From assembly GCA_005800655.1 (NCBI GenBank), contig SYEV01000087.1, forward strand, positions 1-64,000: a stretch of 64,000 bases of DNA, written 5' to 3'. The DNA is from Bacteroidota bacterium. Lineage in GTDB: Bacteria; Bacteroidota; Bacteroidia; Chitinophagales; Chitinophagaceae. Below, piece by piece: positions 1 to 64,000 of this stretch (positions are counted from its first letter, which is position 1; every line of letters begins with the position of its first letter). A model generated the notes under the pieces. It saw only the letters and a list, made by a program, of their open reading frames with translations, had not been told where the DNA came from and did not search any database. A program made the translations under genes and the position numbers.

Positions 1-2154
1 TCGGAAGGCACGCTGGCGTTTATCACAGAAATTAAATTACACTTAAACCCCTTACCTGAAAAAGAAATTGGATTATTATGTGTACACTTTAATAGTATTA
101 ACGAAGCTTTACGTGCGAACTTAATTGGATTAAAATACAATCCATCGGCGAGTGAATTAATTGATCACTATATATTAGAATGTACCAAAGAAAATATTGA
201 GCAAAATAAAAATAGATTTTTTGTACAAGGGGATCCTGGTGCCATATTAGTAATTGAATTTACAAAAGCAACGCGTGCCGAAATCACAGACTTGACGAAT
301 CAAGTAGAAGCAGATATGCGTGCAGTTGGCTTGGGTTATCATTTCCCCGTATTATTTGGCACAGACACCAAAAAAATATGGACCTTACGAAAAGCAGGTC
401 TAGGGCTTTTAGGAAATTTACCGGGCGATGAAAAAGCAGTGCCAGTCATTGAAGACACAGCCGTGGATGTAGCCGACTTACCTGATTATATCCGAGATTT
501 TAATGAAATATTAGTGAAGCATAATTTACATGCGGTACATTATGCGCACGCAGGATCAGGTGAAATACATTTACGCCCTATTATTAATTTGAAAACGGTG
601 GAGGGAAACGAATTGTTCCGAACCATTGCGCAAGAAGTAGCTACACTGGTGAAAAAATACCAAGGTTCTTTGAGTGGCGAACATGGAGATGGGCGATTAA
701 GGGGTGAGTTTATAAAACAAATGGTAGGTGAAAAAAATTATGCGTTATTAAAAACGGTAAAATACACTTGGGATGCAGACAATATTTTTAATCCCAATAA
801 AATAGTGGATACCCCACCCATGAATAGCATGTTAAGGTATACTCCTGGTCAGTTTACGCCCGAATTCAAAAGTATATTTCGATTCCACCAACAGGATATA
901 CTACAACATGCCGAACAATGTAATGGCTCTGGTGATTGTCGCAAAACTCATTTGTCGGGAGGAACTATGTGTCCTTCGTTTATGGCAAGTAAAAATGAAA
1001 AAGATACGACCAGGGCGCGCGCAAATATTTTGAGAGAGTTTTTAACCAATTCAGATAAATTAAATCGCTTTGATCATAAAGAAATTTATGAGGTGATGGA
1101 TTTATGTTTAAGTTGTAAAGCATGTAAGTCAGAGTGCCCATCCAATGTGGATGTAGCAAAATTAAAAGCAGAATTTTTACAACAATATTATGACGCCAAT
1201 GGGGTGCCATTCCGTTCCAAATTAATTGCGAATTTTACAGCAGCTGCAAAACTGGCCTCCCTATTTCCTAGTTTGTATAATTTTATTATTAACAATGTGA
1301 TCACCGGGTCGATGATTAAAATATTATCTGGGTTTGCGATCAAAAGATCCATGCCAAAAATATCAAAAGTAACTTTAGAAAAGTGGTTCCAAAAAAATTA
1401 TACGTCCAACAACACAAAAGCAAATAAAAAGGTGTACTTGTTTTGTGATGAGTTCACCAATTACAATGACGCGGAAATTGGAATGAAGGGCGTTTTATTA
1501 TTAGATAAATTAGGCTATGAAGTATTATTACCTAAGCAGGTAGAAAGTGGCAGGGCTTGGCTTTCCAAGGGGTTATTAAGAAAGGCGCAAAAAATTGCCA
1601 ATCAAAATATTGAACTACTTGGAACACTAGTTACAAGTGCAATACCATTGATTGGTATCGAACCTTCGGCCATTCTTACATTCAGAGATGAATACCCTGA
1701 TTTGGCCTATGATCATAATATAGCATCAGCAAATGCATTAGCTAAAAATGCTTTTTTAATTGATGAATTTATTGCGAATGAAATTTCCAAAGGAAATATT
1801 AAAAAAGAAGCTTTCACTAAAAATACAAAGCTCATTAAATTGCATGGTCACTGTCAACAAAAAGCAATTGCATCAGTAGCTCCAACGCAAGCCATACTAT
1901 CTTTCCCGGAAAATTATAAAGTGGAAGTAATTCCATCAGGGTGTTGTGGTATGGCGGGATCCTTTGGCTATGAAAAAGAACATTATGATTTATCCATGCA
2001 AATTGGTGAATTGGTATTATTGCCTGCCGTAAGAAATCAGTTAAGTGATACCATCATTGCAGCACCTGGCACTAGTTGTCGCCATCAAATAAAAGATGGT
2101 GCCCAAAAAATAGCTTTACATCCTGTTGAAATATTATTTGAAGCTTTGGTGTAA
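1..2154 (+). CDS. FAD-binding and (Fe-S)-binding oxidoreductase, glycolate/D-lactate/2-hydroxyglutarate dehydrogenase-like (5' truncated by window)
   Basis: Frame stays open to position 1. FAD-oxidase C-terminal motif (HAGSGEIHLRP, SGEHGDGRLRGEF), 4Fe-4S motif CLSCKACKSECPSNVD, C-terminal CCG domain (GCCGMAGSFGYEKEHY). Confidence 0.88.
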   Translation, partial: SEGTLAFITEIKLHLNPLPEKEIGLLCVHFNSINEALRANLIGLKYNPSASELIDHYILECTKENIEQNKNRFFVQGDPGAILVIEFTKATRAEITDLTNQVEADMRAVGLGYHFPVLFGTDTKKIWTLRKAGLGLLGNLPGDEKAVPVIEDTAVDVADLPDYIRDFNEILVKHNLHAVHYAHAGSGEIHLRPIINLKTVEGNELFRTIAQEVATLVKKYQGSLSGEHGDGRLRGEFIKQMVGEKNYALLKTVKYTWDADNIFNPNKIVDTPPMNSMLRYTPGQFTPEFKSIFRFHQQDILQHAEQCNGSGDCRKTHLSGGTMCPSFMASKNEKDTTRARANILREFLTNSDKLNRFDHKEIYEVMDLCLSCKACKSECPSNVDVAKLKAEFLQQYYDANGVPFRSKLIANFTAAAKLASLFPSLYNFIINNVITGSMIKILSGFAIKRSMPKISKVTLEKWFQKNYTSNNTKANKKVYLFCDEFTNYNDAEIGMKGVLLLDKLGYEVLLPKQVESGRAWLSKGLLRKAQKIANQNIELLGTLVTSAIPLIGIEPSAILTFRDEYPDLAYDHNIASANALAKNAFLIDEFIANEISKGNIKKEAFTKNTKLIKLHGHCQQKAIASVAPTQAILSFPENYKVEVIPSGCCGMAGSFGYEKEHYDLSMQIGELVLLPAVRNQLSDTIIAAPGTSCRHQIKDGAQKIALHPVEILFEALV

Positions 2155-2249
2155 TCCTTTGGAATGATGCCATTAACAAGGTTGGGTAAAACAATAACAA
2201 GGTCTCCCGAATTAAAAAAGAGTATCTTTCAAATTAAATATACATAAAC

Positions 2250-2678
2250 ATGCAAGAACAAAATTTCAAGAACCATCCTAAATTGGTACCCGGATTTCAT
2301 TACGTTGGACTGTTAGCAATATTGGCCTTATTAGGCGGATCCATCAATTATTTATGCCGTGCTACCCCAGAAAATAAATATTTGGCTTCTTTATTAACCT
2401 TGGCTGCATTTATTTTTGCTGTCTTATGGATTTACATTCGCACATTTCCATTAAAAGCACAGGACCGAGCTATTCGTGCCGAAGAAAATTTGCGTTATTA
2501 TGTTTTAACAGGAAAATTATTTCCTGCAGAATTAAAAATGCCTCAAATTATAGCACTTCGTTTTGCACCCGATAGCGAATACTTAGCTTTATTAGATCGC
2601 GCGATCAAGGAAAACTTATCTAACAAGGAAATTAAAGCAGCTATTCAAAACTGGAAAGCAGATCATCATAGATTATAA
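2250..2678 (+). CDS. DUF6526-like membrane protein
   Basis: 142 aa with two hydrophobic segments; the pattern QNFKNHPKLVPGFHYV...RAIRAEENLRYYVLTGK resembles DUF6526 proteins. Confidence 0.6.
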   Translation: MQEQNFKNHPKLVPGFHYVGLLAILALLGGSINYLCRATPENKYLASLLTLAAFIFAVLWIYIRTFPLKAQDRAIRAEENLRYYVLTGKLFPAELKMPQIIALRFAPDSEYLALLDRAIKENLSNKEIKAAIQNWKADHHRL

Positions 2679-2720
2679 AATATTTTTTTAATATTTTAAA
2701 GCGTAGCAAATACACCTTTA

Positions 2721-2754
2721 AAATAGCGGCTGCCAATGAATGAAGCCGCTATTT
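2721..2754 (+). terminator. Rho-independent terminator
   Basis: AAATAGCGGCT / AGCCGCTATTT stem followed by a T run. Confidence 0.75.
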
Positions 2755-2939
2755 TTTTTCAAAAAATGATTTAATATTAACAATCATTAGCAACATAATT
2801 CACTCGACAAACGCCTAGCGTCCTGACAATCATAAATAACCTCCCTATAGCTTGTTATATTAGTCATAAAATGATTAAATTCATTCTTCAAATTGAGGCT
2901 TGAACCAAGGGTGTTCAAGAAAAAATTCAAACAACGATT

Positions 2940-5900
2940 ATGAATCAAATGAAATTCTATTTTATCGCATTTTTACTTGTCATAACCATGCAAGTGGGTG
3001 CACAAAACCGAGTATTGGTGTTTTCTAAAACAGCTGCATTTGTGCATGGCTCCATCAAGGTTGGAAATTTGGCGCTTTTAAAATTAGGCGCTGAAAATAA
3101 TTTCAAAGTGGACACCTCCCAGGACGCTTCTATTTTTACCGAAGAAAATTTGAAAAAGTACAGTGCGATTTTATTTCTAAGTACGACCGGAGATGCTTTG
3201 GATAATAAACAACAAGCTGTATTTGAGCGCTACATACAAGCAGGTGGTGGCTATGTAGGTATTCATGCAGCAACTGATTGCGAATACAATTGGCCTTGGT
3301 ATGGAAAATTAGTAGGTGCCTATTTCCAAAGTCACCCAAAGCAACAAACAGCGAAATTAATTGTCAACGACAATACACATCCAAGCACAGCCCATCTTCC
3401 TGCGGTTTGGGAAAGATATGACGAGTGGTATAATTTTAAAAAAGCACCAGGTAATGAAGTTAAAGTGCTAATCAGCATTGATGAAAAATCATATGAGGGC
3501 GGAAAACATGGGGATAGTCATCCAATGGCTTGGTATCATTATTATGATGGCGGTAGAGCCTTTTATACTGAGCTTGGACATACAAATGAATCTTTTGATG
3601 AGCCACTTTATATGCAACATCTTTTAGGGGGTATAAAATATGCGATGGGAAATAATGTGAAGCTGGATTATTCAAAAGCAAAATCATTTTTGATTCCTGA
3701 TGAAGATCGTTTTACAAAAAATGTATTGGCTGGTGGTATGTTTGATGAACCAACTGAAATGGCCATCCTTCCTAATTTTGATATCTTAATTGTACAACGC
3801 AAGGGCGAAGTGATGTTTTATAATCACCTTAGTAAAAAAGTGACACAGGTAGCCAAGCTAGATGTTTATCACAAAACAACAGCCAAAGGTGTGAATGCGG
3901 AAGAAGGATTAATTGGTGTGACTGCCGATCCCGATTATGCAAAAAATAATTATGTTTATTTGTTCTATGCGACAAAAGATACTGCAGCCAATAGATTATC
4001 TCGATTTGTATTTAAGAACGGGAAATTAGATATGGCCTCAGAAAAAAAGATCATCGACGTAGCAACAACAAGAGATATTTGTTGTCACACAGCAGGCTCC
4101 CTTACTTTTGGACCTGATGGATCTTTATTTATTTCAACAGGAGATAATACAACACCGTTTAATCAACCAGATTCAAAATATACTTTAGAAGGTTATGGAC
4201 CCATAGATAATCGTCCAGGATTTGAGCAATATGATGGTCGCAGAGGATCAAGTAATACCAACGATTTAAGAGGAAAGGTGTTGCGTATCAAAATAAATCC
4301 AGATGCTTCTTATTCAATTCCTGAAGGAAATCTTTTTAAACCAGGTACACCAAAAACAAGACCAGAAATTTATACCATGGGCGCAAGAAACCCATATCGT
4401 ATTTCTGTTGACAGAAAAACAGGTTTCTTATATTGGGGTGATGTTGGACCAGATGCTGGTGGAGATAAGTTTGAAGAAAAAGGACCTCGTGGTTATGATG
4501 AATTAAATCAAGCACGTAAAGCAGGTTATTTTGGATATCCTTTATTTATTGGAGGCAATTATCCTTATCGACAATTTGATTATGAAACAGGGGTAGTGGG
4601 TGACTTTTTTGATCCTAAAAAACCATTAAACTTATCAAAAAATAATACGGGGTTAACTGAATTACCACCAGTAAGTCCGGCATTTATTTGGTACCCCTAC
4701 GCCATCTCTACTGAATTTCCTGAAGTGGGTTCAGGGGGACGAAACGCAATGGCAGGGCCCGTTTATCATGGCGAATTTTATCCGAAAGAAACGAGATACC
4801 CTGAATATTTCAATAATAAGCTATTGTTTTATGAGTGGATTAGGGGCTGGTTAAAAATGGTATCCATGGATGCGGAAGGAAACTATCAGCAAATGGACGC
4901 ATTCATGCCCAACACAAAATTTAATAGTCAAATTGATATTGAAGTTGGACCTGATGGAAGATTTTATGTTTTAGAATATGGTAGCGGCTGGTTTACAAAA
5001 AATGCTGACGCTGCAATTTCAAGAATTGATTATAATGGAGGCAACAGAGCGCCTAAAGCAAAAATAAGTATCAATAAATTATCGGGTACACTTCCATTCA
5101 CCATTCAAGCAGATGCAACAGGATCTATTGACGCTGACAGTGATCCACTAACTTATGTTTGGAGTTTTGGTAATCAAATTAAAACAACGAAAACGCCAGC
5201 TACACCATTTACATTTACAAAAGCAGGTGAATATGCGATATCTGTGGCAGTAAAAGATACCAAGGGTGCTGTAACAAAAAGTGAAGTAATAAAAGTTTAC
5301 GCAGGAAACGAATCACCTAAGGTGGAGGTTAATTTAACAGGTGGCGATCACTTTTATTTTCCTGGCAAACCAATTGCCTATGCAGTAAATGTAAAAGATA
5401 AAGAAGATGGATCTACAGAGAAAGGCGGCATTGACAATAAATCAATTTATGTAAAAGTAGATTATTTAAGTAGTCCAGATAAAGCACAGGTAGTAGGTCA
5501 TCAGGTGATGACTGCAATTATGGAAGGAAAAAATTTAGTGGCAACACTTGATTGTAAAGCCTGTCACAAAGAAAATGAAAAATCAGTAGGCCCAACCTTT
5601 GCAATGATTTCGGATAAATATAAAAATGATTTGAAAAATAAAACCTACTTATCCAACAAAATAATTAAAGGTGGAGGTGGCGTTTGGGGTGAAGTAGCCA
5701 TGGCTGCTCATCCTAGTTTAAAACAAGAGGAGTTAGATTTAATTGTTGATTACATTTTAAGTGTAAATAAAAAGAAAGATGTTTCCTTACCTGCAAAAGG
5801 TACTATTGCAGCAACAGCAGAAAATATGGGTGCAGGAAATTTAATGCAAATCACCGCAAGCTATACGGATAAAGGTGGTGCAGGTATTAAACCACTTAGT

Positions 5901-6335
5901 GCAACCAATAGCATTACACTTCGTAGCTCAATAATTAATATGCCAAGTAACAATGCAACCACAAGAGTTGATGTTAAAGGCTGGAGAGAACACAGAGCTG
6001 CATTTTTAAGTGGTGAAGATGGCTGGTTAGAATTTTCAAATATTAATTTAGATGGAATAAAAGCAATTGATTTCTCTTATGGCATTCCACAGCAGTTAGA
6101 TAAAGGATATGTAGTTACTTTATTCCAAGATGAGCCCACGCCTGGCAAAGGAAATAAAAATGTAATTGCTGAGCTTAAAATGGAAAATTATAAAGGGACT
6201 TTATTTAGCACCCAAACATTGCCATTGCAAAATGTGAAACCCGGTGATCATAAATTATTCTTAAAAATAGTAAGAGTCAATAAAGAAGAAGGACACCGCT
6301 TAGCGGTTATTTCCTTGAAGTTGATTCCGAATTAA
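2940..6335 (+). CDS. ThuA domain + PQQ-type sugar dehydrogenase beta-propeller + PKD + cytochrome c (CxxCH) + C-terminal CBM-like fusion protein
   Basis: Signal peptide. ThuA N-terminus (VLVFSKTAAFVHGSI...GGGYVGIHAATD), propeller motifs (GLIGVTADPDY, LTFGPDGSLFISTGDN, GARNPYRISVD), PKD (ATGSIDADSDPLTYVWSFG), heme motif CKACH. Confidence 0.87.
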   Translation: MNQMKFYFIAFLLVITMQVGAQNRVLVFSKTAAFVHGSIKVGNLALLKLGAENNFKVDTSQDASIFTEENLKKYSAILFLSTTGDALDNKQQAVFERYIQAGGGYVGIHAATDCEYNWPWYGKLVGAYFQSHPKQQTAKLIVNDNTHPSTAHLPAVWERYDEWYNFKKAPGNEVKVLISIDEKSYEGGKHGDSHPMAWYHYYDGGRAFYTELGHTNESFDEPLYMQHLLGGIKYAMGNNVKLDYSKAKSFLIPDEDRFTKNVLAGGMFDEPTEMAILPNFDILIVQRKGEVMFYNHLSKKVTQVAKLDVYHKTTAKGVNAEEGLIGVTADPDYAKNNYVYLFYATKDTAANRLSRFVFKNGKLDMASEKKIIDVATTRDICCHTAGSLTFGPDGSLFISTGDNTTPFNQPDSKYTLEGYGPIDNRPGFEQYDGRRGSSNTNDLRGKVLRIKINPDASYSIPEGNLFKPGTPKTRPEIYTMGARNPYRISVDRKTGFLYWGDVGPDAGGDKFEEKGPRGYDELNQARKAGYFGYPLFIGGNYPYRQFDYETGVVGDFFDPKKPLNLSKNNTGLTELPPVSPAFIWYPYAISTEFPEVGSGGRNAMAGPVYHGEFYPKETRYPEYFNNKLLFYEWIRGWLKMVSMDAEGNYQQMDAFMPNTKFNSQIDIEVGPDGRFYVLEYGSGWFTKNADAAISRIDYNGGNRAPKAKISINKLSGTLPFTIQADATGSIDADSDPLTYVWSFGNQIKTTKTPATPFTFTKAGEYAISVAVKDTKGAVTKSEVIKVYAGNESPKVEVNLTGGDHFYFPGKPIAYAVNVKDKEDGSTEKGGIDNKSIYVKVDYLSSPDKAQVVGHQVMTAIMEGKNLVATLDCKACHKENEKSVGPTFAMISDKYKNDLKNKTYLSNKIIKGGGGVWGEVAMAAHPSLKQEELDLIVDYILSVNKKKDVSLPAKGTIAATAENMGAGNLMQITASYTDKGGAGIKPLSATNSITLRSSIINMPSNNATTRVDVKGWREHRAAFLSGEDGWLEFSNINLDGIKAIDFSYGIPQQLDKGYVVTLFQDEPTPGKGNKNVIAELKMENYKGTLFSTQTLPLQNVKPGDHKLFLKIVRVNKEEGHRLAVISLKLIPN

Positions 6336-6360
6336 TAATAAAGCTAAGTAGGAATTATAT

Positions 6361-6396
6361 AAAGAAGCCGCCCCGATAATTCGGGGCGGCTTCTTT
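6361..6396. terminator. Bidirectional terminator hairpin between convergent genes
   Basis: Perfect 16-bp stem AAAGAAGCCGCCCCGA / TCGGGGCGGCTTCTTT, loop TAAT. Confidence 0.85.
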
Positions 6397-6441
6397 GTTT
6401 TACGTCAAACTAATAAAATAAGTTTATATAATTTTCATAAA

Positions 6442-7863
6442 CTACACTTTATAATATTGCTCCCATCCTTTGCGTGGAGGAGCACCTAATAACATTTCAT
6501 TAGCTAACTTATTATTAGTGATCTTTTTAGTTTTTCTATCAAACTTAATGGTCGTATTTAAATGTTGCGAGATAACTCCTAAGCAAAATACTTGACTTAA
6601 TGGTCCTGCAATTTCAAAAGGCGAGCGTGTTTTTTCTTCACCCTTACAAGCTTTCAAAAAGTTGGCATAGTGATTAGAAGGGCTCACTGGTACGTCCGGA
6701 AGTTTTCCTGCCATATCTTTCGCCTTATCTTCTGGAATAATATAAAGTTGTGCACCATGTGATCCACCTTTAAAAGTTAAATCCTTGCCATAAATAATTT
6801 TACCGGGATTAAAACGAGGCGCTTTTGCTTTGCCATTTTTAGGCGGTGGGATATTTGGATCTGGTGCCATTGGATCACCATACCCTTCTGGGAATGGCGG
6901 AATATTATTTACACCATCATACCAAGTAATATCGCAAGCTGGCATCCCTTTACGCTCAGGGAACTTAAATAAAATAGTAGAATCATTAGGATAGAAGAAC
7001 TGGTTATGTCCTTCCGCTTTTAGCATACTCACTTCCGTAGGTAAACCTAAGTCCAAAAACTGATGAGCAGTATCAATAATATGCGCACCCCAATCACCCA
7101 AAGTGCCCATACCAAAATCATACCAACAACGCCATTGACCATTCACAAAATCATGGTTGTAATCATGATCCTTCACTACGCCATGCCAGGTATCCCAATC
7201 CAAGGTACTTGGAATGGCTTCCTTAGCTGGAAAACTTTTGATGCTGGTATCCCATCCATGCCAACGACGGCCTAAATTCATATGCGCAGTGATCGCGGTA
7301 ACGTCTTTAATGATTCCGGCTTCAGACCAGGCTTTAAATTGAAAATAATTCGTTTCAGAGTGACCTTGGTTACCCATTTGTGTCGCCAGATTTTTATGTT
7401 TTTTTGCCGCCTTCATCATTAATTCCACTTCGGTAAAAGTGCGTGCCATTGGTTTTTCAACAAACACATGCTTACCCAAACCCAATGCCATCATAGTGAT
7501 TGCAAAGTGGGAATGATCGGGAACACCAATGCTGACTGCTTCAATTTGACTTCCCATTTTGTCAAACATTTGACGGAAGTCTTGAAAACGCGGAACATTT
7601 GGGAACATTTTTAATACTTCAAGCGTTTGAGGACCGCCCATATCAGTATCACAAAATGCAACAAAATTTGCCAATCCTGATTCGTGGAATTTCATAAGGT
7701 CATTCGCCCCTTGATTACCAATACCAATACAAGCAAGGTTTACTTTTTCGCCAGCTTTTAACCCTGTAGAAGCCTTCGTTAAAATAGTAGGGAAAGCAGA
7801 GGCCGCTGAAATGAGCGCCGAATTTTTTAAAAACGAACGCCTTGAATTTGATTTCAATGTCAT
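6442..7863 (-). CDS. Gfo/Idh/MocA family oxidoreductase with Tat-like signal
   Basis: SRRSFLK near the N-terminus; Rossmann region VNLACIGIGNQGANDL; EKP motif (HVFVEKPMARTF). Confidence 0.9.
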   Translation of the reverse strand: MTLKSNSRRSFLKNSALISAASAFPTILTKASTGLKAGEKVNLACIGIGNQGANDLMKFHESGLANFVAFCDTDMGGPQTLEVLKMFPNVPRFQDFRQMFDKMGSQIEAVSIGVPDHSHFAITMMALGLGKHVFVEKPMARTFTEVELMMKAAKKHKNLATQMGNQGHSETNYFQFKAWSEAGIIKDVTAITAHMNLGRRWHGWDTSIKSFPAKEAIPSTLDWDTWHGVVKDHDYNHDFVNGQWRCWYDFGMGTLGDWGAHIIDTAHQFLDLGLPTEVSMLKAEGHNQFFYPNDSTILFKFPERKGMPACDITWYDGVNNIPPFPEGYGDPMAPDPNIPPPKNGKAKAPRFNPGKIIYGKDLTFKGGSHGAQLYIIPEDKAKDMAGKLPDVPVSPSNHYANFLKACKGEEKTRSPFEIAGPLSQVFCLGVISQHLNTTIKFDRKTKKITNNKLANEMLLGAPPRKGWEQYYKV

Positions 7864-8013
7864 TTATTTAAATATTATTAATTATGATTAACCTTTTAAA
7901 AATAACGCTTTTTTTAAAATAAACGTTTAGATTATGATAAAGGTTTACCTAATAAAAGGGAGACGGAAACTTAATTTAAATTGATTAACTTCAAAAGTAC
8001 AAATCGCTACCCT

Positions 8014-9459
8014 ATGAGAAGTATAATAAAAACATTATTATTTTTGATAATGAGTGTTGCCGGACAGGCACAGCAAAAATCAAACACGCCCAATATCGTA
8101 TTGATCTTTATGGATGATATGGGCTATGGTGATTTATCATGTTATGGAGCATTGGACATTCATACGCCCAATATTGATCGGTTGGCTAGTGAAGGAATCA
8201 GGTTCACTAATTTCTTATCAAGTCAGGCGGTGTGTAGTGCTTCGAGAGCCTCTATAATGACAGGATGTTATGCCAATAGGGTGGGTATTAGCGGTGCCCT
8301 ATTCCCAGGTAGTAAAGTGGGGCTGGCTTCCGAGGAAATGACGATGGCGGAATTATTAAAACAAAAAAATTACGCTACTGCGATCTATGGCAAATGGCAT
8401 TTGGGGGATGCCAAACAATTTTTACCATTGCAACAAGGATTTGATGAGTATTTGGGCATCCCTTATTCAAATGATATGTGGCCTGTAACCTATGATGGAA
8501 AGCCGGCTGACAGTGCAAGTAATAAATCAAAAGTGCCACAATTGCCATTAATAAAAAACAATGACAAATGGATGGAGATAAGAACATTGGAAGATCAATC
8601 TACCTTAACTGAAAGATATACAACAGCCGCTGAAGCTTTTATTAAAAAAAATAAAAATAAACCCTTCTTCTTATACTTGCCGCATTCCATGCCACATGTA
8701 CCCATTAATGCATCACCTGCTTTTAGAGGAAAAAGTAAACAAGGATTATATGGGGATGTGATTCAAGAAATTGATGCATCAGTTGGGCGTATCTTAAAAA
8801 CAATAAAAGAAAATGGACTTGATAATAATACCATTGTGATTTTTACAAGCGATAATGGACCATGGATTAATTATGGAAATCATGCAGGATCTACTGGCGG
8901 ATTAAGAGAAGGCAAGGGCACTTCATTTGAAGGGGGACAACGTGTACCAGGTATTATAAGATGGAAGGGAACTATACAACCTAATGTCGTTAGCAATCAA
9001 TTGGCTTCCACCATTGATTTATTTCCAACCATTGCTGCTATTACAAAAGCATCCTTGCCAAATAAAAAAATTGATGGTGTAAGTATTCTACCCATTTTAC
9101 AAGGCGATAAGGATGCAACACCACGAAAATCTTTTTTATACTATTATCGTAAAAATTCATTGGAGGCTGTACGTATAGATAATTGGAAATTGGTTTTTGC
9201 ACATCCTTCAAGGTCATATTTAAATCAATTGCCAGGAATGAATGGCTATCCTGGAAAAGCGCCAGAGGATGTGAATATGCCCATGGCTTTGTATGATTTA
9301 AGAAGAGATCCGGCCGAAAACTATGATGTAAAAGAGATGCATCCCGATATGGTCAAAAAACTACAAGCGCTTGCCGAAGAAGCCCGTGCTGACTTAGGCG
9401 ATGACTTACAAAAGCGCACCGGTGCTAATAACAGAGCCGTAGGAAAAATTGAAAATTAA
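8014..9459 (+). CDS. Sulfatase (arylsulfatase family, S1-like)
   Basis: NIVLIFMDDMGYGDLSCYGA, active-site CSASRASIMTG, GKWHLG, FTSDNGPW. ORF opens at 7981; ATG at 8014 directly precedes the signal peptide. Confidence 0.9.
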   Translation: MRSIIKTLLFLIMSVAGQAQQKSNTPNIVLIFMDDMGYGDLSCYGALDIHTPNIDRLASEGIRFTNFLSSQAVCSASRASIMTGCYANRVGISGALFPGSKVGLASEEMTMAELLKQKNYATAIYGKWHLGDAKQFLPLQQGFDEYLGIPYSNDMWPVTYDGKPADSASNKSKVPQLPLIKNNDKWMEIRTLEDQSTLTERYTTAAEAFIKKNKNKPFFLYLPHSMPHVPINASPAFRGKSKQGLYGDVIQEIDASVGRILKTIKENGLDNNTIVIFTSDNGPWINYGNHAGSTGGLREGKGTSFEGGQRVPGIIRWKGTIQPNVVSNQLASTIDLFPTIAAITKASLPNKKIDGVSILPILQGDKDATPRKSFLYYYRKNSLEAVRIDNWKLVFAHPSRSYLNQLPGMNGYPGKAPEDVNMPMALYDLRRDPAENYDVKEMHPDMVKKLQALAEEARADLGDDLQKRTGANNRAVGKIEN

Positions 9460-9490
9460 ATTCGTATCTTTGCGCTAAATAAATAATATT

Positions 9491-9724
9491 ATGAGTGAAA
9501 ATGTAATTATAAGTATTTGGATTCTTTCAGCGATTTACTGTTTATACAAATTATATCAGAGATCAAAAGCGTCCTCTTTAGATGGCGTAACTGGATATAC
9601 ACCAGGTTTGGAGGTAATTATGGTCATCGTGATAGGCCCATTACTTGCAGTCATTGATATGTCCTTGACATGGATAAGAATTTACAAAGAGGCAGAGGAA
9701 GCAATAAGAAGATCACAGAAATAA
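9491..9724 (+). CDS. Small hypothetical membrane protein
   Basis: 77 aa with two hydrophobic segments; TATCTTTG promoter-like element at 9465-9472 directly upstream. Confidence 0.6.
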   Translation: MSENVIISIWILSAIYCLYKLYQRSKASSLDGVTGYTPGLEVIMVIVIGPLLAVIDMSLTWIRIYKEAEEAIRRSQK

Positions 9725-9776
9725 TAAAGCTTTGAGGCTTTTAGAAAAATTATTTTCAAAATAAGTTTTACCTATT

Positions 9777-9812
9777 AAAAAAGGGGTCCCGATAAATCGG
9801 GACCCCTTTTTT
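9777..9812. terminator. Bidirectional terminator hairpin between convergent genes
   Basis: Perfect 16-bp stem AAAAAAGGGGTCCCGA / TCGGGACCCCTTTTTT, loop TAAA. Confidence 0.9.
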
Positions 9813-9839
9813 GTAATAAAGAATAATTTTAGTTGTTTC

Positions 9840-11999
9840 TTACTGCACTAAATTCAATTCATCTACAATATGTTTCGCACCGCCTAATTTATCGATGCAC
9901 CATAAAACATAACGCACATCTACACAAATAGTACGATTCAATTCTGAATCAAAAGCAATCTTATGACTTAGTGCTTCATAGTTGCCATCAAAAGCTAAGC
10001 CGATTAAATTTCCATTAGCATCTAATACAGGCGAGCCTGAATTACCGCCAGTGATATCATTGGTCGTTATAAATGAGACAACCACATCGCCAATTTTTTT
10101 ATCTGCATAAGGACCGTAATCTTTTGCTTTGTATAAATCTAAAAATTTGCTTGGCAAATCAAATTCATAATCACCTTTCACATACTTAGATGCAACGCCA
10201 CTTAAAGTGCAATAAAAATCATATTTAACTGCATCCTTGGGATTGTAACTTTTTATATTACCATAGGAAACGCGCATGGTAAAATTAGCATCAGGATAAG
10301 TGCTATTCATTTTTGTTGGATTCATTTCAAATAAACCTTTCAAATACAAACGACCTAAATCAGAAGTTTTATTCATAAACGCCGCGTATTTAGGCGTTAC
10401 TGTAGATGTATAATTTACAATAAATGATTTGGCAGCATTAAATGCTGGATCATTTTTTAAAACGTCTATGCTTGGTTTGTCTGTAAACGCTTTCCACTTG
10501 GTATCATCAAAAGCCATGGTGTTTGCAAATACATCGGCTGCAAATAATTTGTATGGATTTTGATCAATATCATTATAGTTTTTAAATAAATCTTCGTAAA
10601 AGCCTTTAGGGTGCTGGCTTTTATCAACATCACCATAAAACATAGCAACTGCTGAAGCTAAAATACTTTGGTCACTTTTTTTATTTTCATCCGCTAAGAA
10701 TACTATTCTTGATTTAGTTGCAGCTTCCATTACTTTACTAATATCATCTGCTTTTACATTTGGATTGGATAACATAGCTTCAACACTTAGCCAACTACTT
10801 GCATAAGCCATTAACGGGCTACCCATAATACCTTCATTAATATATTGACGGTGCTTTGCATACGGCGTCCAACTTGCATAGCTTGATGCGTAATCATTAA
10901 AAATATTTTCATAGGCAGGCTTGCCCTTAGCCCAATCATTAAAAGTTGCTTCTACTTTTTGTTTTTGTCCGTAGATGTCAAACTTTAATAGTTGCTTTGT
11001 TTCACCATCAAAAAATTTCCAGTAGTTAGCAATGCTCGCGTAATTACTTGCTAATTGTAATTTGACTGCTGCACTTTTTTTCATTTCAGCAAACATAAAT
11101 TTTAAACGCATGTCACGCAATTTCACTAAAGTTGGACTGGTGATGTCTGTCGCTAATTTTACACCGAAAGAAGTTTCATATCTATTGGTGCCGCCTGGAT
11201 AACCATAAATCATACTATAGTCCCCATCTTTAAATCCCTTGATGCTCACAGGTAAATAATATTTAGGTTTGAAGGGAACATTATCCGCGCTGTACTTGGC
11301 GGGCTTTCCTTCCTTATTCATATAAACACGAAAAACCGAAAAATCACCCGTATGTCTTGGCCACTCCCAGTTGTCTGTATCACCGCCAAATTTTCCAATA
11401 CTTTCAGGTGGGTTACCAACTAAGCGAATATCCTTATATACATCATAAACAAATAAAAAGAACTGATTTCCTTTAAACATGCTCGCTACGACCGCGTCCT
11501 TATATTCATCACTACCAACAACCTCCTTAATGATCTCACCCATTACCTTGGCATATTTTTGCGCGCGCTCAGCACCTTGTGATTCCCCTAAAGCTGCCAA
11601 TACCTTAGTAGATACATCTTCAATTCGATTTAAAAATTTAACAGAGAGATTACTTGAAATTTCTTTGGATTTATCGCTTGCCCAAAAGCCATCTTGTAAA
11701 TAATTGTTTTGAGTAGAACTAGCAGCTGCAATCGCACTATAACCACAATGATGATTGGTAAAAATTAATCCTTGATCAGATACAATTTCACCGGTACAGC
11801 CACCGCCAAAAATAATAATCGCATCCTTGATACTTGACTTATTGATACTATATAATTGTTCTGGTTTTAATTTTAAGCCACGTTTAACCATATCATTATA
11901 CACTTGTTGCCCTAATAACATGGGCAACCACATGCCTTCATCAGCATAACTGCGAAATAGTGTAAGCACAAGCGCTAGGGAAATAAAAATTTTTTTCAT
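9840..11999 (-). CDS. S46 family dipeptidyl-peptidase (DPP7-like)
   Basis: DEGMWLPMLLG N-terminus, catalytic His region FTNHHCGYSAI, catalytic Ser region TGGNSGSPVLDANGNLIGLAFDGN. Confidence 0.9.
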   Translation of the reverse strand: MKKIFISLALVLTLFRSYADEGMWLPMLLGQQVYNDMVKRGLKLKPEQLYSINKSSIKDAIIIFGGGCTGEIVSDQGLIFTNHHCGYSAIAAASSTQNNYLQDGFWASDKSKEISSNLSVKFLNRIEDVSTKVLAALGESQGAERAQKYAKVMGEIIKEVVGSDEYKDAVVASMFKGNQFFLFVYDVYKDIRLVGNPPESIGKFGGDTDNWEWPRHTGDFSVFRVYMNKEGKPAKYSADNVPFKPKYYLPVSIKGFKDGDYSMIYGYPGGTNRYETSFGVKLATDITSPTLVKLRDMRLKFMFAEMKKSAAVKLQLASNYASIANYWKFFDGETKQLLKFDIYGQKQKVEATFNDWAKGKPAYENIFNDYASSYASWTPYAKHRQYINEGIMGSPLMAYASSWLSVEAMLSNPNVKADDISKVMEAATKSRIVFLADENKKSDQSILASAVAMFYGDVDKSQHPKGFYEDLFKNYNDIDQNPYKLFAADVFANTMAFDDTKWKAFTDKPSIDVLKNDPAFNAAKSFIVNYTSTVTPKYAAFMNKTSDLGRLYLKGLFEMNPTKMNSTYPDANFTMRVSYGNIKSYNPKDAVKYDFYCTLSGVASKYVKGDYEFDLPSKFLDLYKAKDYGPYADKKIGDVVVSFITTNDITGGNSGSPVLDANGNLIGLAFDGNYEALSHKIAFDSELNRTICVDVRYVLWCIDKLGGAKHIVDELNLVQ

Positions 12000-12073
12000 A
12001 ATTGATTGTATTATAAGAGCAATTTAAATAAAATAATTAGGTTGGGGTATGATATTAGTTGGAATTTACTCAT

Positions 12074-13264
12074 CTACCTCCCTTTTGTTGATTTTTTCCA
12101 GTTTATAGTGGTAAAGACAATTTTACTATAATTATCCTTTTCATATAAAATCCCAATTTGTTGCTTGTTGGCCAATACAAGATCCGAATATGCTGAATTA
12201 TTGCTCATCATTTTTGGATCAGTCGCATTATCAACGATCCAATTTTTTATCCATGTTTTTCCTTCATCAAAACTAATACGCAAAGTTAAATTATTTCTAT
12301 TTTTAGCATCTGCCGCATTTGAAAAAGCAAGTATTTGTTTCTTATTTTTTACGCCAATATTTAAAATGCTTCCTTCACAAACGGGGTCGGGAAGTTGCTG
12401 ATCAAAATAGCTTGTATCCCAGGAAGCGCCGCCATTTGAGCTAATCGCCACTATGCGTAATCGAATATCACCTTTTTGATTTCTTGCATTAAGCATCATT
12501 CTATTATTTGAAAGTTCTGCGGCAGTTGATTCGTTGCTACCAGGTAAATGTAATTTTTCGCTTAACTTAAATGTAGCTCCGTGATCATCCGAATAAAAAC
12601 TGTGCGCAAAATAGTCCTCCCCTTGCTTTTGTGGTGCCCCTGCAGAATGATTTGCTGGAATAAAAATACGACCCTTATATAAACCAGTGGAAACCTGTAA
12701 TGCATGACCTGGTGTGTTTGCATAATGTCTCCAATCTTCTTTAAAATTATATAAAGGATTGGCTGTTGGTTGCATGGGTCGATGTGTTTGCGTAGTGATA
12801 TTTACACCAGCACTCCAAGTGAATCCATTATCAAGGGAGGTTTTATACCACACTTCTCTTACACCCTTGCCATTTCTTATTTCACTTTCATGATTATTTC
12901 CAGTGTTATAAAATAAAAATAATCTTCCTTTAGGATAAGCTGGATCATTCATGTCAAACACTGGCGCAGGATTGCCTACCTGTAATGAATCGTAAGTTGC
13001 AATTATATTGATCGCCGACCATGTTTTACCATGATCTGAACTACGCTTCATTACAATATCAATATCACCAAAGTCTCCAGATGAGTTCACCCTTCCTTCA
13101 CAAAAAGCCAACAAATCATTACTAGGAGTTTTAATTATGGCTGGTATTCGAAAGCTTTTATACCCCTCCGTGCCTGAAATAAAAACCGGAGTATTTATTT
13201 GTTGTGAAAATCCACTGTTTCCACAAAAAAATAAAATATAAAATAGTATATTGATTTTTTTCAT
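12074..13264 (-). CDS. Exo-alpha-sialidase (GH33-like)
   Basis: Signal peptide, FRIP motif (KSFRIPAI), repeated Asp-boxes (SSDHGKTW, SLDNGFTW, SDDHGATF, SSNGGASW, SFDEGKTW). Confidence 0.87.
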   Translation of the reverse strand: MKKINILFYILFFCGNSGFSQQINTPVFISGTEGYKSFRIPAIIKTPSNDLLAFCEGRVNSSGDFGDIDIVMKRSSDHGKTWSAINIIATYDSLQVGNPAPVFDMNDPAYPKGRLFLFYNTGNNHESEIRNGKGVREVWYKTSLDNGFTWSAGVNITTQTHRPMQPTANPLYNFKEDWRHYANTPGHALQVSTGLYKGRIFIPANHSAGAPQKQGEDYFAHSFYSDDHGATFKLSEKLHLPGSNESTAAELSNNRMMLNARNQKGDIRLRIVAISSNGGASWDTSYFDQQLPDPVCEGSILNIGVKNKKQILAFSNAADAKNRNNLTLRISFDEGKTWIKNWIVDNATDPKMMSNNSAYSDLVLANKQQIGILYEKDNYSKIVFTTINWKKSTKGR

Positions 13265-13381
13265 TTGAACTAAACGATTTAAGTATGATAAAAATATAGT
13301 AAATTTAAATAGTAAAATAGATTGCGGTTTTTTAATGTTTTAAAATCGTTCGTTAATATATAAATTTGATTTTTCCTTCTC

Positions 13382-13894
13382 ATGAACTTACAACCCACCG
13401 ATTTAAAAAACAACATTGTTTGGCTAGAACCCTTGAAGCAAGCTCATTTTGAGGAGCTGTACCTGGTTGCTTCCGATCCATTAATTTGGGAACAACATCC
13501 CAATCCAGACAGATATAAATTGGACGCTTTTACCAACTATTTTAAAGGAGCGATGGAATCAGGTGGTGCATTTATAATTAGAGATACATTAAGTGGCGAA
13601 GCATTGGGTTCCAGTCGCTATTGCGCATACGACGCAGCTAATAAAGAAATTCAAATTGGTTATACTTTTTTTGCAAGAAGTTGTTGGGGGAAGTCCATCA
13701 ATAAAGAAGTAAAAACATTAATGCTTAACCATGCATTTAATTATGTAGATAAAGTGGCTTTTTATGTAGGGGCTAACAACATTCGATCGCAAAAAGCAAT
13801 GGAACGGATTGGTGGTATTAAAATTCGGGAGGAGGTAGTTGCTTATTTTGGAGAGCCTGATAGATTAAATTTTAGGTATGAAATTAACAAGTGA
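13382..13894 (+). CDS. GNAT family N-acetyltransferase
   Basis: Acetyltransf_3-like pattern: IWLEPL..., IQIGYTFFARSCWGKSINKE, VGANNIRSQKAMERIGG. Confidence 0.85.
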   Translation: MNLQPTDLKNNIVWLEPLKQAHFEELYLVASDPLIWEQHPNPDRYKLDAFTNYFKGAMESGGAFIIRDTLSGEALGSSRYCAYDAANKEIQIGYTFFARSCWGKSINKEVKTLMLNHAFNYVDKVAFYVGANNIRSQKAMERIGGIKIREEVVAYFGEPDRLNFRYEINK

Positions 13895-13927
13895 TTCTGT
13901 TTTGAAAAATGATTTTATAGTACACTA

Positions 13928-15289
13928 ATGATAAAAAAGTTTCCATTTTTTCTATTTTGTTTTTTGTATTATTTGACAGCTATACATGCACAAAATAAAA
14001 AACCAAATATTCTCATCATCTTAACCGATGACCAAGGATATCATGATGTTTCCTATTACGGTACAAAAGATATTCGAACACCTAATATTGATGCAATTCG
14101 CAATGCAGGTATGCGATTCGATTATTTTTATAGCAATTCCCCGGTATGTGCACCAACAAGGGCTTCACTGATGTCGGGCAGATTTCCCGATTTGGTGGGA
14201 GTTCCGGGATTAATCAGATCCACACCCGATAATAATTGGGGCTACTTGCAACCAGGTACTATTTTATTACCACAAGCATTAAAACAAGCGGGATATCGCA
14301 CTGCGCATATTGGTAAATGGAATTTAGGATTAGAATCACCCAACCTTCCCAATGAAAAAGGATTTGATTTGTTTCATGGTTGGTTGGAGGATATGATGGA
14401 TGATTATTGGACCCACTTACGGCATGGGAAAAATTTCATGCGCTTAAACAAAGAACCGATTGAACCCGTAGGACACGCAACAGAACTATTTACACAGTGG
14501 TCCATTGATTATTTTAAAAAACAAGTCGGTGAAAAAAATCCATTTTTTTTATACTTATCCTATAATGCGCCGCACTTCCCTGTATCTCCGCCAACAGCGT
14601 GGTTACAAAAAGTGAAGCAAAGAGAACCGCAAGTTTCAGAAACAAGAGCTAAGCTAGTAGCCTTTATTGAACATATGGATGATAATATTGGTAAAGTAAT
14701 TGCATCATTAAAAGCCAATGGCCAATATGAAAATACCATCATCTTATTTTTAAGTGATAATGGTGGTCACCTACCCAGTGAGTCAAATAATGGTGATTTG
14801 CGCGATGGAAAACAAAGTATGTATGAGGGTGGATTAAGAGTTCCTACTGTAATCAGTTGGCCTAAAATGATTAAAGCGGGTAGCGTATCGGCACAAGTAA
14901 ATTTAACAATGGATATATACCCCACATTATTAGAAATTGCAGGGGTTCCTATCAAACATAAAATTGAAGGAAGAAGTTTTTTGTATACATTAATAAGTGA
15001 AAAAAATACAACTACCAGTGTTGATGAAAATAGAGTGCTTTATTTTACCCGAAGAGAAGGTGGCATGGAATATGGTGGTAAGGCATATCACGCAATTCGA
15101 CAAGGTGATTGGAAATTGTTACAAAATAATCCCTATCAGCCCTTGGAGTTATATCATCTTAAGCTAGATCCTGAGGAAAGAAATAATTTAATAAAACAAG
15201 AGCCTAAAATTGTAGAAAAATTGAACGCTTTATTATTAAAGCAAATTCAGGAAAGTGGTAAAGTGCCTTGGCAAAAGCAAAACAGATAG
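13928..15289 (+). CDS. Sulfatase (S1-like)
   Basis: NILIILTDDQGYHDVSYYG, active-site CAPTRASLMSG, GKWNLG, FLSDNGGH. Confidence 0.9.
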   Translation: MIKKFPFFLFCFLYYLTAIHAQNKKPNILIILTDDQGYHDVSYYGTKDIRTPNIDAIRNAGMRFDYFYSNSPVCAPTRASLMSGRFPDLVGVPGLIRSTPDNNWGYLQPGTILLPQALKQAGYRTAHIGKWNLGLESPNLPNEKGFDLFHGWLEDMMDDYWTHLRHGKNFMRLNKEPIEPVGHATELFTQWSIDYFKKQVGEKNPFFLYLSYNAPHFPVSPPTAWLQKVKQREPQVSETRAKLVAFIEHMDDNIGKVIASLKANGQYENTIILFLSDNGGHLPSESNNGDLRDGKQSMYEGGLRVPTVISWPKMIKAGSVSAQVNLTMDIYPTLLEIAGVPIKHKIEGRSFLYTLISEKNTTTSVDENRVLYFTRREGGMEYGGKAYHAIRQGDWKLLQNNPYQPLELYHLKLDPEERNNLIKQEPKIVEKLNALLLKQIQESGKVPWQKQNR

Positions 15290-15373
15290 CAATCCCCTAT
15301 TAAATTTTGATGCCTACTAATTAATAGTTAAATTGCTATACGCTAGATTGCTATTTATTTCTATCTAAATCAT

Positions 15374-16831
15374 ATGCTTGAATTCATAGGTCACTTACAT
15401 CCTGTCATTGTGCATTTGCCCATTGGTATTTTGCTATTGGGTGTTTTGATGATGGTTTACCAACATTATACTAAGGTTGATTTACGCACTCCTATTTCAT
15501 TGGCTTTTTTGGTTGGGAGTATAAGCGCCGTGATGGCTTGTATTGCAGGATGGATTTTATCCAACTCCGGCGAATATGATGCGTTATTAGTTCAAAAACA
15601 TCAGTGGACCGGGATTAGCACTGCAGTTATAGGATTACTAGTTTATTTCTTAAAGCAATACCGAAAATTATTAGCTGTCATATTAACCCTACTTCTTTTT
15701 ATTACAGGTCACTATGGTGGTACATTGACGCACGGAGAAAATTATTTATTTAACTCCAATGAAAATTCCAACACGAGCCAGGTTGACACTATAAAAGTGG
15801 AAGCAAAAAAAATTACTCAAAAAATTTCAAATGGAGCTGATTCCTTAACCATTGAAACACATAATGTTTATAAAGAACAAGTTGCGCCAATCTTAAAATT
15901 GAGATGTTATAATTGTCACGCTGCACTAAAACAGAAAAATGGGTTAAGATTGGATGGAGAAATGTTCATCAAAAAGGGTGGAAAAAACGGAAAGATATTT
16001 GTCGCGGGTAATACTTACAAAAGTCCACTATATACAAGCTTAGTATTGCCAATTGATGATGAAAAACATATGCCGCCGAAAGGAAAACATCAGTTAAGTC
16101 AAAATGAAATTTTAATCATTGAACGCTGGATAAAATCCGGCGCCTCTTTCGAGGACATTATTGACACTATTTCCAATAACGAATTGTTTAAAAATGTTGC
16201 ATCCCAAAATACCATTACGGATAAAAATATTTTAGCTACTCCAGCAAAAGTAAATAGTGAAATAACAGAAACAAAAAAGCAGGAGATTGAAAATAATAAT
16301 AGTATAAAAAGTTCCGTAAAAATTATAAACCTACCAAATCCTGCACCCATAAGCCCCGCGATCATTGAAGATTTCAAAGAAGAAAATATTATTTTAACCA
16401 ATATCGCAGAAGGTTCCAATTTTGTTATAGCCAATTTTGTTAATGTAGTTCCCTTTAATAATTCTAGCTTACAAGCATTGAAAAATATTAATGCACAGTT
16501 AGTAACATTAAAATTGACCAACTTACCTATCAATGATAATGATATAAAAATAGTTGCGGATTTAAAAAATATTAAAAAGTTGAATGTTGAAAACACTTTG
16601 ATCACGGATAATGGGTTGGACTATATAAAGCAATTGTCACAATTGGAACAGCTTAACCTTTATGGTACGAATATTTCAGATGAAGGGCTTATGCAATTAG
16701 CTACATTAAAAAACTTATCTGTGCTTTATTTATGGAAAACTAAAGTAACTTTAAATGGGATTGAACAGTTTAAAAAATTAAATCCGAAAGTAACTATCGA
16801 AATAGGAGATTTTAAATTTCAGAAAAAATGA
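15374..16831 (+). CDS. DUF2231-like membrane domain + PSC-type cytochrome c (CxxCH) + leucine-rich-repeat protein
   Basis: HPVIVHLPIGILLLGVLMM membrane start; heme motif CYNCH followed by KNGLRLDG; C-terminal LRRs (IKKLNVENTLITDNGLDYIKQLSQLEQLNLYGTNISDEGL). Confidence 0.8.
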   Translation: MLEFIGHLHPVIVHLPIGILLLGVLMMVYQHYTKVDLRTPISLAFLVGSISAVMACIAGWILSNSGEYDALLVQKHQWTGISTAVIGLLVYFLKQYRKLLAVILTLLLFITGHYGGTLTHGENYLFNSNENSNTSQVDTIKVEAKKITQKISNGADSLTIETHNVYKEQVAPILKLRCYNCHAALKQKNGLRLDGEMFIKKGGKNGKIFVAGNTYKSPLYTSLVLPIDDEKHMPPKGKHQLSQNEILIIERWIKSGASFEDIIDTISNNELFKNVASQNTITDKNILATPAKVNSEITETKKQEIENNNSIKSSVKIINLPNPAPISPAIIEDFKEENIILTNIAEGSNFVIANFVNVVPFNNSSLQALKNINAQLVTLKLTNLPINDNDIKIVADLKNIKKLNVENTLITDNGLDYIKQLSQLEQLNLYGTNISDEGLMQLATLKNLSVLYLWKTKVTLNGIEQFKKLNPKVTIEIGDFKFQKK

Positions 16832-19800
16832 AGAAATATTATTTATTAATTGGTTTTATTGGTGTTTTTTTTGCATTTAAAAACATATCCAAATTACCCG
16901 AGGATGTAAATGCGGCGTATCTTAAATTACCTTCCGTCATTGACTATAATGAACATGTAAAACCAATTTTATCAGATAAATGTTTTTCTTGTCATGGACC
17001 AGATAAGGCAAAACAAAAAGCAGGGCTTAGATTAGATATGGAGGCGTCGGCTTATGGACCCTTGCCTGAAAGCCCTGGGAAATTTGCCATTGTGCCGGGT
17101 AATTTAAATAAGAGTGAGCTTTACCACCGCATTTTATCTTCCGATCCTAGTTACATAATGCCGGATCCAAAATCTCATTTAACCTTAGATGCAAAGGAAA
17201 AAGCAATACTTATAAAGTGGATTGAAATGGGTGCCATATATAAGCCACACTGGGCATTTGTTGCACCAGAGAAGAAGGCGATTCCTGATCTCTTTAATTT
17301 ACAGGTGAATAATCCCATTGATAATTTTGTATTTAGTCGATTACAACAAGAAGGTTTACAGCCTAGCCCTCAGGCGTCTAAAGAAATTTTATTAAGAAGG
17401 CTTTCCTTGGATTTGACCGGTCTTCCGCCGACCGTTGATGAAATAGACCAATTCTTAAACGACCAAAGCGCAAATGCTTACGAAAAACAAGTAGACCGTT
17501 TATTAAGCTCACCGCATTATGGTGAAAAAATGGCGACCCAATGGTTGGACCTAGCCCGCTTCGCTGATTCCTACGGTTACACCGTGGATAGAACCAGGGA
17601 TATGTCGGTTTATCGCGATTGGGTTATTGGTGCTTTCAATGAAAACATGTCTTATAAAAATTTCATCCATTATCAACTAGCGGGTGATTTAATGCCTTCG
17701 CCTACCAAGGATATGATTATTGCAACTGCGTTTAATCGCAATCATCCACAAAATCAGGAAGGTGGAATTATTGAAGAAGAATTTCAAACAGAATATGTGA
17801 TGGATCGTACCAATACTTTTGGAGAAGCGTTTTTATCCATATCGGTGGGTTGTGCAAGATGTCATGATCATAAGTATGATCCGGTTTCACAGGAAAATTA
17901 TTATGAGCTGTATAGTTTTTTTAATAATGTACGCGAGGCAGGACAGATCTCTTGGAATGATGATATGCCAACACCCACATTAATGCTTCCTACGGTAGCA
18001 CAAGAAAAAACTATTCAATATATTAATTCATTGGTTAAAGAAAAAGAAACGCAATTAAAATTGAGCTACGAAAATGCATCCAATGAATTTAATGAATGGA
18101 TACAACAAGAAAAATATAAAACAATATCAAGCAAGGGCGTCCCGGTTGAAAATTTACAAGGCTTTTTTAGTTTTGAAGATTCATTAAAAAATAGTGTCAA
18201 CAATAGTAAAACAGCCATTTTACGTCGCGATTGGGATACAAAAAGTGAACCATTGGAATTTGAAAAAAATGGGAATGGACAAAGTTTATATTTAAATGGT
18301 GATGCCTATTTGGATTTAAAAGAAGTGGGCGTTTTCAGAAAATCGGAGCCTTTTACCATTGGCCTATGGATAACTATTCCTAAGGAAGTGAAGGAGGGTG
18401 TTATTTTTCATAAAAGCAATGCAGAAAGGTTGTATAATTTCAAAGGTTATCATGTTTATTTAAAAAATAATCGACTTGAAATGACAATGGCACATACTGC
18501 ACCTTCCAATGCCATTACAAAACTGTCTTTAACGGATGTGCCCCGTAATCAATGGATACAACTCACTATGACCTATGATGGATCTTCTACCGCAAAAGGT
18601 TTGAATTTATTTATTGATGGCGCGCCATTAAAAATGGAAACACAGATTGATCAATTATATAAAGACATTGTATTTTTTTCAAAGGATGAACCAGGATTAC
18701 AAATTGGAGCCTGGTATCGTGGATTTGGTGTTAAGGGCGGAAAGCTAGATGATGTATCTGTATATAACCGAGCTTTAACTCCTTTTGAAATAAAAGTATT
18801 GGCAAAAAAAGCGAATTGGGATTTAATTACAAAAAAAATCAGCACCGAATTAAGCAACGAGGATATTGCCGTTTTAAAAGAATATTATAACTCAGTAGTG
18901 AATGTAGGTATTAAAAACGCAAACCTGGCACTTCAAACACAAAGAAAATTATTAGCAGATTCAACCGAGCATATCAAAGAATTAATGGTGATGCAAGAAA
19001 TGCCACAGCCTAAAAAAACCTTTTTGTTAAACAGGGGACAATATGATGCGCCAACAAAACAAGTATTTCCAAATACACCAGAAAAAATATTACCCTTCTC
19101 TAATCAACTTCCAAAAAACAGATATGGCTTAGCACAGTGGTTAACCGATGCACGTAATCCGCTAACAGCAAGGGTTGCTATCAATCATTTATGGCAAAAC
19201 TTTTTTGGCAAAGGTTTGGTTAAAACAGCAGAGGATTTTGGTAATCAGGGTGAAATGCCTAGTCATTTAAATTTATTGGATTGGTTGGCGATTGAATTGC
19301 GAGACAACAACTGGGATATTAAAAAAATAAATAAGCTCATGGTGATGTCTGCGACTTATCAGCAGGATTCAAAAGCTGGTGGCATGCTTATGGAAAAAGA
19401 TCCAGAAAATAAATTATTAGCAAGAGGTCCATCTATTCGCTTATCCGCTGAAATGATTCGAGACAATGCTTTAGTGGCGAGCGGTCTATTAAATAAAGAG
19501 TTGGGAGGTAAAAGCGTATATCCTTATCAGCCCGAAGGATTGTGGGAAATCAATGGGACCAAATATAATCAGGACAGTACTGATCAGGTATATAGAAGAA
19601 GCCTTTATATTATTTTAAAAAGAACGGTTCCCAATCCAACCCTTGCTAATTTTGATGGTCCTTCTAGGGCTTCTTGTGTAGTACGCAGACAATCCACCAA
19701 TACGCCCTTACAAGCATTGGTTACTTTAAATGATCCTACTTTTGTTGAAGCTGCGAAAGTGATTGGGGAAAGCATCACCAAACAACAAAATACTACAGCA

Positions 19801-20043
19801 GCTATTGGTTTAGCTTACCGACAACTTACCGGCATTACACCTACTTCAAAACAAATCGCATTATTAAGTGCAATGCAACAAAGAGAATACAATAAGTTTA
19901 AAGCTAACCCTACTAAAATAAAAGGATGGATAAATACAGGTTTATATAAAATAAATACAACATTAGATCCTTATTGGGTTGCTGCGAATAGCGTAGTTGC
20001 AAGCACCATATTAAACTCTGATGCAACCATTACTAAAAGATAA
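16828..20043 (+). CDS. PSC1 (planctomycete cytochrome c) - DUF1549 - LamG-like - DUF1553 protein
   Basis: CFSCHGPDKAKQKAGLRLDM; LLRRLSLDLTGLPPTVDEI; GCARCHDHKYDPVSQ; LamG-like FTIGLWITI; LTARVAINHLWQNFFGKGLV. ATGA overlap with the preceding gene. Confidence 0.92.
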   Translation: MKKYYLLIGFIGVFFAFKNISKLPEDVNAAYLKLPSVIDYNEHVKPILSDKCFSCHGPDKAKQKAGLRLDMEASAYGPLPESPGKFAIVPGNLNKSELYHRILSSDPSYIMPDPKSHLTLDAKEKAILIKWIEMGAIYKPHWAFVAPEKKAIPDLFNLQVNNPIDNFVFSRLQQEGLQPSPQASKEILLRRLSLDLTGLPPTVDEIDQFLNDQSANAYEKQVDRLLSSPHYGEKMATQWLDLARFADSYGYTVDRTRDMSVYRDWVIGAFNENMSYKNFIHYQLAGDLMPSPTKDMIIATAFNRNHPQNQEGGIIEEEFQTEYVMDRTNTFGEAFLSISVGCARCHDHKYDPVSQENYYELYSFFNNVREAGQISWNDDMPTPTLMLPTVAQEKTIQYINSLVKEKETQLKLSYENASNEFNEWIQQEKYKTISSKGVPVENLQGFFSFEDSLKNSVNNSKTAILRRDWDTKSEPLEFEKNGNGQSLYLNGDAYLDLKEVGVFRKSEPFTIGLWITIPKEVKEGVIFHKSNAERLYNFKGYHVYLKNNRLEMTMAHTAPSNAITKLSLTDVPRNQWIQLTMTYDGSSTAKGLNLFIDGAPLKMETQIDQLYKDIVFFSKDEPGLQIGAWYRGFGVKGGKLDDVSVYNRALTPFEIKVLAKKANWDLITKKISTELSNEDIAVLKEYYNSVVNVGIKNANLALQTQRKLLADSTEHIKELMVMQEMPQPKKTFLLNRGQYDAPTKQVFPNTPEKILPFSNQLPKNRYGLAQWLTDARNPLTARVAINHLWQNFFGKGLVKTAEDFGNQGEMPSHLNLLDWLAIELRDNNWDIKKINKLMVMSATYQQDSKAGGMLMEKDPENKLLARGPSIRLSAEMIRDNALVASGLLNKELGGKSVYPYQPEGLWEINGTKYNQDSTDQVYRRSLYIILKRTVPNPTLANFDGPSRASCVVRRQSTNTPLQALVTLNDPTFVEAAKVIGESITKQQNTTAAIGLAYRQLTGITPTSKQIALLSAMQQREYNKFKANPTKIKGWINTGLYKINTTLDPYWVAANSVVASTILNSDATITKR

Positions 20044-20047
20044 GTTT

Positions 20048-21523
20048 ATGGGAAGGAAAAATGATTTTAACATATATACGCAAGAATTTGAGGCAATCAA
20101 TAAAAAAATTGAACGTCGTAATTTTTTGAAAAGTACCGCAGGCGGTATGGGCGCGATGGCACTAGGTACTTTATTAAGTAGTAGTATTTCAACAAAAACA
20201 TTTGAACAACAAATATTAGACGCCTTACCCACTATCGCGCCAAAAGCAAAACGCGTAGTCTATTTGTTTATGAGTGGTGGCCCTTCACAATTTGAAACAT
20301 TTGATTACAAACCTGATTTAATAAAAATGCAAGGACAGGGTTTACCTGATTCTGTTCGTAATGGGCAACGCTTAACAGGAATGAGTGCCAGTCAAGCTTT
20401 ACTTCCTATTGCCTCCTCCTTTGCAAATTTTAAACAGCATGGAAAAAGTAATACCTGGGTAAGCGATCTATTACCTTACACCGCGCAGGTGGTAGACGAA
20501 TTGTGTATTATTAAATCCATGTATACAGAACAAATTAATCATGATCCAGCACTCACCTTTTTTCAAACTGGACATCAGCTTCCGGGTCGACCATCTATTG
20601 GATCTTGGATGAGTTATGGATTGGGATCTGAAAATAAAAATTTACCTGCATTCATCGTATTGGTTTCAAAAAATGCTTCTCGCGATCAGCCTTTATATGC
20701 AAGATTATGGGGGAATGGATTTTTACCTTCACAACATCAGGGGGTACAATTTAGATCAGGCAAGGATCCTGTATTATTTTTAAATAATCCCGAGGGCTAT
20801 GATGGAACCGACCGTAAAGAAATGTTAGATTATTTGGGACAACTGAATAATTTACAAAATGAAGTGTGGGGTGATGCTGAAGTAGATGCGCGTATGTCAC
20901 AATACGAATTAGCTTTTAGAATGCAAACATCGGTACCTGATGTGATGGATACATCGAATGAGTCAGATGAGGTTTTTGATTTATACGGACCAGATAGTAG
21001 AGAAAAAGGAACATTCGCAGCCAATTGTTTATTAGCGCGCAAACTTTTAGAAAAAGATGTTCGCTTTGTGCAACTGTATCATCAAGGATGGGATCATCAT
21101 GGTTCCTTGCCACAAGGAATGAAACAACAATGTAAGCAAACAGATCAAGCATCAGCGGCATTAATTATGGATTTAAAACGAAGAGGTATGCTCGATGATA
21201 CTTTAGTGATATGGGGTGGTGAGTTTGGTCGTACTGCTTATTCCCAAGGAAAATTAGAAAAAGATAATTATGGCAGAGATCATCATCCGCGTTGTTTTAC
21301 TATGTGGATGGCAGGCGCAGGCGTCAAGCCTGGTATGACTTACGGACAAACAGATGATTTTAGTTACAATATAGTGAAGGACCCGGTGCACGTGCATGAT
21401 TTTCATGCAACATTATTACATATCATGGGCATCAACCACGAACAATTAATTTATAAGTACCAAGGAAGGCGTTTCCGGCTCACGGATGTGTCTGGAAAAG
21501 TGATCAATGATATTCTCGTATAA
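20048..21523 (+). CDS. DUF1501 domain protein with Tat-like signal
   Basis: ERRNFLKSTAGGMGAMALG, VVYLFMSGGPSQFETFDYKP, GGEFGRTAYSQGKLEKDNYGRDHHP. Start inferred at the ATG at 20048. Confidence 0.92.
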   Translation: MGRKNDFNIYTQEFEAINKKIERRNFLKSTAGGMGAMALGTLLSSSISTKTFEQQILDALPTIAPKAKRVVYLFMSGGPSQFETFDYKPDLIKMQGQGLPDSVRNGQRLTGMSASQALLPIASSFANFKQHGKSNTWVSDLLPYTAQVVDELCIIKSMYTEQINHDPALTFFQTGHQLPGRPSIGSWMSYGLGSENKNLPAFIVLVSKNASRDQPLYARLWGNGFLPSQHQGVQFRSGKDPVLFLNNPEGYDGTDRKEMLDYLGQLNNLQNEVWGDAEVDARMSQYELAFRMQTSVPDVMDTSNESDEVFDLYGPDSREKGTFAANCLLARKLLEKDVRFVQLYHQGWDHHGSLPQGMKQQCKQTDQASAALIMDLKRRGMLDDTLVIWGGEFGRTAYSQGKLEKDNYGRDHHPRCFTMWMAGAGVKPGMTYGQTDDFSYNIVKDPVHVHDFHATLLHIMGINHEQLIYKYQGRRFRLTDVSGKVINDILV

Positions 21524-21553
21524 AGAATATCGAAAATAAATTTATCTCTAATT

Positions 21554-22504
21554 TTATACACCCGCTTTTTTAAGTACTTCTAAAGTTTTTCTTAATCCAG
21601 TTTTAGCGACTTGTAATAAATCTTCTTTATAATAATTTGGATTATACATTTCTAATGAAATAAATCCTTTGTATCCTGTTGCTTTTAGATCTTGAAATAT
21701 AGAAGCAAGTGGTAATATACCATCCCCTGGATAAACACGGTGTTCATCTCTTAAATCTTTAAACGCAGGCGTGTTGGGCGCATCATTGAATTGAAAAATT
21801 GCAATGGCATCTCCCTTTAACATTTTTAATCCTTCAAAACCACCATCACTAATATACATATGATAAACATCGGGGATGACCATCGCGTTTGGATGATTTG
21901 CATCCATCGCTATACCAACCGCTTGACCTAAAGTTTTAATCGTAAAATATTTTACAAAAACCAAGGCGGGTTTAATATTAAATTCTTTCATGCCAATTTC
22001 AATAATGTCACGATATCTATCAGCCACCCATTTTTGATTATAATTTTCAGGCAAGGTATTGGGTATGGTTTGAATATGTTCGGCGCCAATATCATGCGCC
22101 ATACGCATACGTCGGCGCGTTTCCTTCAATGACGTTTCAAACTCAGGCATGGTTCCGGGTATTGCATTCCAAAGGCCAATGACACTTGGCACTTTCAGAC
22201 CTAGCTTTTTAATTTCTGCACCCAAGGCTTTTAAATTCCCTCCATTTTTTTCAAACTCTTCTAATTCACTATCCCAGGGCTCAATGCCATCAAAACCAGC
22301 TTCAGCAGCAATGCTTACTTTATCTTTAAGGGAGGCCGGTCGAATGGTGGCGGTATCCAAACAAATTGGCCAAGGACTAGCGCCCTTTTGGTAACGCTTC
22401 CCTTTTTGTTCCAATTGTTTTGTTTCCGCAATTGCAGCTGTTGGTAAAATTCCGGCCATTAAGCCGATGGTGCTACTCAATCCGATAAAGTTTCTGCGTT
22501 TCAT
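21554..22504 (-). CDS. Sugar phosphate isomerase/epimerase (TIM barrel, AP-endonuclease 2 family) with Tat-like signal
   Basis: MKRRNFIG start; AAEAGFDGIEPWDSE; DGILPLASIFQDLKATGYKGFISLEMYNPNYY. Confidence 0.87.
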   Translation of the reverse strand: MKRRNFIGLSSTIGLMAGILPTAAIAETKQLEQKGKRYQKGASPWPICLDTATIRPASLKDKVSIAAEAGFDGIEPWDSELEEFEKNGGNLKALGAEIKKLGLKVPSVIGLWNAIPGTMPEFETSLKETRRRMRMAHDIGAEHIQTIPNTLPENYNQKWVADRYRDIIEIGMKEFNIKPALVFVKYFTIKTLGQAVGIAMDANHPNAMVIPDVYHMYISDGGFEGLKMLKGDAIAIFQFNDAPNTPAFKDLRDEHRVYPGDGILPLASIFQDLKATGYKGFISLEMYNPNYYKEDLLQVAKTGLRKTLEVLKKAGV

Positions 22505-22635
22505 AGAATTATTTAGTTCTTGAGAAGCTCAATATACAAAATTTATAGACTACGCTATTGAATGAGATAATTTGAATTTAAATCGCAATTTAAAATGCAT
22601 TCCCCACAATATTTTATTTATATTTATTTTACAAA

Positions 22636-23388
22636 ATGAGGAGTATGAAAAAAATTCTATTATTCACTAGCTACTGTATACTAATGCTTACCTCTAGTGT
22701 TAACAGTCAAACAAATATAAATATTTTGGGGGCATGGGGGAAAGAAGAAAATAATACTAAAACATTGGTCATAATCACAGATTATATTTTAAGTGTTGCG
22801 AGCTATAACTTAGTAGAGAAAAAATTTAATTATACTTGGGGTGGTAAATATCGTATAGATAAGGAAAATATGGAATTATCCTATGAATGGCATTCTCTGG
22901 ATACCGCCATGGTTAATCTATCTGCAAGTATTCCAATAACAATTAAAAAAGATGGCCAACTTTTCTTAGGCAATATATTATCCGGCTTAACGAGGTTAGA
23001 TGGGGGAAAAGCGGGCGATTTATTTGGCTCTTGGATTATTAGCGGAAATTATACAAATGATATTGTTAGTAAAAGAGCAAATCCTTTTTTTCCAAGACGC
23101 ACCATGAAAATTATTTCAGGCAAGTACTTTCAATGGGTAAGTTATAATGTAGTGACCAAAAAATTCTTTGATGCCGGAGGTGGAACACAAACAACACAAA
23201 ACGGAAAGTATACCGAAAACATTGAATACTTTACAAAAACCACGCAAAGTATTGGGAAGTCGCTTTCCTTTGGATATTCCATTATTGATGGGGACTGGAG
23301 ACACCAAGGACAAAAATCAACGGGTGGTCCATTAGATGAATGTTGGACCAAAAGAAAAATAATTGAAGAAAAATTTACTAAAAAATAA
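22636..23388 (+). CDS. Secreted hypothetical protein with an internal duplication (lipocalin-like guess)
   Basis: Signal peptide; two related halves (LSVASYNLVEKKFNYTWGGKY and FQWVSYNVVTKKFFDAGGGTQTTQNGKY). Confidence 0.6.
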   Translation: MRSMKKILLFTSYCILMLTSSVNSQTNINILGAWGKEENNTKTLVIITDYILSVASYNLVEKKFNYTWGGKYRIDKENMELSYEWHSLDTAMVNLSASIPITIKKDGQLFLGNILSGLTRLDGGKAGDLFGSWIISGNYTNDIVSKRANPFFPRRTMKIISGKYFQWVSYNVVTKKFFDAGGGTQTTQNGKYTENIEYFTKTTQSIGKSLSFGYSIIDGDWRHQGQKSTGGPLDECWTKRKIIEEKFTKK

Positions 23389-23467
23389 ATCTAAAAAGCG
23401 ATCTTAACAATATATCAATCACAATTTGTTTTCCTTATCTTTAATATTCACCTTCAATACAAATACA

Positions 23468-24880
23468 ATGAGTACAAATAGACGTTCCTTTCTTCGCAAT
23501 ATTGCCCTAGGTTCTGGTGCAATCATTACATCGATTCCAGAAAAGGGATTTGCTGCTAGCCATGTGAAAAATACAACACCCGCTCCTGCTGCATTTAATA
23601 TGTGTGGTTATGCGGCACCTAAATTACCAACGGTGCGCGTAGCTGTTATTGGATTAGGTAATCGTGGACCAGGTGCGGTTGACAGATTAAGTTATATAGA
23701 TGGGGTTGAAATAAAAGCCTTGTGTGATAAATATCCTGAGCGTGTAGAAAAGGCACAAAACATTCTTACAAAAAAGGGTTTGCCTAAAGCAAAAGCCTAT
23801 TCGGGCGCTGAGGGCTGGAAAGCGGTTTGTGAATCCAATGATATTGATTTAATTTATGTAACTACGCCATGGTCATTACACACGCCCATCTCGGTGTATG
23901 CAATGAAAAATGGTAAGCATGCTGCTTCTGAAGTACCTGCTGCTAAAACGATTGACGAGTGTTGGGAGCTGGTAGAAACTTCCGAAAAAACACGCAAGCA
24001 TATGATGATGCTTGAGAATTGTTGCTACGACTTTTTTGAATTACTTACACTTAATATGGCACGCAACGGATTGTTTGGTGAAATTTTACACGCAGAGGGT
24101 GCATACATACATGACTTAAGCAGTGACTATTTGTTTAATAAAAAGGCGTATGCGGATATGTGGAGATTGAAAGAAAATATCGAAAACAATGGTAGTCTAT
24201 ATCCTACACATGGATTAGGGCCAATTGCGCAATGCATGAATATTAATCGTGGAGATAAATTTGATCACTTGGTGAGTATGAGCACCAATGATTTTTCGTT
24301 AGGCAAAATGGCGAATGACATGGCAGCAAAGGATGATTTTTTCAAAGAATACACTGGAAAAACATATCGCGGAAATATGAACACGACCATTATTAAAACC
24401 GATTTAGGTAAAACATTAATGGTACAACATGATGTATCTTCTCCACGTCCTTATTCTAGAATCCATTTAGTGAGTGGCACTAAAGGTGCAGCACAAAAAT
24501 ATCCTGGTCCAGAGCGTATTGCATTAGGACACGCATGGATGAAAGAAGATGAACTGAATAGAATGCGTGAAAAATATACACCACCAATTGTAAAACATAT
24601 CGGAGAAATTGCAAAAAATATTGGCGGTCATGGTGGAATGGACTTTATTATGGACTGGAGATTAATTGATTGTTTACGCAATGGTTTACCATTGGATCAA
24701 GATGTGTATGACGCTGCTTCATGGAGTGCTGTGTTTCCATTGAGTGGTAATTCTGTTGGACAAAGATCAAAAACAATCGATGTTCCTGATTTCACTAGAG
24801 GTGGCTGGAAAATAAATAAGCCACATGACATGACATTAAATGGTGGCGGAAATACAGGCGTAAGAGCTGTTGTAAAATAA
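23468..24880 (+). CDS. Gfo/Idh/MocA family oxidoreductase with Tat-like signal
   Basis: MSTNRRSFLRNIALGSGA; VRVAVIGLGNRGPGAVD; ENCCYDFFELLTLNMARNGLFGEI. ATG at 23468. Confidence 0.9.
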   Translation: MSTNRRSFLRNIALGSGAIITSIPEKGFAASHVKNTTPAPAAFNMCGYAAPKLPTVRVAVIGLGNRGPGAVDRLSYIDGVEIKALCDKYPERVEKAQNILTKKGLPKAKAYSGAEGWKAVCESNDIDLIYVTTPWSLHTPISVYAMKNGKHAASEVPAAKTIDECWELVETSEKTRKHMMMLENCCYDFFELLTLNMARNGLFGEILHAEGAYIHDLSSDYLFNKKAYADMWRLKENIENNGSLYPTHGLGPIAQCMNINRGDKFDHLVSMSTNDFSLGKMANDMAAKDDFFKEYTGKTYRGNMNTTIIKTDLGKTLMVQHDVSSPRPYSRIHLVSGTKGAAQKYPGPERIALGHAWMKEDELNRMREKYTPPIVKHIGEIAKNIGGHGGMDFIMDWRLIDCLRNGLPLDQDVYDAASWSAVFPLSGNSVGQRSKTIDVPDFTRGGWKINKPHDMTLNGGGNTGVRAVVK

Positions 24881-24886
24881 AATACT

Positions 24887-26041
24887 ATGTCTCTTTCCTA
24901 TAATTATAATTATCCTGGCATTGATGATTTAATAAAAAAAGCAAAATCAAAAATTCCAAAATTTGCTTTTGAATATCTAGATGGTGGATGTAATGAGGAC
25001 ATTAATTTATACAAGAATACCCAGGAATTAAGAGCGGTAGAATTAAAGCCTTATTATTTAAGAAAGCATATTGAAGCCAAATTAGAGACTAACTTATTTG
25101 GACATGTGTATGATGCGCCATTTGGAATTTCACCCATCGGGTTACAGGGTTTGGTTTGGCCGAATGCCCCTGAAATTTTAGCGAAAGCAGCATGCAAGCA
25201 CAATATCCCATTTATATTAAGTACGGTTTCCACCAGCAATATTGAAAAAATAAGTTCACTAACCGAGGGGCGTGCTTGGTTTCAATTATATCATCCTGCT
25301 GAAAATGAGATTAGAGATAAAATAATAAAACGTTTGCAAGATGTTGCTTGTCCTGTATTAGTTATTTTAAGTGACGTTCCTACATTTGGTTATCGACCCA
25401 GAGATATTAGAAATGGTTTGGCAATGCCGCCGCGCATGACACTTAAAAATATATTGCAAATCATGGGAAAGCCAGAGTGGGCGCTGAAAACTTTGTATCA
25501 TGGTCAACCGTCTTTTCAAACGATGAAGCCTTATATGCCAAAGGATTTAAACATGAAACAGTTGGGTCAGTTTATGAATAAAACCTTTTCGGGTAGATTA
25601 AATGAAGAAAAAATTGCAGCTATCCGAGATCAATGGAAAGGAAGATTAGTAATTAAAGGAATTGCATCTGAAGAAGATACCGAGATGGCAATAAAATTAG
25701 GATTAGATGGTATAATCGTATCCAATCATGGCGGTAGACAATTGGATGCTGGTCAATCCACTATCAAAACATTACATCCGATTGTAGAAAAATATAAGGG
25801 GCAAATAAAAATCATGATGGATAGTGGTATACGAACGGGTCCAGATATCGCTAGAACTATTGCATCGGGTGCTGAATTTGCGTTTTTAGGTAGAAGTTTT
25901 ATGTATGCTGTTGCCGCACTGGGCGATGAGGGTGGCGATCATCTTATTTCAAGTTTAAAAGTTCAGTTAAAGCAGGTGATGGATCAAGTGTGTTGTTCAA
26001 AAGTGGAGGAGCTTCCTTCGTTTTTAGTAAATCCTTCCTAG
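24887..26041 (+). CDS. FMN-dependent alpha-hydroxy-acid oxidizing protein (LldD/glycolate-oxidase family)
   Basis: RLVIKGIASEEDTEMAIKLGLDGIIVSNHGGRQLD; IKIMMDSGIRTGPDIARTIASGAEFAFLGRSFMY. Confidence 0.92.
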   Translation: MSLSYNYNYPGIDDLIKKAKSKIPKFAFEYLDGGCNEDINLYKNTQELRAVELKPYYLRKHIEAKLETNLFGHVYDAPFGISPIGLQGLVWPNAPEILAKAACKHNIPFILSTVSTSNIEKISSLTEGRAWFQLYHPAENEIRDKIIKRLQDVACPVLVILSDVPTFGYRPRDIRNGLAMPPRMTLKNILQIMGKPEWALKTLYHGQPSFQTMKPYMPKDLNMKQLGQFMNKTFSGRLNEEKIAAIRDQWKGRLVIKGIASEEDTEMAIKLGLDGIIVSNHGGRQLDAGQSTIKTLHPIVEKYKGQIKIMMDSGIRTGPDIARTIASGAEFAFLGRSFMYAVAALGDEGGDHLISSLKVQLKQVMDQVCCSKVEELPSFLVNPS

Positions 26042-26115
26042 GAAATTTTTTACACTAGTAAATATTTGTGATGATAAAAAATTTTATCGTTATGGTGGAA
26101 CACAATAAAAGCATC

Positions 26116-26823
26116 ATGAAAAAATATTCAAATTTTATTTTTGTAGTTATTGCTTTGTGTTTTTCATTAATAGGAAACGCACAAGGAAAATATATCCTTA
26201 AGTCTGGAGATGCCAATGGCATTAATAAATGGTATATGGGCCGACAAATTGCGCAGGTAATGAGTCACTATGGTATTGATTGGCTTGAACGAGAAGAAAG
26301 AGACAAGGAAGAAAACACAAGTTTGCTATTAAAAAATTTGAATGTACAACCCGGAATGATGATTGCGGATATTGGCGCTGGTAGCGGTTACCACAGTTCC
26401 TTATTATCAAAAATGGTGGGTAACGGAAAAGTGTATGCGGTAGATGTGGAGCTAGAAATGATTGCCTTTTTGAAAGATCGTATTAAAGCGGAAAAAACAA
26501 AAAATGTAGTCCCTATTTTATGTACAGAACAAACCGTTGGGCTCCCTGCAAATAGTATTGACTTAATGTTGCTAGTAGATGTGTACCATGAATTTTCTTA
26601 CCCCTATGAAATGGGTGTGGCCATGTTGGAAGCGCTCAAGCCAGATGGAAAATTGGTTCTAGTTGAATTTAGAACTGAAGATGAAATGGTGCCCATTAAA
26701 ACCATTCACAAAATGAGTGAACAACAAGCCGTTCGTGAGTTTAAAGCAGCAGGATTTATATTTGAAAAAAATATCAGCAACCTACCTTGGCAACACTGTA
26801 TGGTTTTTCGTAAAAATAAATAA
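26116..26823 (+). CDS. Class I SAM-dependent methyltransferase with predicted N-terminal signal peptide
   Basis: MKKYSNFIFVVIALCFSLIGNAQG signal-like start; motif I MIADIGAGSGYHSSLLSKMVG; VYAVDVE. ORF opens at 26068; ATG at 26116 gives the signal peptide. Confidence 0.82.
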   Translation: MKKYSNFIFVVIALCFSLIGNAQGKYILKSGDANGINKWYMGRQIAQVMSHYGIDWLEREERDKEENTSLLLKNLNVQPGMMIADIGAGSGYHSSLLSKMVGNGKVYAVDVELEMIAFLKDRIKAEKTKNVVPILCTEQTVGLPANSIDLMLLVDVYHEFSYPYEMGVAMLEALKPDGKLVLVEFRTEDEMVPIKTIHKMSEQQAVREFKAAGFIFEKNISNLPWQHCMVFRKNK

Positions 26824-26847
26824 GGCAATAATAATTCCAACAATTTT

Positions 26848-27924
26848 TTACTTGGTTTGTAAATCCTTTGAGGTTGCTAAGGCAATAACCCTGCCTGATT
26901 TTCCCACTGCATTATAAAAATGATAAACAACACCCTTCCATTTGATTACCCATGGTTTATGCGCATAAGTTTCATCATACTCTGCGGAAGATTTAATTAA
27001 ATCCTCCCCCTCCCAATCCGTCCAATTCACTAGGTCATAGGAACAAGCAAATCTTTCAAAGGCGCCAGGTTTCCAAAATGCACCAAAGTAAAACATCACA
27101 TACAGTTTATTTATTTTGACTATTTGTGCATCTCCACAAATGCCTTTGTATTTTGTAATCACAGGAGACGCGCCATATCGTTTCCAAGAAACCATATCAT
27201 CCGAAACTGCCATACCAATACTTTCATATTTAGCAGTATCTCCTTTTGCATTATAATACATGACAAAGGGATGCGAAGTATGTTTTTGTTTGTCTCTTAT
27301 AACGGTGCTTTTATAAATAGTTTTGTTTTCAAACCATCTTGTATCAATATCTTTCGGTTGTAAAATTGGTGTTGTTGCTGTTTGCCATTCTACTGGTTTT
27401 GTAAGCGTTGAATTGTTTGCCATACCTACGCCCAATACACCGGCTTCGTATCCAATGGTATTACCACCTAAATAAGACATCCAGTATTTATTATTAAATT
27501 TTTCTACCTTATAACTCCCTCCCCAATTAATATCTACCAATGACATATAACCCGCTTTTTGGTTGGCGTCCCAGGTATCTTTTGAAAAAGAAAGAATTTT
27601 ACCCAGTGACTTCCAATCCAATAAATTTTTGCTCTCAGCGATCCAGGTTTCATACCCCTTACCATCAAAAACAATATAGGTCATATACCAAACGCCATTT
27701 TTTTTGAATATCGTTGGACTGTCCATTAATTTATTTGCGTCGGGGTGTTTAAAAACAACACCATATTTATAGGGTGTTTTAATTTCATTAAAAACCTGCT
27801 CCATCATTTCCTTAGATACAACGGTATTATATTTTTTAGCGCCAGCTGATTGTTTTTTATTTTGCGCAGCTGCGAACAAGTGCAATATAAGCAGGGGCAA
27901 AAAGAGCAAATTTTTAAGCAGCAT
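26848..27924 (-). CDS. Glycoside hydrolase-like five-bladed beta-propeller (GH43/GH117-like)
   Basis: Signal peptide; MDSPTIFKKNGVWYMTYIVFDGKGYETWIAESKNLLDWK; WVIKWKGVVYHFYNAVG. Confidence 0.7.
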   Translation of the reverse strand: MLLKNLLFLPLLILHLFAAAQNKKQSAGAKKYNTVVSKEMMEQVFNEIKTPYKYGVVFKHPDANKLMDSPTIFKKNGVWYMTYIVFDGKGYETWIAESKNLLDWKSLGKILSFSKDTWDANQKAGYMSLVDINWGGSYKVEKFNNKYWMSYLGGNTIGYEAGVLGVGMANNSTLTKPVEWQTATTPILQPKDIDTRWFENKTIYKSTVIRDKQKHTSHPFVMYYNAKGDTAKYESIGMAVSDDMVSWKRYGASPVITKYKGICGDAQIVKINKLYVMFYFGAFWKPGAFERFACSYDLVNWTDWEGEDLIKSSAEYDETYAHKPWVIKWKGVVYHFYNAVGKSGRVIALATSKDLQTK

Positions 27925-27950
27925 AATGATGGGAATTTGAAAATTAAAAA

Positions 27951-27972
27951 GCCCTCAACTTTCGTTGAGGGC
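27951..27972 (-). terminator. Terminator downstream of tRNA-Phe (minus strand)
   Basis: GCCCTCAAC / GTTGAGGGC stem; T-rich on the minus strand after the stem. Confidence 0.75.
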
Positions 27973-27976
27973 CGTG

Positions 27977-28049
27977 TGGCACCACCCGGGCTCGAACCGG
28001 GGACACAAGGATTTTCAGTCCTTTGCTCTACCAACTGAGCTACAGCGCC
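27977..28049 (-). tRNA. tRNA-Phe (anticodon GAA)
   Basis: Minus strand GGCGCTGTAGCTCAGTTGGTAGAGCAAAGGACTGAAAATCCTTGTGTCCCCGGTTCGAGCCCGGGTGGTGCCA. Cloverleaf arms and GAA anticodon present; CCA not encoded. Confidence 0.95.
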
Positions 28050-28150
28050 ATCCTTTTTCATCCACCCGCTCGCTTTTCAACGATTGGGTCGCAAATATAG
28101 GCAGGGAATCTTATAATTCAAAAAACCAAGCCCACATTATACCTAATATA

Positions 28151-29539
28151 TTAGTACTCACAGTTTTTAGGGGTTCTTGCAAATGGAATTACGTCTCTAA
28201 TATTTGTCATTCCGGTTACAAATTGTACCATTCTTTCAAATCCTAGGCCAAAGCCTGCATGGGGCACAGAACCAAATCTTCTTGTATCTAGGTAATAGCT
28301 CATCTCCTGTAATGGTATATGCATAGCGTTCATTCTGGCCTCTAGTTTTTCTAAACGCTCTTCCCTTTGGGATCCGCCCACAATCTCACCAATGCCAGGC
28401 GCCAAAATATCCATGGCCGCTACCGTTTCTTTGCCTGGTTCACATCCATCATTCATACGCATATAAAAAGCTTTAATTGCAGCAGGATATCCTGTAACAA
28501 TCACTGGTTTTTTAAAATGCTGCTCCACCAAGTATCTTTCATGTTCACCTGATGATATTATTTCTATCGCTTCGGTATAAGTAATTCTTTCAAATCCGTT
28601 TTCAACAACAAATTTTAATTTTTCAATTAATCCAAGTCCACTTCTTTTTTCCGTCGGTAATTGTTTTTCTTCCTCTGCCAAGCGCGTATCTAAAAATTGT
28701 AAATCATCGATATTATTTTTCATCACATAAGCAATTAAATGCTTAATGAAATCTTCAGCCAAGTTCATGTTGTCTTCTAAATCATTAAAAGCAACCTCGG
28801 GTTCAATCATCCAAAATTCTGCTAAGTGTCTGGTGGTGTTTGAATTTTCAGCACGGAAGGTGGGGCCAAAAGTGTAAATGTCTGAAAACGCCATGGCGCC
28901 TAGCTCTCCTTCTAGTTGACCACTCACCGTTAAGTTAGTACTCTTACCAAAAAAGTCCTGTGTAAAATCAATTTCACCAGCATCATTTTTAGGTGCCCCT
29001 TCCAATGGAAGTGTGGTTACGCGAAACATTTCTCCCGCACCCTCTGCATCCGAACTTGTAATAATGGGTGTATGTAAATATAAAAATCCGCGATCGTTAA
29101 AAAACTGATGCACTGTAAATGCAAGTGAATGTCTAATTCTAAAAACAGATCCAAATGTATTGGTTCTAAAACGCAGATGCGCTTTTTCTCTTAAAAATTC
29201 AAGGGAGTGTTTTTTAGGTTGTAAAGGATATTTTTCTGCGTCGCTATCTCCTAATATTTCTATGCTGGTTGCTTTTACTTCTACCGTTTGACCCTTACCC
29301 AAACTTTCAACCACGGTTCCGATAATTTTTAATGACGCACCGGTGGTGATTCTTTTTAAGATAGCGTCGTCAAATTCACCCAAGGAAGCAACGATTTGGA
29401 TGTTGGCATTGGTACTGCCATCATTTAAAGCAATGAACTGATTGTTTCTAAAAGTGCGTACCCATCCCATCACCACCACTTCGATACCCGTTGCGGTGCC
29501 CGATAACAATTGCTTAATTTTAATTCGTTGGTTGAACAT
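28151..29539 (-). CDS. asnS: Asparaginyl-tRNA synthetase
   Basis: Class II aaRS motifs ([50 protein letters not shown]). Start inferred at MFNQRIK because a TATCTTTG -7 element covers the upstream ATG at 29560. Confidence 0.95.
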
Positions 29540-29557
29540 ATTTGTATTTTCGAATGG

Positions 29558-29565
29558 CAAAGATA
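29558..29565 (-). promoter_or_regulatory. Bacteroidota sigma-ABfr -7 element (TATCTTTG) for asnS
   Basis: Minus-strand TATCTTTG matches TAnnTTTG about 19 bp upstream of the inferred start codon. Confidence 0.55.
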
Positions 29566-29810
29566 ATCCGTTTCAATGGCGAATTGACCCGTTTTAGACA
29601 TAAAAACACATAAAAAATTGTTTTTTTGTTAAAAATCTGCTTAACATTGCAGTAGCAACGCGCCAAAGCATTCATTTATTATTATTGGCTTGCTACACAA
29701 ATTTCCCTTATTCAATTTTTTGGTCACTATTATTAAGACCAACATTTCAAAAAAAGTTCTCAAATTATCCCAGCTCTTGATTCGATTTTTAAATAAACCA
29801 TAGTTACACA

Positions 29811-31313
29811 GTGCAAGAAAAAGACGACAAACCAAAAAGGGGGCGCAAAGTTGTTGCCACCCCAGCCGCAAAAGCTGCTCCAGCTGCTAGTTCCGAAAAA
29901 AAGACCGCTCCCAAAAAAGCTGTTCCCGCTAAAAAAGCGGAGCCCGTTAAAGACAATAGCGAGGATGACAAAGCTTCAAAAATAGCGCAAGCCTTATTTG
30001 GCGACGAAAGTGCGGCAAGTGCTGAAGCATCTGCTCAAGCGCCATCTGCACCCGAAAGCAACGAGCAATCTGGTCAAACCAATCCTTCTTCCCAATCTGG
30101 ACAAAGTGCACCAACTAATGGCGGTGGTCAAAATGGCCCAAACCAACCTGCCCAACGCTACCCGCAACCCAAAAAAGAGCCGGTATTTAATGTTGAGTTT
30201 GATGGCGTAATTGAAACCGAAGGTGTTTTGGAAATTATGCCTGACAATTTTGGGTTTTTACGATCTTCAGATTACAACTATTTATCTTCTCCCGATGATG
30301 TATACGTTTCTCCTTCTCAAATAAAATTATTTGGATTAAAAGTGGGTGATACGGTGCACGGAACGGTTCGTGTTCCGCGCGAGGGTGAAAAATATTTTGC
30401 TTTGACCAAAGTGCATCAAGTGAATGGAAAAAATCCAGATGAAATTCGGGATCGTATTCCATTTGATTATTTAACACCGATCTTTCCTTATCAAAAATTA
30501 AGTTTATATACGGCTGCGAATAATTATAGTACGCGTATCATGGATTTATTTACGCCTATTGGTAAAGGACAAAGAGGATTAATTGTTGCCCAACCAAAAG
30601 TGGGTAAAACAATGTTATTAAAGGAGGTGGCGAATGCGATTGCAGCGAATCACCCGGAATGTTACTTAATTATTTTATTGGTTGATGAAAGACCGGAAGA
30701 GGTAACGGATGTGGAGCGTTCTGTAAAAGGTGAGGTTATCGCGAGTACGTTTGATGAACCCGCAGACAAACATGTTAAGGTTTCCTCCATGGCTTTACAA
30801 AAAGCAAAACGTTTAGTAGAGTGTGGGCATGATGTGGTGATATTACTTGATTCTATTACACGTTTAGCGCGTGCACACAATACAGTCGCACCAAGTTCTG
30901 GTAAAGTATTATCCGGTGGTGTTGAAGCAACTGCGTTATTGCGTCCTAAACAATTTTTTGGTGCAGCACGTAAAATTGAAAACGGTGGATCACTTACCAT
31001 ATTAGCAACTGCATTAATTGAAACTGGTTCTAAAATGGACGAGGTGATCTTTGAAGAATTCAAGGGAACTGGTAACATGGAATTAGTTTTAGATCGTCGC
31101 TTAGCAAACAAGCGTATTTTCCCAGCGATTGATTTGGTGGGTTCTAGTACGCGTCGTGATGATTTATTATTAGATAAAGAAGTATTGGGAAGAATGAATA
31201 TCCTAAGATTATTTATCAATGATATGAACAACGATGAAGCGATGAATGAGTTATTAAAAAGAATGCGTGGCACCAAAGACAATGAAGAATTTTTGGCGAG
31301 CATGAATAGATAA
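29811..31313 (+). CDS. rho: Transcription termination factor Rho with long low-complexity N-terminus
   Basis: [40 protein letters not shown]-binding domain; [20 protein letters not shown] Walker [16 protein letters not shown] start. Confidence 0.95.
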
Positions 31314-31347
31314 TTTTTTAGACAATGCCGCAAGGTGTTGTCATTTA

Positions 31348-31389
31348 AAATAAAAAAGCCTCCGAAAAATCGCGAGGCTTTTTTATTTA
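31348..31389. terminator. Bidirectional terminator between rho and nadD
   Basis: AAATAAAAAAGCCTC / GAGGCTTTTTTATTT stem. Confidence 0.8.
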
Positions 31390-31442
31390 TATTTTTCAAA
31401 TGGGCGCTGCTCACTTTTCTTCACACCAAACTAAGTCGCGAA

Positions 31443-32015
31443 TTAATCTTTAAAGTAATTACTACGCTCAATTTCTTCGCGTACTTTTTCTGGAACCAGA
31501 TAACGAATGGTAATTCCGTCTTTGCGATTGTTACGAATAAGTGTTGCAGATAATTGCAACAATGGTGCATCTAATATTACCACGCGTGCACCATAATCAT
31601 TGGTGATATCAAAACCATCCCGACGATAAACAATGAATTGATAATTTTTTACCAGTGTTTCAAAGTTTTTCCACTTGGGTAAATTTTGAAAACTATCTGC
31701 GCCCATGATTACAGAAAATTCATGTTGCGGATATTTTTCTTGTAAATAAGTAAGTGTATCAATGGTGTAAGAAGGCTTTGGCAGAGAAAACTCAATATCA
31801 GACACTTTTAATTGTGTATCGTCTTCAATGGCTAGCTTGGTCAAATGGAGTCGATCATATTCATTTAATAAGCTTCCCTGTGGCTTTAAAGGATTTTGAG
31901 GTGAAACAACTAACCACACCTGATTCATATCGGAATGATTGGCAACATAACTAGCCACCATTAAGTGGCCGTTATGAACGGGATTGAATGAGCCAAAAAA
32001 TAAACCGATCTTCAT
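31443..32015 (-). CDS. nadD: Nicotinate-nucleotide adenylyltransferase
   Basis: MKIGLFFGSFNPVHNGHLMVASYV; MGADSFQNLPKWKNFE; ISATLIR-type motif LSATLIRNNRKDG. Confidence 0.92.
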   Translation of the reverse strand: MKIGLFFGSFNPVHNGHLMVASYVANHSDMNQVWLVVSPQNPLKPQGSLLNEYDRLHLTKLAIEDDTQLKVSDIEFSLPKPSYTIDTLTYLQEKYPQHEFSVIMGADSFQNLPKWKNFETLVKNYQFIVYRRDGFDITNDYGARVVILDAPLLQLSATLIRNNRKDGITIRYLVPEKVREEIERSNYFKD

Positions 32016-32042
32016 TTGCTTAATTGGTTGATTATCAATTAT

Positions 32043-32273
32043 TTACATTGATTTTGAGGCTATAAAAATACTATCTGCCTCATTAATTCTTAGGCTTAAT
32101 TGATATCCGGCCACCGATATTGATATAGGATCACCCAGGGGTGCAATTTGTTCAACGATAATTAATTCACCAGGTATACAGCCCATTTCCATTAGCTTCA
32201 AAAATATATCATCATTTTCGAAGGAATGGATTACGCCCGACTCCCCAATTTTTAATTCAGATAACTTCCTCAT
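32043..32273 (-). CDS. FeoA family protein
   Basis: 76 aa; LSELKIGESGVIHSFE...LKLMEMGCIPGELIIVEQIAPLGDPISISVAGYQLSLR. Confidence 0.85.
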   Translation of the reverse strand: MRKLSELKIGESGVIHSFENDDIFLKLMEMGCIPGELIIVEQIAPLGDPISISVAGYQLSLRINEADSIFIASKSM

Positions 32274-32283
32274 AATATTAATA

Positions 32284-32291
32284 CAAAGATA
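32284..32291 (-). promoter_or_regulatory. -7 element (TATCTTTG) for the feoA-like gene
   Basis: Minus-strand TATCTTTG just upstream of the start at 32273. Confidence 0.5.
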
Positions 32292-32346
32292 GTTGCTGTT
32301 TTACATAAATAGTTACGAAATTTGGAGCATTGAATAACAATATATT

Positions 32347-32784
32347 ATGCGCATACCCATTTCATTTAATACGGCTGATAAAAACACAACACTTACCAAT
32401 CGTCTGGCGTTAAAAGCGTTTATTGAAAAGGGTTTGAAAAAAGAGGGGATTGCCATTGATACACTTCAATATGTTTTCTGTTCCGACAAATTCCTACTTA
32501 ATATCAATAAGTCCTTCTTGAACCACGATTACTTCACCGATATTATCAGTTTTGACCTATCTGAAACCAGGGGAACCCTCATTGGGGAGATTTATATAAG
32601 TATTGATCGTGTGAAAGACAACGCAAAAACCCATAAGACGAGCTATACGGAAGAATTATTAAGGGTCATCTTTCATGGGGCCTTGCATTTTTGTGGTTAC
32701 AAGGATAAAAAGCCTTCCGACGCCAAAAAAATGCGCGCTCAGGAGAATAAATGGCTGAAATCTTATCTAAAATCTATTTCCTAG
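32347..32784 (+). CDS. ybeY: Endoribonuclease / rRNA maturation RNase YbeY
   Basis: TDIISFDLSETRGTLIGEIYISIDRVKDNA; the H-x3-H-x5-H motif region HGALHFCGYKDKKPSDAKKM. Confidence 0.92.
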   Translation: MRIPISFNTADKNTTLTNRLALKAFIEKGLKKEGIAIDTLQYVFCSDKFLLNINKSFLNHDYFTDIISFDLSETRGTLIGEIYISIDRVKDNAKTHKTSYTEELLRVIFHGALHFCGYKDKKPSDAKKMRAQENKWLKSYLKSIS

Positions 32785-32796
32785 GCCTGTGTGATC

Positions 32797-32908
32797 CAAA
32801 AAGGTTCCACATAGCACATTAACGTTCTACATTAACAATAACATCGTTTTTTTCTCTTTATTACAAAAAAGGTTCCACATATCACATTAACGTTCTACAT
32901 TAACAATA
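32797..32908. repeat. Tandem direct repeat, two near-identical ~44-bp copies separated by 23 bp
   Basis: Copy 1 at 32797-32840: CAAAAAGGTTCCACATAGCACATTAACGTTCTACATTAACAATA. Copy 2 at 32864-32908: one extra A and one G->T change. Confidence 0.95.
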
Positions 32909-32926
32909 TTTATTGTATATTTGGGT

Positions 32927-33271
32927 ATGAGAATAAGAAATACCAAAGGAAATTATAAAAAAACCTGTGGTAAATGCGAGGGACCAATAGAAGCTGAACT
33001 GGTAGGCAGGCAAAGATACTGTAGAACTTGTAAGAATCTTCATACCAAATTAACTCGTAAGAAACACTCGGAACTTACGGAATTACAAAAAATGAAGGCT
33101 AATGCGAGATCTTATTTACATATATATATAAAAAGGGGTAAAATTAGTAAGACTAATTGTATTATTTGCAATAGCCCTGATGTAGAGGCGCATCACCATG
33201 ATTATGCAAAACCATTAGAAGTAGTTTGGTTTTGTAGAAAATGTCATCTTGAACATCACGAAAAAGGATAA
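32927..33271 (+). CDS. Zinc-ribbon / HNH-nuclease-like small protein
   Basis: Two Cys-x2-Cys knuckles (CGKC...CRTC) then CIICNSPDVEAHHHDYAKPLEVVWFCRKCHLEHH. ATG at 32927. Confidence 0.7.
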   Translation: MRIRNTKGNYKKTCGKCEGPIEAELVGRQRYCRTCKNLHTKLTRKKHSELTELQKMKANARSYLHIYIKRGKISKTNCIICNSPDVEAHHHDYAKPLEVVWFCRKCHLEHHEKG

Positions 33272-33323
33272 AAATTTTAAAAATCTTGAAATTAATTGAA
33301 TTACTTGGTATACAATACAGGCT

Positions 33324-33331
33324 TATCTTTG
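33324..33331 (+). promoter_or_regulatory. -7 element (TATCTTTG) for mnmG
   Basis: TATCTTTG 9 bp before the ATG at 33341, implying a very short leader. Confidence 0.5.
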
Positions 33332-33340
33332 CACCCTTAT

Positions 33341-35209
33341 ATGTTTCCAAAATACAATGTCATAGTAGTAGGTGCCGGCCATGCAGGTTGTGAAGCAGCG
33401 GCGGCGGCGGCCAACATGGGCTCCAAGGTTTTATTGGTGACCATGAACATGCAAACCATTGCCCAAATGAGCTGTAATCCAGCTATGGGCGGAATTGCCA
33501 AGGGGCAAATTATAAGGGAAATAGATGCATTAGGCGGATATAGTGGCATTGTAAGTGACTTAAGTACGATTCAATTTAGAATGTTGAATAAAAGTAAGGG
33601 GCCTGCCATGTGGAGTCCAAGAACCCAGAATGACAGACACTTATTTGCTAGTAAATGGCGTGAGATGTTGGAAAACACACCCAATGTAGATTTTTACCAG
33701 GATTCGGTGAACGAACTGATTATAAAAAACAATAAGGCTTGTGGGGTAATTACTAGCTTGGGGCATAAAATAGAGGCAGACGCAGTTGTTATTACCAGTG
33801 GCACTTTTTTAAACGGTATCATGCATATCGGTGAAAAGCAAATTGGCGGAGGTCGAGTAGCTGAAAAAGCAGCAACAGGTATCACAGAACAATTGGTTTC
33901 CTTTGGATTAGAATCAGATCGACTTAAAACGGGAACGCCACCAAGAGTAGATGGTCGTAGCCTTGATTATAGTAAAATGGAAGAACAGAAGGGCGATGAA
34001 GAAGTGGTTGGCTTCTCTTATTTAAATATAGAAAAGGTGAAGCCCGAAAATCAGCGCTCTTGCCATATAACTTATACGGATGCAAGGGTACACGAGATGC
34101 TTAAAACCGGTTTTGATCGTAGTCCAATGTACCAGGGGCGTATTGAAGGCGTCGGTCCAAGATACTGTCCAAGTATTGAAGATAAAATTAATCGCTTTGC
34201 TGATAGGGAGAGACATCAGCTATTTGTTGAGCCCGAAGGTTGGAATACAGTTGAAATATATGTAAATGGATTTAGTACAAGCTTACCCGAAGAAGTACAA
34301 TACGAAGCTCTTCGTATGGTTCCTGGCTTTGAAAAGGCCAGAATGTTCCGACCAGGTTATGCCATTGAATATGATTATTTCCAACCGACACAGCTTACCT
34401 ATACGCTTGAAACCAAAGTATTAGAAAACTTGTACTTCGCAGGACAAATAAATGGTACAACAGGATACGAGGAAGCAGCGTGTCAAGGTATCATGGCGGG
34501 TATGAATGCGCATTTGAAAATTAATAACCAGCCGCCTTTAATCCTACAAAGAAGTGAGGCATATATTGGGGTATTAATTGATGACCTCATAAGCAAGGGG
34601 ACCGAAGAACCTTATCGTATGTTTACTTCACGCGCTGAATTTAGAACTCTGTTGCGTCAAGATAATGCTGACTTGCGCTTAACTGAAATGAGTTATAAAT
34701 TAGGATTAGCAAAAGAAGAGCGTATGCGCAGAGTTGAAGAAAAAACGAAGCAAGTAACAGATATAAAGAATGTATTAAATATCGAATCAATAGAACCAGA
34801 AACAATCAATGCATTTTTAACAGATATAGATTCTGCAACTATTACGGAAAAACAAAAAGCCTCGAAACTCTTGCTACGACCAAATATTAGCTTACAACAA
34901 ATTTTATCCAATAATGAATTATTGAATGATAAAGTAATCGCATTTGACACAGAATGTTTAGAACAAGCCGAAATACAAATAAAATACGAGCGTTATATCG
35001 AAAAGGAAAAAGAAATTGTGGAGCGAATGGCAACACTTGAAAATAAATTAATTCCCACTAATTTTGATTACGATAAAATCGCTGCTATTTCTATAGAAGC
35101 AAGACAAAAATTCAAAAAAATCAGGCCGCTTACTTTAGGCCAAGCAAGTCGCATCAGTGGTGTAAATCCAAGTGATGTTCAAATATTAATGGTATTTATG
35201 GGACGTTAA
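33341..35209 (+). CDS. mnmG: tRNA uridine-5-carboxymethylaminomethyl modification enzyme MnmG (GidA)
   Basis: YNVIVVGAGHAGCEAAAAAANMG; CNPAMGGIAKGQIIREIDALGG; GQINGTTGYEEAACQG. ATG at 33341. Confidence 0.96.
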   Translation: MFPKYNVIVVGAGHAGCEAAAAAANMGSKVLLVTMNMQTIAQMSCNPAMGGIAKGQIIREIDALGGYSGIVSDLSTIQFRMLNKSKGPAMWSPRTQNDRHLFASKWREMLENTPNVDFYQDSVNELIIKNNKACGVITSLGHKIEADAVVITSGTFLNGIMHIGEKQIGGGRVAEKAATGITEQLVSFGLESDRLKTGTPPRVDGRSLDYSKMEEQKGDEEVVGFSYLNIEKVKPENQRSCHITYTDARVHEMLKTGFDRSPMYQGRIEGVGPRYCPSIEDKINRFADRERHQLFVEPEGWNTVEIYVNGFSTSLPEEVQYEALRMVPGFEKARMFRPGYAIEYDYFQPTQLTYTLETKVLENLYFAGQINGTTGYEEAACQGIMAGMNAHLKINNQPPLILQRSEAYIGVLIDDLISKGTEEPYRMFTSRAEFRTLLRQDNADLRLTEMSYKLGLAKEERMRRVEEKTKQVTDIKNVLNIESIEPETINAFLTDIDSATITEKQKASKLLLRPNISLQQILSNNELLNDKVIAFDTECLEQAEIQIKYERYIEKEKEIVERMATLENKLIPTNFDYDKIAAISIEARQKFKKIRPLTLGQASRISGVNPSDVQILMVFMGR

Positions 35210-35276
35210 TCCATATTGGATATCCCCGATTTACTATACATTAAAGATACCATTGATATAAAAATACCCCTTATCA

Positions 35277-35293
35277 AAAAAGTGACACTTTTT
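35277..35293. promoter_or_regulatory. Perfect 17-bp palindrome (candidate operator)
   Basis: AAAAAGTG A CACTTTTT, about 77 bp upstream of the amidohydrolase pair. Confidence 0.4.
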
Positions 35294-35369
35294 ATACTTT
35301 CACAATAAGTTTTTAGTAGCTTTAAAACTCATCTTTTGAGAAATTTTTAAACAACTAAATTAGTCGCGT

Positions 35370-38300
35370 ATGAAGCGGATTTTAACAGGGCTTGTATTTT
35401 TGTGTACGGCTATTGTAGCCCATGCACAAGAATCATTTCCCATTAATGGAGTAAGGGATATTCGTAGTGGTTTGTATGCTTTTACAAATGCTACCATTAT
35501 TCAAAACGAAAACACTAAAATTGAAAAGGGTGTTTTAATTATAAATATGGGTAAAATTGTGGCTGTTGGTGCAAACCTAACTGTACCAGCAGAAGCAATC
35601 GTTATTGACTGCGTTGGTAAATTTATATACCCATCCTTTATTGATCCACTAAGTGATTATGGTGTAGCAACACCTAGAAGAACTTTGGGTGGTTTTAATT
35701 TTGGAGCTCCAGGACAATTTATTTCAAATAAACCCGGACCATACAACTGGAACCAAGCGGTAAAGCCTGAATTAAATGCTGTTGATGTATTTACAAAAGA
35801 CGAAACAACTGCAAGCGCATATCGTGCAAATGGATTTGGTGCGGTGTTCACACATTTAAAAGATGGATTAGCAAGAGGAACTGGTGCGGTTGTAACATTA
35901 GCAACTGAAAATAATAACCAAGCGGTTTTAAAATCAAAAGCTGCATCTGTATATTCATTTGATAAAGGAACATCAACCCAATCTTATCCAAGTAGTTTAA
36001 TGGGAAGCATTGCGGTTTTGCGTCAAACCTATTTAGATGCAAAATGGTATCAAACGAAACCAGTAAGCGAGGGCGTTAATCTTTCCTTAGAAGCATGGAA
36101 TAACGGCCAATCAATCCCACAAATATTTGCAACCGATGATAAATGGAACGCGGTTCGCGCCGATCGTATTGGTGATGAATTTGGTGTTCAATATATTATA
36201 AGAGGTGGTGATAACGGATATCAAAGAATAGATGAAATGGTTAAAACCAAAGCGTCATTTATATTGGGTGTTGATTTTCCAGTGGCCATGGATGTGGAAG
36301 ATCCTAATGATGCAAGATTTGTATCTCTAGCGGATATGAAACATTGGGAATTAGCCCCAACCAACTTGGCAGCCTATTCAAAAGCAAACATTCCTTTTAG
36401 TATTACATCTTCAGATATGAAAGATGCAAAACAATTTTTGGCAAATGTTAAAAAAGCAATTCAAAATGGTTTGTGTGAATCAAAAGCGTTAGAAGCATTA
36501 ACAAAAACTCCAGCAAATCAATTGGGGGTTTATGATCAAGTGGGTTCCCTTGAAACAGGCAAGTGGGCAAACTTTATAATTACAACCGAACCAGTTTTTG
36601 CAGCGAATTCAAAAATTATAGAAAACTGGGTGCAGGGAAATAAATATGGTGTAAATGAAAGCGAGTGGTCAAGCATCGCTGGAAAATATAAATTAACAAT
36701 TAATAAAAACGGAACAACATCTGATTATACCGTAGAAGTTAAGAAAGATTTATCTGCTTCCATAATCGGTAGTGATACAATTGCATCTAAAATAACAGTG
36801 AGCGAATCTGTTATTAAATTAAACTTCGCTAGTAAAAAAGGCAGAGGTGCTGATCAAATTAGATTGAGTGGCATTATCTCGGGTAATTCTTGGTCAGGTG
36901 TTGGAACAGACGGTTCTGGAAGTAAAACAACCTGGTCTGCATCTTATACAGGAGCAATAGCTGCAACTGAAGCAAGAAGTGAATTCAGAAGACCAATGGA
37001 TAGTACGCGTAATAATAATTCAAAAATAACTTTTCCATTTGTAGGTTATGGTAATGAAGTATTACCAAAACAAGAAACGATCTTAATTAAAAATGCAACT
37101 GTTTGGACCAATGAAAAGGAAGGCGTTTTACAAAATACAGATGTATTGATTAAGGGTGGTAAAATTGCTAAAATTGGAAAAAATTTAAGCGATGCTACAG
37201 CAAATATAGTTGATGGTACGGGTAAACACTTAAGTGCGGGAATTATCGACGAACACTCACATATCGCTGCAATGTCAATTAACGAGGGCGGACAATCAGT
37301 TACATCGGAGGCGCGTATAGCAGATAATTTAAACCCAGAGGATATTAATATATACCGTCAATTGAGTGGCGGGGTAACCAGCTCACATATATTACATGGC
37401 TCTGCGAACACCATTGGTGGACAAACACAATTAATTAAACTGCGCTGGGGCGCGAATGATGAGGATTTAAAATTTGCTGGCGCTGATCCGTTTATCAAAT
37501 TCGCATTGGGTGAAAACGTTAAACGTACAACCAGCCAAAGTAATAATCGTTATCCTGATACAAGAATGGGCGTTGAAGAAGTTTTAAACGACGCATTCGA
37601 TCGCGCACTTGATTATCAAAAAACTTTAAAAGCAAATCCTTCCGCAAGACGTGACTTAGAATTAGAAGCATTGGTTGAAATTTTAAATAAAAAGCGTTTC
37701 ATAACTTGTCATAGTTATGTACAACCAGAAATTACTTATGCATTACGTATTGGTGATAAGTATGGTTTTAAATTTAACACCTTCACGCATATATTAGAAG
37801 GATACAAAGTGGCTGATAAAATGAAAGAACACGGAGCAAGCGCTTCTACTTTCTCAGATTGGTTTATGTATAAAACAGAAGTACAAGATGCAATTGCTTA
37901 CAATGCCGCTATAATGCAAAAAGTGGGCTTAAATGTGGTTATAAATTCTGATGATGCAGAAATGGCAAGAAGATTGAATCAAGAAGCCGCAAAGGCGGTT
38001 AAATATGGTGGTGTAAGTGAAGAAGAAGCACTAAAAATGGTAACCTTAAATCCTGCAAAAGCATTACACGTTGCAGATAAAGTAGGAAGTATAAAAACAG
38101 GGAAGGATGCCGATGTGGTTTTATGGACAGATAATCCCTTAAGTATTTATGCAAAAGTTGAAAAAACAATCGTAGATGGTATTGTATATTTTGATAGAAC
38201 AAAAGATGCGGAAATGAGTAAGAAAATTACTGCAGAAAAAACAAGATTAATACAAAAACTATTGGGAGAAAAAAGATCAGGAATGCCAATGGGAAGACCT

Positions 38301-38387
38301 ATGCCTAGCTTCCAAACAATATTAACCTGTGGTGATCATGAACACGAGGATCACATGGCGACCATTTATGAAAATCAAAATAATTAA
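35370..38387 (+). CDS. Secreted double-domain amidohydrolase-family protein
   Basis: Two composite-domain starts (TNATIIQNENTKIEKGVLIINMGKI and IKNATVWTNEKEGVLQNTDVLIKGGKI). C-terminal half keeps IIDEHSH. Confidence 0.85.
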   Translation: MKRILTGLVFLCTAIVAHAQESFPINGVRDIRSGLYAFTNATIIQNENTKIEKGVLIINMGKIVAVGANLTVPAEAIVIDCVGKFIYPSFIDPLSDYGVATPRRTLGGFNFGAPGQFISNKPGPYNWNQAVKPELNAVDVFTKDETTASAYRANGFGAVFTHLKDGLARGTGAVVTLATENNNQAVLKSKAASVYSFDKGTSTQSYPSSLMGSIAVLRQTYLDAKWYQTKPVSEGVNLSLEAWNNGQSIPQIFATDDKWNAVRADRIGDEFGVQYIIRGGDNGYQRIDEMVKTKASFILGVDFPVAMDVEDPNDARFVSLADMKHWELAPTNLAAYSKANIPFSITSSDMKDAKQFLANVKKAIQNGLCESKALEALTKTPANQLGVYDQVGSLETGKWANFIITTEPVFAANSKIIENWVQGNKYGVNESEWSSIAGKYKLTINKNGTTSDYTVEVKKDLSASIIGSDTIASKITVSESVIKLNFASKKGRGADQIRLSGIISGNSWSGVGTDGSGSKTTWSASYTGAIAATEARSEFRRPMDSTRNNNSKITFPFVGYGNEVLPKQETILIKNATVWTNEKEGVLQNTDVLIKGGKIAKIGKNLSDATANIVDGTGKHLSAGIIDEHSHIAAMSINEGGQSVTSEARIADNLNPEDINIYRQLSGGVTSSHILHGSANTIGGQTQLIKLRWGANDEDLKFAGADPFIKFALGENVKRTTSQSNNRYPDTRMGVEEVLNDAFDRALDYQKTLKANPSARRDLELEALVEILNKKRFITCHSYVQPEITYALRIGDKYGFKFNTFTHILEGYKVADKMKEHGASASTFSDWFMYKTEVQDAIAYNAAIMQKVGLNVVINSDDAEMARRLNQEAAKAVKYGGVSEEEALKMVTLNPAKALHVADKVGSIKTGKDADVVLWTDNPLSIYAKVEKTIVDGIVYFDRTKDAEMSKKITAEKTRLIQKLLGEKRSGMPMGRPMPSFQTILTCGDHEHEDHMATIYENQNN

Positions 38388-38390
38388 TTT

Positions 38391-39713
38391 ATGAAAAATA
38401 AATATACAAGCTTACTCATATTAACACTTGCGATTTTTGCAATCAATGCAAAAGGACAGGAAACGGTTTATCCTGCAGGTCCACAAAAGGGAGTTTCTGC
38501 AATTACACACGCAACGGTGCATGTGGGTAATGGAACTGTTTTAACAGATGCAACGATTGTATTTGAAAAAGGAAAAATCACGGCAGTGGGAAATGGTGTT
38601 TCAATACCAAAAGGTGCTACTGAAATAGATGCAACAGGAAAACAAGTGTATCCTGGTTTAATTTTACCAAGTTCTAGTTTAGGCTTACGTGAAATTAGCT
38701 CAGGCGTTCGCGGAAGTAATGACTATCAAGAAATTGGGGAAAACAATGCTGATATTAGAAGCATTGTGTCTTACAACACAGATTCTAAAATTATAAATGT
38801 ATTACGCAGTAATGGTATTTTATTGGCGCATGTTTCTCCTTCTGGTGAATTAATCGAAGGAAGATCAAGTGTGGTTCAATTAGATGCATGGAATTATGAA
38901 GATGCTGAGTATAAAGCAAACACAGGAATGTATATATCAATGCCTTCACTAATGGCGCGCCGTGGTGGACGTGGTGGCTTTATGCGTGGTATGATGATGG
39001 GTGGTGGTGGAGATCCATTAAAAGCAGCATTTGATAAAATTGAAACTATTAAAACCTATTTCACAGAAGCAAAAGCATATTGCCAAGAAAAGGTTCATGC
39101 CAATAATAATTTGAAATTAGAGGCGGCACGCGCTTTGTTTGAAGGCAAACAAAAACTATATGTTCGTGCGAATGAGGTAAAACAAATGCTACTCGCCATT
39201 GATTTAGGTAAAACTTTTGGTTTCAATATTGTGATAGTGGGTGGTGGAGAAAGTTTTCAAATTGCGGGCCTATTAGCAGAAAATAAAATCCCGGTTATCT
39301 TAGATGAAGCCCATGCATTACCAGCAACGGAAGATGATGATGTTGACCAACCTTATAAAACTCCAGCACAATTACAAAAAGCAGGTGTTTTATTTGCGAT
39401 GAACGACGTGGCTGATAATACAAAATCTCGCAACCTTAGCTTCAATGCTGGAACGGCTGCTACCTATGGTTTAACCAAGGAAGAGGCTTTGTCATCGATC
39501 ACACTTAACACGGCTAAAATATTAGGTATTGATAATGTTACCGGGTCAATTGAAGCGGGTAAAGACGCCAATATTCTTATCAGTGCAGGAGATATATTAG
39601 ATATGCGCGGGAACCAGCTTACACAAATATTTATTCAAGGACGTACTGTTTCATTAGACAACAAACAACTACAACTTTACGAACGTTATAAACATAAATA
39701 TGGTATTAAGTAA
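38391..39713 (+). CDS. Amidohydrolase-family protein lacking the canonical HxH metal motif
   Basis: THATVHVGNGTVLTDATIVFEKGKITAVG; ALSSITLNTAKILGIDNVTGSIEAGKDANILI. Starts 3 bp after the preceding gene. Confidence 0.82.
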   Translation: MKNKYTSLLILTLAIFAINAKGQETVYPAGPQKGVSAITHATVHVGNGTVLTDATIVFEKGKITAVGNGVSIPKGATEIDATGKQVYPGLILPSSSLGLREISSGVRGSNDYQEIGENNADIRSIVSYNTDSKIINVLRSNGILLAHVSPSGELIEGRSSVVQLDAWNYEDAEYKANTGMYISMPSLMARRGGRGGFMRGMMMGGGGDPLKAAFDKIETIKTYFTEAKAYCQEKVHANNNLKLEAARALFEGKQKLYVRANEVKQMLLAIDLGKTFGFNIVIVGGGESFQIAGLLAENKIPVILDEAHALPATEDDDVDQPYKTPAQLQKAGVLFAMNDVADNTKSRNLSFNAGTAATYGLTKEEALSSITLNTAKILGIDNVTGSIEAGKDANILISAGDILDMRGNQLTQIFIQGRTVSLDNKQLQLYERYKHKYGIK

Positions 39714-39752
39714 AACTTAATTAATTTGTTTAAATATTAATTCTAAATTTTG

Positions 39753-39784
39753 ACCGGTCGCTTTAATTGGCGGCCGGTTTTTTT
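39753..39784 (+). terminator. Rho-independent terminator after the amidohydrolase pair
   Basis: ACCGGTCGC / GCGGCCGGT stem with one G-U pair, then a T run. Confidence 0.75.
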
Positions 39785-39799
39785 GGGTATCTTAGCATC

Positions 39800-42733
39800 A
39801 TGTCTAAAAAACTATTTTTATTAGATGCGCTTGCATTAATTTATCGTGCATATTATGCGCTCATCCGTACGCCGCGTATTACTTCTACAGGCATTAATAC
39901 CAATGCACAATTTGGTTTTACAAATACCTTGCTTGAAATAATACGCAAGGAAAACCCTACCCATATTGCTGTTTGTTTTGATACACACGCGCCTACCGAA
40001 AGACACACCGACTTTGCTGATTATAAGGCCAATCGACAAGAAACACCAGAAGATTTATTAGACTCATTGCCACATATTAAAGCAATTATTGAGGGGTTTA
40101 ACATACCAGTAATTGAATATGATGGGTATGAAGCAGATGATATCATTGGAACCCTGGCCTGGCAGGCTGCTGATATGGGCTACGATGTATACATGGTTAC
40201 ACCAGATAAGGATTATGGTCAATTATTGATACATCCCAATGTTTTTATATGGAAACCTCCAGCTTTTGGCAATAAGGAAGAGATTGTTGATGCTAAAAAG
40301 ATTTGTGAAAAATGGGATATTCAAAGAGTTGAACAGGTCATAGATATGTTGGGTCTCATGGGTGATGCTTCTGATAATATTCCAGGTATACCGGGAGTTG
40401 GGGAAAAAACTGCAGCAAAGCTTTTGAAATTATATGATACGCTTGAGGGTGTTTTAGAAAACGCAGATAAAATTACTGGTGCCATGGGTGAAAAAGTGCG
40501 CGCAGGTAAAGCGTCTGCCATTATGAGTAAAAAATTGGCAACAATAATTACCAATGTGCCTGTTCAATTTCATGAAGAAGATTTTAGATTAAAAGAAAAA
40601 AATAGTTCGGCACTAGCTGAAATATTTAACGAATTAGAATTTAAAACTTTGGGCAAGAGAATATTAGGAGATGCATTTTCAATAACAGGTGGTGGTAGTG
40701 AAGAAAATGGTGATGGTTCCTTTTCTAAAAAAGAACCCAGTGGAAACGCACAAGAACAGACAGATTTATTTGGTAATACGGTAAATGTAAAGCCACCCAA
40801 ACAAAGAGCAAACAAAACAAACGAATCAGAATTAACAGCAGATACTGAGGATAACCGCGAGGATAATGATTTTGGTGGAAGTCCAGAAACAGCGATTGTT
40901 GTAAATAAAAATATTGGTAACACCGAACACGAATATAAATCGGTTGTGGGGGATAAAGAAATAGAAGCACTGGTTGCTGTGCTTTTACAACAAAATGAAA
41001 TTTGTATTGATACCGAAACAACCGGTGTTGATGCAAATAATGTATCGCTAGTTGGATTAAGTTTCTCTTATAAAGAACACGCCGGTTATTTTTTACCGAT
41101 AGAAAATGATGGTGATAGTAAAACCGGTGCAAAGCACATTCTAAAAATATTACAGCCCCTTTTTGATAATGAAAATATTACTTGGATTGGTCAAAACTTA
41201 AAATATGATTTTTTAGTACTGAAATGGTATGGCATTGAATTAAAAGGGAAAACTTTTGATACCATGTTGGCGCATTACGTTATTGAGCCAGAAGGTAGGC
41301 GTGGTATGGATTTATTAAGTGCACAATTTTTAGGATACGAACCTGTTTCTATTACAAGCATCATTGGCAAGAAAGGTAAAAATCAAGGTAGTATGCGCGA
41401 TGCGCCGCTAGATCAAATAACACAATATGCAGCGGAGGATGCAGATATTACATTACAGCTGAAAAATTGTTTTGCACCTTTGATTATTAAAAGGGGGGTG
41501 ACCAAGGTTTTTAATGAAGTAGAAAATCCACTGGTGCGCGTTTTAGTTGACATGGAATACGAGGGTGTAAAAGTGGATACACAATTTTTAAGTGATTATA
41601 GTAAGGTGTTAGAGGTGGATGCTAAAATAAGTGAAGAGCGCGTGTATGAGAAAGCGGGTGTTCGATTTAATTTAGCTTCACCAAAACAACTAGGAGAAGT
41701 TCTTTTTGAAATTTTAAAATTAGACGCAAAAGCTAAAAAAACAAAAACGGGACAATACGCAACGGGAGAAGATGTTTTACAAAAAATGGCAGCAAAACAT
41801 AAAATAGTTGACGATATTTTAAATTTTAGAGAGCTAACAAAACTTAAATCAACCTATGTAGATTCGGTTCCCGCATTAATTAATCCTAAAACTGGGCGTA
41901 TACACACCAGCTATGCGCAGGCGGTGGCGGTGACTGGGCGATTAAGTAGTACCAATCCAAATTTGCAAAATATCCCCATTAGAACTGAACGTGGAAGAGA
42001 GATTAGAAAGGCATTTATACCAAGAGATCCGAGCAGGGTTTTAATAAGCGCGGATTATTCACAAATTGAATTAAGAATTGTTGCTGCAATTAGTGGTGAT
42101 CCAAATATGTGTGATGCCTTTAGACAAGGAAAAGATATTCATACCGCCACTGCGGCAAAGGTATACGGTATCGAAGAATCCGCTGTAACAAAGGAAATGC
42201 GTTATAAAGCCAAAAGTGTGAATTTTGGAATTATTTATGGACAAGGGGCTTTTGGTTTGGCAGAAAACTTGGGTATTCCAAGAGCAGAAGCAAAAGAAAT
42301 TATAGACAATTATAAAAAAGAATTTCCAAATATTCAATTGTACATGGACCAACAAATTAATCATGCAAAAGAAATGGGTTATGTAGAAACCCTCATGGGC
42401 AGGAAGCGTTGGTTAAGAGATATCAACAGTAGCAACTTTACCGTTCGTGGTTTTGCAGAAAGAAACGCAATCAACTCTCCGATTCAGGGATCTGCGGCAG
42501 ATATGATTAAATTAGCAATGATTAAAATTCATGCAGAAATGAAAAAATCAAAATGGGAATCTAAAATGATTTTACAAGTGCACGATGAATTAGTTTTTGA
42601 TGCAACTGAAAAAGAAGTTCCGGCACTTAAGGAGTTAATATTAAATTGTATGAAAACCGCGATGATATTACCTAATGGTGTTCCCGTAGAAGCAGAGGTG
42701 GGTGTTGGAAAAAACTGGCTTGAAGCACACTAA
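39800..42733 (+). CDS. polA: DNA polymerase I
   Basis: 5'-3' exonuclease (LFLLDALALIYRAYYA), 3'-5' exonuclease (CIDTETTGVDANN), polymerase motifs (DYSQIELRI, AKSVNFGIIYGQGAFGLA, QVHDELVFD). Confidence 0.97.
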   Translation: MSKKLFLLDALALIYRAYYALIRTPRITSTGINTNAQFGFTNTLLEIIRKENPTHIAVCFDTHAPTERHTDFADYKANRQETPEDLLDSLPHIKAIIEGFNIPVIEYDGYEADDIIGTLAWQAADMGYDVYMVTPDKDYGQLLIHPNVFIWKPPAFGNKEEIVDAKKICEKWDIQRVEQVIDMLGLMGDASDNIPGIPGVGEKTAAKLLKLYDTLEGVLENADKITGAMGEKVRAGKASAIMSKKLATIITNVPVQFHEEDFRLKEKNSSALAEIFNELEFKTLGKRILGDAFSITGGGSEENGDGSFSKKEPSGNAQEQTDLFGNTVNVKPPKQRANKTNESELTADTEDNREDNDFGGSPETAIVVNKNIGNTEHEYKSVVGDKEIEALVAVLLQQNEICIDTETTGVDANNVSLVGLSFSYKEHAGYFLPIENDGDSKTGAKHILKILQPLFDNENITWIGQNLKYDFLVLKWYGIELKGKTFDTMLAHYVIEPEGRRGMDLLSAQFLGYEPVSITSIIGKKGKNQGSMRDAPLDQITQYAAEDADITLQLKNCFAPLIIKRGVTKVFNEVENPLVRVLVDMEYEGVKVDTQFLSDYSKVLEVDAKISEERVYEKAGVRFNLASPKQLGEVLFEILKLDAKAKKTKTGQYATGEDVLQKMAAKHKIVDDILNFRELTKLKSTYVDSVPALINPKTGRIHTSYAQAVAVTGRLSSTNPNLQNIPIRTERGREIRKAFIPRDPSRVLISADYSQIELRIVAAISGDPNMCDAFRQGKDIHTATAAKVYGIEESAVTKEMRYKAKSVNFGIIYGQGAFGLAENLGIPRAEAKEIIDNYKKEFPNIQLYMDQQINHAKEMGYVETLMGRKRWLRDINSSNFTVRGFAERNAINSPIQGSAADMIKLAMIKIHAEMKKSKWESKMILQVHDELVFDATEKEVPALKELILNCMKTAMILPNGVPVEAEVGVGKNWLEAH

Positions 42734-42768
42734 AATTGTTGGACAATTATATTAATAAATAAACGGTT

Positions 42769-43275
42769 CTACTTTTTTTTAAAAACGGGAACCGTGCTGC
42801 AAGGTTCGCCATACATAATACTTTTGACAACTGGTCTTAGTTTTTGTGTAATTGCAATATACGCGGACTCGCCAATAGGAGTATCACCACAACCCTTAAT
42901 AACCACGCGCTGATCGGTATATTCAGCAGAATTAATTGCGCTTATTTCTTGTAATAAAATTTGTTCTCGTACTTTATTTTCATCCCCGAAATAAATTGCC
43001 TTTGCGGTATTGCTTAAATTAGAAGCAACCAGCATGTTTGCCCACATTGGAATGATGGCATCGGCCGAACAATGAATGCCCACTATTTTATCTTGGTATT
43101 CCCTCCAGTCTATTTCTGCAAGCGAGGCCCTAAACTCCTTCTCTTTTAAAATGAGCTCCATAAATAAATAGGGCTTAATATCAAACACAACCACGGGGTT
43201 GTTGGGTAAAAAGCTAGCAAGATCAACGCTAATTAATCCACTTTCCGCAACTTTATTTATTAAGGAGTCTGACAT
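42769..43275 (-). CDS. DUF2480 family protein
   Basis: Family-like pattern GLISVDLASFLPN...VFDIKPYLFMELILKEKEFRASLAEIDWREYQDK. Confidence 0.75.
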   Translation of the reverse strand: MSDSLINKVAESGLISVDLASFLPNNPVVVFDIKPYLFMELILKEKEFRASLAEIDWREYQDKIVGIHCSADAIIPMWANMLVASNLSNTAKAIYFGDENKVREQILLQEISAINSAEYTDQRVVIKGCGDTPIGESAYIAITQKLRPVVKSIMYGEPCSTVPVFKKK

Positions 43276-43373
43276 GGTGTAAAATTAAGCACTATTTAAT
43301 AAATCTACTGACGAAATAGGAAGATTATAGCATAAAAACACGCATATACAACAGGAAGGGGGTGGAAAAGAAA

Positions 43374-43395
43374 CGGCCCCGATTTATCGGGGCCG
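43374..43395 (-). terminator. Terminator hairpin downstream of the peptidylprolyl isomerase gene
   Basis: CGGCCCCGA / TCGGGGCCG stem, loop TTTA; T-rich on the minus strand. Confidence 0.75.
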
Positions 43396-43420
43396 CAAAA
43401 GCTATATGTTTAGGTATCTA

Positions 43421-45502
43421 TTAATACACCTTTGATCTATTATCTTTAATATTCGCTGCCTTCTTTAAAGCAACATTGGTTCTAAACATTACGTTTCTTA
43501 ATCTTTGTAATGTTTCCTCTTTATATAATAAAGGGTCTTGTTGCGCCGGTTTTGCACCTAATGCATTTACGCTTAAAACAAAAACACCCGTATTACCAGC
43601 TATAGGCTCACTTACTTTATTTAATAATGCTTTATTAAAAGCCGCGCCAACTACTTTCGGTTCATTTCCAACATTAGCAAGCATTGAAAATACATATCCA
43701 ATACTATCTAATTTTTGTACCATTGTTTTTCCCGCACTAGCATATGCCTCTAATGAATTACCCTTGAAAGTTGTTTTAATTATAGTCGCCTTTTTCTCGT
43801 CTCTAATAATTCCTTCCACTTGTGGTCTTGCCGCTTCAACACCCATTAGGCCCTCTTTATCTTCGCTGGTAATAATTGCAACCAAATAATTATCTTCTAC
43901 CTCAAATGGTTCTGAAATATCATTTACCGTTTTTTCATAAACCCAGCGCACCATCGCCCTAGATTCACCAATACCCTGAATACTAAAATCATTTTCTTTA
44001 ATGTTCGTAGCCGGTAGCGCTTGTTTATTTGCCTTAACAGCATTTGCATTAAAAGATTTTAAATCAGAACTTGATGTAGCAAATTGTGCAGCTGCGGTCG
44101 ATGCTGCATTAATTGTTTCTGTACTTGGTAATAATGGTTTAGATAAATAAGCAATTTTATAAGAAGCTACTTTTGGCGTTTGTTTTAAAATTTCAACATA
44201 ATGATAACCAAATTCTGTTTTTACAACTTGCTTGGTTCCAACTGGATTGGCAAATGAAAAATCATTAAAAGCTGGTGTCATTTGTGCTTGAGGAAACATG
44301 TCTATTGTTCCACCGGCCGGCTTACTTCCTTGATCGTCTGAATATTGTTGACATAGCACATCAAAAGAAGCGCCTCCGCGTATTGCAACACAAATACTAT
44401 CTGCTAATTTTTTTGCAACACTATCGTCTTTAATTTGTTGGCCATTTTGTGGGTTGGTTGTAGCAATTAAAATATGTCTAACACTTGTACTATCTGGCCA
44501 TTGGGTTGTTCCAACCACCTTTGCAATGGTGAAATTTCTTCCATCAATGTAGGGACCAAAAACACCACCAACAGGTAAAGAAAGAATAGAATCTTTTTGT
44601 GGAACTTGTATTCTGTTTTTACTCAAGTAACTGTTATAAAATATATTTTCTGTTCCTATTTTATTTAAATAAGAAGCAACATCGCTCGTGTTTTTAAAAT
44701 CTGCTTTTAGTGAAGCAACTTGATTATAAACATTTGTACTATCGATTGAGGAAGGGGCTGCACTAAAAACGACAAAACTAATATTTCTAGATGTTTCATC
44801 AACTTGATATGCTGCTGCGTTTTCTTTCAAATAGGTTGAAACCCCATCATTACTCACCTTAATTGTACTATCTATAATACTATTATAAGGAACAGAAACA
44901 TAAGAAATATTTGAAATTGCATTTGTTTCAGCAAACTCTTTATCTGCTAACCATTTAGGAAACTGAATTCCTTTAATGACTAATGCTTGGTATTTACTTC
45001 TTTGTCTGTTTTCAATAGAAGGCGCAATATAAAATTTCTCAATTTGGTTTATTTGATCTGCATTTTTACTTTTTTTAAGTTGTGCAATTGCTTGGCGCGC
45101 ATCATTTACCTTAAACTCGCCCGTTGCCCTGTCGGTGAACTCTTGTCTAAAAGGAGATTCGTTACCAAATAAAACATCGTTTAATTCTTTGTTACCAACA
45201 GAAAGACCTAGCTTTTCTTGTTCTGTTTTGAACAATAAAAGATCTACTTCTTGGTTCCATAAAAATCCAATGATTTGCTCTCTCTTAATTCCTTGAGATG
45301 CGTAGTTTTGAACCTGGATTTCTACCTTCTCTTCGAAATCTGCTTTTTTAATTTCTTCGCCATTTACAGTACCAAGGCTTGAAATATTACTTCCATTTTG
45401 ACGTCCAACACCATCTTGTAATATAAAAGCAACCAATGCAATTACAATAATAACAAAGATGATCCATGTACCTCTTTCGCGAATGTTCTGAATAATTGAC
45501 AT
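43421..45502 (-). CDS. Membrane-anchored peptidylprolyl isomerase (SurA/PpiD-like, SurA_N + rotamase domains)
   Basis: MSIIQNIRERGTWIIFVIIVIALVAFIL anchor; VRHILIATTNPQNGQQIKDDSVAKKLADSI rotamase; FSFANPVGTKQVVKTEFGYHYVEIL. Confidence 0.9.
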   Translation of the reverse strand: MSIIQNIRERGTWIIFVIIVIALVAFILQDGVGRQNGSNISSLGTVNGEEIKKADFEEKVEIQVQNYASQGIKREQIIGFLWNQEVDLLLFKTEQEKLGLSVGNKELNDVLFGNESPFRQEFTDRATGEFKVNDARQAIAQLKKSKNADQINQIEKFYIAPSIENRQRSKYQALVIKGIQFPKWLADKEFAETNAISNISYVSVPYNSIIDSTIKVSNDGVSTYLKENAAAYQVDETSRNISFVVFSAAPSSIDSTNVYNQVASLKADFKNTSDVASYLNKIGTENIFYNSYLSKNRIQVPQKDSILSLPVGGVFGPYIDGRNFTIAKVVGTTQWPDSTSVRHILIATTNPQNGQQIKDDSVAKKLADSICVAIRGGASFDVLCQQYSDDQGSKPAGGTIDMFPQAQMTPAFNDFSFANPVGTKQVVKTEFGYHYVEILKQTPKVASYKIAYLSKPLLPSTETINAASTAAAQFATSSSDLKSFNANAVKANKQALPATNIKENDFSIQGIGESRAMVRWVYEKTVNDISEPFEVEDNYLVAIITSEDKEGLMGVEAARPQVEGIIRDEKKATIIKTTFKGNSLEAYASAGKTMVQKLDSIGYVFSMLANVGNEPKVVGAAFNKALLNKVSEPIAGNTGVFVLSVNALGAKPAQQDPLLYKEETLQRLRNVMFRTNVALKKAANIKDNRSKVY

Positions 45503-46390
45503 ATATCTATAATTATAGGAGAGCAAAAATAATGTTTTCTAGCTTGTAAATAGGGGGTTTGGCGGAATTTTTAAGGCAATTTTTATTAAAACCACGAATA
45601 AAAATGCACATTAGGTAGGTGGATAAATTAATATTTCGTGGATATCTCCACTTTTTATCTGAATAAATCTGCATAAAAAAAGAATAATATCATTAGGATA
45701 AATAAAAAAAAGGAAATATTGAAATTAAGGGGTGAATTATACCCGTTAATTAACAGTGTATAAGATGTTTATTAAATAAAAAATAAATAATTTTTAAAAG
45801 AAAAAATATAAACTTATTTCTTTTAAAAACCAATACTGTTATATATCTTATGATAATATAAAGACTTAAGAAGAATATAAAAAATAATTAAATATCTATG
45901 TTAATAAAAAAGATATTAAGATATTAACAGCCGTAATAGTATTAGGTTATTTATATAAATGTATTAATACTTAATACTACGATGGATATACACATTGAGA
46001 AAAACAACACTTAAATTAAATCAACTACTTTTATCAAGTTAAAAAATAAAACAAATCATTCACCGATGAACTACCAAATTAAAAATAAAAATTTTACCCA
46101 TTATATATTTATATAAATAAAAAATATAATACTTAATAACTTATAAAACAATTAAATATAATTAATTTAATAAAAAATAACAGTCATTTGTTTTTAAAAC
46201 TAAATACTACCCCATTTTTAAATAATAACCCGCTTTCCCCTTTTTTATTTGCTTCATAATGCTTAATTTTTCATACACAATTTTTGCTTGCTTTTATTTT
46301 ATTTAAAACCAATTTTATACCGGTTTATAAAAATAAAAATAAGTGCAATATTTTGAAAATATCAAATCATAAAATAGATAAATTTTAAAA

Positions 46391-49069
46391 ATGAATAAAA
46401 AAAGCACTTCCATTAGTTTAGTAATAACCACTATTTTTTTATTAGTGTTATTTGTTTCTTTTACAAAATCTAAACAAGAAAATTTTCAAGAACCAAAAGA
46501 TCCTAAAATATCAAACCTAAAATTACCTGAAGGATTTCATGCGGAAAGATTATATGGTCCATCTGCAAAAGGAGAGGGATCTTGGGTATCTATGACCTTT
46601 GATGATAAAGGAAGAATTATTGCATCTGATCAATACGGAGCGTTGTATCGATTAAAAGTTCCCGCAATAGGAGATACGATTACAAAAACTAGTATTGAAG
46701 AATTAAAAATTTATGGAGATACTATAAATACAAAATCACCAGTAACAATAGGACATGCGCATGGTTTATTATGGGCATTTAATAGTTTATATGTTATGAT
46801 TAATAACAGATCAAATGATAAATTAAAAAGAGGAAGTGGTTTATATAGATTACAAGATACAAATGGCGATGATACCTTTGATAAAATAACACGTATAAAA
46901 GAATTAGACGGAGAAGGAGAACATGGACCACATAGTGTAATATTATCACCAGATAAAAAATCAATCTATGTTGTTGCGGGAAACTTTACAAAAATTCCAA
47001 AAGTAAATTCTTATAGAAATTTTCCAGAAAATAAAATTGATAATTTATTTCCACTCATAAAAGATCCAAACGGTCACGATAATACCGTACAAACACTCGG
47101 CGGTTGGGTGGCGCACCTTGATTCATCTGGTGCAAACTGGGAATTAATTGCTTCTGGATTTAGAAATCCTTTTGATATTTCCTTTAATGATCAGGGTGAT
47201 TTATTTGCGTATGATTCTGATATGGAGTGGGACTTTGGAACACCATGGTATCGCCCAACACGAATAGTTCACGTAACAAGTGGCGCCGAGTTTGGATGGA
47301 GACCGGGAACAGACAAGTGGTCACCAAAATATGCAGACAACCTTCCTGCAGTTATTAATGTTGGTCAGGGCTCACCTACCAACTTAGTTAGCGGAACAAA
47401 TGCAAGATTTCCTAAAAAATATCGCAATGCATTGTTTGCGTTTGATTGGAGCTTTGGTATTATTTATGCAATTTATAACGAACCCGATGGTGCTTCTTAT
47501 AAAACAACTGGAGAAGAGTTTATTTCCGGTGCACCACTTCCATTAACGGATGGTGTCGTTGGACCCGACGGTGCTTTATATTTTTTAACAGGAGGACGTC
47601 GCCTTGAATCAGATTTATATCGTGTTTATTATGGAGACAACTCTTTAACAAACGATCCGCTTCCTGTAACAGAATTAACAAACGCACAAAAAATTCGCCG
47701 ACAACTTGAATCTTTCCATGGTGTTAAAAATCCAGCTGCAGTTAATTTTGCATGGCCCTATTTAAAAGACGGCGATCGTTTTATTAGATATGCAGCAAGA
47801 ATTGCAATTGAAAATCAACCTGTGGAAGTGTGGTATAATAAGTTGCTTAATGAGAAAGACCCCGTTATTTTAACACACGCCGCAATTGCAAACGCGCGCA
47901 AGGGTGTTGCCGGCACAGGAAAGGCGGTGGTGGGATTATTGGCAAAAGTTGATTTTACAAAATTGACTGAACCACAACAACTAGATTTACTACGCGCTAT
48001 TGAATTAAATTTTATTCGCTTAGGAGATCCAGACACAGAAACAAAAAAGGTTGTATCTGCCGCATTAAGCCCAAGCTACCCCGCTAAAACAAATTCACTC
48101 AATCGCGAATTAAGTAAATTATTGGTTTATATAGATGCGCCAAAAGCGGTTGAAAAAACAATGGCATTATTAGCTACAGCAAAAGATGATGCGCCTGCAC
48201 AAAAATCAATCTCAGAATCTTCTGATTTAATTTTACGCAATCCGCAATACGGAATGGACATTGCTTCCATGTTATCAAAGGTGCCGCCAGCACAACAAAC
48301 ATGGTATGCGAATGTTTTAAGCCAAGCAAAAAATGGCTGGACACCTGCGACACAAAAACAATACTTTCAGTGGTATTATAAAGCATTTGGATATAAGGGA
48401 GGCGTTTGTTATGTTGGATTTATAAATACCGCACGTAAAAACGCGTTAGCAAATGTTCCAAAAGAGCAATTTGAAATGTATAATAAAATTTCTGGAGATT
48501 CAATTGTTAGCATTTCAAGATCAGGTGTTCCTGCGGGAACAATAATGCCCAAGGGCCCAGGTAAAAACTGGAAAATTGTCAATGCGGTAAATGCGGTTGA
48601 TTCCAGCACGGGCGTTAGAAGTTTCACACGCGGTAAGTCAATGTTTGCAGCAACACTTTGTTCTTCTTGTCATCAAATGAAAGGAGAGGGTGGCGTTTCT
48701 GGACCAGACCTTACGCAACTTGGAACCAGGTTTAGCACAAAAGATATTTTAGAAGCTATTATTGAACCAAGTAAAACAATTTCAGATCAATTTGGCGCTA
48801 CCGTCTTCTTCCTTAAAAAAGGAGGATCTGTTTTGGGTCGATTAATTCGCCAGGATAGTAAAAACTATTATATTTCTCAAAATCCATTTGCGACTGATGT
48901 GGTTCGTACATTGTCTAAAAAAGAAGTTGCACGCACACGCGTTTCAGAAACATCTCCAATGTTACCCGGAATGATTAATGGATTAAATGCAGAAGAGTTA
49001 AGTGATTTGATTGCTTATTTAAAAGCGGGTGGAAATAAAAACCACGCAACTTATACAAGTAAAAAATAA
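46391..49069 (+). CDS. PVC-type membrane-bound dehydrogenase beta-propeller with C-terminal cytochrome c domain
   Basis: LPEGFHAERLYGPS; ASGFRNPFDISFNDQGDLFAYDSDMEWDFG; heme motif CSSCH (ATLCSSCHQMKGEGGVSGPDLT). Confidence 0.87.
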   Translation: MNKKSTSISLVITTIFLLVLFVSFTKSKQENFQEPKDPKISNLKLPEGFHAERLYGPSAKGEGSWVSMTFDDKGRIIASDQYGALYRLKVPAIGDTITKTSIEELKIYGDTINTKSPVTIGHAHGLLWAFNSLYVMINNRSNDKLKRGSGLYRLQDTNGDDTFDKITRIKELDGEGEHGPHSVILSPDKKSIYVVAGNFTKIPKVNSYRNFPENKIDNLFPLIKDPNGHDNTVQTLGGWVAHLDSSGANWELIASGFRNPFDISFNDQGDLFAYDSDMEWDFGTPWYRPTRIVHVTSGAEFGWRPGTDKWSPKYADNLPAVINVGQGSPTNLVSGTNARFPKKYRNALFAFDWSFGIIYAIYNEPDGASYKTTGEEFISGAPLPLTDGVVGPDGALYFLTGGRRLESDLYRVYYGDNSLTNDPLPVTELTNAQKIRRQLESFHGVKNPAAVNFAWPYLKDGDRFIRYAARIAIENQPVEVWYNKLLNEKDPVILTHAAIANARKGVAGTGKAVVGLLAKVDFTKLTEPQQLDLLRAIELNFIRLGDPDTETKKVVSAALSPSYPAKTNSLNRELSKLLVYIDAPKAVEKTMALLATAKDDAPAQKSISESSDLILRNPQYGMDIASMLSKVPPAQQTWYANVLSQAKNGWTPATQKQYFQWYYKAFGYKGGVCYVGFINTARKNALANVPKEQFEMYNKISGDSIVSISRSGVPAGTIMPKGPGKNWKIVNAVNAVDSSTGVRSFTRGKSMFAATLCSSCHQMKGEGGVSGPDLTQLGTRFSTKDILEAIIEPSKTISDQFGATVFFLKKGGSVLGRLIRQDSKNYYISQNPFATDVVRTLSKKEVARTRVSETSPMLPGMINGLNAEELSDLIAYLKAGGNKNHATYTSKK

Positions 49070-49075
49070 AAAAAC

Positions 49076-50062
49076 TTGCAGCCAACAAAAGCCATATGGA
49101 GTGATAAGGTTTCAAATGTTTCACAGGTGGGCGGCATTGAAACCTCGGTGTTAGACAATGGTCTTAGCCGGGGTGTGCGCATTGCTTGGTTTAATACCGG
49201 AAGCGGTCTTCGATTTAAGGTGGTAATTGATCGCGCAATGGATATTGCAGATGCTTTTTTTAATCAACATAGTATTGCTTGGCTAAGCCATCCTGGAGTA
49301 ATGGCGCCGCAACCTTTTTCAAATAAGGGCGCCGATTGGCTGCGCACTTTTGGTGGCGGATTTGTGACTACCTGTGGTTTATCACATGTAGGTGGTGATG
49401 AAAAAGATGAATTTGGAGGGCGAGGTGTGCACGATTTAATAAGCAATACGCCCGCTGAAATTATTTCAATAATTCAACCCGACCCAGCGCGCGGAATTTA
49501 TACCATGAGCATGACGGGTATAATAAAACAATCAAAAATTTTTGGACCTGCGCTTGAATTAAAACGTACTATCTCTGCGACGCTAGGCGAAGCTTGTATT
49601 CATATTCATGATGAAATAATAAACAGGGGAAACGAAGCAACACCACATATGCTTTTATATCATTGTAATTTTGGTTGGCCGCTTGCCGACGAGGGCGCAA
49701 AAATATTTTGCAATGGCGAACAGCCAAAAACCTGTCCTGTAATCAATGATAAACATAATGGCCCCGGTCAAGATGTTTTTTTTATTGACGCAAAGCCAAA
49801 TAATAATGGAGATTGTATTTGTGGCATTGAAAATAAAAAAATTGGCATTACTGCTATTTTAAAATTTCCTAAAAAACAAATGCCTTGGTTAACCAACTGG
49901 CAACATTGGGCAAGTGGTGAATATGTAACCGGCATCGAACCGGGCACCCACCCACCTATTGGTCAATCAAAGGCACGCGCCGACGGCTCACTTATTTTTA
50001 TTGCACCCGGAGAAACAAAACAATATGATTTACATATAGAAATTTTAAACAACCAAGAATAA
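49076..50062 (+). CDS. DUF4432 family protein (aldose-1-epimerase-like fold)
   Basis: ETSVLDNGLSRGVRI, VVIDRAMDIADAFFNQHSIAWLSHPGV, GGGFVTTCGLSHVGG. TTG start. Confidence 0.8.
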   Translation: MQPTKAIWSDKVSNVSQVGGIETSVLDNGLSRGVRIAWFNTGSGLRFKVVIDRAMDIADAFFNQHSIAWLSHPGVMAPQPFSNKGADWLRTFGGGFVTTCGLSHVGGDEKDEFGGRGVHDLISNTPAEIISIIQPDPARGIYTMSMTGIIKQSKIFGPALELKRTISATLGEACIHIHDEIINRGNEATPHMLLYHCNFGWPLADEGAKIFCNGEQPKTCPVINDKHNGPGQDVFFIDAKPNNNGDCICGIENKKIGITAILKFPKKQMPWLTNWQHWASGEYVTGIEPGTHPPIGQSKARADGSLIFIAPGETKQYDLHIEILNNQE

Positions 50063-50075
50063 ATATTTATTTAAT

Positions 50076-51290
50076 ATGGAAAATAAAAGCATCGCACTAA
50101 AAGCATTAGAACAAGGAAAAGGAATATTACGACTTGCACCAACTTGGGTTCCAAGATCATTTTGTGTTCCAGGACGTCGTATTAAATTACATCCCGATGA
50201 TTATTATGTATTAGGTGGTGTGCGCGGCGGTATTGATGAGCGCTGGTTGTCATCTACAACGCCCGCTAAAAACGGACCATTGACGGGTGAAAACGAAGGA
50301 TTGAGTCCTGTTGTTTTTAATGATGGAAAAACAACACAACAGGTTTTATTAAAAGATGTGATTGATGAATTAAAAGGACAAATCATCGGCGATCGTTTGT
50401 GGAATGAATATAAAAGCTGGCCAATGTATTCAAAGTTTTTTGACAACATGGGGCCACTTCCACATCACGTACACCATAATGATGAAAAGGCAGCGCTGAT
50501 TGGACAAAAAGGAAAACCAGAAGCGTATTATTTTCCACCCCAATTAAATAATCACGGTGGCGATTTCCCGTATACTTTTATTGGCATTGCACCGGGCACG
50601 ACAATGGAGCAAATAAGAGAGTGCTTGGTTAATTTTTCTAAGGGAGATAATAAAATTACCAATTATTCACAAGCGTATAAGTTAGAACCAGGAACTGGTT
50701 GGGATGTACCCCCTGGATTATTACATGCACCCGGAAGTATGTGTACTTATGAACCACAAAAAGCATCGGATGTTTTTGCAATGTATCAATCTCTAGTTAA
50801 CGAAGCAATTATTCCTGATGAATTATTATGGAATGGCACACCGAAAGAAAGCATCGGCGATTATGATGCTTTATTAGATGTGCTGGACTGGGAATTAAAC
50901 GTTGATCCAAATACGATGGAAAATCGTTTTATGGCACCAAAACCAGTACACGATGTAAAAGAAATGCAAGCACAGGGATATATTGAAAATTGGATATGTT
51001 ATAAATCACATGATTTTAGTGCAAAGGAATTAACCGTATTCCCAGGACAAACCGTTACTATAAAGGACAGCGCAGCCTATGGCATAATTGTAATGCAAGG
51101 ACATGGTACAATGGGTGTTTGGGATATTGAAACACCCGCGCTAATTAGATACGGTCAGTTAACCAACGATGAATTTTTTATAAGCGAAGCCGCGGCTAAA
51201 GACGGAGTAAAAATTGTAAACAACTCTGACACCGATCCAATAGTAATATTAAAACACTTCGGTCCTCGTAATCCGGATTTGGTTTTATAA
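50076..51290 (+). CDS. Cupin protein, mannose-6-phosphate isomerase class I-like
   Basis: HHVHHNDEKAALIGQKGKPEAYYF cupin metal site; GWDVPPGLLHAPGSMCTYEPQ. Confidence 0.72.
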   Translation: MENKSIALKALEQGKGILRLAPTWVPRSFCVPGRRIKLHPDDYYVLGGVRGGIDERWLSSTTPAKNGPLTGENEGLSPVVFNDGKTTQQVLLKDVIDELKGQIIGDRLWNEYKSWPMYSKFFDNMGPLPHHVHHNDEKAALIGQKGKPEAYYFPPQLNNHGGDFPYTFIGIAPGTTMEQIRECLVNFSKGDNKITNYSQAYKLEPGTGWDVPPGLLHAPGSMCTYEPQKASDVFAMYQSLVNEAIIPDELLWNGTPKESIGDYDALLDVLDWELNVDPNTMENRFMAPKPVHDVKEMQAQGYIENWICYKSHDFSAKELTVFPGQTVTIKDSAAYGIIVMQGHGTMGVWDIETPALIRYGQLTNDEFFISEAAAKDGVKIVNNSDTDPIVILKHFGPRNPDLVL

Positions 51291-51335
51291 TAAACCGTAA
51301 ATAATTTTTATTAGTCACACACTTCAATACAAAAA

Positions 51336-54300
51336 ATGAATATAAAAAAAAGTGCAAACAAAATAATATTCGCAACTATTGCTGTTGTTGGGGTGGCCCT
51401 GTTGGCATTTAATCCTGCAGCACCAAGTAAACTACAGGTAAAAAAAGGAGCACATATTATTTTAGTAGGAAATAATTTAGGCTCGCGCATGATGAACTTT
51501 GGTTATTTTGAAACCGAACTTCAACTTCGTTATCCTAATAATGAATTGTATGTACGCAATATGTGTGATGGTGGTAACACACCGGGCTTTCGTCCACACT
51601 CTGGACGCCCCACCCCTTGGGCTTTTCCCGGCGCAGAAAAATTTCAAACCGAATTAGCGGACAACCCGCGCATGGAAGGATTTTTAGCTTATCCCGACGA
51701 ATGGATTGCAACTCATAAGGCCGATATTATTATTGCGATATTTGGTTTTGATGAATCCTTTGAAGGACCAGCCGGTGTTGAAAATTATAAAGCAGAATTA
51801 GAAGCATTTATAAAACATACCAAATCAAAAAAATATAATGGCAGTTCGGCACCACAGCTAGCGATTGTTTCTCCAATTGCATTTGAAGATCTTTCCAATA
51901 AGTTTGACTTACCTAACGGAAAAGCAGAAAATAAAAACCTACAACTTTATAAAGATGCCATGAAACAAGTGGCAGAAAAAAACGGGGTACTTTTTGTGGA
52001 TGCATTTACACCTACAAAAACATGGCTTGAAAACCCCACCAACGATTTAACCATTGATGGATCTCAATTAAATGATGATGGTTATAAAAAGGTTGCCCCA
52101 TTTTTAGTAGATGCGGTTTTCGGAAAATCGCCAGTCATTAATGAAGCGAATCGCGCAAAAGTGTTAGCTGCGGTAATTGAAAAGGATTGGATGTGGCACA
52201 ATGATTTCAAAGCACCGAATGGGGTACATGTGTTTGGACGTCGCTATGATCCATTTGGTCCAGGAAATTATCCGGCAGAGCTTCAAAAAATTAGAGAGAT
52301 GACAGTTATACGCGATTCTGCTGTCTGGTTTGCCGCTAAAGGAAAAAAATATGACCTTGAATCAGCTGATGCAAAAACATCACCGCTACCCGCTGTAGTA
52401 ACCAATTTTATGCCAACAGGAAAAGCAGAAGCGCCGAAATATTTATATGGTCAAGATGCAATTGATAAATTTATAATGGCACCGGGCTATAAAATAAATT
52501 TATTTGCTTCTGAAGTTGAATTTCCTGAACTAGCCAACCCTGTTCAAATTTCATTTGATAACAAAGGAAGATTATGGGTGGCCGTGATGCCCACCTATCC
52601 ACATTGGAAGCCAGGCGATCCAAAACCAAACGATAAATTAATTATTTTAGAAGATACCAATGGCGACGGAAAAGCAGATAAACAAACCACCTTTGCAGAT
52701 GGTCTGCAACTTCCTTTGGGATTTGAATTAGCACCAGAAGGTGTTTATCTTTCTCAAGGAACCAACTTCATGTTATTAAAAGATACCAATGGAGATGACG
52801 TTGCCGATACCCGTGAAATACTATTAAGCGGTTTTGATGACCACGATACACATCACGCACACCATGCATATACGACAGACCCCTCTGGTGCAATTTATAT
52901 GGGCGAGGGTGTTTTTTTATTGAACGATATTGAAACCTCTTATGGTCCGGTTCGTGGAACCAACGGTGGATTTTTTAGATACGATCCCAAAAATAAAAAA
53001 CTAGATCGCATTGCACAGCTTTCAATTCCAAATCCTTGGGGTATTGCTTTTGATGAGTGGGGCCAAGTTTTTTATGCAGAAACATCAGGACCCGAAGTCA
53101 CTTGGATGATGCCAGGCACCGTTAAATCAAGATATGCAGAAGCAACACCTAAAGCGGCTAATATTATAGAGGAAAGCCAAATGGTGCGCCCTACATCAGG
53201 AATAGAATTTGTTTCTAGTCGACATTTTCCTGACAATGTACAAGGCGATTTATTAATTAATAATACGATTGGTTTTTTAGGAACCAAACAACATCAAATG
53301 TTTGATGATGGCACTGGATATAAAAGCAAACTTCGTCATGATATCATGACTTCTTCTGACTTTAATTTCCGTCCTGTTGATTTAGAATTTGCGCCCGATG
53401 GTTCTTTATATATTGCAGACTGGCACAATGTTTTAATTGGACACATGCAACATAATGCACGCGATCCATTAAGAGATCATGTGCACGGTCGTATCTATCG
53501 CATTACTTATCCTTCACGTCCTCTAGTTGTTCCAGCTAAAGTAGCAGGTGCAAGCGTGGATGAGTTATTAAATAACTTAACACTCCCTGAATATCGTACA
53601 AGATACAGAACACGTCGTGAATTACGCGCACATCCAGCAAGCGAAGTATTACCAAAGCTAAAAACATGGGTAGCACAATTAGATAAAACAGCGCCGACGT
53701 ATGAAAAGTTTTTAATGGAAGCATTATGGGTGAGCTGGGGTCAAAACAAAGTGGATCAAGATTTACTTCGTCAATTATTAAACGCAAAGGATTATCGCGT
53801 TAGAGCCGCTGCGGTTGAAGTCGTTCGTTTCAATGAAAAACAATTACCAGACCAAGCCAACCTATTATTAAATGCAGCAAAAGATGAAAATAGCCGTGTA
53901 AGATTAGAAGCGATAGTAGCAGCATCTTGGCTGCCTAAAGAAAAAGGATTGGCGATTGAAACAGAAGCTGCAAAAAAACCATTAGATAGCTGGATGGTTA
54001 AAGCGCACAAAACAGCAGTAGCACATTTAGAGGGGCACAATGTTGCGGTTAAAAAAGCACCAGCTATAAAAGAGGTTGCTGGCGAAGTAAGTGCTACTTT
54101 AATTCAAACAGGAAAAGAAATTTATTTACGAGATGGGTTTTGTAATACCTGTCATCAACCGAATGGTAAAGGATTGGCCGCATCTGGTTTTCCGCCACTA
54201 ACCGAATCAAAATGGGTTGTAGGAAATCAAGATCGATTAATAAAAATTGTATTGAAAGGTATTTATGGTCCAATCGTGGTGAATGGAAAAAAATATCCAG

Positions 54301-54503
54301 GACAAGTGCCAATGACACCTTATGGTGGATTATTGAATGATAAAGAAGTAGCAGCAGTGCTTACCTATATTAGAAATTCATTTGGAAACAAAGCATCGGC
54401 GGTGGACGAAAAAACAGTAAAAAGAGTGCGCGAAGAAATAAAAAATAAGGTTGGATTTTATTCACCCGATGAACTATTATTATTACACCCAATGGAACAA
54501 TAA
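51336..54503 (+). CDS. SGNH-like domain + PVC-type dehydrogenase propeller + HEAT-like repeats + cytochrome c (CxxCH)
   Basis: SGNH-like N-terminus (HIILVGNNLGSRM...DGSQLNDDGYKKVAPFL), FDNKGRLWVAVMPTYPHWKPGDPKPNDKLIILEDTNGDGKADK, heme motif CNTCH. Confidence 0.86.
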   Translation: MNIKKSANKIIFATIAVVGVALLAFNPAAPSKLQVKKGAHIILVGNNLGSRMMNFGYFETELQLRYPNNELYVRNMCDGGNTPGFRPHSGRPTPWAFPGAEKFQTELADNPRMEGFLAYPDEWIATHKADIIIAIFGFDESFEGPAGVENYKAELEAFIKHTKSKKYNGSSAPQLAIVSPIAFEDLSNKFDLPNGKAENKNLQLYKDAMKQVAEKNGVLFVDAFTPTKTWLENPTNDLTIDGSQLNDDGYKKVAPFLVDAVFGKSPVINEANRAKVLAAVIEKDWMWHNDFKAPNGVHVFGRRYDPFGPGNYPAELQKIREMTVIRDSAVWFAAKGKKYDLESADAKTSPLPAVVTNFMPTGKAEAPKYLYGQDAIDKFIMAPGYKINLFASEVEFPELANPVQISFDNKGRLWVAVMPTYPHWKPGDPKPNDKLIILEDTNGDGKADKQTTFADGLQLPLGFELAPEGVYLSQGTNFMLLKDTNGDDVADTREILLSGFDDHDTHHAHHAYTTDPSGAIYMGEGVFLLNDIETSYGPVRGTNGGFFRYDPKNKKLDRIAQLSIPNPWGIAFDEWGQVFYAETSGPEVTWMMPGTVKSRYAEATPKAANIIEESQMVRPTSGIEFVSSRHFPDNVQGDLLINNTIGFLGTKQHQMFDDGTGYKSKLRHDIMTSSDFNFRPVDLEFAPDGSLYIADWHNVLIGHMQHNARDPLRDHVHGRIYRITYPSRPLVVPAKVAGASVDELLNNLTLPEYRTRYRTRRELRAHPASEVLPKLKTWVAQLDKTAPTYEKFLMEALWVSWGQNKVDQDLLRQLLNAKDYRVRAAAVEVVRFNEKQLPDQANLLLNAAKDENSRVRLEAIVAASWLPKEKGLAIETEAAKKPLDSWMVKAHKTAVAHLEGHNVAVKKAPAIKEVAGEVSATLIQTGKEIYLRDGFCNTCHQPNGKGLAASGFPPLTESKWVVGNQDRLIKIVLKGIYGPIVVNGKKYPGQVPMTPYGGLLNDKEVAAVLTYIRNSFGNKASAVDEKTVKRVREEIKNKVGFYSPDELLLLHPMEQ

Positions 54504-54541
54504 TAGGCGACCATTTTTTAAACTAGGATTAAAAATTTTAT

Positions 54542-55441
54542 ATGAAAAAACTTTACGTATTAAAACAGGGTATCTTTTGTTTGCTGTTTATATTATTGAC
54601 CATGTTATGCTATAGCCAAAATTCAAAAAATAAAACCAACAAAAAACCATTAGTGGTATTTGTTACAGGAGATCATGAATATGGCGGAGAGTCAACCCTA
54701 CCCATCATTGCAGCCGAGCTTGAAAAAAATTATGGTTTCAGAACAAAAGTATTAAAATCATTCCCCGATCAAAATGCGGAAGAAAATATTCCAGGATTAG
54801 ACGCATTGAAGGAAGCAGATATTGCAGTTTTTTTTCTTCGTTGGCGTAGGCTTCCAGCAGACCAAATACAACATATTGAAGATTATTTAAAAACAGGAAA
54901 GCCACTGGTTGGATTTAGAACAACCACGCATGCTTTCAATTACCCCAAAGGTCATCCATTACAAAAATGGAACGCCTTTGGTGAATTTGCATTTAACACA
55001 CCTCCGGGTTGGGGCGGTGTTGCAAAACATACACACTATGGACACGAATCATCTACCGATGTAAATATTATTAAGAGCGAAGCCAACAACGAATTATTAA
55101 CGGGTGTTGGTGACAACTTTCATGTAAGATCATGGCTGTATCAAGTATTACCAAGTTACCCTATAAAGGGATCTGTATTATTAATGAATGGACACTCCAT
55201 CAACCCTGCTGATAAAAAGGCATATGACAATCCAGTAACCTGGACGGGTACTAACAGATATGGCGCAAAATTTTTCTTTACTACGATGGGACATCCTGAA
55301 GATTTTGATCAAGAGCCATTCCAACATTTGGTGATTAATGCAATGCATTGGATTGCTGGAAAAAAGATTCCTAAAAATTGGGCTGGAAAAATAAATATTA
55401 ATGTTCCGTATCGTGGTATTGTATCATCTACAATAAAATAA
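54542..55441 (+). CDS. Secreted ThuA-domain protein
   Basis: PLVVFVTGDHEYGGESTLPIIA; TGKPLVGFRTTTHAF; FFTTMGHPEDFDQEPFQHLVINAMHWIAG. Confidence 0.87.
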   Translation: MKKLYVLKQGIFCLLFILLTMLCYSQNSKNKTNKKPLVVFVTGDHEYGGESTLPIIAAELEKNYGFRTKVLKSFPDQNAEENIPGLDALKEADIAVFFLRWRRLPADQIQHIEDYLKTGKPLVGFRTTTHAFNYPKGHPLQKWNAFGEFAFNTPPGWGGVAKHTHYGHESSTDVNIIKSEANNELLTGVGDNFHVRSWLYQVLPSYPIKGSVLLMNGHSINPADKKAYDNPVTWTGTNRYGAKFFFTTMGHPEDFDQEPFQHLVINAMHWIAGKKIPKNWAGKININVPYRGIVSSTIK

Positions 55442-55450
55442 AAGTATAGC

Positions 55451-56299
55451 ATGAATAATATTGGTTTTAATACGCTAGCATGGTCTGCTTCGGTTTCAGA
55501 CGATTTGTTTCCAATTATGGATCGATTAAAAAAAATTGGCTTCGATGGTGTTGAGTGTTTGGTGGGATCGCCTGACGAAAAAGCATATAGTCGCCTTGGT
55601 GCATATGCAAAGAATATTGGACTTGAAACCGTGAGCGTTTTTGTGGTAGGCAAGGATGAGAATCCAGTGGATCCCTCTCCTGCTGTGCGCGCGAAAGCAT
55701 TAGACAGAATCAAATGGGGTATTGACCGCGCGCATGATATGAACGCAAAAATATTGTGTGGTCCTTTTCACTCCGCGCATGGTGTTTTTACAAAACAACC
55801 ACCCCAACAACTCGAATATGCATTATGTGCTGAAGTGTTGCACGCAGCAGGTGAACACGCGAAGCAAGCGGGTATTACATTAGCAGTGGAGGCGCTCAAT
55901 CGATTTGAGTGTTATTTGTGTAATACCATGGATCAATTAAAAACACTAGTTACATTAGCAGATCATCCAAATGTGCAAGCCATGTATGATACGCATCACG
56001 CAAATATTGAAGAGAAAAAAAATAGCGTAGCATTACAAACCATTGGCCCAGTTTTATCACATGTACATATTAGCGAAAACGATCGGGGTACACCGGGTGA
56101 TGGGCATGTACAATGGGAGGATATTTTTTCAACATTAAAATCCATACAATATAAAGGCTGGTTTACCATTGAAGCTTTTTCGCGCAATGATCCAGACTTT
56201 GCAAATGCCATTAATGTATGGCGTGAATATTCATCTCCTTGGGATATTGCTGAAAACGGATTAGCATTTATTAAAAAACATTTAAACGAAACCATATGA
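55451..56299 (+). CDS. Sugar phosphate isomerase/epimerase (hydroxypyruvate isomerase-like TIM barrel)
   Basis: ITLAVEALNRFECYLCNTMDQ; MYDTHHANIEEK; VHISENDRGTPGDGHVQWEDIF. Confidence 0.9.
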   Translation: MNNIGFNTLAWSASVSDDLFPIMDRLKKIGFDGVECLVGSPDEKAYSRLGAYAKNIGLETVSVFVVGKDENPVDPSPAVRAKALDRIKWGIDRAHDMNAKILCGPFHSAHGVFTKQPPQQLEYALCAEVLHAAGEHAKQAGITLAVEALNRFECYLCNTMDQLKTLVTLADHPNVQAMYDTHHANIEEKKNSVALQTIGPVLSHVHISENDRGTPGDGHVQWEDIFSTLKSIQYKGWFTIEAFSRNDPDFANAINVWREYSSPWDIAENGLAFIKKHLNETI

Positions 56300-57330
56300 A
56301 AAACAATTATCCAAAATTACACAACGCAACATGGCCGGGTATTGTAGGCAAGGGCCCAGATTCTGAACCACCAATAAGTTTAGACACTTTATTGGATTTA
56401 ACAGTGAACGCTGAAGTAGACGGCGTAAAGTTTGATGGTATTGACCTTGGACTTTTTGAACCACATTTTAATATTGATGAATCGGATGATGGCATAAAAA
56501 GATTTGCAGAAAAAGTTTCCAAATTAAATTTAAATGTAGGAAGCTTGGTAGCACCTATCTGGGGTGGACCAGCGATGGGATCAAAAGAAGATCGCGCAGT
56601 TTTTGTGGACATGGTAAAAAGATCATGTCGTTTTGGTCAAAAATTAAAAGAGTATGGTGTAAGGCCAAGTGGTATTATAAGAATTGATTCAGCGAGTAAG
56701 CCAGAAGCCTGGAGCGCAGATCCAGTGAACAACACAAAATTAATCGCAGCAACTTTTAGAGAAGCTTGTGATGTGGCCGCAGATTTTGGAGAAAAATTAG
56801 CAGCAGAAGGAGAAATTTGTTGGGGTGGAATGCATAGCTGGACCGCAATGATTGAAACTTTAGAATCAGTAGATCGACCAAACATTGGATTCCAAGCGGA
56901 TATGGCACACACACTTTTATATTTATTAGGATACAATAGTCCACAGGATCGCATCTTACCAGAAAATTTTGATTGGAATGATCAAGCAACATTAGATGCT
57001 GGATTAAAAAAATTAACGGCAGTCTTACGCCCATGGACACTTGATTTTCATGTTGCACAAAACGACGGAACCGTTCATGGCACAGGTGCGCATGATAAAA
57101 CAGGTCGTCACTGTCAAGCCCTTGATCCAAATGGTAAATTAGATATCGCAAAGCATGCAGGATTTTGGCTACGCAATGAGGATGGTGCATTAACAAAAGC
57201 GTTTAAACATATTTGTTGGGATGGTTGTATGTTCCCGAATGAAGTAATGACCAAACAACAAACATGGAATGATATATTAGCATCTATGATTAAAGTACGC
57301 GACCAACATGGTTGGTATGAAGCAGAATAA
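56296..57330 (+). CDS. Sugar phosphate isomerase/epimerase (TIM barrel)
   Basis: 4-bp ATGA overlap with the upstream gene; VDGVKFDGIDLGLFEPH; GEICWGGMHSWTAMIETLESVDRPNIGFQADMAH. Confidence 0.83.
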   Translation: MKNNYPKLHNATWPGIVGKGPDSEPPISLDTLLDLTVNAEVDGVKFDGIDLGLFEPHFNIDESDDGIKRFAEKVSKLNLNVGSLVAPIWGGPAMGSKEDRAVFVDMVKRSCRFGQKLKEYGVRPSGIIRIDSASKPEAWSADPVNNTKLIAATFREACDVAADFGEKLAAEGEICWGGMHSWTAMIETLESVDRPNIGFQADMAHTLLYLLGYNSPQDRILPENFDWNDQATLDAGLKKLTAVLRPWTLDFHVAQNDGTVHGTGAHDKTGRHCQALDPNGKLDIAKHAGFWLRNEDGALTKAFKHICWDGCMFPNEVMTKQQTWNDILASMIKVRDQHGWYEAE

Positions 57331-57363
57331 TTTTTACAATAAACTATTTTAATTATTAAAAAT

Positions 57364-58515
57364 ATGGCAACTAAAAAAACATTAAATATTGGATTAATCG
57401 GTGGCGGATTTATGGGACGCACACACTCAAACGGCTATCGTCGTGTGCCTAACTTTTTACCTGATCTTGAATATACACCCGTGTTAAAAGCAGTTTGTTT
57501 TCGTAATGAAACAAAAGCAAAAGCATTTGCAGAACAATGGGGCTATGAAAGTTTTGAAACTGATTGGAGAAAAATTATCGCGCGCGCGGATATTGATGCA
57601 GTAGATATATGTACACCCAATGATACACATGCTGAAATTGCAATCGCTGCAGCAGCTGCAGGAAAAATGATCTTATGTGAAAAACCATTAGCGCGCGATT
57701 TAGCAGAATCACAATTAATGGTAGACGCCATTGAAAAAGCAGGTGTAAAAAATACCGTTTGGTATAACTATCGTCGTTTACCAGCAGTTACTTTAGCAAA
57801 ACAAATTATTGACTCGGGTAAGCTGGGAAAAATATATCACTACCGCGCCAACTTTTTACAGGACTGGACAATCAACGAGGCGCTACCGCAAGGTGGTGAA
57901 GGATTGTGGCGCATGGACGCAGCCGTAGCTGGCTCGGGTGTGTTGGGTGATTTACTTTCACACTGTATTGATACAGCGATGTGGTTGAATGGCGGCATTA
58001 AAGATGTATCTGCTATGACCGAGACATTTGTTAAGCAACGTATGCATCAATTAACAGGAAAAGTAGAAGAGGTGAAAATTGACGATGCATGTTCTTTCTT
58101 GTGTCATTTTAATAATGGTTCATTGGACTTGTTTGAATCTACCAGATATGCACGCGGACATAAAGCATTATATACTTTTGAAATTAATGGCGCGAATGCA
58201 TCTATTCGTTGGGACTTACATGACTTAAATAGATTAGAGTTTTATGATAACACCGATGAATCAAAACTAAAGGGTTGGAGAACCATACATATCACCGACG
58301 GCGATCATCCTTATATGGACAAGTGGTGGGTTCCAGGATTGAGTATTGGATATGAACATTCTTTTGTACATCAAGCCGCTGATTTTTTAAGAAGCATTGA
58401 AACGGGCGAATCATGTTCTCCTACTTTTAAAGAAGCTTTGGATACACAAAAAGTTTGTGACGCAGTTGCTGCTTCAGCGGCCTCTCGTAGTTGGAAGGAT
58501 TGTGGTGTTAAATAA
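57364..58515 (+). CDS. Gfo/Idh/MocA family oxidoreductase (no signal peptide)
   Basis: [54 protein letters not shown]. Confidence 0.93.
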
Positions 58516-58545
58516 AATGGCAGATAAAAATTAATTTAAAATTAA

Positions 58546-59253
58546 ATGAATCAAAAAAATCTTTCCCGAATTGTAATCGCCATTTGTTTATTGGGTAATA
58601 CAGTTACAACGAATGCACAACAAAAGAAGGACGGCTTTGTTAAAATATTTAATGGCAAGTCCATGGCGGGTTGGGAAGCCGATACCACTTTTTGGAAAGT
58701 GAAGGACAATAGTTTTGTTGGAGAGGTAACACCACAAACGCCCATTAAAACAAATACCTTTTTAATCTACCGCGAAAGCTTACCTGCCGATTTTGAATTA
58801 AAAGCAAAGTATCGCATAAGCGCGGAAGGCAATAGTGGTATTAATTATAGAAGTGAGGAGCTTCCTACTATTAAATACGCATTAAAAGGATACCAAGCAG
58901 ATATCGATGGTGGTAATGTTTACACTGGACAAAACTATGAGGAGCGTGGTCGGGGCTTTTTAGCAAAGCGTGGTGAGATAGCTGTTTTAAAAACCGATCT
59001 TAAACCTACTATCACAGGCTCAGTTGGAAATGCAGATTCTTTAAAAGCTAAAATTAAAACCAACGACTGGAATGATATCCATATTATCGTAAGGGGCAAC
59101 CACATGCAACACTATATTAATGGTGTATTAATGAGTGAGGTTACAGATGAGGACCCTGAAAAGCGCAAAATGAGCGGTTTATTGGGTTTCCAAGTACATG
59201 TTTCCAAAACCATGAAAGTGGAATACCGCAAAGTGTTTTTAAAAGAGCTTTAA
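58546..59253 (+). CDS. DUF1080 / 3-keto-disaccharide hydrolase family protein, secreted
   Basis: Signal peptide; FVKIFNGKSMAGWEADTTFWKVKDNSFVGE; SGINYRSEE; NDWNDIHIIVRGNHMQHYINGVLMSEVTDED. Confidence 0.92.
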   Translation: MNQKNLSRIVIAICLLGNTVTTNAQQKKDGFVKIFNGKSMAGWEADTTFWKVKDNSFVGEVTPQTPIKTNTFLIYRESLPADFELKAKYRISAEGNSGINYRSEELPTIKYALKGYQADIDGGNVYTGQNYEERGRGFLAKRGEIAVLKTDLKPTITGSVGNADSLKAKIKTNDWNDIHIIVRGNHMQHYINGVLMSEVTDEDPEKRKMSGLLGFQVHVSKTMKVEYRKVFLKEL

Positions 59254-59282
59254 TAGCCTCCCAAAATATAGAATTAATTAAG

Positions 59283-59301
59283 GCCACCGCACACCGGTGG
59301 C
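59283..59301 (+). terminator. Hairpin terminator at the end of the keto-sugar cluster
   Basis: GCCACCG / CGGTGGC stem, loop CACAC; only a modest downstream T run. Confidence 0.5.
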
Positions 59302-59383
59302 TATTTAGTTTTTAGCAGTTAATATATAAATCGTAATTTTCAATACCCCCAAAGGTTATTTAATAACTTAACAATTTTATTGT

Positions 59384-61639
59384 ATGGGGAAGAAGTATAT
59401 TCTTATTTGCTTTGTATTATTTATTAGTTTTTTTAATGAGGGCTATTCTCAAAAGTGGATTGTAAAAGATAGTATTCTAGTTTTTCCAGAAGGATTTTAT
59501 TCGTGGTTAAAGAGGAATAATGGCGGTATCGATACATTGGCTTCCGGTAATGTAGGCAATTTTAGAGATAGAAAAGTTGGAACCAATCAAGGGATTGAAG
59601 TATTTGACTTTAACAAAGATGGCCTAATGGATTTAACATTTGAATTTCATCCTCACAACACTATAACTAGAGAATATCTTAAAGGCATATTTCTACAAAA
59701 TAAAAATGGAAAATATGTTTTAGACACAAATTATGTGATTAAGGGTAAAGGAGATATGTGGTATGGTGAATTTGCAGATTTTAATGGAGATGGGCTTAGC
59801 GATTATATGTATTTAACTAGTAATTATCATGGGGCAGATAGCAATAGAATATACAATACTGATATGATAGGTGATAATTGGCCAGATCGTGTATTCATAA
59901 ATAATGGTAAGAGTTTCGACACGCTTAGTTTAGATGAAAAAAATATTAGAGTGATGTCGACATATGCGGCCGATATTGATAATGACGGAGCAGATGAAAT
60001 AATTGCTTCATCTCAAGATAAATATATAAATATATCAACCAACACCTGGGAGCCCATAAGAATTAGTGTATATAAATATGATAAAAAGCTAAAAAAGTTT
60101 TATGAAATAGAAAAAAACTTGTCAAATCTATGGAATGAAAAGATTAGCCCACCAATAAGTAGCTACCCGGTTTTTAATATAGTTGACGCAGTTAATAAAA
60201 ACGAATTCTATGCGTTAGCATTAGATAGTCTATCAAATGGTTATACTATTTATGACTATTCAAACTTTACGCTCGCTAATTATAATTTTATAACTAAAAA
60301 AATCAACACTTTTAAAATAAATAGAGATTCTATTTTAATACCTGAAAAGTATTCTAAATCAGGTGCTGATAATCCTAAAAATGCGGGGGATGATTATTTT
60401 AGGTTTATGGTTCACTCGTTTAGGTATGCAAATAAATTGGATATTGATATGGATGGAGAAGAAGAAATTATATTGGGCGGGTATTATCAAAATAATCACA
60501 GAGTTAATAAACCTAAATTTGCATACGGATGGAAGGTGCTAGGTTTAAATGGGAAGGATCTTACAAGCAAATTTTTTAATGATAATGGAATAGACAGAGG
60601 TGTTGATTTGGTCTCTCACATGCTAGAAATAGATGAAAATAATAAAGGGCCAGAATGGATACCAGGTTCTTGGGGTCTTGATCCAAAATATTATATTGAT
60701 GGAAGCCCCACCCTTGGATATTACTATCAATATGTGAATGGTAAAATGGAAAAGAAATTTATTAGAGATATAATACATGAAACAAATAAAAAAGTGGATT
60801 CGAATTATTTCTTCGAAATGCAATTAGTAAAATATCCTAATTATACTAAAACTAAAAATGCACTTCTTATGTTTGATTTTTGGGATATAAAAAGAACCGC
60901 AATATTATATCAAGCAACCTGTGTTGGAATTTCAAAACCCACTTTCAATACTACTAAATATTCCTTCTGTAACGGCGACTCTATTAAATTATCTATTACG
61001 AATATCAATAAAGGTGATACAATAAAGTGGTATTATGGAACAAAAAGTGATTTGACGCACCCGAGTAATAAAACTTTTACAGATAGTACAAAATTATTTG
61101 TAACAAGAACCGATAGTGTAGGATGTGTTATATCATCAGATACTATACAAATAAAAAAATACGGTATCCCTTCTGCACCTACCATATCAAGAGATACTGC
61201 AAACTTCTTAGTATCAGGCGCACCGGGGACTACGTGGTATAAAGATGGATCTGCGATTACTGATACTTCGCAAAAGTATAAACCAACTATCGCTGGATCC
61301 TACACAGCAAAAACAACGACCAATGGTTGCACCAGTGTAATGAGTGCAGCTTATTATTATTTAGTAACGGATATTATTAATCTAAGTAAAGATGAGTTTA
61401 TCAAACTAGCCCCCAATCCATTTATTAATCAACTGAACTTTGATTTTATCGTGAAGGGGTATCAAAAACTAAACATAGAAGTTTATGATGTAGCCACAGG
61501 ATCAAAAGTGGCCACTCAGCAAAATATAACAGCAGGAACTAAAATACAACTTGGTCAACTAGCTAGGGGTACTTATATCGTCAGAGTAACCTCGAATGAT
61601 AATAAAATAGCCCAACAGTTTAAGATGGTGAAGTTGTAG
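59384..61639 (+). CDS. Secreted VCBS/FG-GAP-repeat protein with T9SS type A C-terminal sorting domain
   Basis: DxDxDG-like repeats (FDFNKDGLMDL, FADFNGDGLSDY, ADIDNDGADEI, LDIDMDGEEEI); C-terminal FIKLAPNPFINQLNFDFIVKG...ARGTYIVRVTSNDNKIAQQFKMVKL. Confidence 0.85.
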   Translation: MGKKYILICFVLFISFFNEGYSQKWIVKDSILVFPEGFYSWLKRNNGGIDTLASGNVGNFRDRKVGTNQGIEVFDFNKDGLMDLTFEFHPHNTITREYLKGIFLQNKNGKYVLDTNYVIKGKGDMWYGEFADFNGDGLSDYMYLTSNYHGADSNRIYNTDMIGDNWPDRVFINNGKSFDTLSLDEKNIRVMSTYAADIDNDGADEIIASSQDKYINISTNTWEPIRISVYKYDKKLKKFYEIEKNLSNLWNEKISPPISSYPVFNIVDAVNKNEFYALALDSLSNGYTIYDYSNFTLANYNFITKKINTFKINRDSILIPEKYSKSGADNPKNAGDDYFRFMVHSFRYANKLDIDMDGEEEIILGGYYQNNHRVNKPKFAYGWKVLGLNGKDLTSKFFNDNGIDRGVDLVSHMLEIDENNKGPEWIPGSWGLDPKYYIDGSPTLGYYYQYVNGKMEKKFIRDIIHETNKKVDSNYFFEMQLVKYPNYTKTKNALLMFDFWDIKRTAILYQATCVGISKPTFNTTKYSFCNGDSIKLSITNINKGDTIKWYYGTKSDLTHPSNKTFTDSTKLFVTRTDSVGCVISSDTIQIKKYGIPSAPTISRDTANFLVSGAPGTTWYKDGSAITDTSQKYKPTIAGSYTAKTTTNGCTSVMSAAYYYLVTDIINLSKDEFIKLAPNPFINQLNFDFIVKGYQKLNIEVYDVATGSKVATQQNITAGTKIQLGQLARGTYIVRVTSNDNKIAQQFKMVKL

Positions 61640-61664
61640 GAGCAACCTATTTTTAATTACTATG

Positions 61665-61691
61665 CAACATCGACTTTTTAGGTCGATGTTG
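61665..61691 (+). terminator. Rho-independent terminator-like hairpin
   Basis: Perfect 10-bp stem CAACATCGAC / GTCGATGTTG, loop TTTTTAG. Confidence 0.7.
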
Positions 61692-61791
61692 TTGTTTTAG
61701 CCACTTTTTACTAACTAATTTCACTATTTTAGATGAAAGTTTCGCTGATTACTAAATTTTAATCAATTGAATATCAATGATTTAATTCATA

Positions 61792-61840
61792 ATTAGTAAA
61801 AAACTAATCAAATTAGTAAAAAAATACTAAATATTTTAGT
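61792..61840. promoter_or_regulatory. Phased TTAGT/ACTAA inverted-repeat array upstream of recA (candidate operator)
   Basis: ATTAGT-N5-ACTAAT at 61792-61808, TTAGTA-N6-TACTAA at 61813-61830, further half-site TTAGT at 61836-61840. Confidence 0.65.
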
Positions 61841-61858
61841 TTATTAACACTTTATCCC

Positions 61859-61866
61859 TATCTTTA
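61859..61866 (+). promoter_or_regulatory. -7-like element (TATCTTTA) for recA
   Basis: One mismatch to TAnnTTTG, 35 bp upstream of the recA ATG. Confidence 0.5.
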
Positions 61867-61900
61867 CATAAATATTAAAGAAAACATAAAACGATTAACC

Positions 61901-62920
61901 ATGAGCAACCCAAATGTAGAAAAATTAAAAGCCTTAAAATTAACAATCGATAAAATTGATAAGGATTACGGCAAAGGAAGCGTGATGATGATGAATGAGC
62001 GCAGCCAAGAACCTCAGGAAGTAATTTCAACAGGTTCCATTGGTTTGGATACAGCCTTGGGTATTGGTGGATTACCAAAAGGAAGAATCGTAGAAATATA
62101 CGGACCAGAATCTTCAGGTAAAACTACTGTTGCAATTCATGTAATTGCAGAAGCACAAAAGAAGGGTGGAATGTGTGCAATTATAGATGCGGAACATGCA
62201 TTTGATAGTGCCTATGCAAAAAGATTAGGCGTTGATGTAGATAATTTATTAGTCTCTCAACCTGATTATGGTGAGCAAGCTTTAGAAATTGCAGATCGCT
62301 TAATATTATCAGGTGCCATTGATGTATTAGTAATAGATTCTGTTGCAGCACTTGTTCCAAAAAGTGAATTAGAAGGTGAGATGGGCGACTCGAAAATGGG
62401 GCTACACGCGCGTTTGATGAGTCAGGCATTAAGAAAATTAACAGCGACTATTAATAAAACAAACACGATTTGTATTTTCATTAATCAGCTTCGTGAAAAA
62501 ATTGGTATCGTTTTTGGTAACCCAGAAACAACTACTGGCGGTAATGCATTAAAGTTTTATGCTTCAGTTCGTTTAGATATTAGAAGAATGGCACAAATTA
62601 AAGATGGTGATGAAGCCATCGGAAATAGAGTAAAAGTAAAAGTGGTTAAAAACAAAGTGGCACCGCCATTCAGAGCTGCTGAGTTTGAAATTATTTTTGG
62701 AGAAGGAATTAGCAAGATTGGAGAAATTATTGATATGGGCGTAGAATTAGAGATCATACAAAAATCAGGAAGCTGGTTTAGTTATGATGCCAACAAACTA
62801 GGACAGGGCCGCGATTCAGTAAAAACAATATTACACGACAATCCAGAAATGGCCAATGAAATTGAAGCTAAGATTAGGGCTAAAATAGCCGCTAATGTTG
62901 AGGCTGCCGCTTCAAAATAG
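61901..62920 (+). CDS. recA: Recombinase RecA
   Basis: [78 protein letters not shown]. Confidence 0.98.
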
Positions 62921-62951
62921 TCAAGAGTTTTTGTTTTTAGTTAGTTAGTAC

Positions 62952-62980
62952 AACCGCATCATTTATGGTGCGGTTTTTTT
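62952..62980 (+). terminator. recA terminator
   Basis: AACCGCATC / GGTGCGGTT stem with one G-U pair, loop ATTTAT, then T7. Confidence 0.8.
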
Positions 62981-63002
62981 ATATTTATACAAACTTTACT
63001 CC

Positions 63003-63905
63003 TTGATTTATCTGCTTAAATTATTGATACGTGTTGCCTTGTTTATTTTTTGTAAAGAAATTTACATTAAAAATAAATCGCTAGTAAATACCAAGGGGCC
63101 ATTATTAATCATTGCAAATCATCCCAATTCTTTTTTAGATGCAGTAATCATTGGCGCGCAGTATAGCAGAAGAGTTTATTTTTTAGCAAGAGGAGACGTA
63201 TTTACTAAAAAGCATCATCGCTATTTGTTGGGGCTTTTAAATATGATTCCTGTTTATCGTTTGCGGGAGGGCAGAGAATTTTTGAATTTAAATGAGTATG
63301 CATTTGTAGCGTCAAAAAACTTATTAGCCAAAGGGGAAGCAGTATTAATTTTTATTGAAGGCATTTGTTTAAATACCAATGAACTACAACCATTTAAAAA
63401 AGGAACAACTCGTATTTTACAGGGCACCCAGGAACTTGGGGTATTTCCAAATATTCATGTGGTGGGAATAGGGTATGATAATTTCCGCGGCGTCGGCAAG
63501 TATGTTAATGTGGTTTATAATAATTTTCCATACACTAAAACAATCATCACGGCTAAGGATCGTGTTGAATTTAACAGTGCGGTTTTTGCATTACTAAATG
63601 AAAATATTATTACACCCATTGTGCCTCCTGTTAATAATTCTTTGGCGCGCAAATTAATATTTGCTTTTGCGAGTGCCATTTATTATTTACAAGCACCCTA
63701 TTATTTTCCATTGCGTCGTTTTGTTGCACGCGTAACAAAAAATACAGTTTTTTATGATTCAGTTTTGTTTGCTGTTTTACTTTTTACCTATCCCCTTTTT
63801 TTACTAATTATTTTTATATTACTTTATCAACTATCAATACCCATTCCAATTATATTAATTACCTTGGTCGCTATTCCACTAGTTAGTAAATTTGCAAGTA
63901 AGTAG
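63003..63905 (+). CDS. 1-acyl-sn-glycerol-3-phosphate acyltransferase-like (PlsC family)
   Basis: LLIIANHPNSFLDAVIIG (HX4D variant), FIEGICLN, several C-terminal TM segments. TTG start. Confidence 0.82.
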   Translation: MIYLLKLLIRVALFIFCKEIYIKNKSLVNTKGPLLIIANHPNSFLDAVIIGAQYSRRVYFLARGDVFTKKHHRYLLGLLNMIPVYRLREGREFLNLNEYAFVASKNLLAKGEAVLIFIEGICLNTNELQPFKKGTTRILQGTQELGVFPNIHVVGIGYDNFRGVGKYVNVVYNNFPYTKTIITAKDRVEFNSAVFALLNENIITPIVPPVNNSLARKLIFAFASAIYYLQAPYYFPLRRFVARVTKNTVFYDSVLFAVLLFTYPLFLLIIFILLYQLSIPIPIILITLVAIPLVSKFASK

Positions 63906-63928
63906 CCACACTTTAAAATATTTAGATC

Positions 63929-64000
63929 ATGAAAGAACATATGCGTCGTTTTGAAAAAGAAAAGAAAATTGCACTAATAGCGCACGACAATAAAAAAAAG
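63929..64000 (+). CDS. mgsA: Methylglyoxal synthase, N-terminal fragment (truncated by window end)
   Basis: MKEHMRRFEKEKKIALIAHDNKKK matches the IALVAHD-type N-terminus of methylglyoxal synthases. Confidence 0.65.
   Translation, partial: MKEHMRRFEKEKKIALIAHDNKKK

Follow-up and report, generated by a model that had tools for sequence, protein, structure and literature searches.

The region upstream of recA in the window (the whole stretch of 64,000 nucleotides that was analysed here) contains an accumulation of TTAGT and ACTAA elements, which raises the question whether these elements form an operator and, if so, in which register it should be read and by which regulator. The window belongs to a metagenome-assembled genome (MAG) of 1.9 Mb (116 contigs, 88% complete). 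A MAG from a lake encodes an identical recA product; the loci that follow next in similarity carry the labels uncultured Bacteroidetes, Sediminibacterium or Chitinophagaceae. In a preliminary description the elements had been taken as five phased half-sites plus outliers, built from the palindrome unit TTAGT-N5-ACTAA. The analysis given below leads to the conclusion that the array is the damage-response operator of recA, which had been sensed correctly and was read in the wrong register. More explicitly, it is in all likelihood an SOS operator region made up of two 15-bp ACTAA-N5-TTAGT palindromes for dimers of a CI-like S24 LexA.

Register of the operators upstream of recA

All motifs and coordinates that had been described agree with the window sequence: ATTAGT-AAAAA-ACTAAT at 61792-61808, TTAGTA-N6-TACTAA at 61813-61830, a single TTAGT at 61836-61840 and ACTAA at 61710, 61714 and 61751. 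In the other register, the same stretch holds two perfect palindromes, ACTAATCAAATTAGT (O1) and ACTAAATATTTTAGT (O2), whose exact CTAA-N5-TTAG cores (61804-61816 and 61827-61839) precede recA at a distance of 23 bp from centre to centre (Table 1). Within the window the motifs exceed chance in both registers: TTAGTN{3,8}ACTAA is found four times against 0.55 expected, and CTAAN5TTAG four times against 1.17 expected, two of these four being adjacent.

It is very improbable that the TTAGT and ACTAA half-sites, 5 or 8 bp apart and in a phase of around 10 bp, constitute the operator of a different filament-like or multimeric regulator. The starts of the half-sites are indeed 10, 10, 13 and 10 bp apart, and these numbers were given correctly, but they originate from two 15-bp operators that lie 23 bp apart plus a stray TTAGT at 61793. 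A genome scan for TTAGTN{3,8}ACTAA gave 30 matches versus 81 for the reversed-pattern control, so that this register is not enriched; the true unit is CTAA-N5-TTAG, the register that is conserved at 95/106 recA promoters. Moreover, when the recA upstream regions of five congeners are aligned, O1 and O2 appear as islands of identity, with O1 unchanged except for one spacer base; neither the TTAGT at 61793 nor any of the ACTAAs at 61710, 61714 and 61751 is conserved. The array thus reduces to two operators.

Table 1. Features of the recA upstream region and of the gene for the predicted repressor
Feature	Position	Strand	Remarks
Terminator-like hairpin of the upstream secreted-protein gene	61664..61692	+	13-bp stem, T-rich after; fold -17.1 kcal/mol, z -5.7
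Distal SOS operator O1, ACTAA-TCAAA-TTAGT	61803..61817		Genome-wide rare exact match; most recA promoters of the family have their distal site between -21 and -24 bp
A-rich 8-bp spacer	61818..61825		Sets the 23-bp centre-to-centre distance; length kept, sequence varies between promoters
Proximal SOS operator O2, ACTAA-ATATT-TTAGT	61826..61840		Perfect core in 95/106 recA upstream regions; probable overlap with the recA -33 region
Putative recA -7 element TATCTTTA	61859..61866	+	Starts +33 from the O2 start
recA	61901..62920	+	Pfam RecA E=6.3e-137, RecA_C; ATG at 61901
LexA-like repressor (HTH_3/HTH_19 + Peptidase_S24)	C46:6511-7287		Two sites just upstream of its ATG

Recurrence of the motif at SOS genes and the associated repressor

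The exact sequence ACTAAN5TTAGT occurs only six times in the whole genome (1.9 Mb), twice at recA, twice at the lexA-like repressor gene, once at umuDC and once inside an ORF. The latter site (C79:14601) lies within an unrelated membrane-protein ORF and was set aside as chance. When the ends are relaxed to R/Y the doublet of umuDC becomes complete, and of the 11 RCTAAN5TTAGY sites that are then found genome-wide, six form doublets at exactly the recA, lexA and umuD promoters. Other core SOS genes that share the motif are umuDC in the own genome, and dinB, dnaE2, an imuA-like gene and the genes for a radical SAM protein and SRAP in relatives.

The comparison of recA upstream regions proposed earlier clearly favoured an operator. 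A perfect CTAA-N5-TTAG core was present within 200 bp upstream, usually 70-105 bp before the ATG, in 95/106 non-identical recA regions, compared to 0.75% of shuffled sequences; the regions that lack it include the Bacteroidales and Flavobacterium outgroups. Perfect sites were likewise found upstream of lexA (28/29) and umuD (29/30). Given that related promoters share ancestry, these counts do not represent independent events; the operator argument leans mainly on the recurrence at non-homologous genes. The array region is AT-rich and simple, as a coincidence without function would have it. Nevertheless, such a coincidence is hardly conceivable and is refuted in practice, considering that 5/6 exact genome sites fall at three SOS promoters and that the sites are conserved over many genera while the flanks diverge. 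The proposal that the elements represent the operator of a recA regulator, or SOS box, is corroborated by the fact that the sites recur elsewhere in this genome, at lexA and umuDC, and across the family in front of recA. The box had also been considered possibly lineage-specific; it is indeed the SOS box of the Bacteroidetes, but it is not new, as it corresponds to the non-canonical LexA motif CTAA-N5-TTAG (PMC8565304, main text).

According to the main text of that study (NAR 2021, PMC8565304), the non-canonical LexA of Bacteroidetes (CI-like, S24) binds to CTAA-N5-TTAG, as established in related species by EMSA and mutagenesis, and a change in either dyad was enough to abolish EMSA binding to a single palindrome. 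The same text describes a mitomycin-induced response under this LexA by RT-qPCR, names the Chitinophagaceae as having large CTAA-N5-TTAG regulons and mentions several motif instances per promoter, whereas it makes no mention of cooperativity, oligomers, helical phasing or doublet geometry. Dyad, 5-bp spacer, the targets recA, lexA and umuDC, repressor architecture and bacterial family are the same as in the box described there; the difference is that here, at most targets, the boxes come as doublets 22-24 bp apart.

The genome encodes two S24 proteins, the UmuD of the umuDC operon and a 259-aa HTH_3/HTH_19 + Peptidase_S24 protein near surE. The canonical winged-helix DNA-binding domain of LexA (PF01726) had no match in this 88% complete genome, while control genomes do match, and with PF01726 absent a canonical LexA regulon was ruled out. 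The functional role and the autoregulation are shared with the canonical system and its box (CTGT-N8-ACAG in E. coli), but the motif differs and the DNA-binding domain is unrelated. Judged from its sequence, the 259-aa repressor matches the non-canonical LexA of Bacteroidetes. Close relatives are present in most of the 119 family genomes, and the elements AAAGYL, GDSM and VYKR, conserved in 31 aligned orthologues, are those expected for the Ala-Gly cleavage bond and the Ser/Lys dyad of a predicted self-cleaving repressor. The protein ends in a coiled-coil-like heptad helix (L017:1384-2160; consensus WDVNQLAGMVNNLQEQVSSLKKKLN), and within the last 25 residues every a/d position is hydrophobic in 29/29 orthologues examined. 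A PDB sequence search with the repressor returned matches to the HTH domain only. The C-terminal helix of the non-canonical LexA is recorded in the main text of PMC8565304 as being of unknown function.

Spacing of the doublets and further targets

The distance between the two sites is restricted to a narrow range. A second recA site with at least 7/8 core bases was found at -23 in 51/95 cases, at -22 in 12, at -21 in 6 and at -24 in 5, hence up to 74/95 when the four offsets are summed, compared to 0.11% per offset elsewhere. No partner site was found in 11/64 named recA loci. The lexA doublets are located at about -40 and -16 from the ATG, their two sites being 22, 23 or 24 bp apart, and the umuD partner lies at exactly -23 in 13/29. 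A blind search for pairs with gaps of 4-24 in the 119 family genomes recovered pairs in 70 genomes, and among the pairs listed 65/75 had a gap of 9-11 bp (centre distance 22-24) versus 10.7 under a uniform expectation; with gaps of 25-54, matches were found in only 20 genomes. The search over the class (157 genomes) gave only 17 matches, with spacings that are scattered outside the family. At the stringency used, the exact doublet is thus mainly a feature of the Chitinophagaceae. The second site is mostly 22-24 bp off at recA, lexA, umuD, dinB, dnaE2, imuA and the 2H-phosphoesterase genes, and as the gap sequences differ between genes, the shared distance cannot have come about through descent from a single promoter. 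At recA and umuD the distal site is frequently degenerate. In one genus (G007/G109), which carries a divergent LexA (53-54% identity), part of the doublets have gaps of 5-8 bp (L242:1470-1500, L243:1520-1553, L254:1505-1538), as if the spacing shifted along with the repressor.

Targets beyond recA, lexA and umuD were identified by reading the gene that adjoins each pair. In relatives these include dinB, dnaE2, an imuA-like gene (identified by eye, without a Pfam match) and genes for a radical SAM protein (gap 8), SRAP and 2'-5' RNA ligase-like 2H phosphoesterases. In several genera, doublets lie directly upstream of the genes for the latter 2'-5' RNA ligase/LigT-like proteins (L238:1515-1551, L245:1509-1542, L246:1526-1561, L248:1510-1545, L256:1534-1569); PF13563 was confirmed for three of the 2H phosphoesterase genes, and one doublet is divergent to umuD. 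The 2H phosphoesterase is not mentioned as a target in the main text of PMC8565304, and a weak search of the own genome, run with no positive control, did not find a relative. The gene is a possible new member of the SOS regulon. In one genome a doublet (L249:1528-1564) precedes a ParB-like gene, again named by eye, which may belong to a mobile element and be controlled by the SOS response.

Promoter layout and a proposed mode of repression

The hairpin upstream of the operators is likely a terminator, suggesting that recA forms its own transcription unit. In 45/64 named recA loci a TAnnTT[TC][GA] element begins at +28 to +40, counted from the O2 start. We take this element to be the putative -7 box, on the basis of the Bacteroidetes promoter consensus and of the positional conservation. 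Given that it starts mostly 33-35 bp past the operator start, the operator is expected to overlap with the -33 region, and this layout points to repression of recA by occlusion.

In the mechanism that we propose, each 15-bp palindrome would be bound by one dimer of the CI-like S24 LexA, whose gene lies elsewhere in the genome, and the bound repressor would cover the -33 region and thereby block transcription. RecA on damaged single-stranded DNA would then induce self-cleavage of the repressor at the Ala-Gly bond, which would release recA, umuDC and lexA itself. Occupancy of the operators and repression in this organism are predicted from the sequence data. With a distance of 23 bp, or around two helical turns, the sites would present the two dimers on the same face of the DNA, where they would probably bind cooperatively, joined perhaps via the C-terminal heptad helix. 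The multimeric regulator that had been proposed is plausible in this form, as dimers and perhaps a cooperative tetramer. Judged purely from the geometry, cooperative binding at O1-O2 is somewhat favoured, and the chance that the helix serves to join the dimers may be put slightly below even.

Tandem CI operators with a centre spacing of about 23-24 bp are known from OR and OL of phage lambda. The arrangement described here resembles these in the tandem operators at 23-24 bp centre distance and in the combination of a CI-like HTH with an S24 repressor, but the locus is no prophage and has two sites instead of three. In addition, the C-terminal heptad helix is a feature of the repressor found here and is not known from lambda CI. 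In the literature nothing was found on the lambda spacing, nor on SOS-linked 2'-5' RNA ligases. We tentatively suggest that the SOS operator of the Chitinophagaceae is a lambda-like 22-24 bp doublet on which a CI-derived LexA may act as a cooperative tetramer via its C-terminal heptad helix, giving a sharp, phage-like switch. There is also a considerable possibility that these are real SOS boxes of which the two sites are bound independently, the 23 bp reflecting the promoter layout or the room that adjacent dimers need to avoid a clash. The lexA gap contains a TAnnTTGC-like element that is conserved and plausible as a -7 box, and that could set the spacing, and other SOS systems have double sites without known cooperativity. 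However, 22-24 bp recurs at recA, umuD, dinB, dnaE2, imuA and the 2H genes, with gap sequences and promoter-relative positions that differ, and a second site, though degenerate, has been kept at precisely this distance, which is in keeping with cooperative binding.

The biology of the locus is mostly known, and the doublet spacing and the heptad helix add testable new detail. The data place the lineage firmly in the Bacteroidetes SOS system, with the right operator assigned. Together, the constant distance within the doublets and the conserved helix at the C-terminus provide a concrete, testable proposal for how a repressor that is thought to be derived from phage CI may act on chromosomal promoters. 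If true, a cooperative tetramer on the doublet would provide a sharp, phage-like switch for a chromosomal SOS response.
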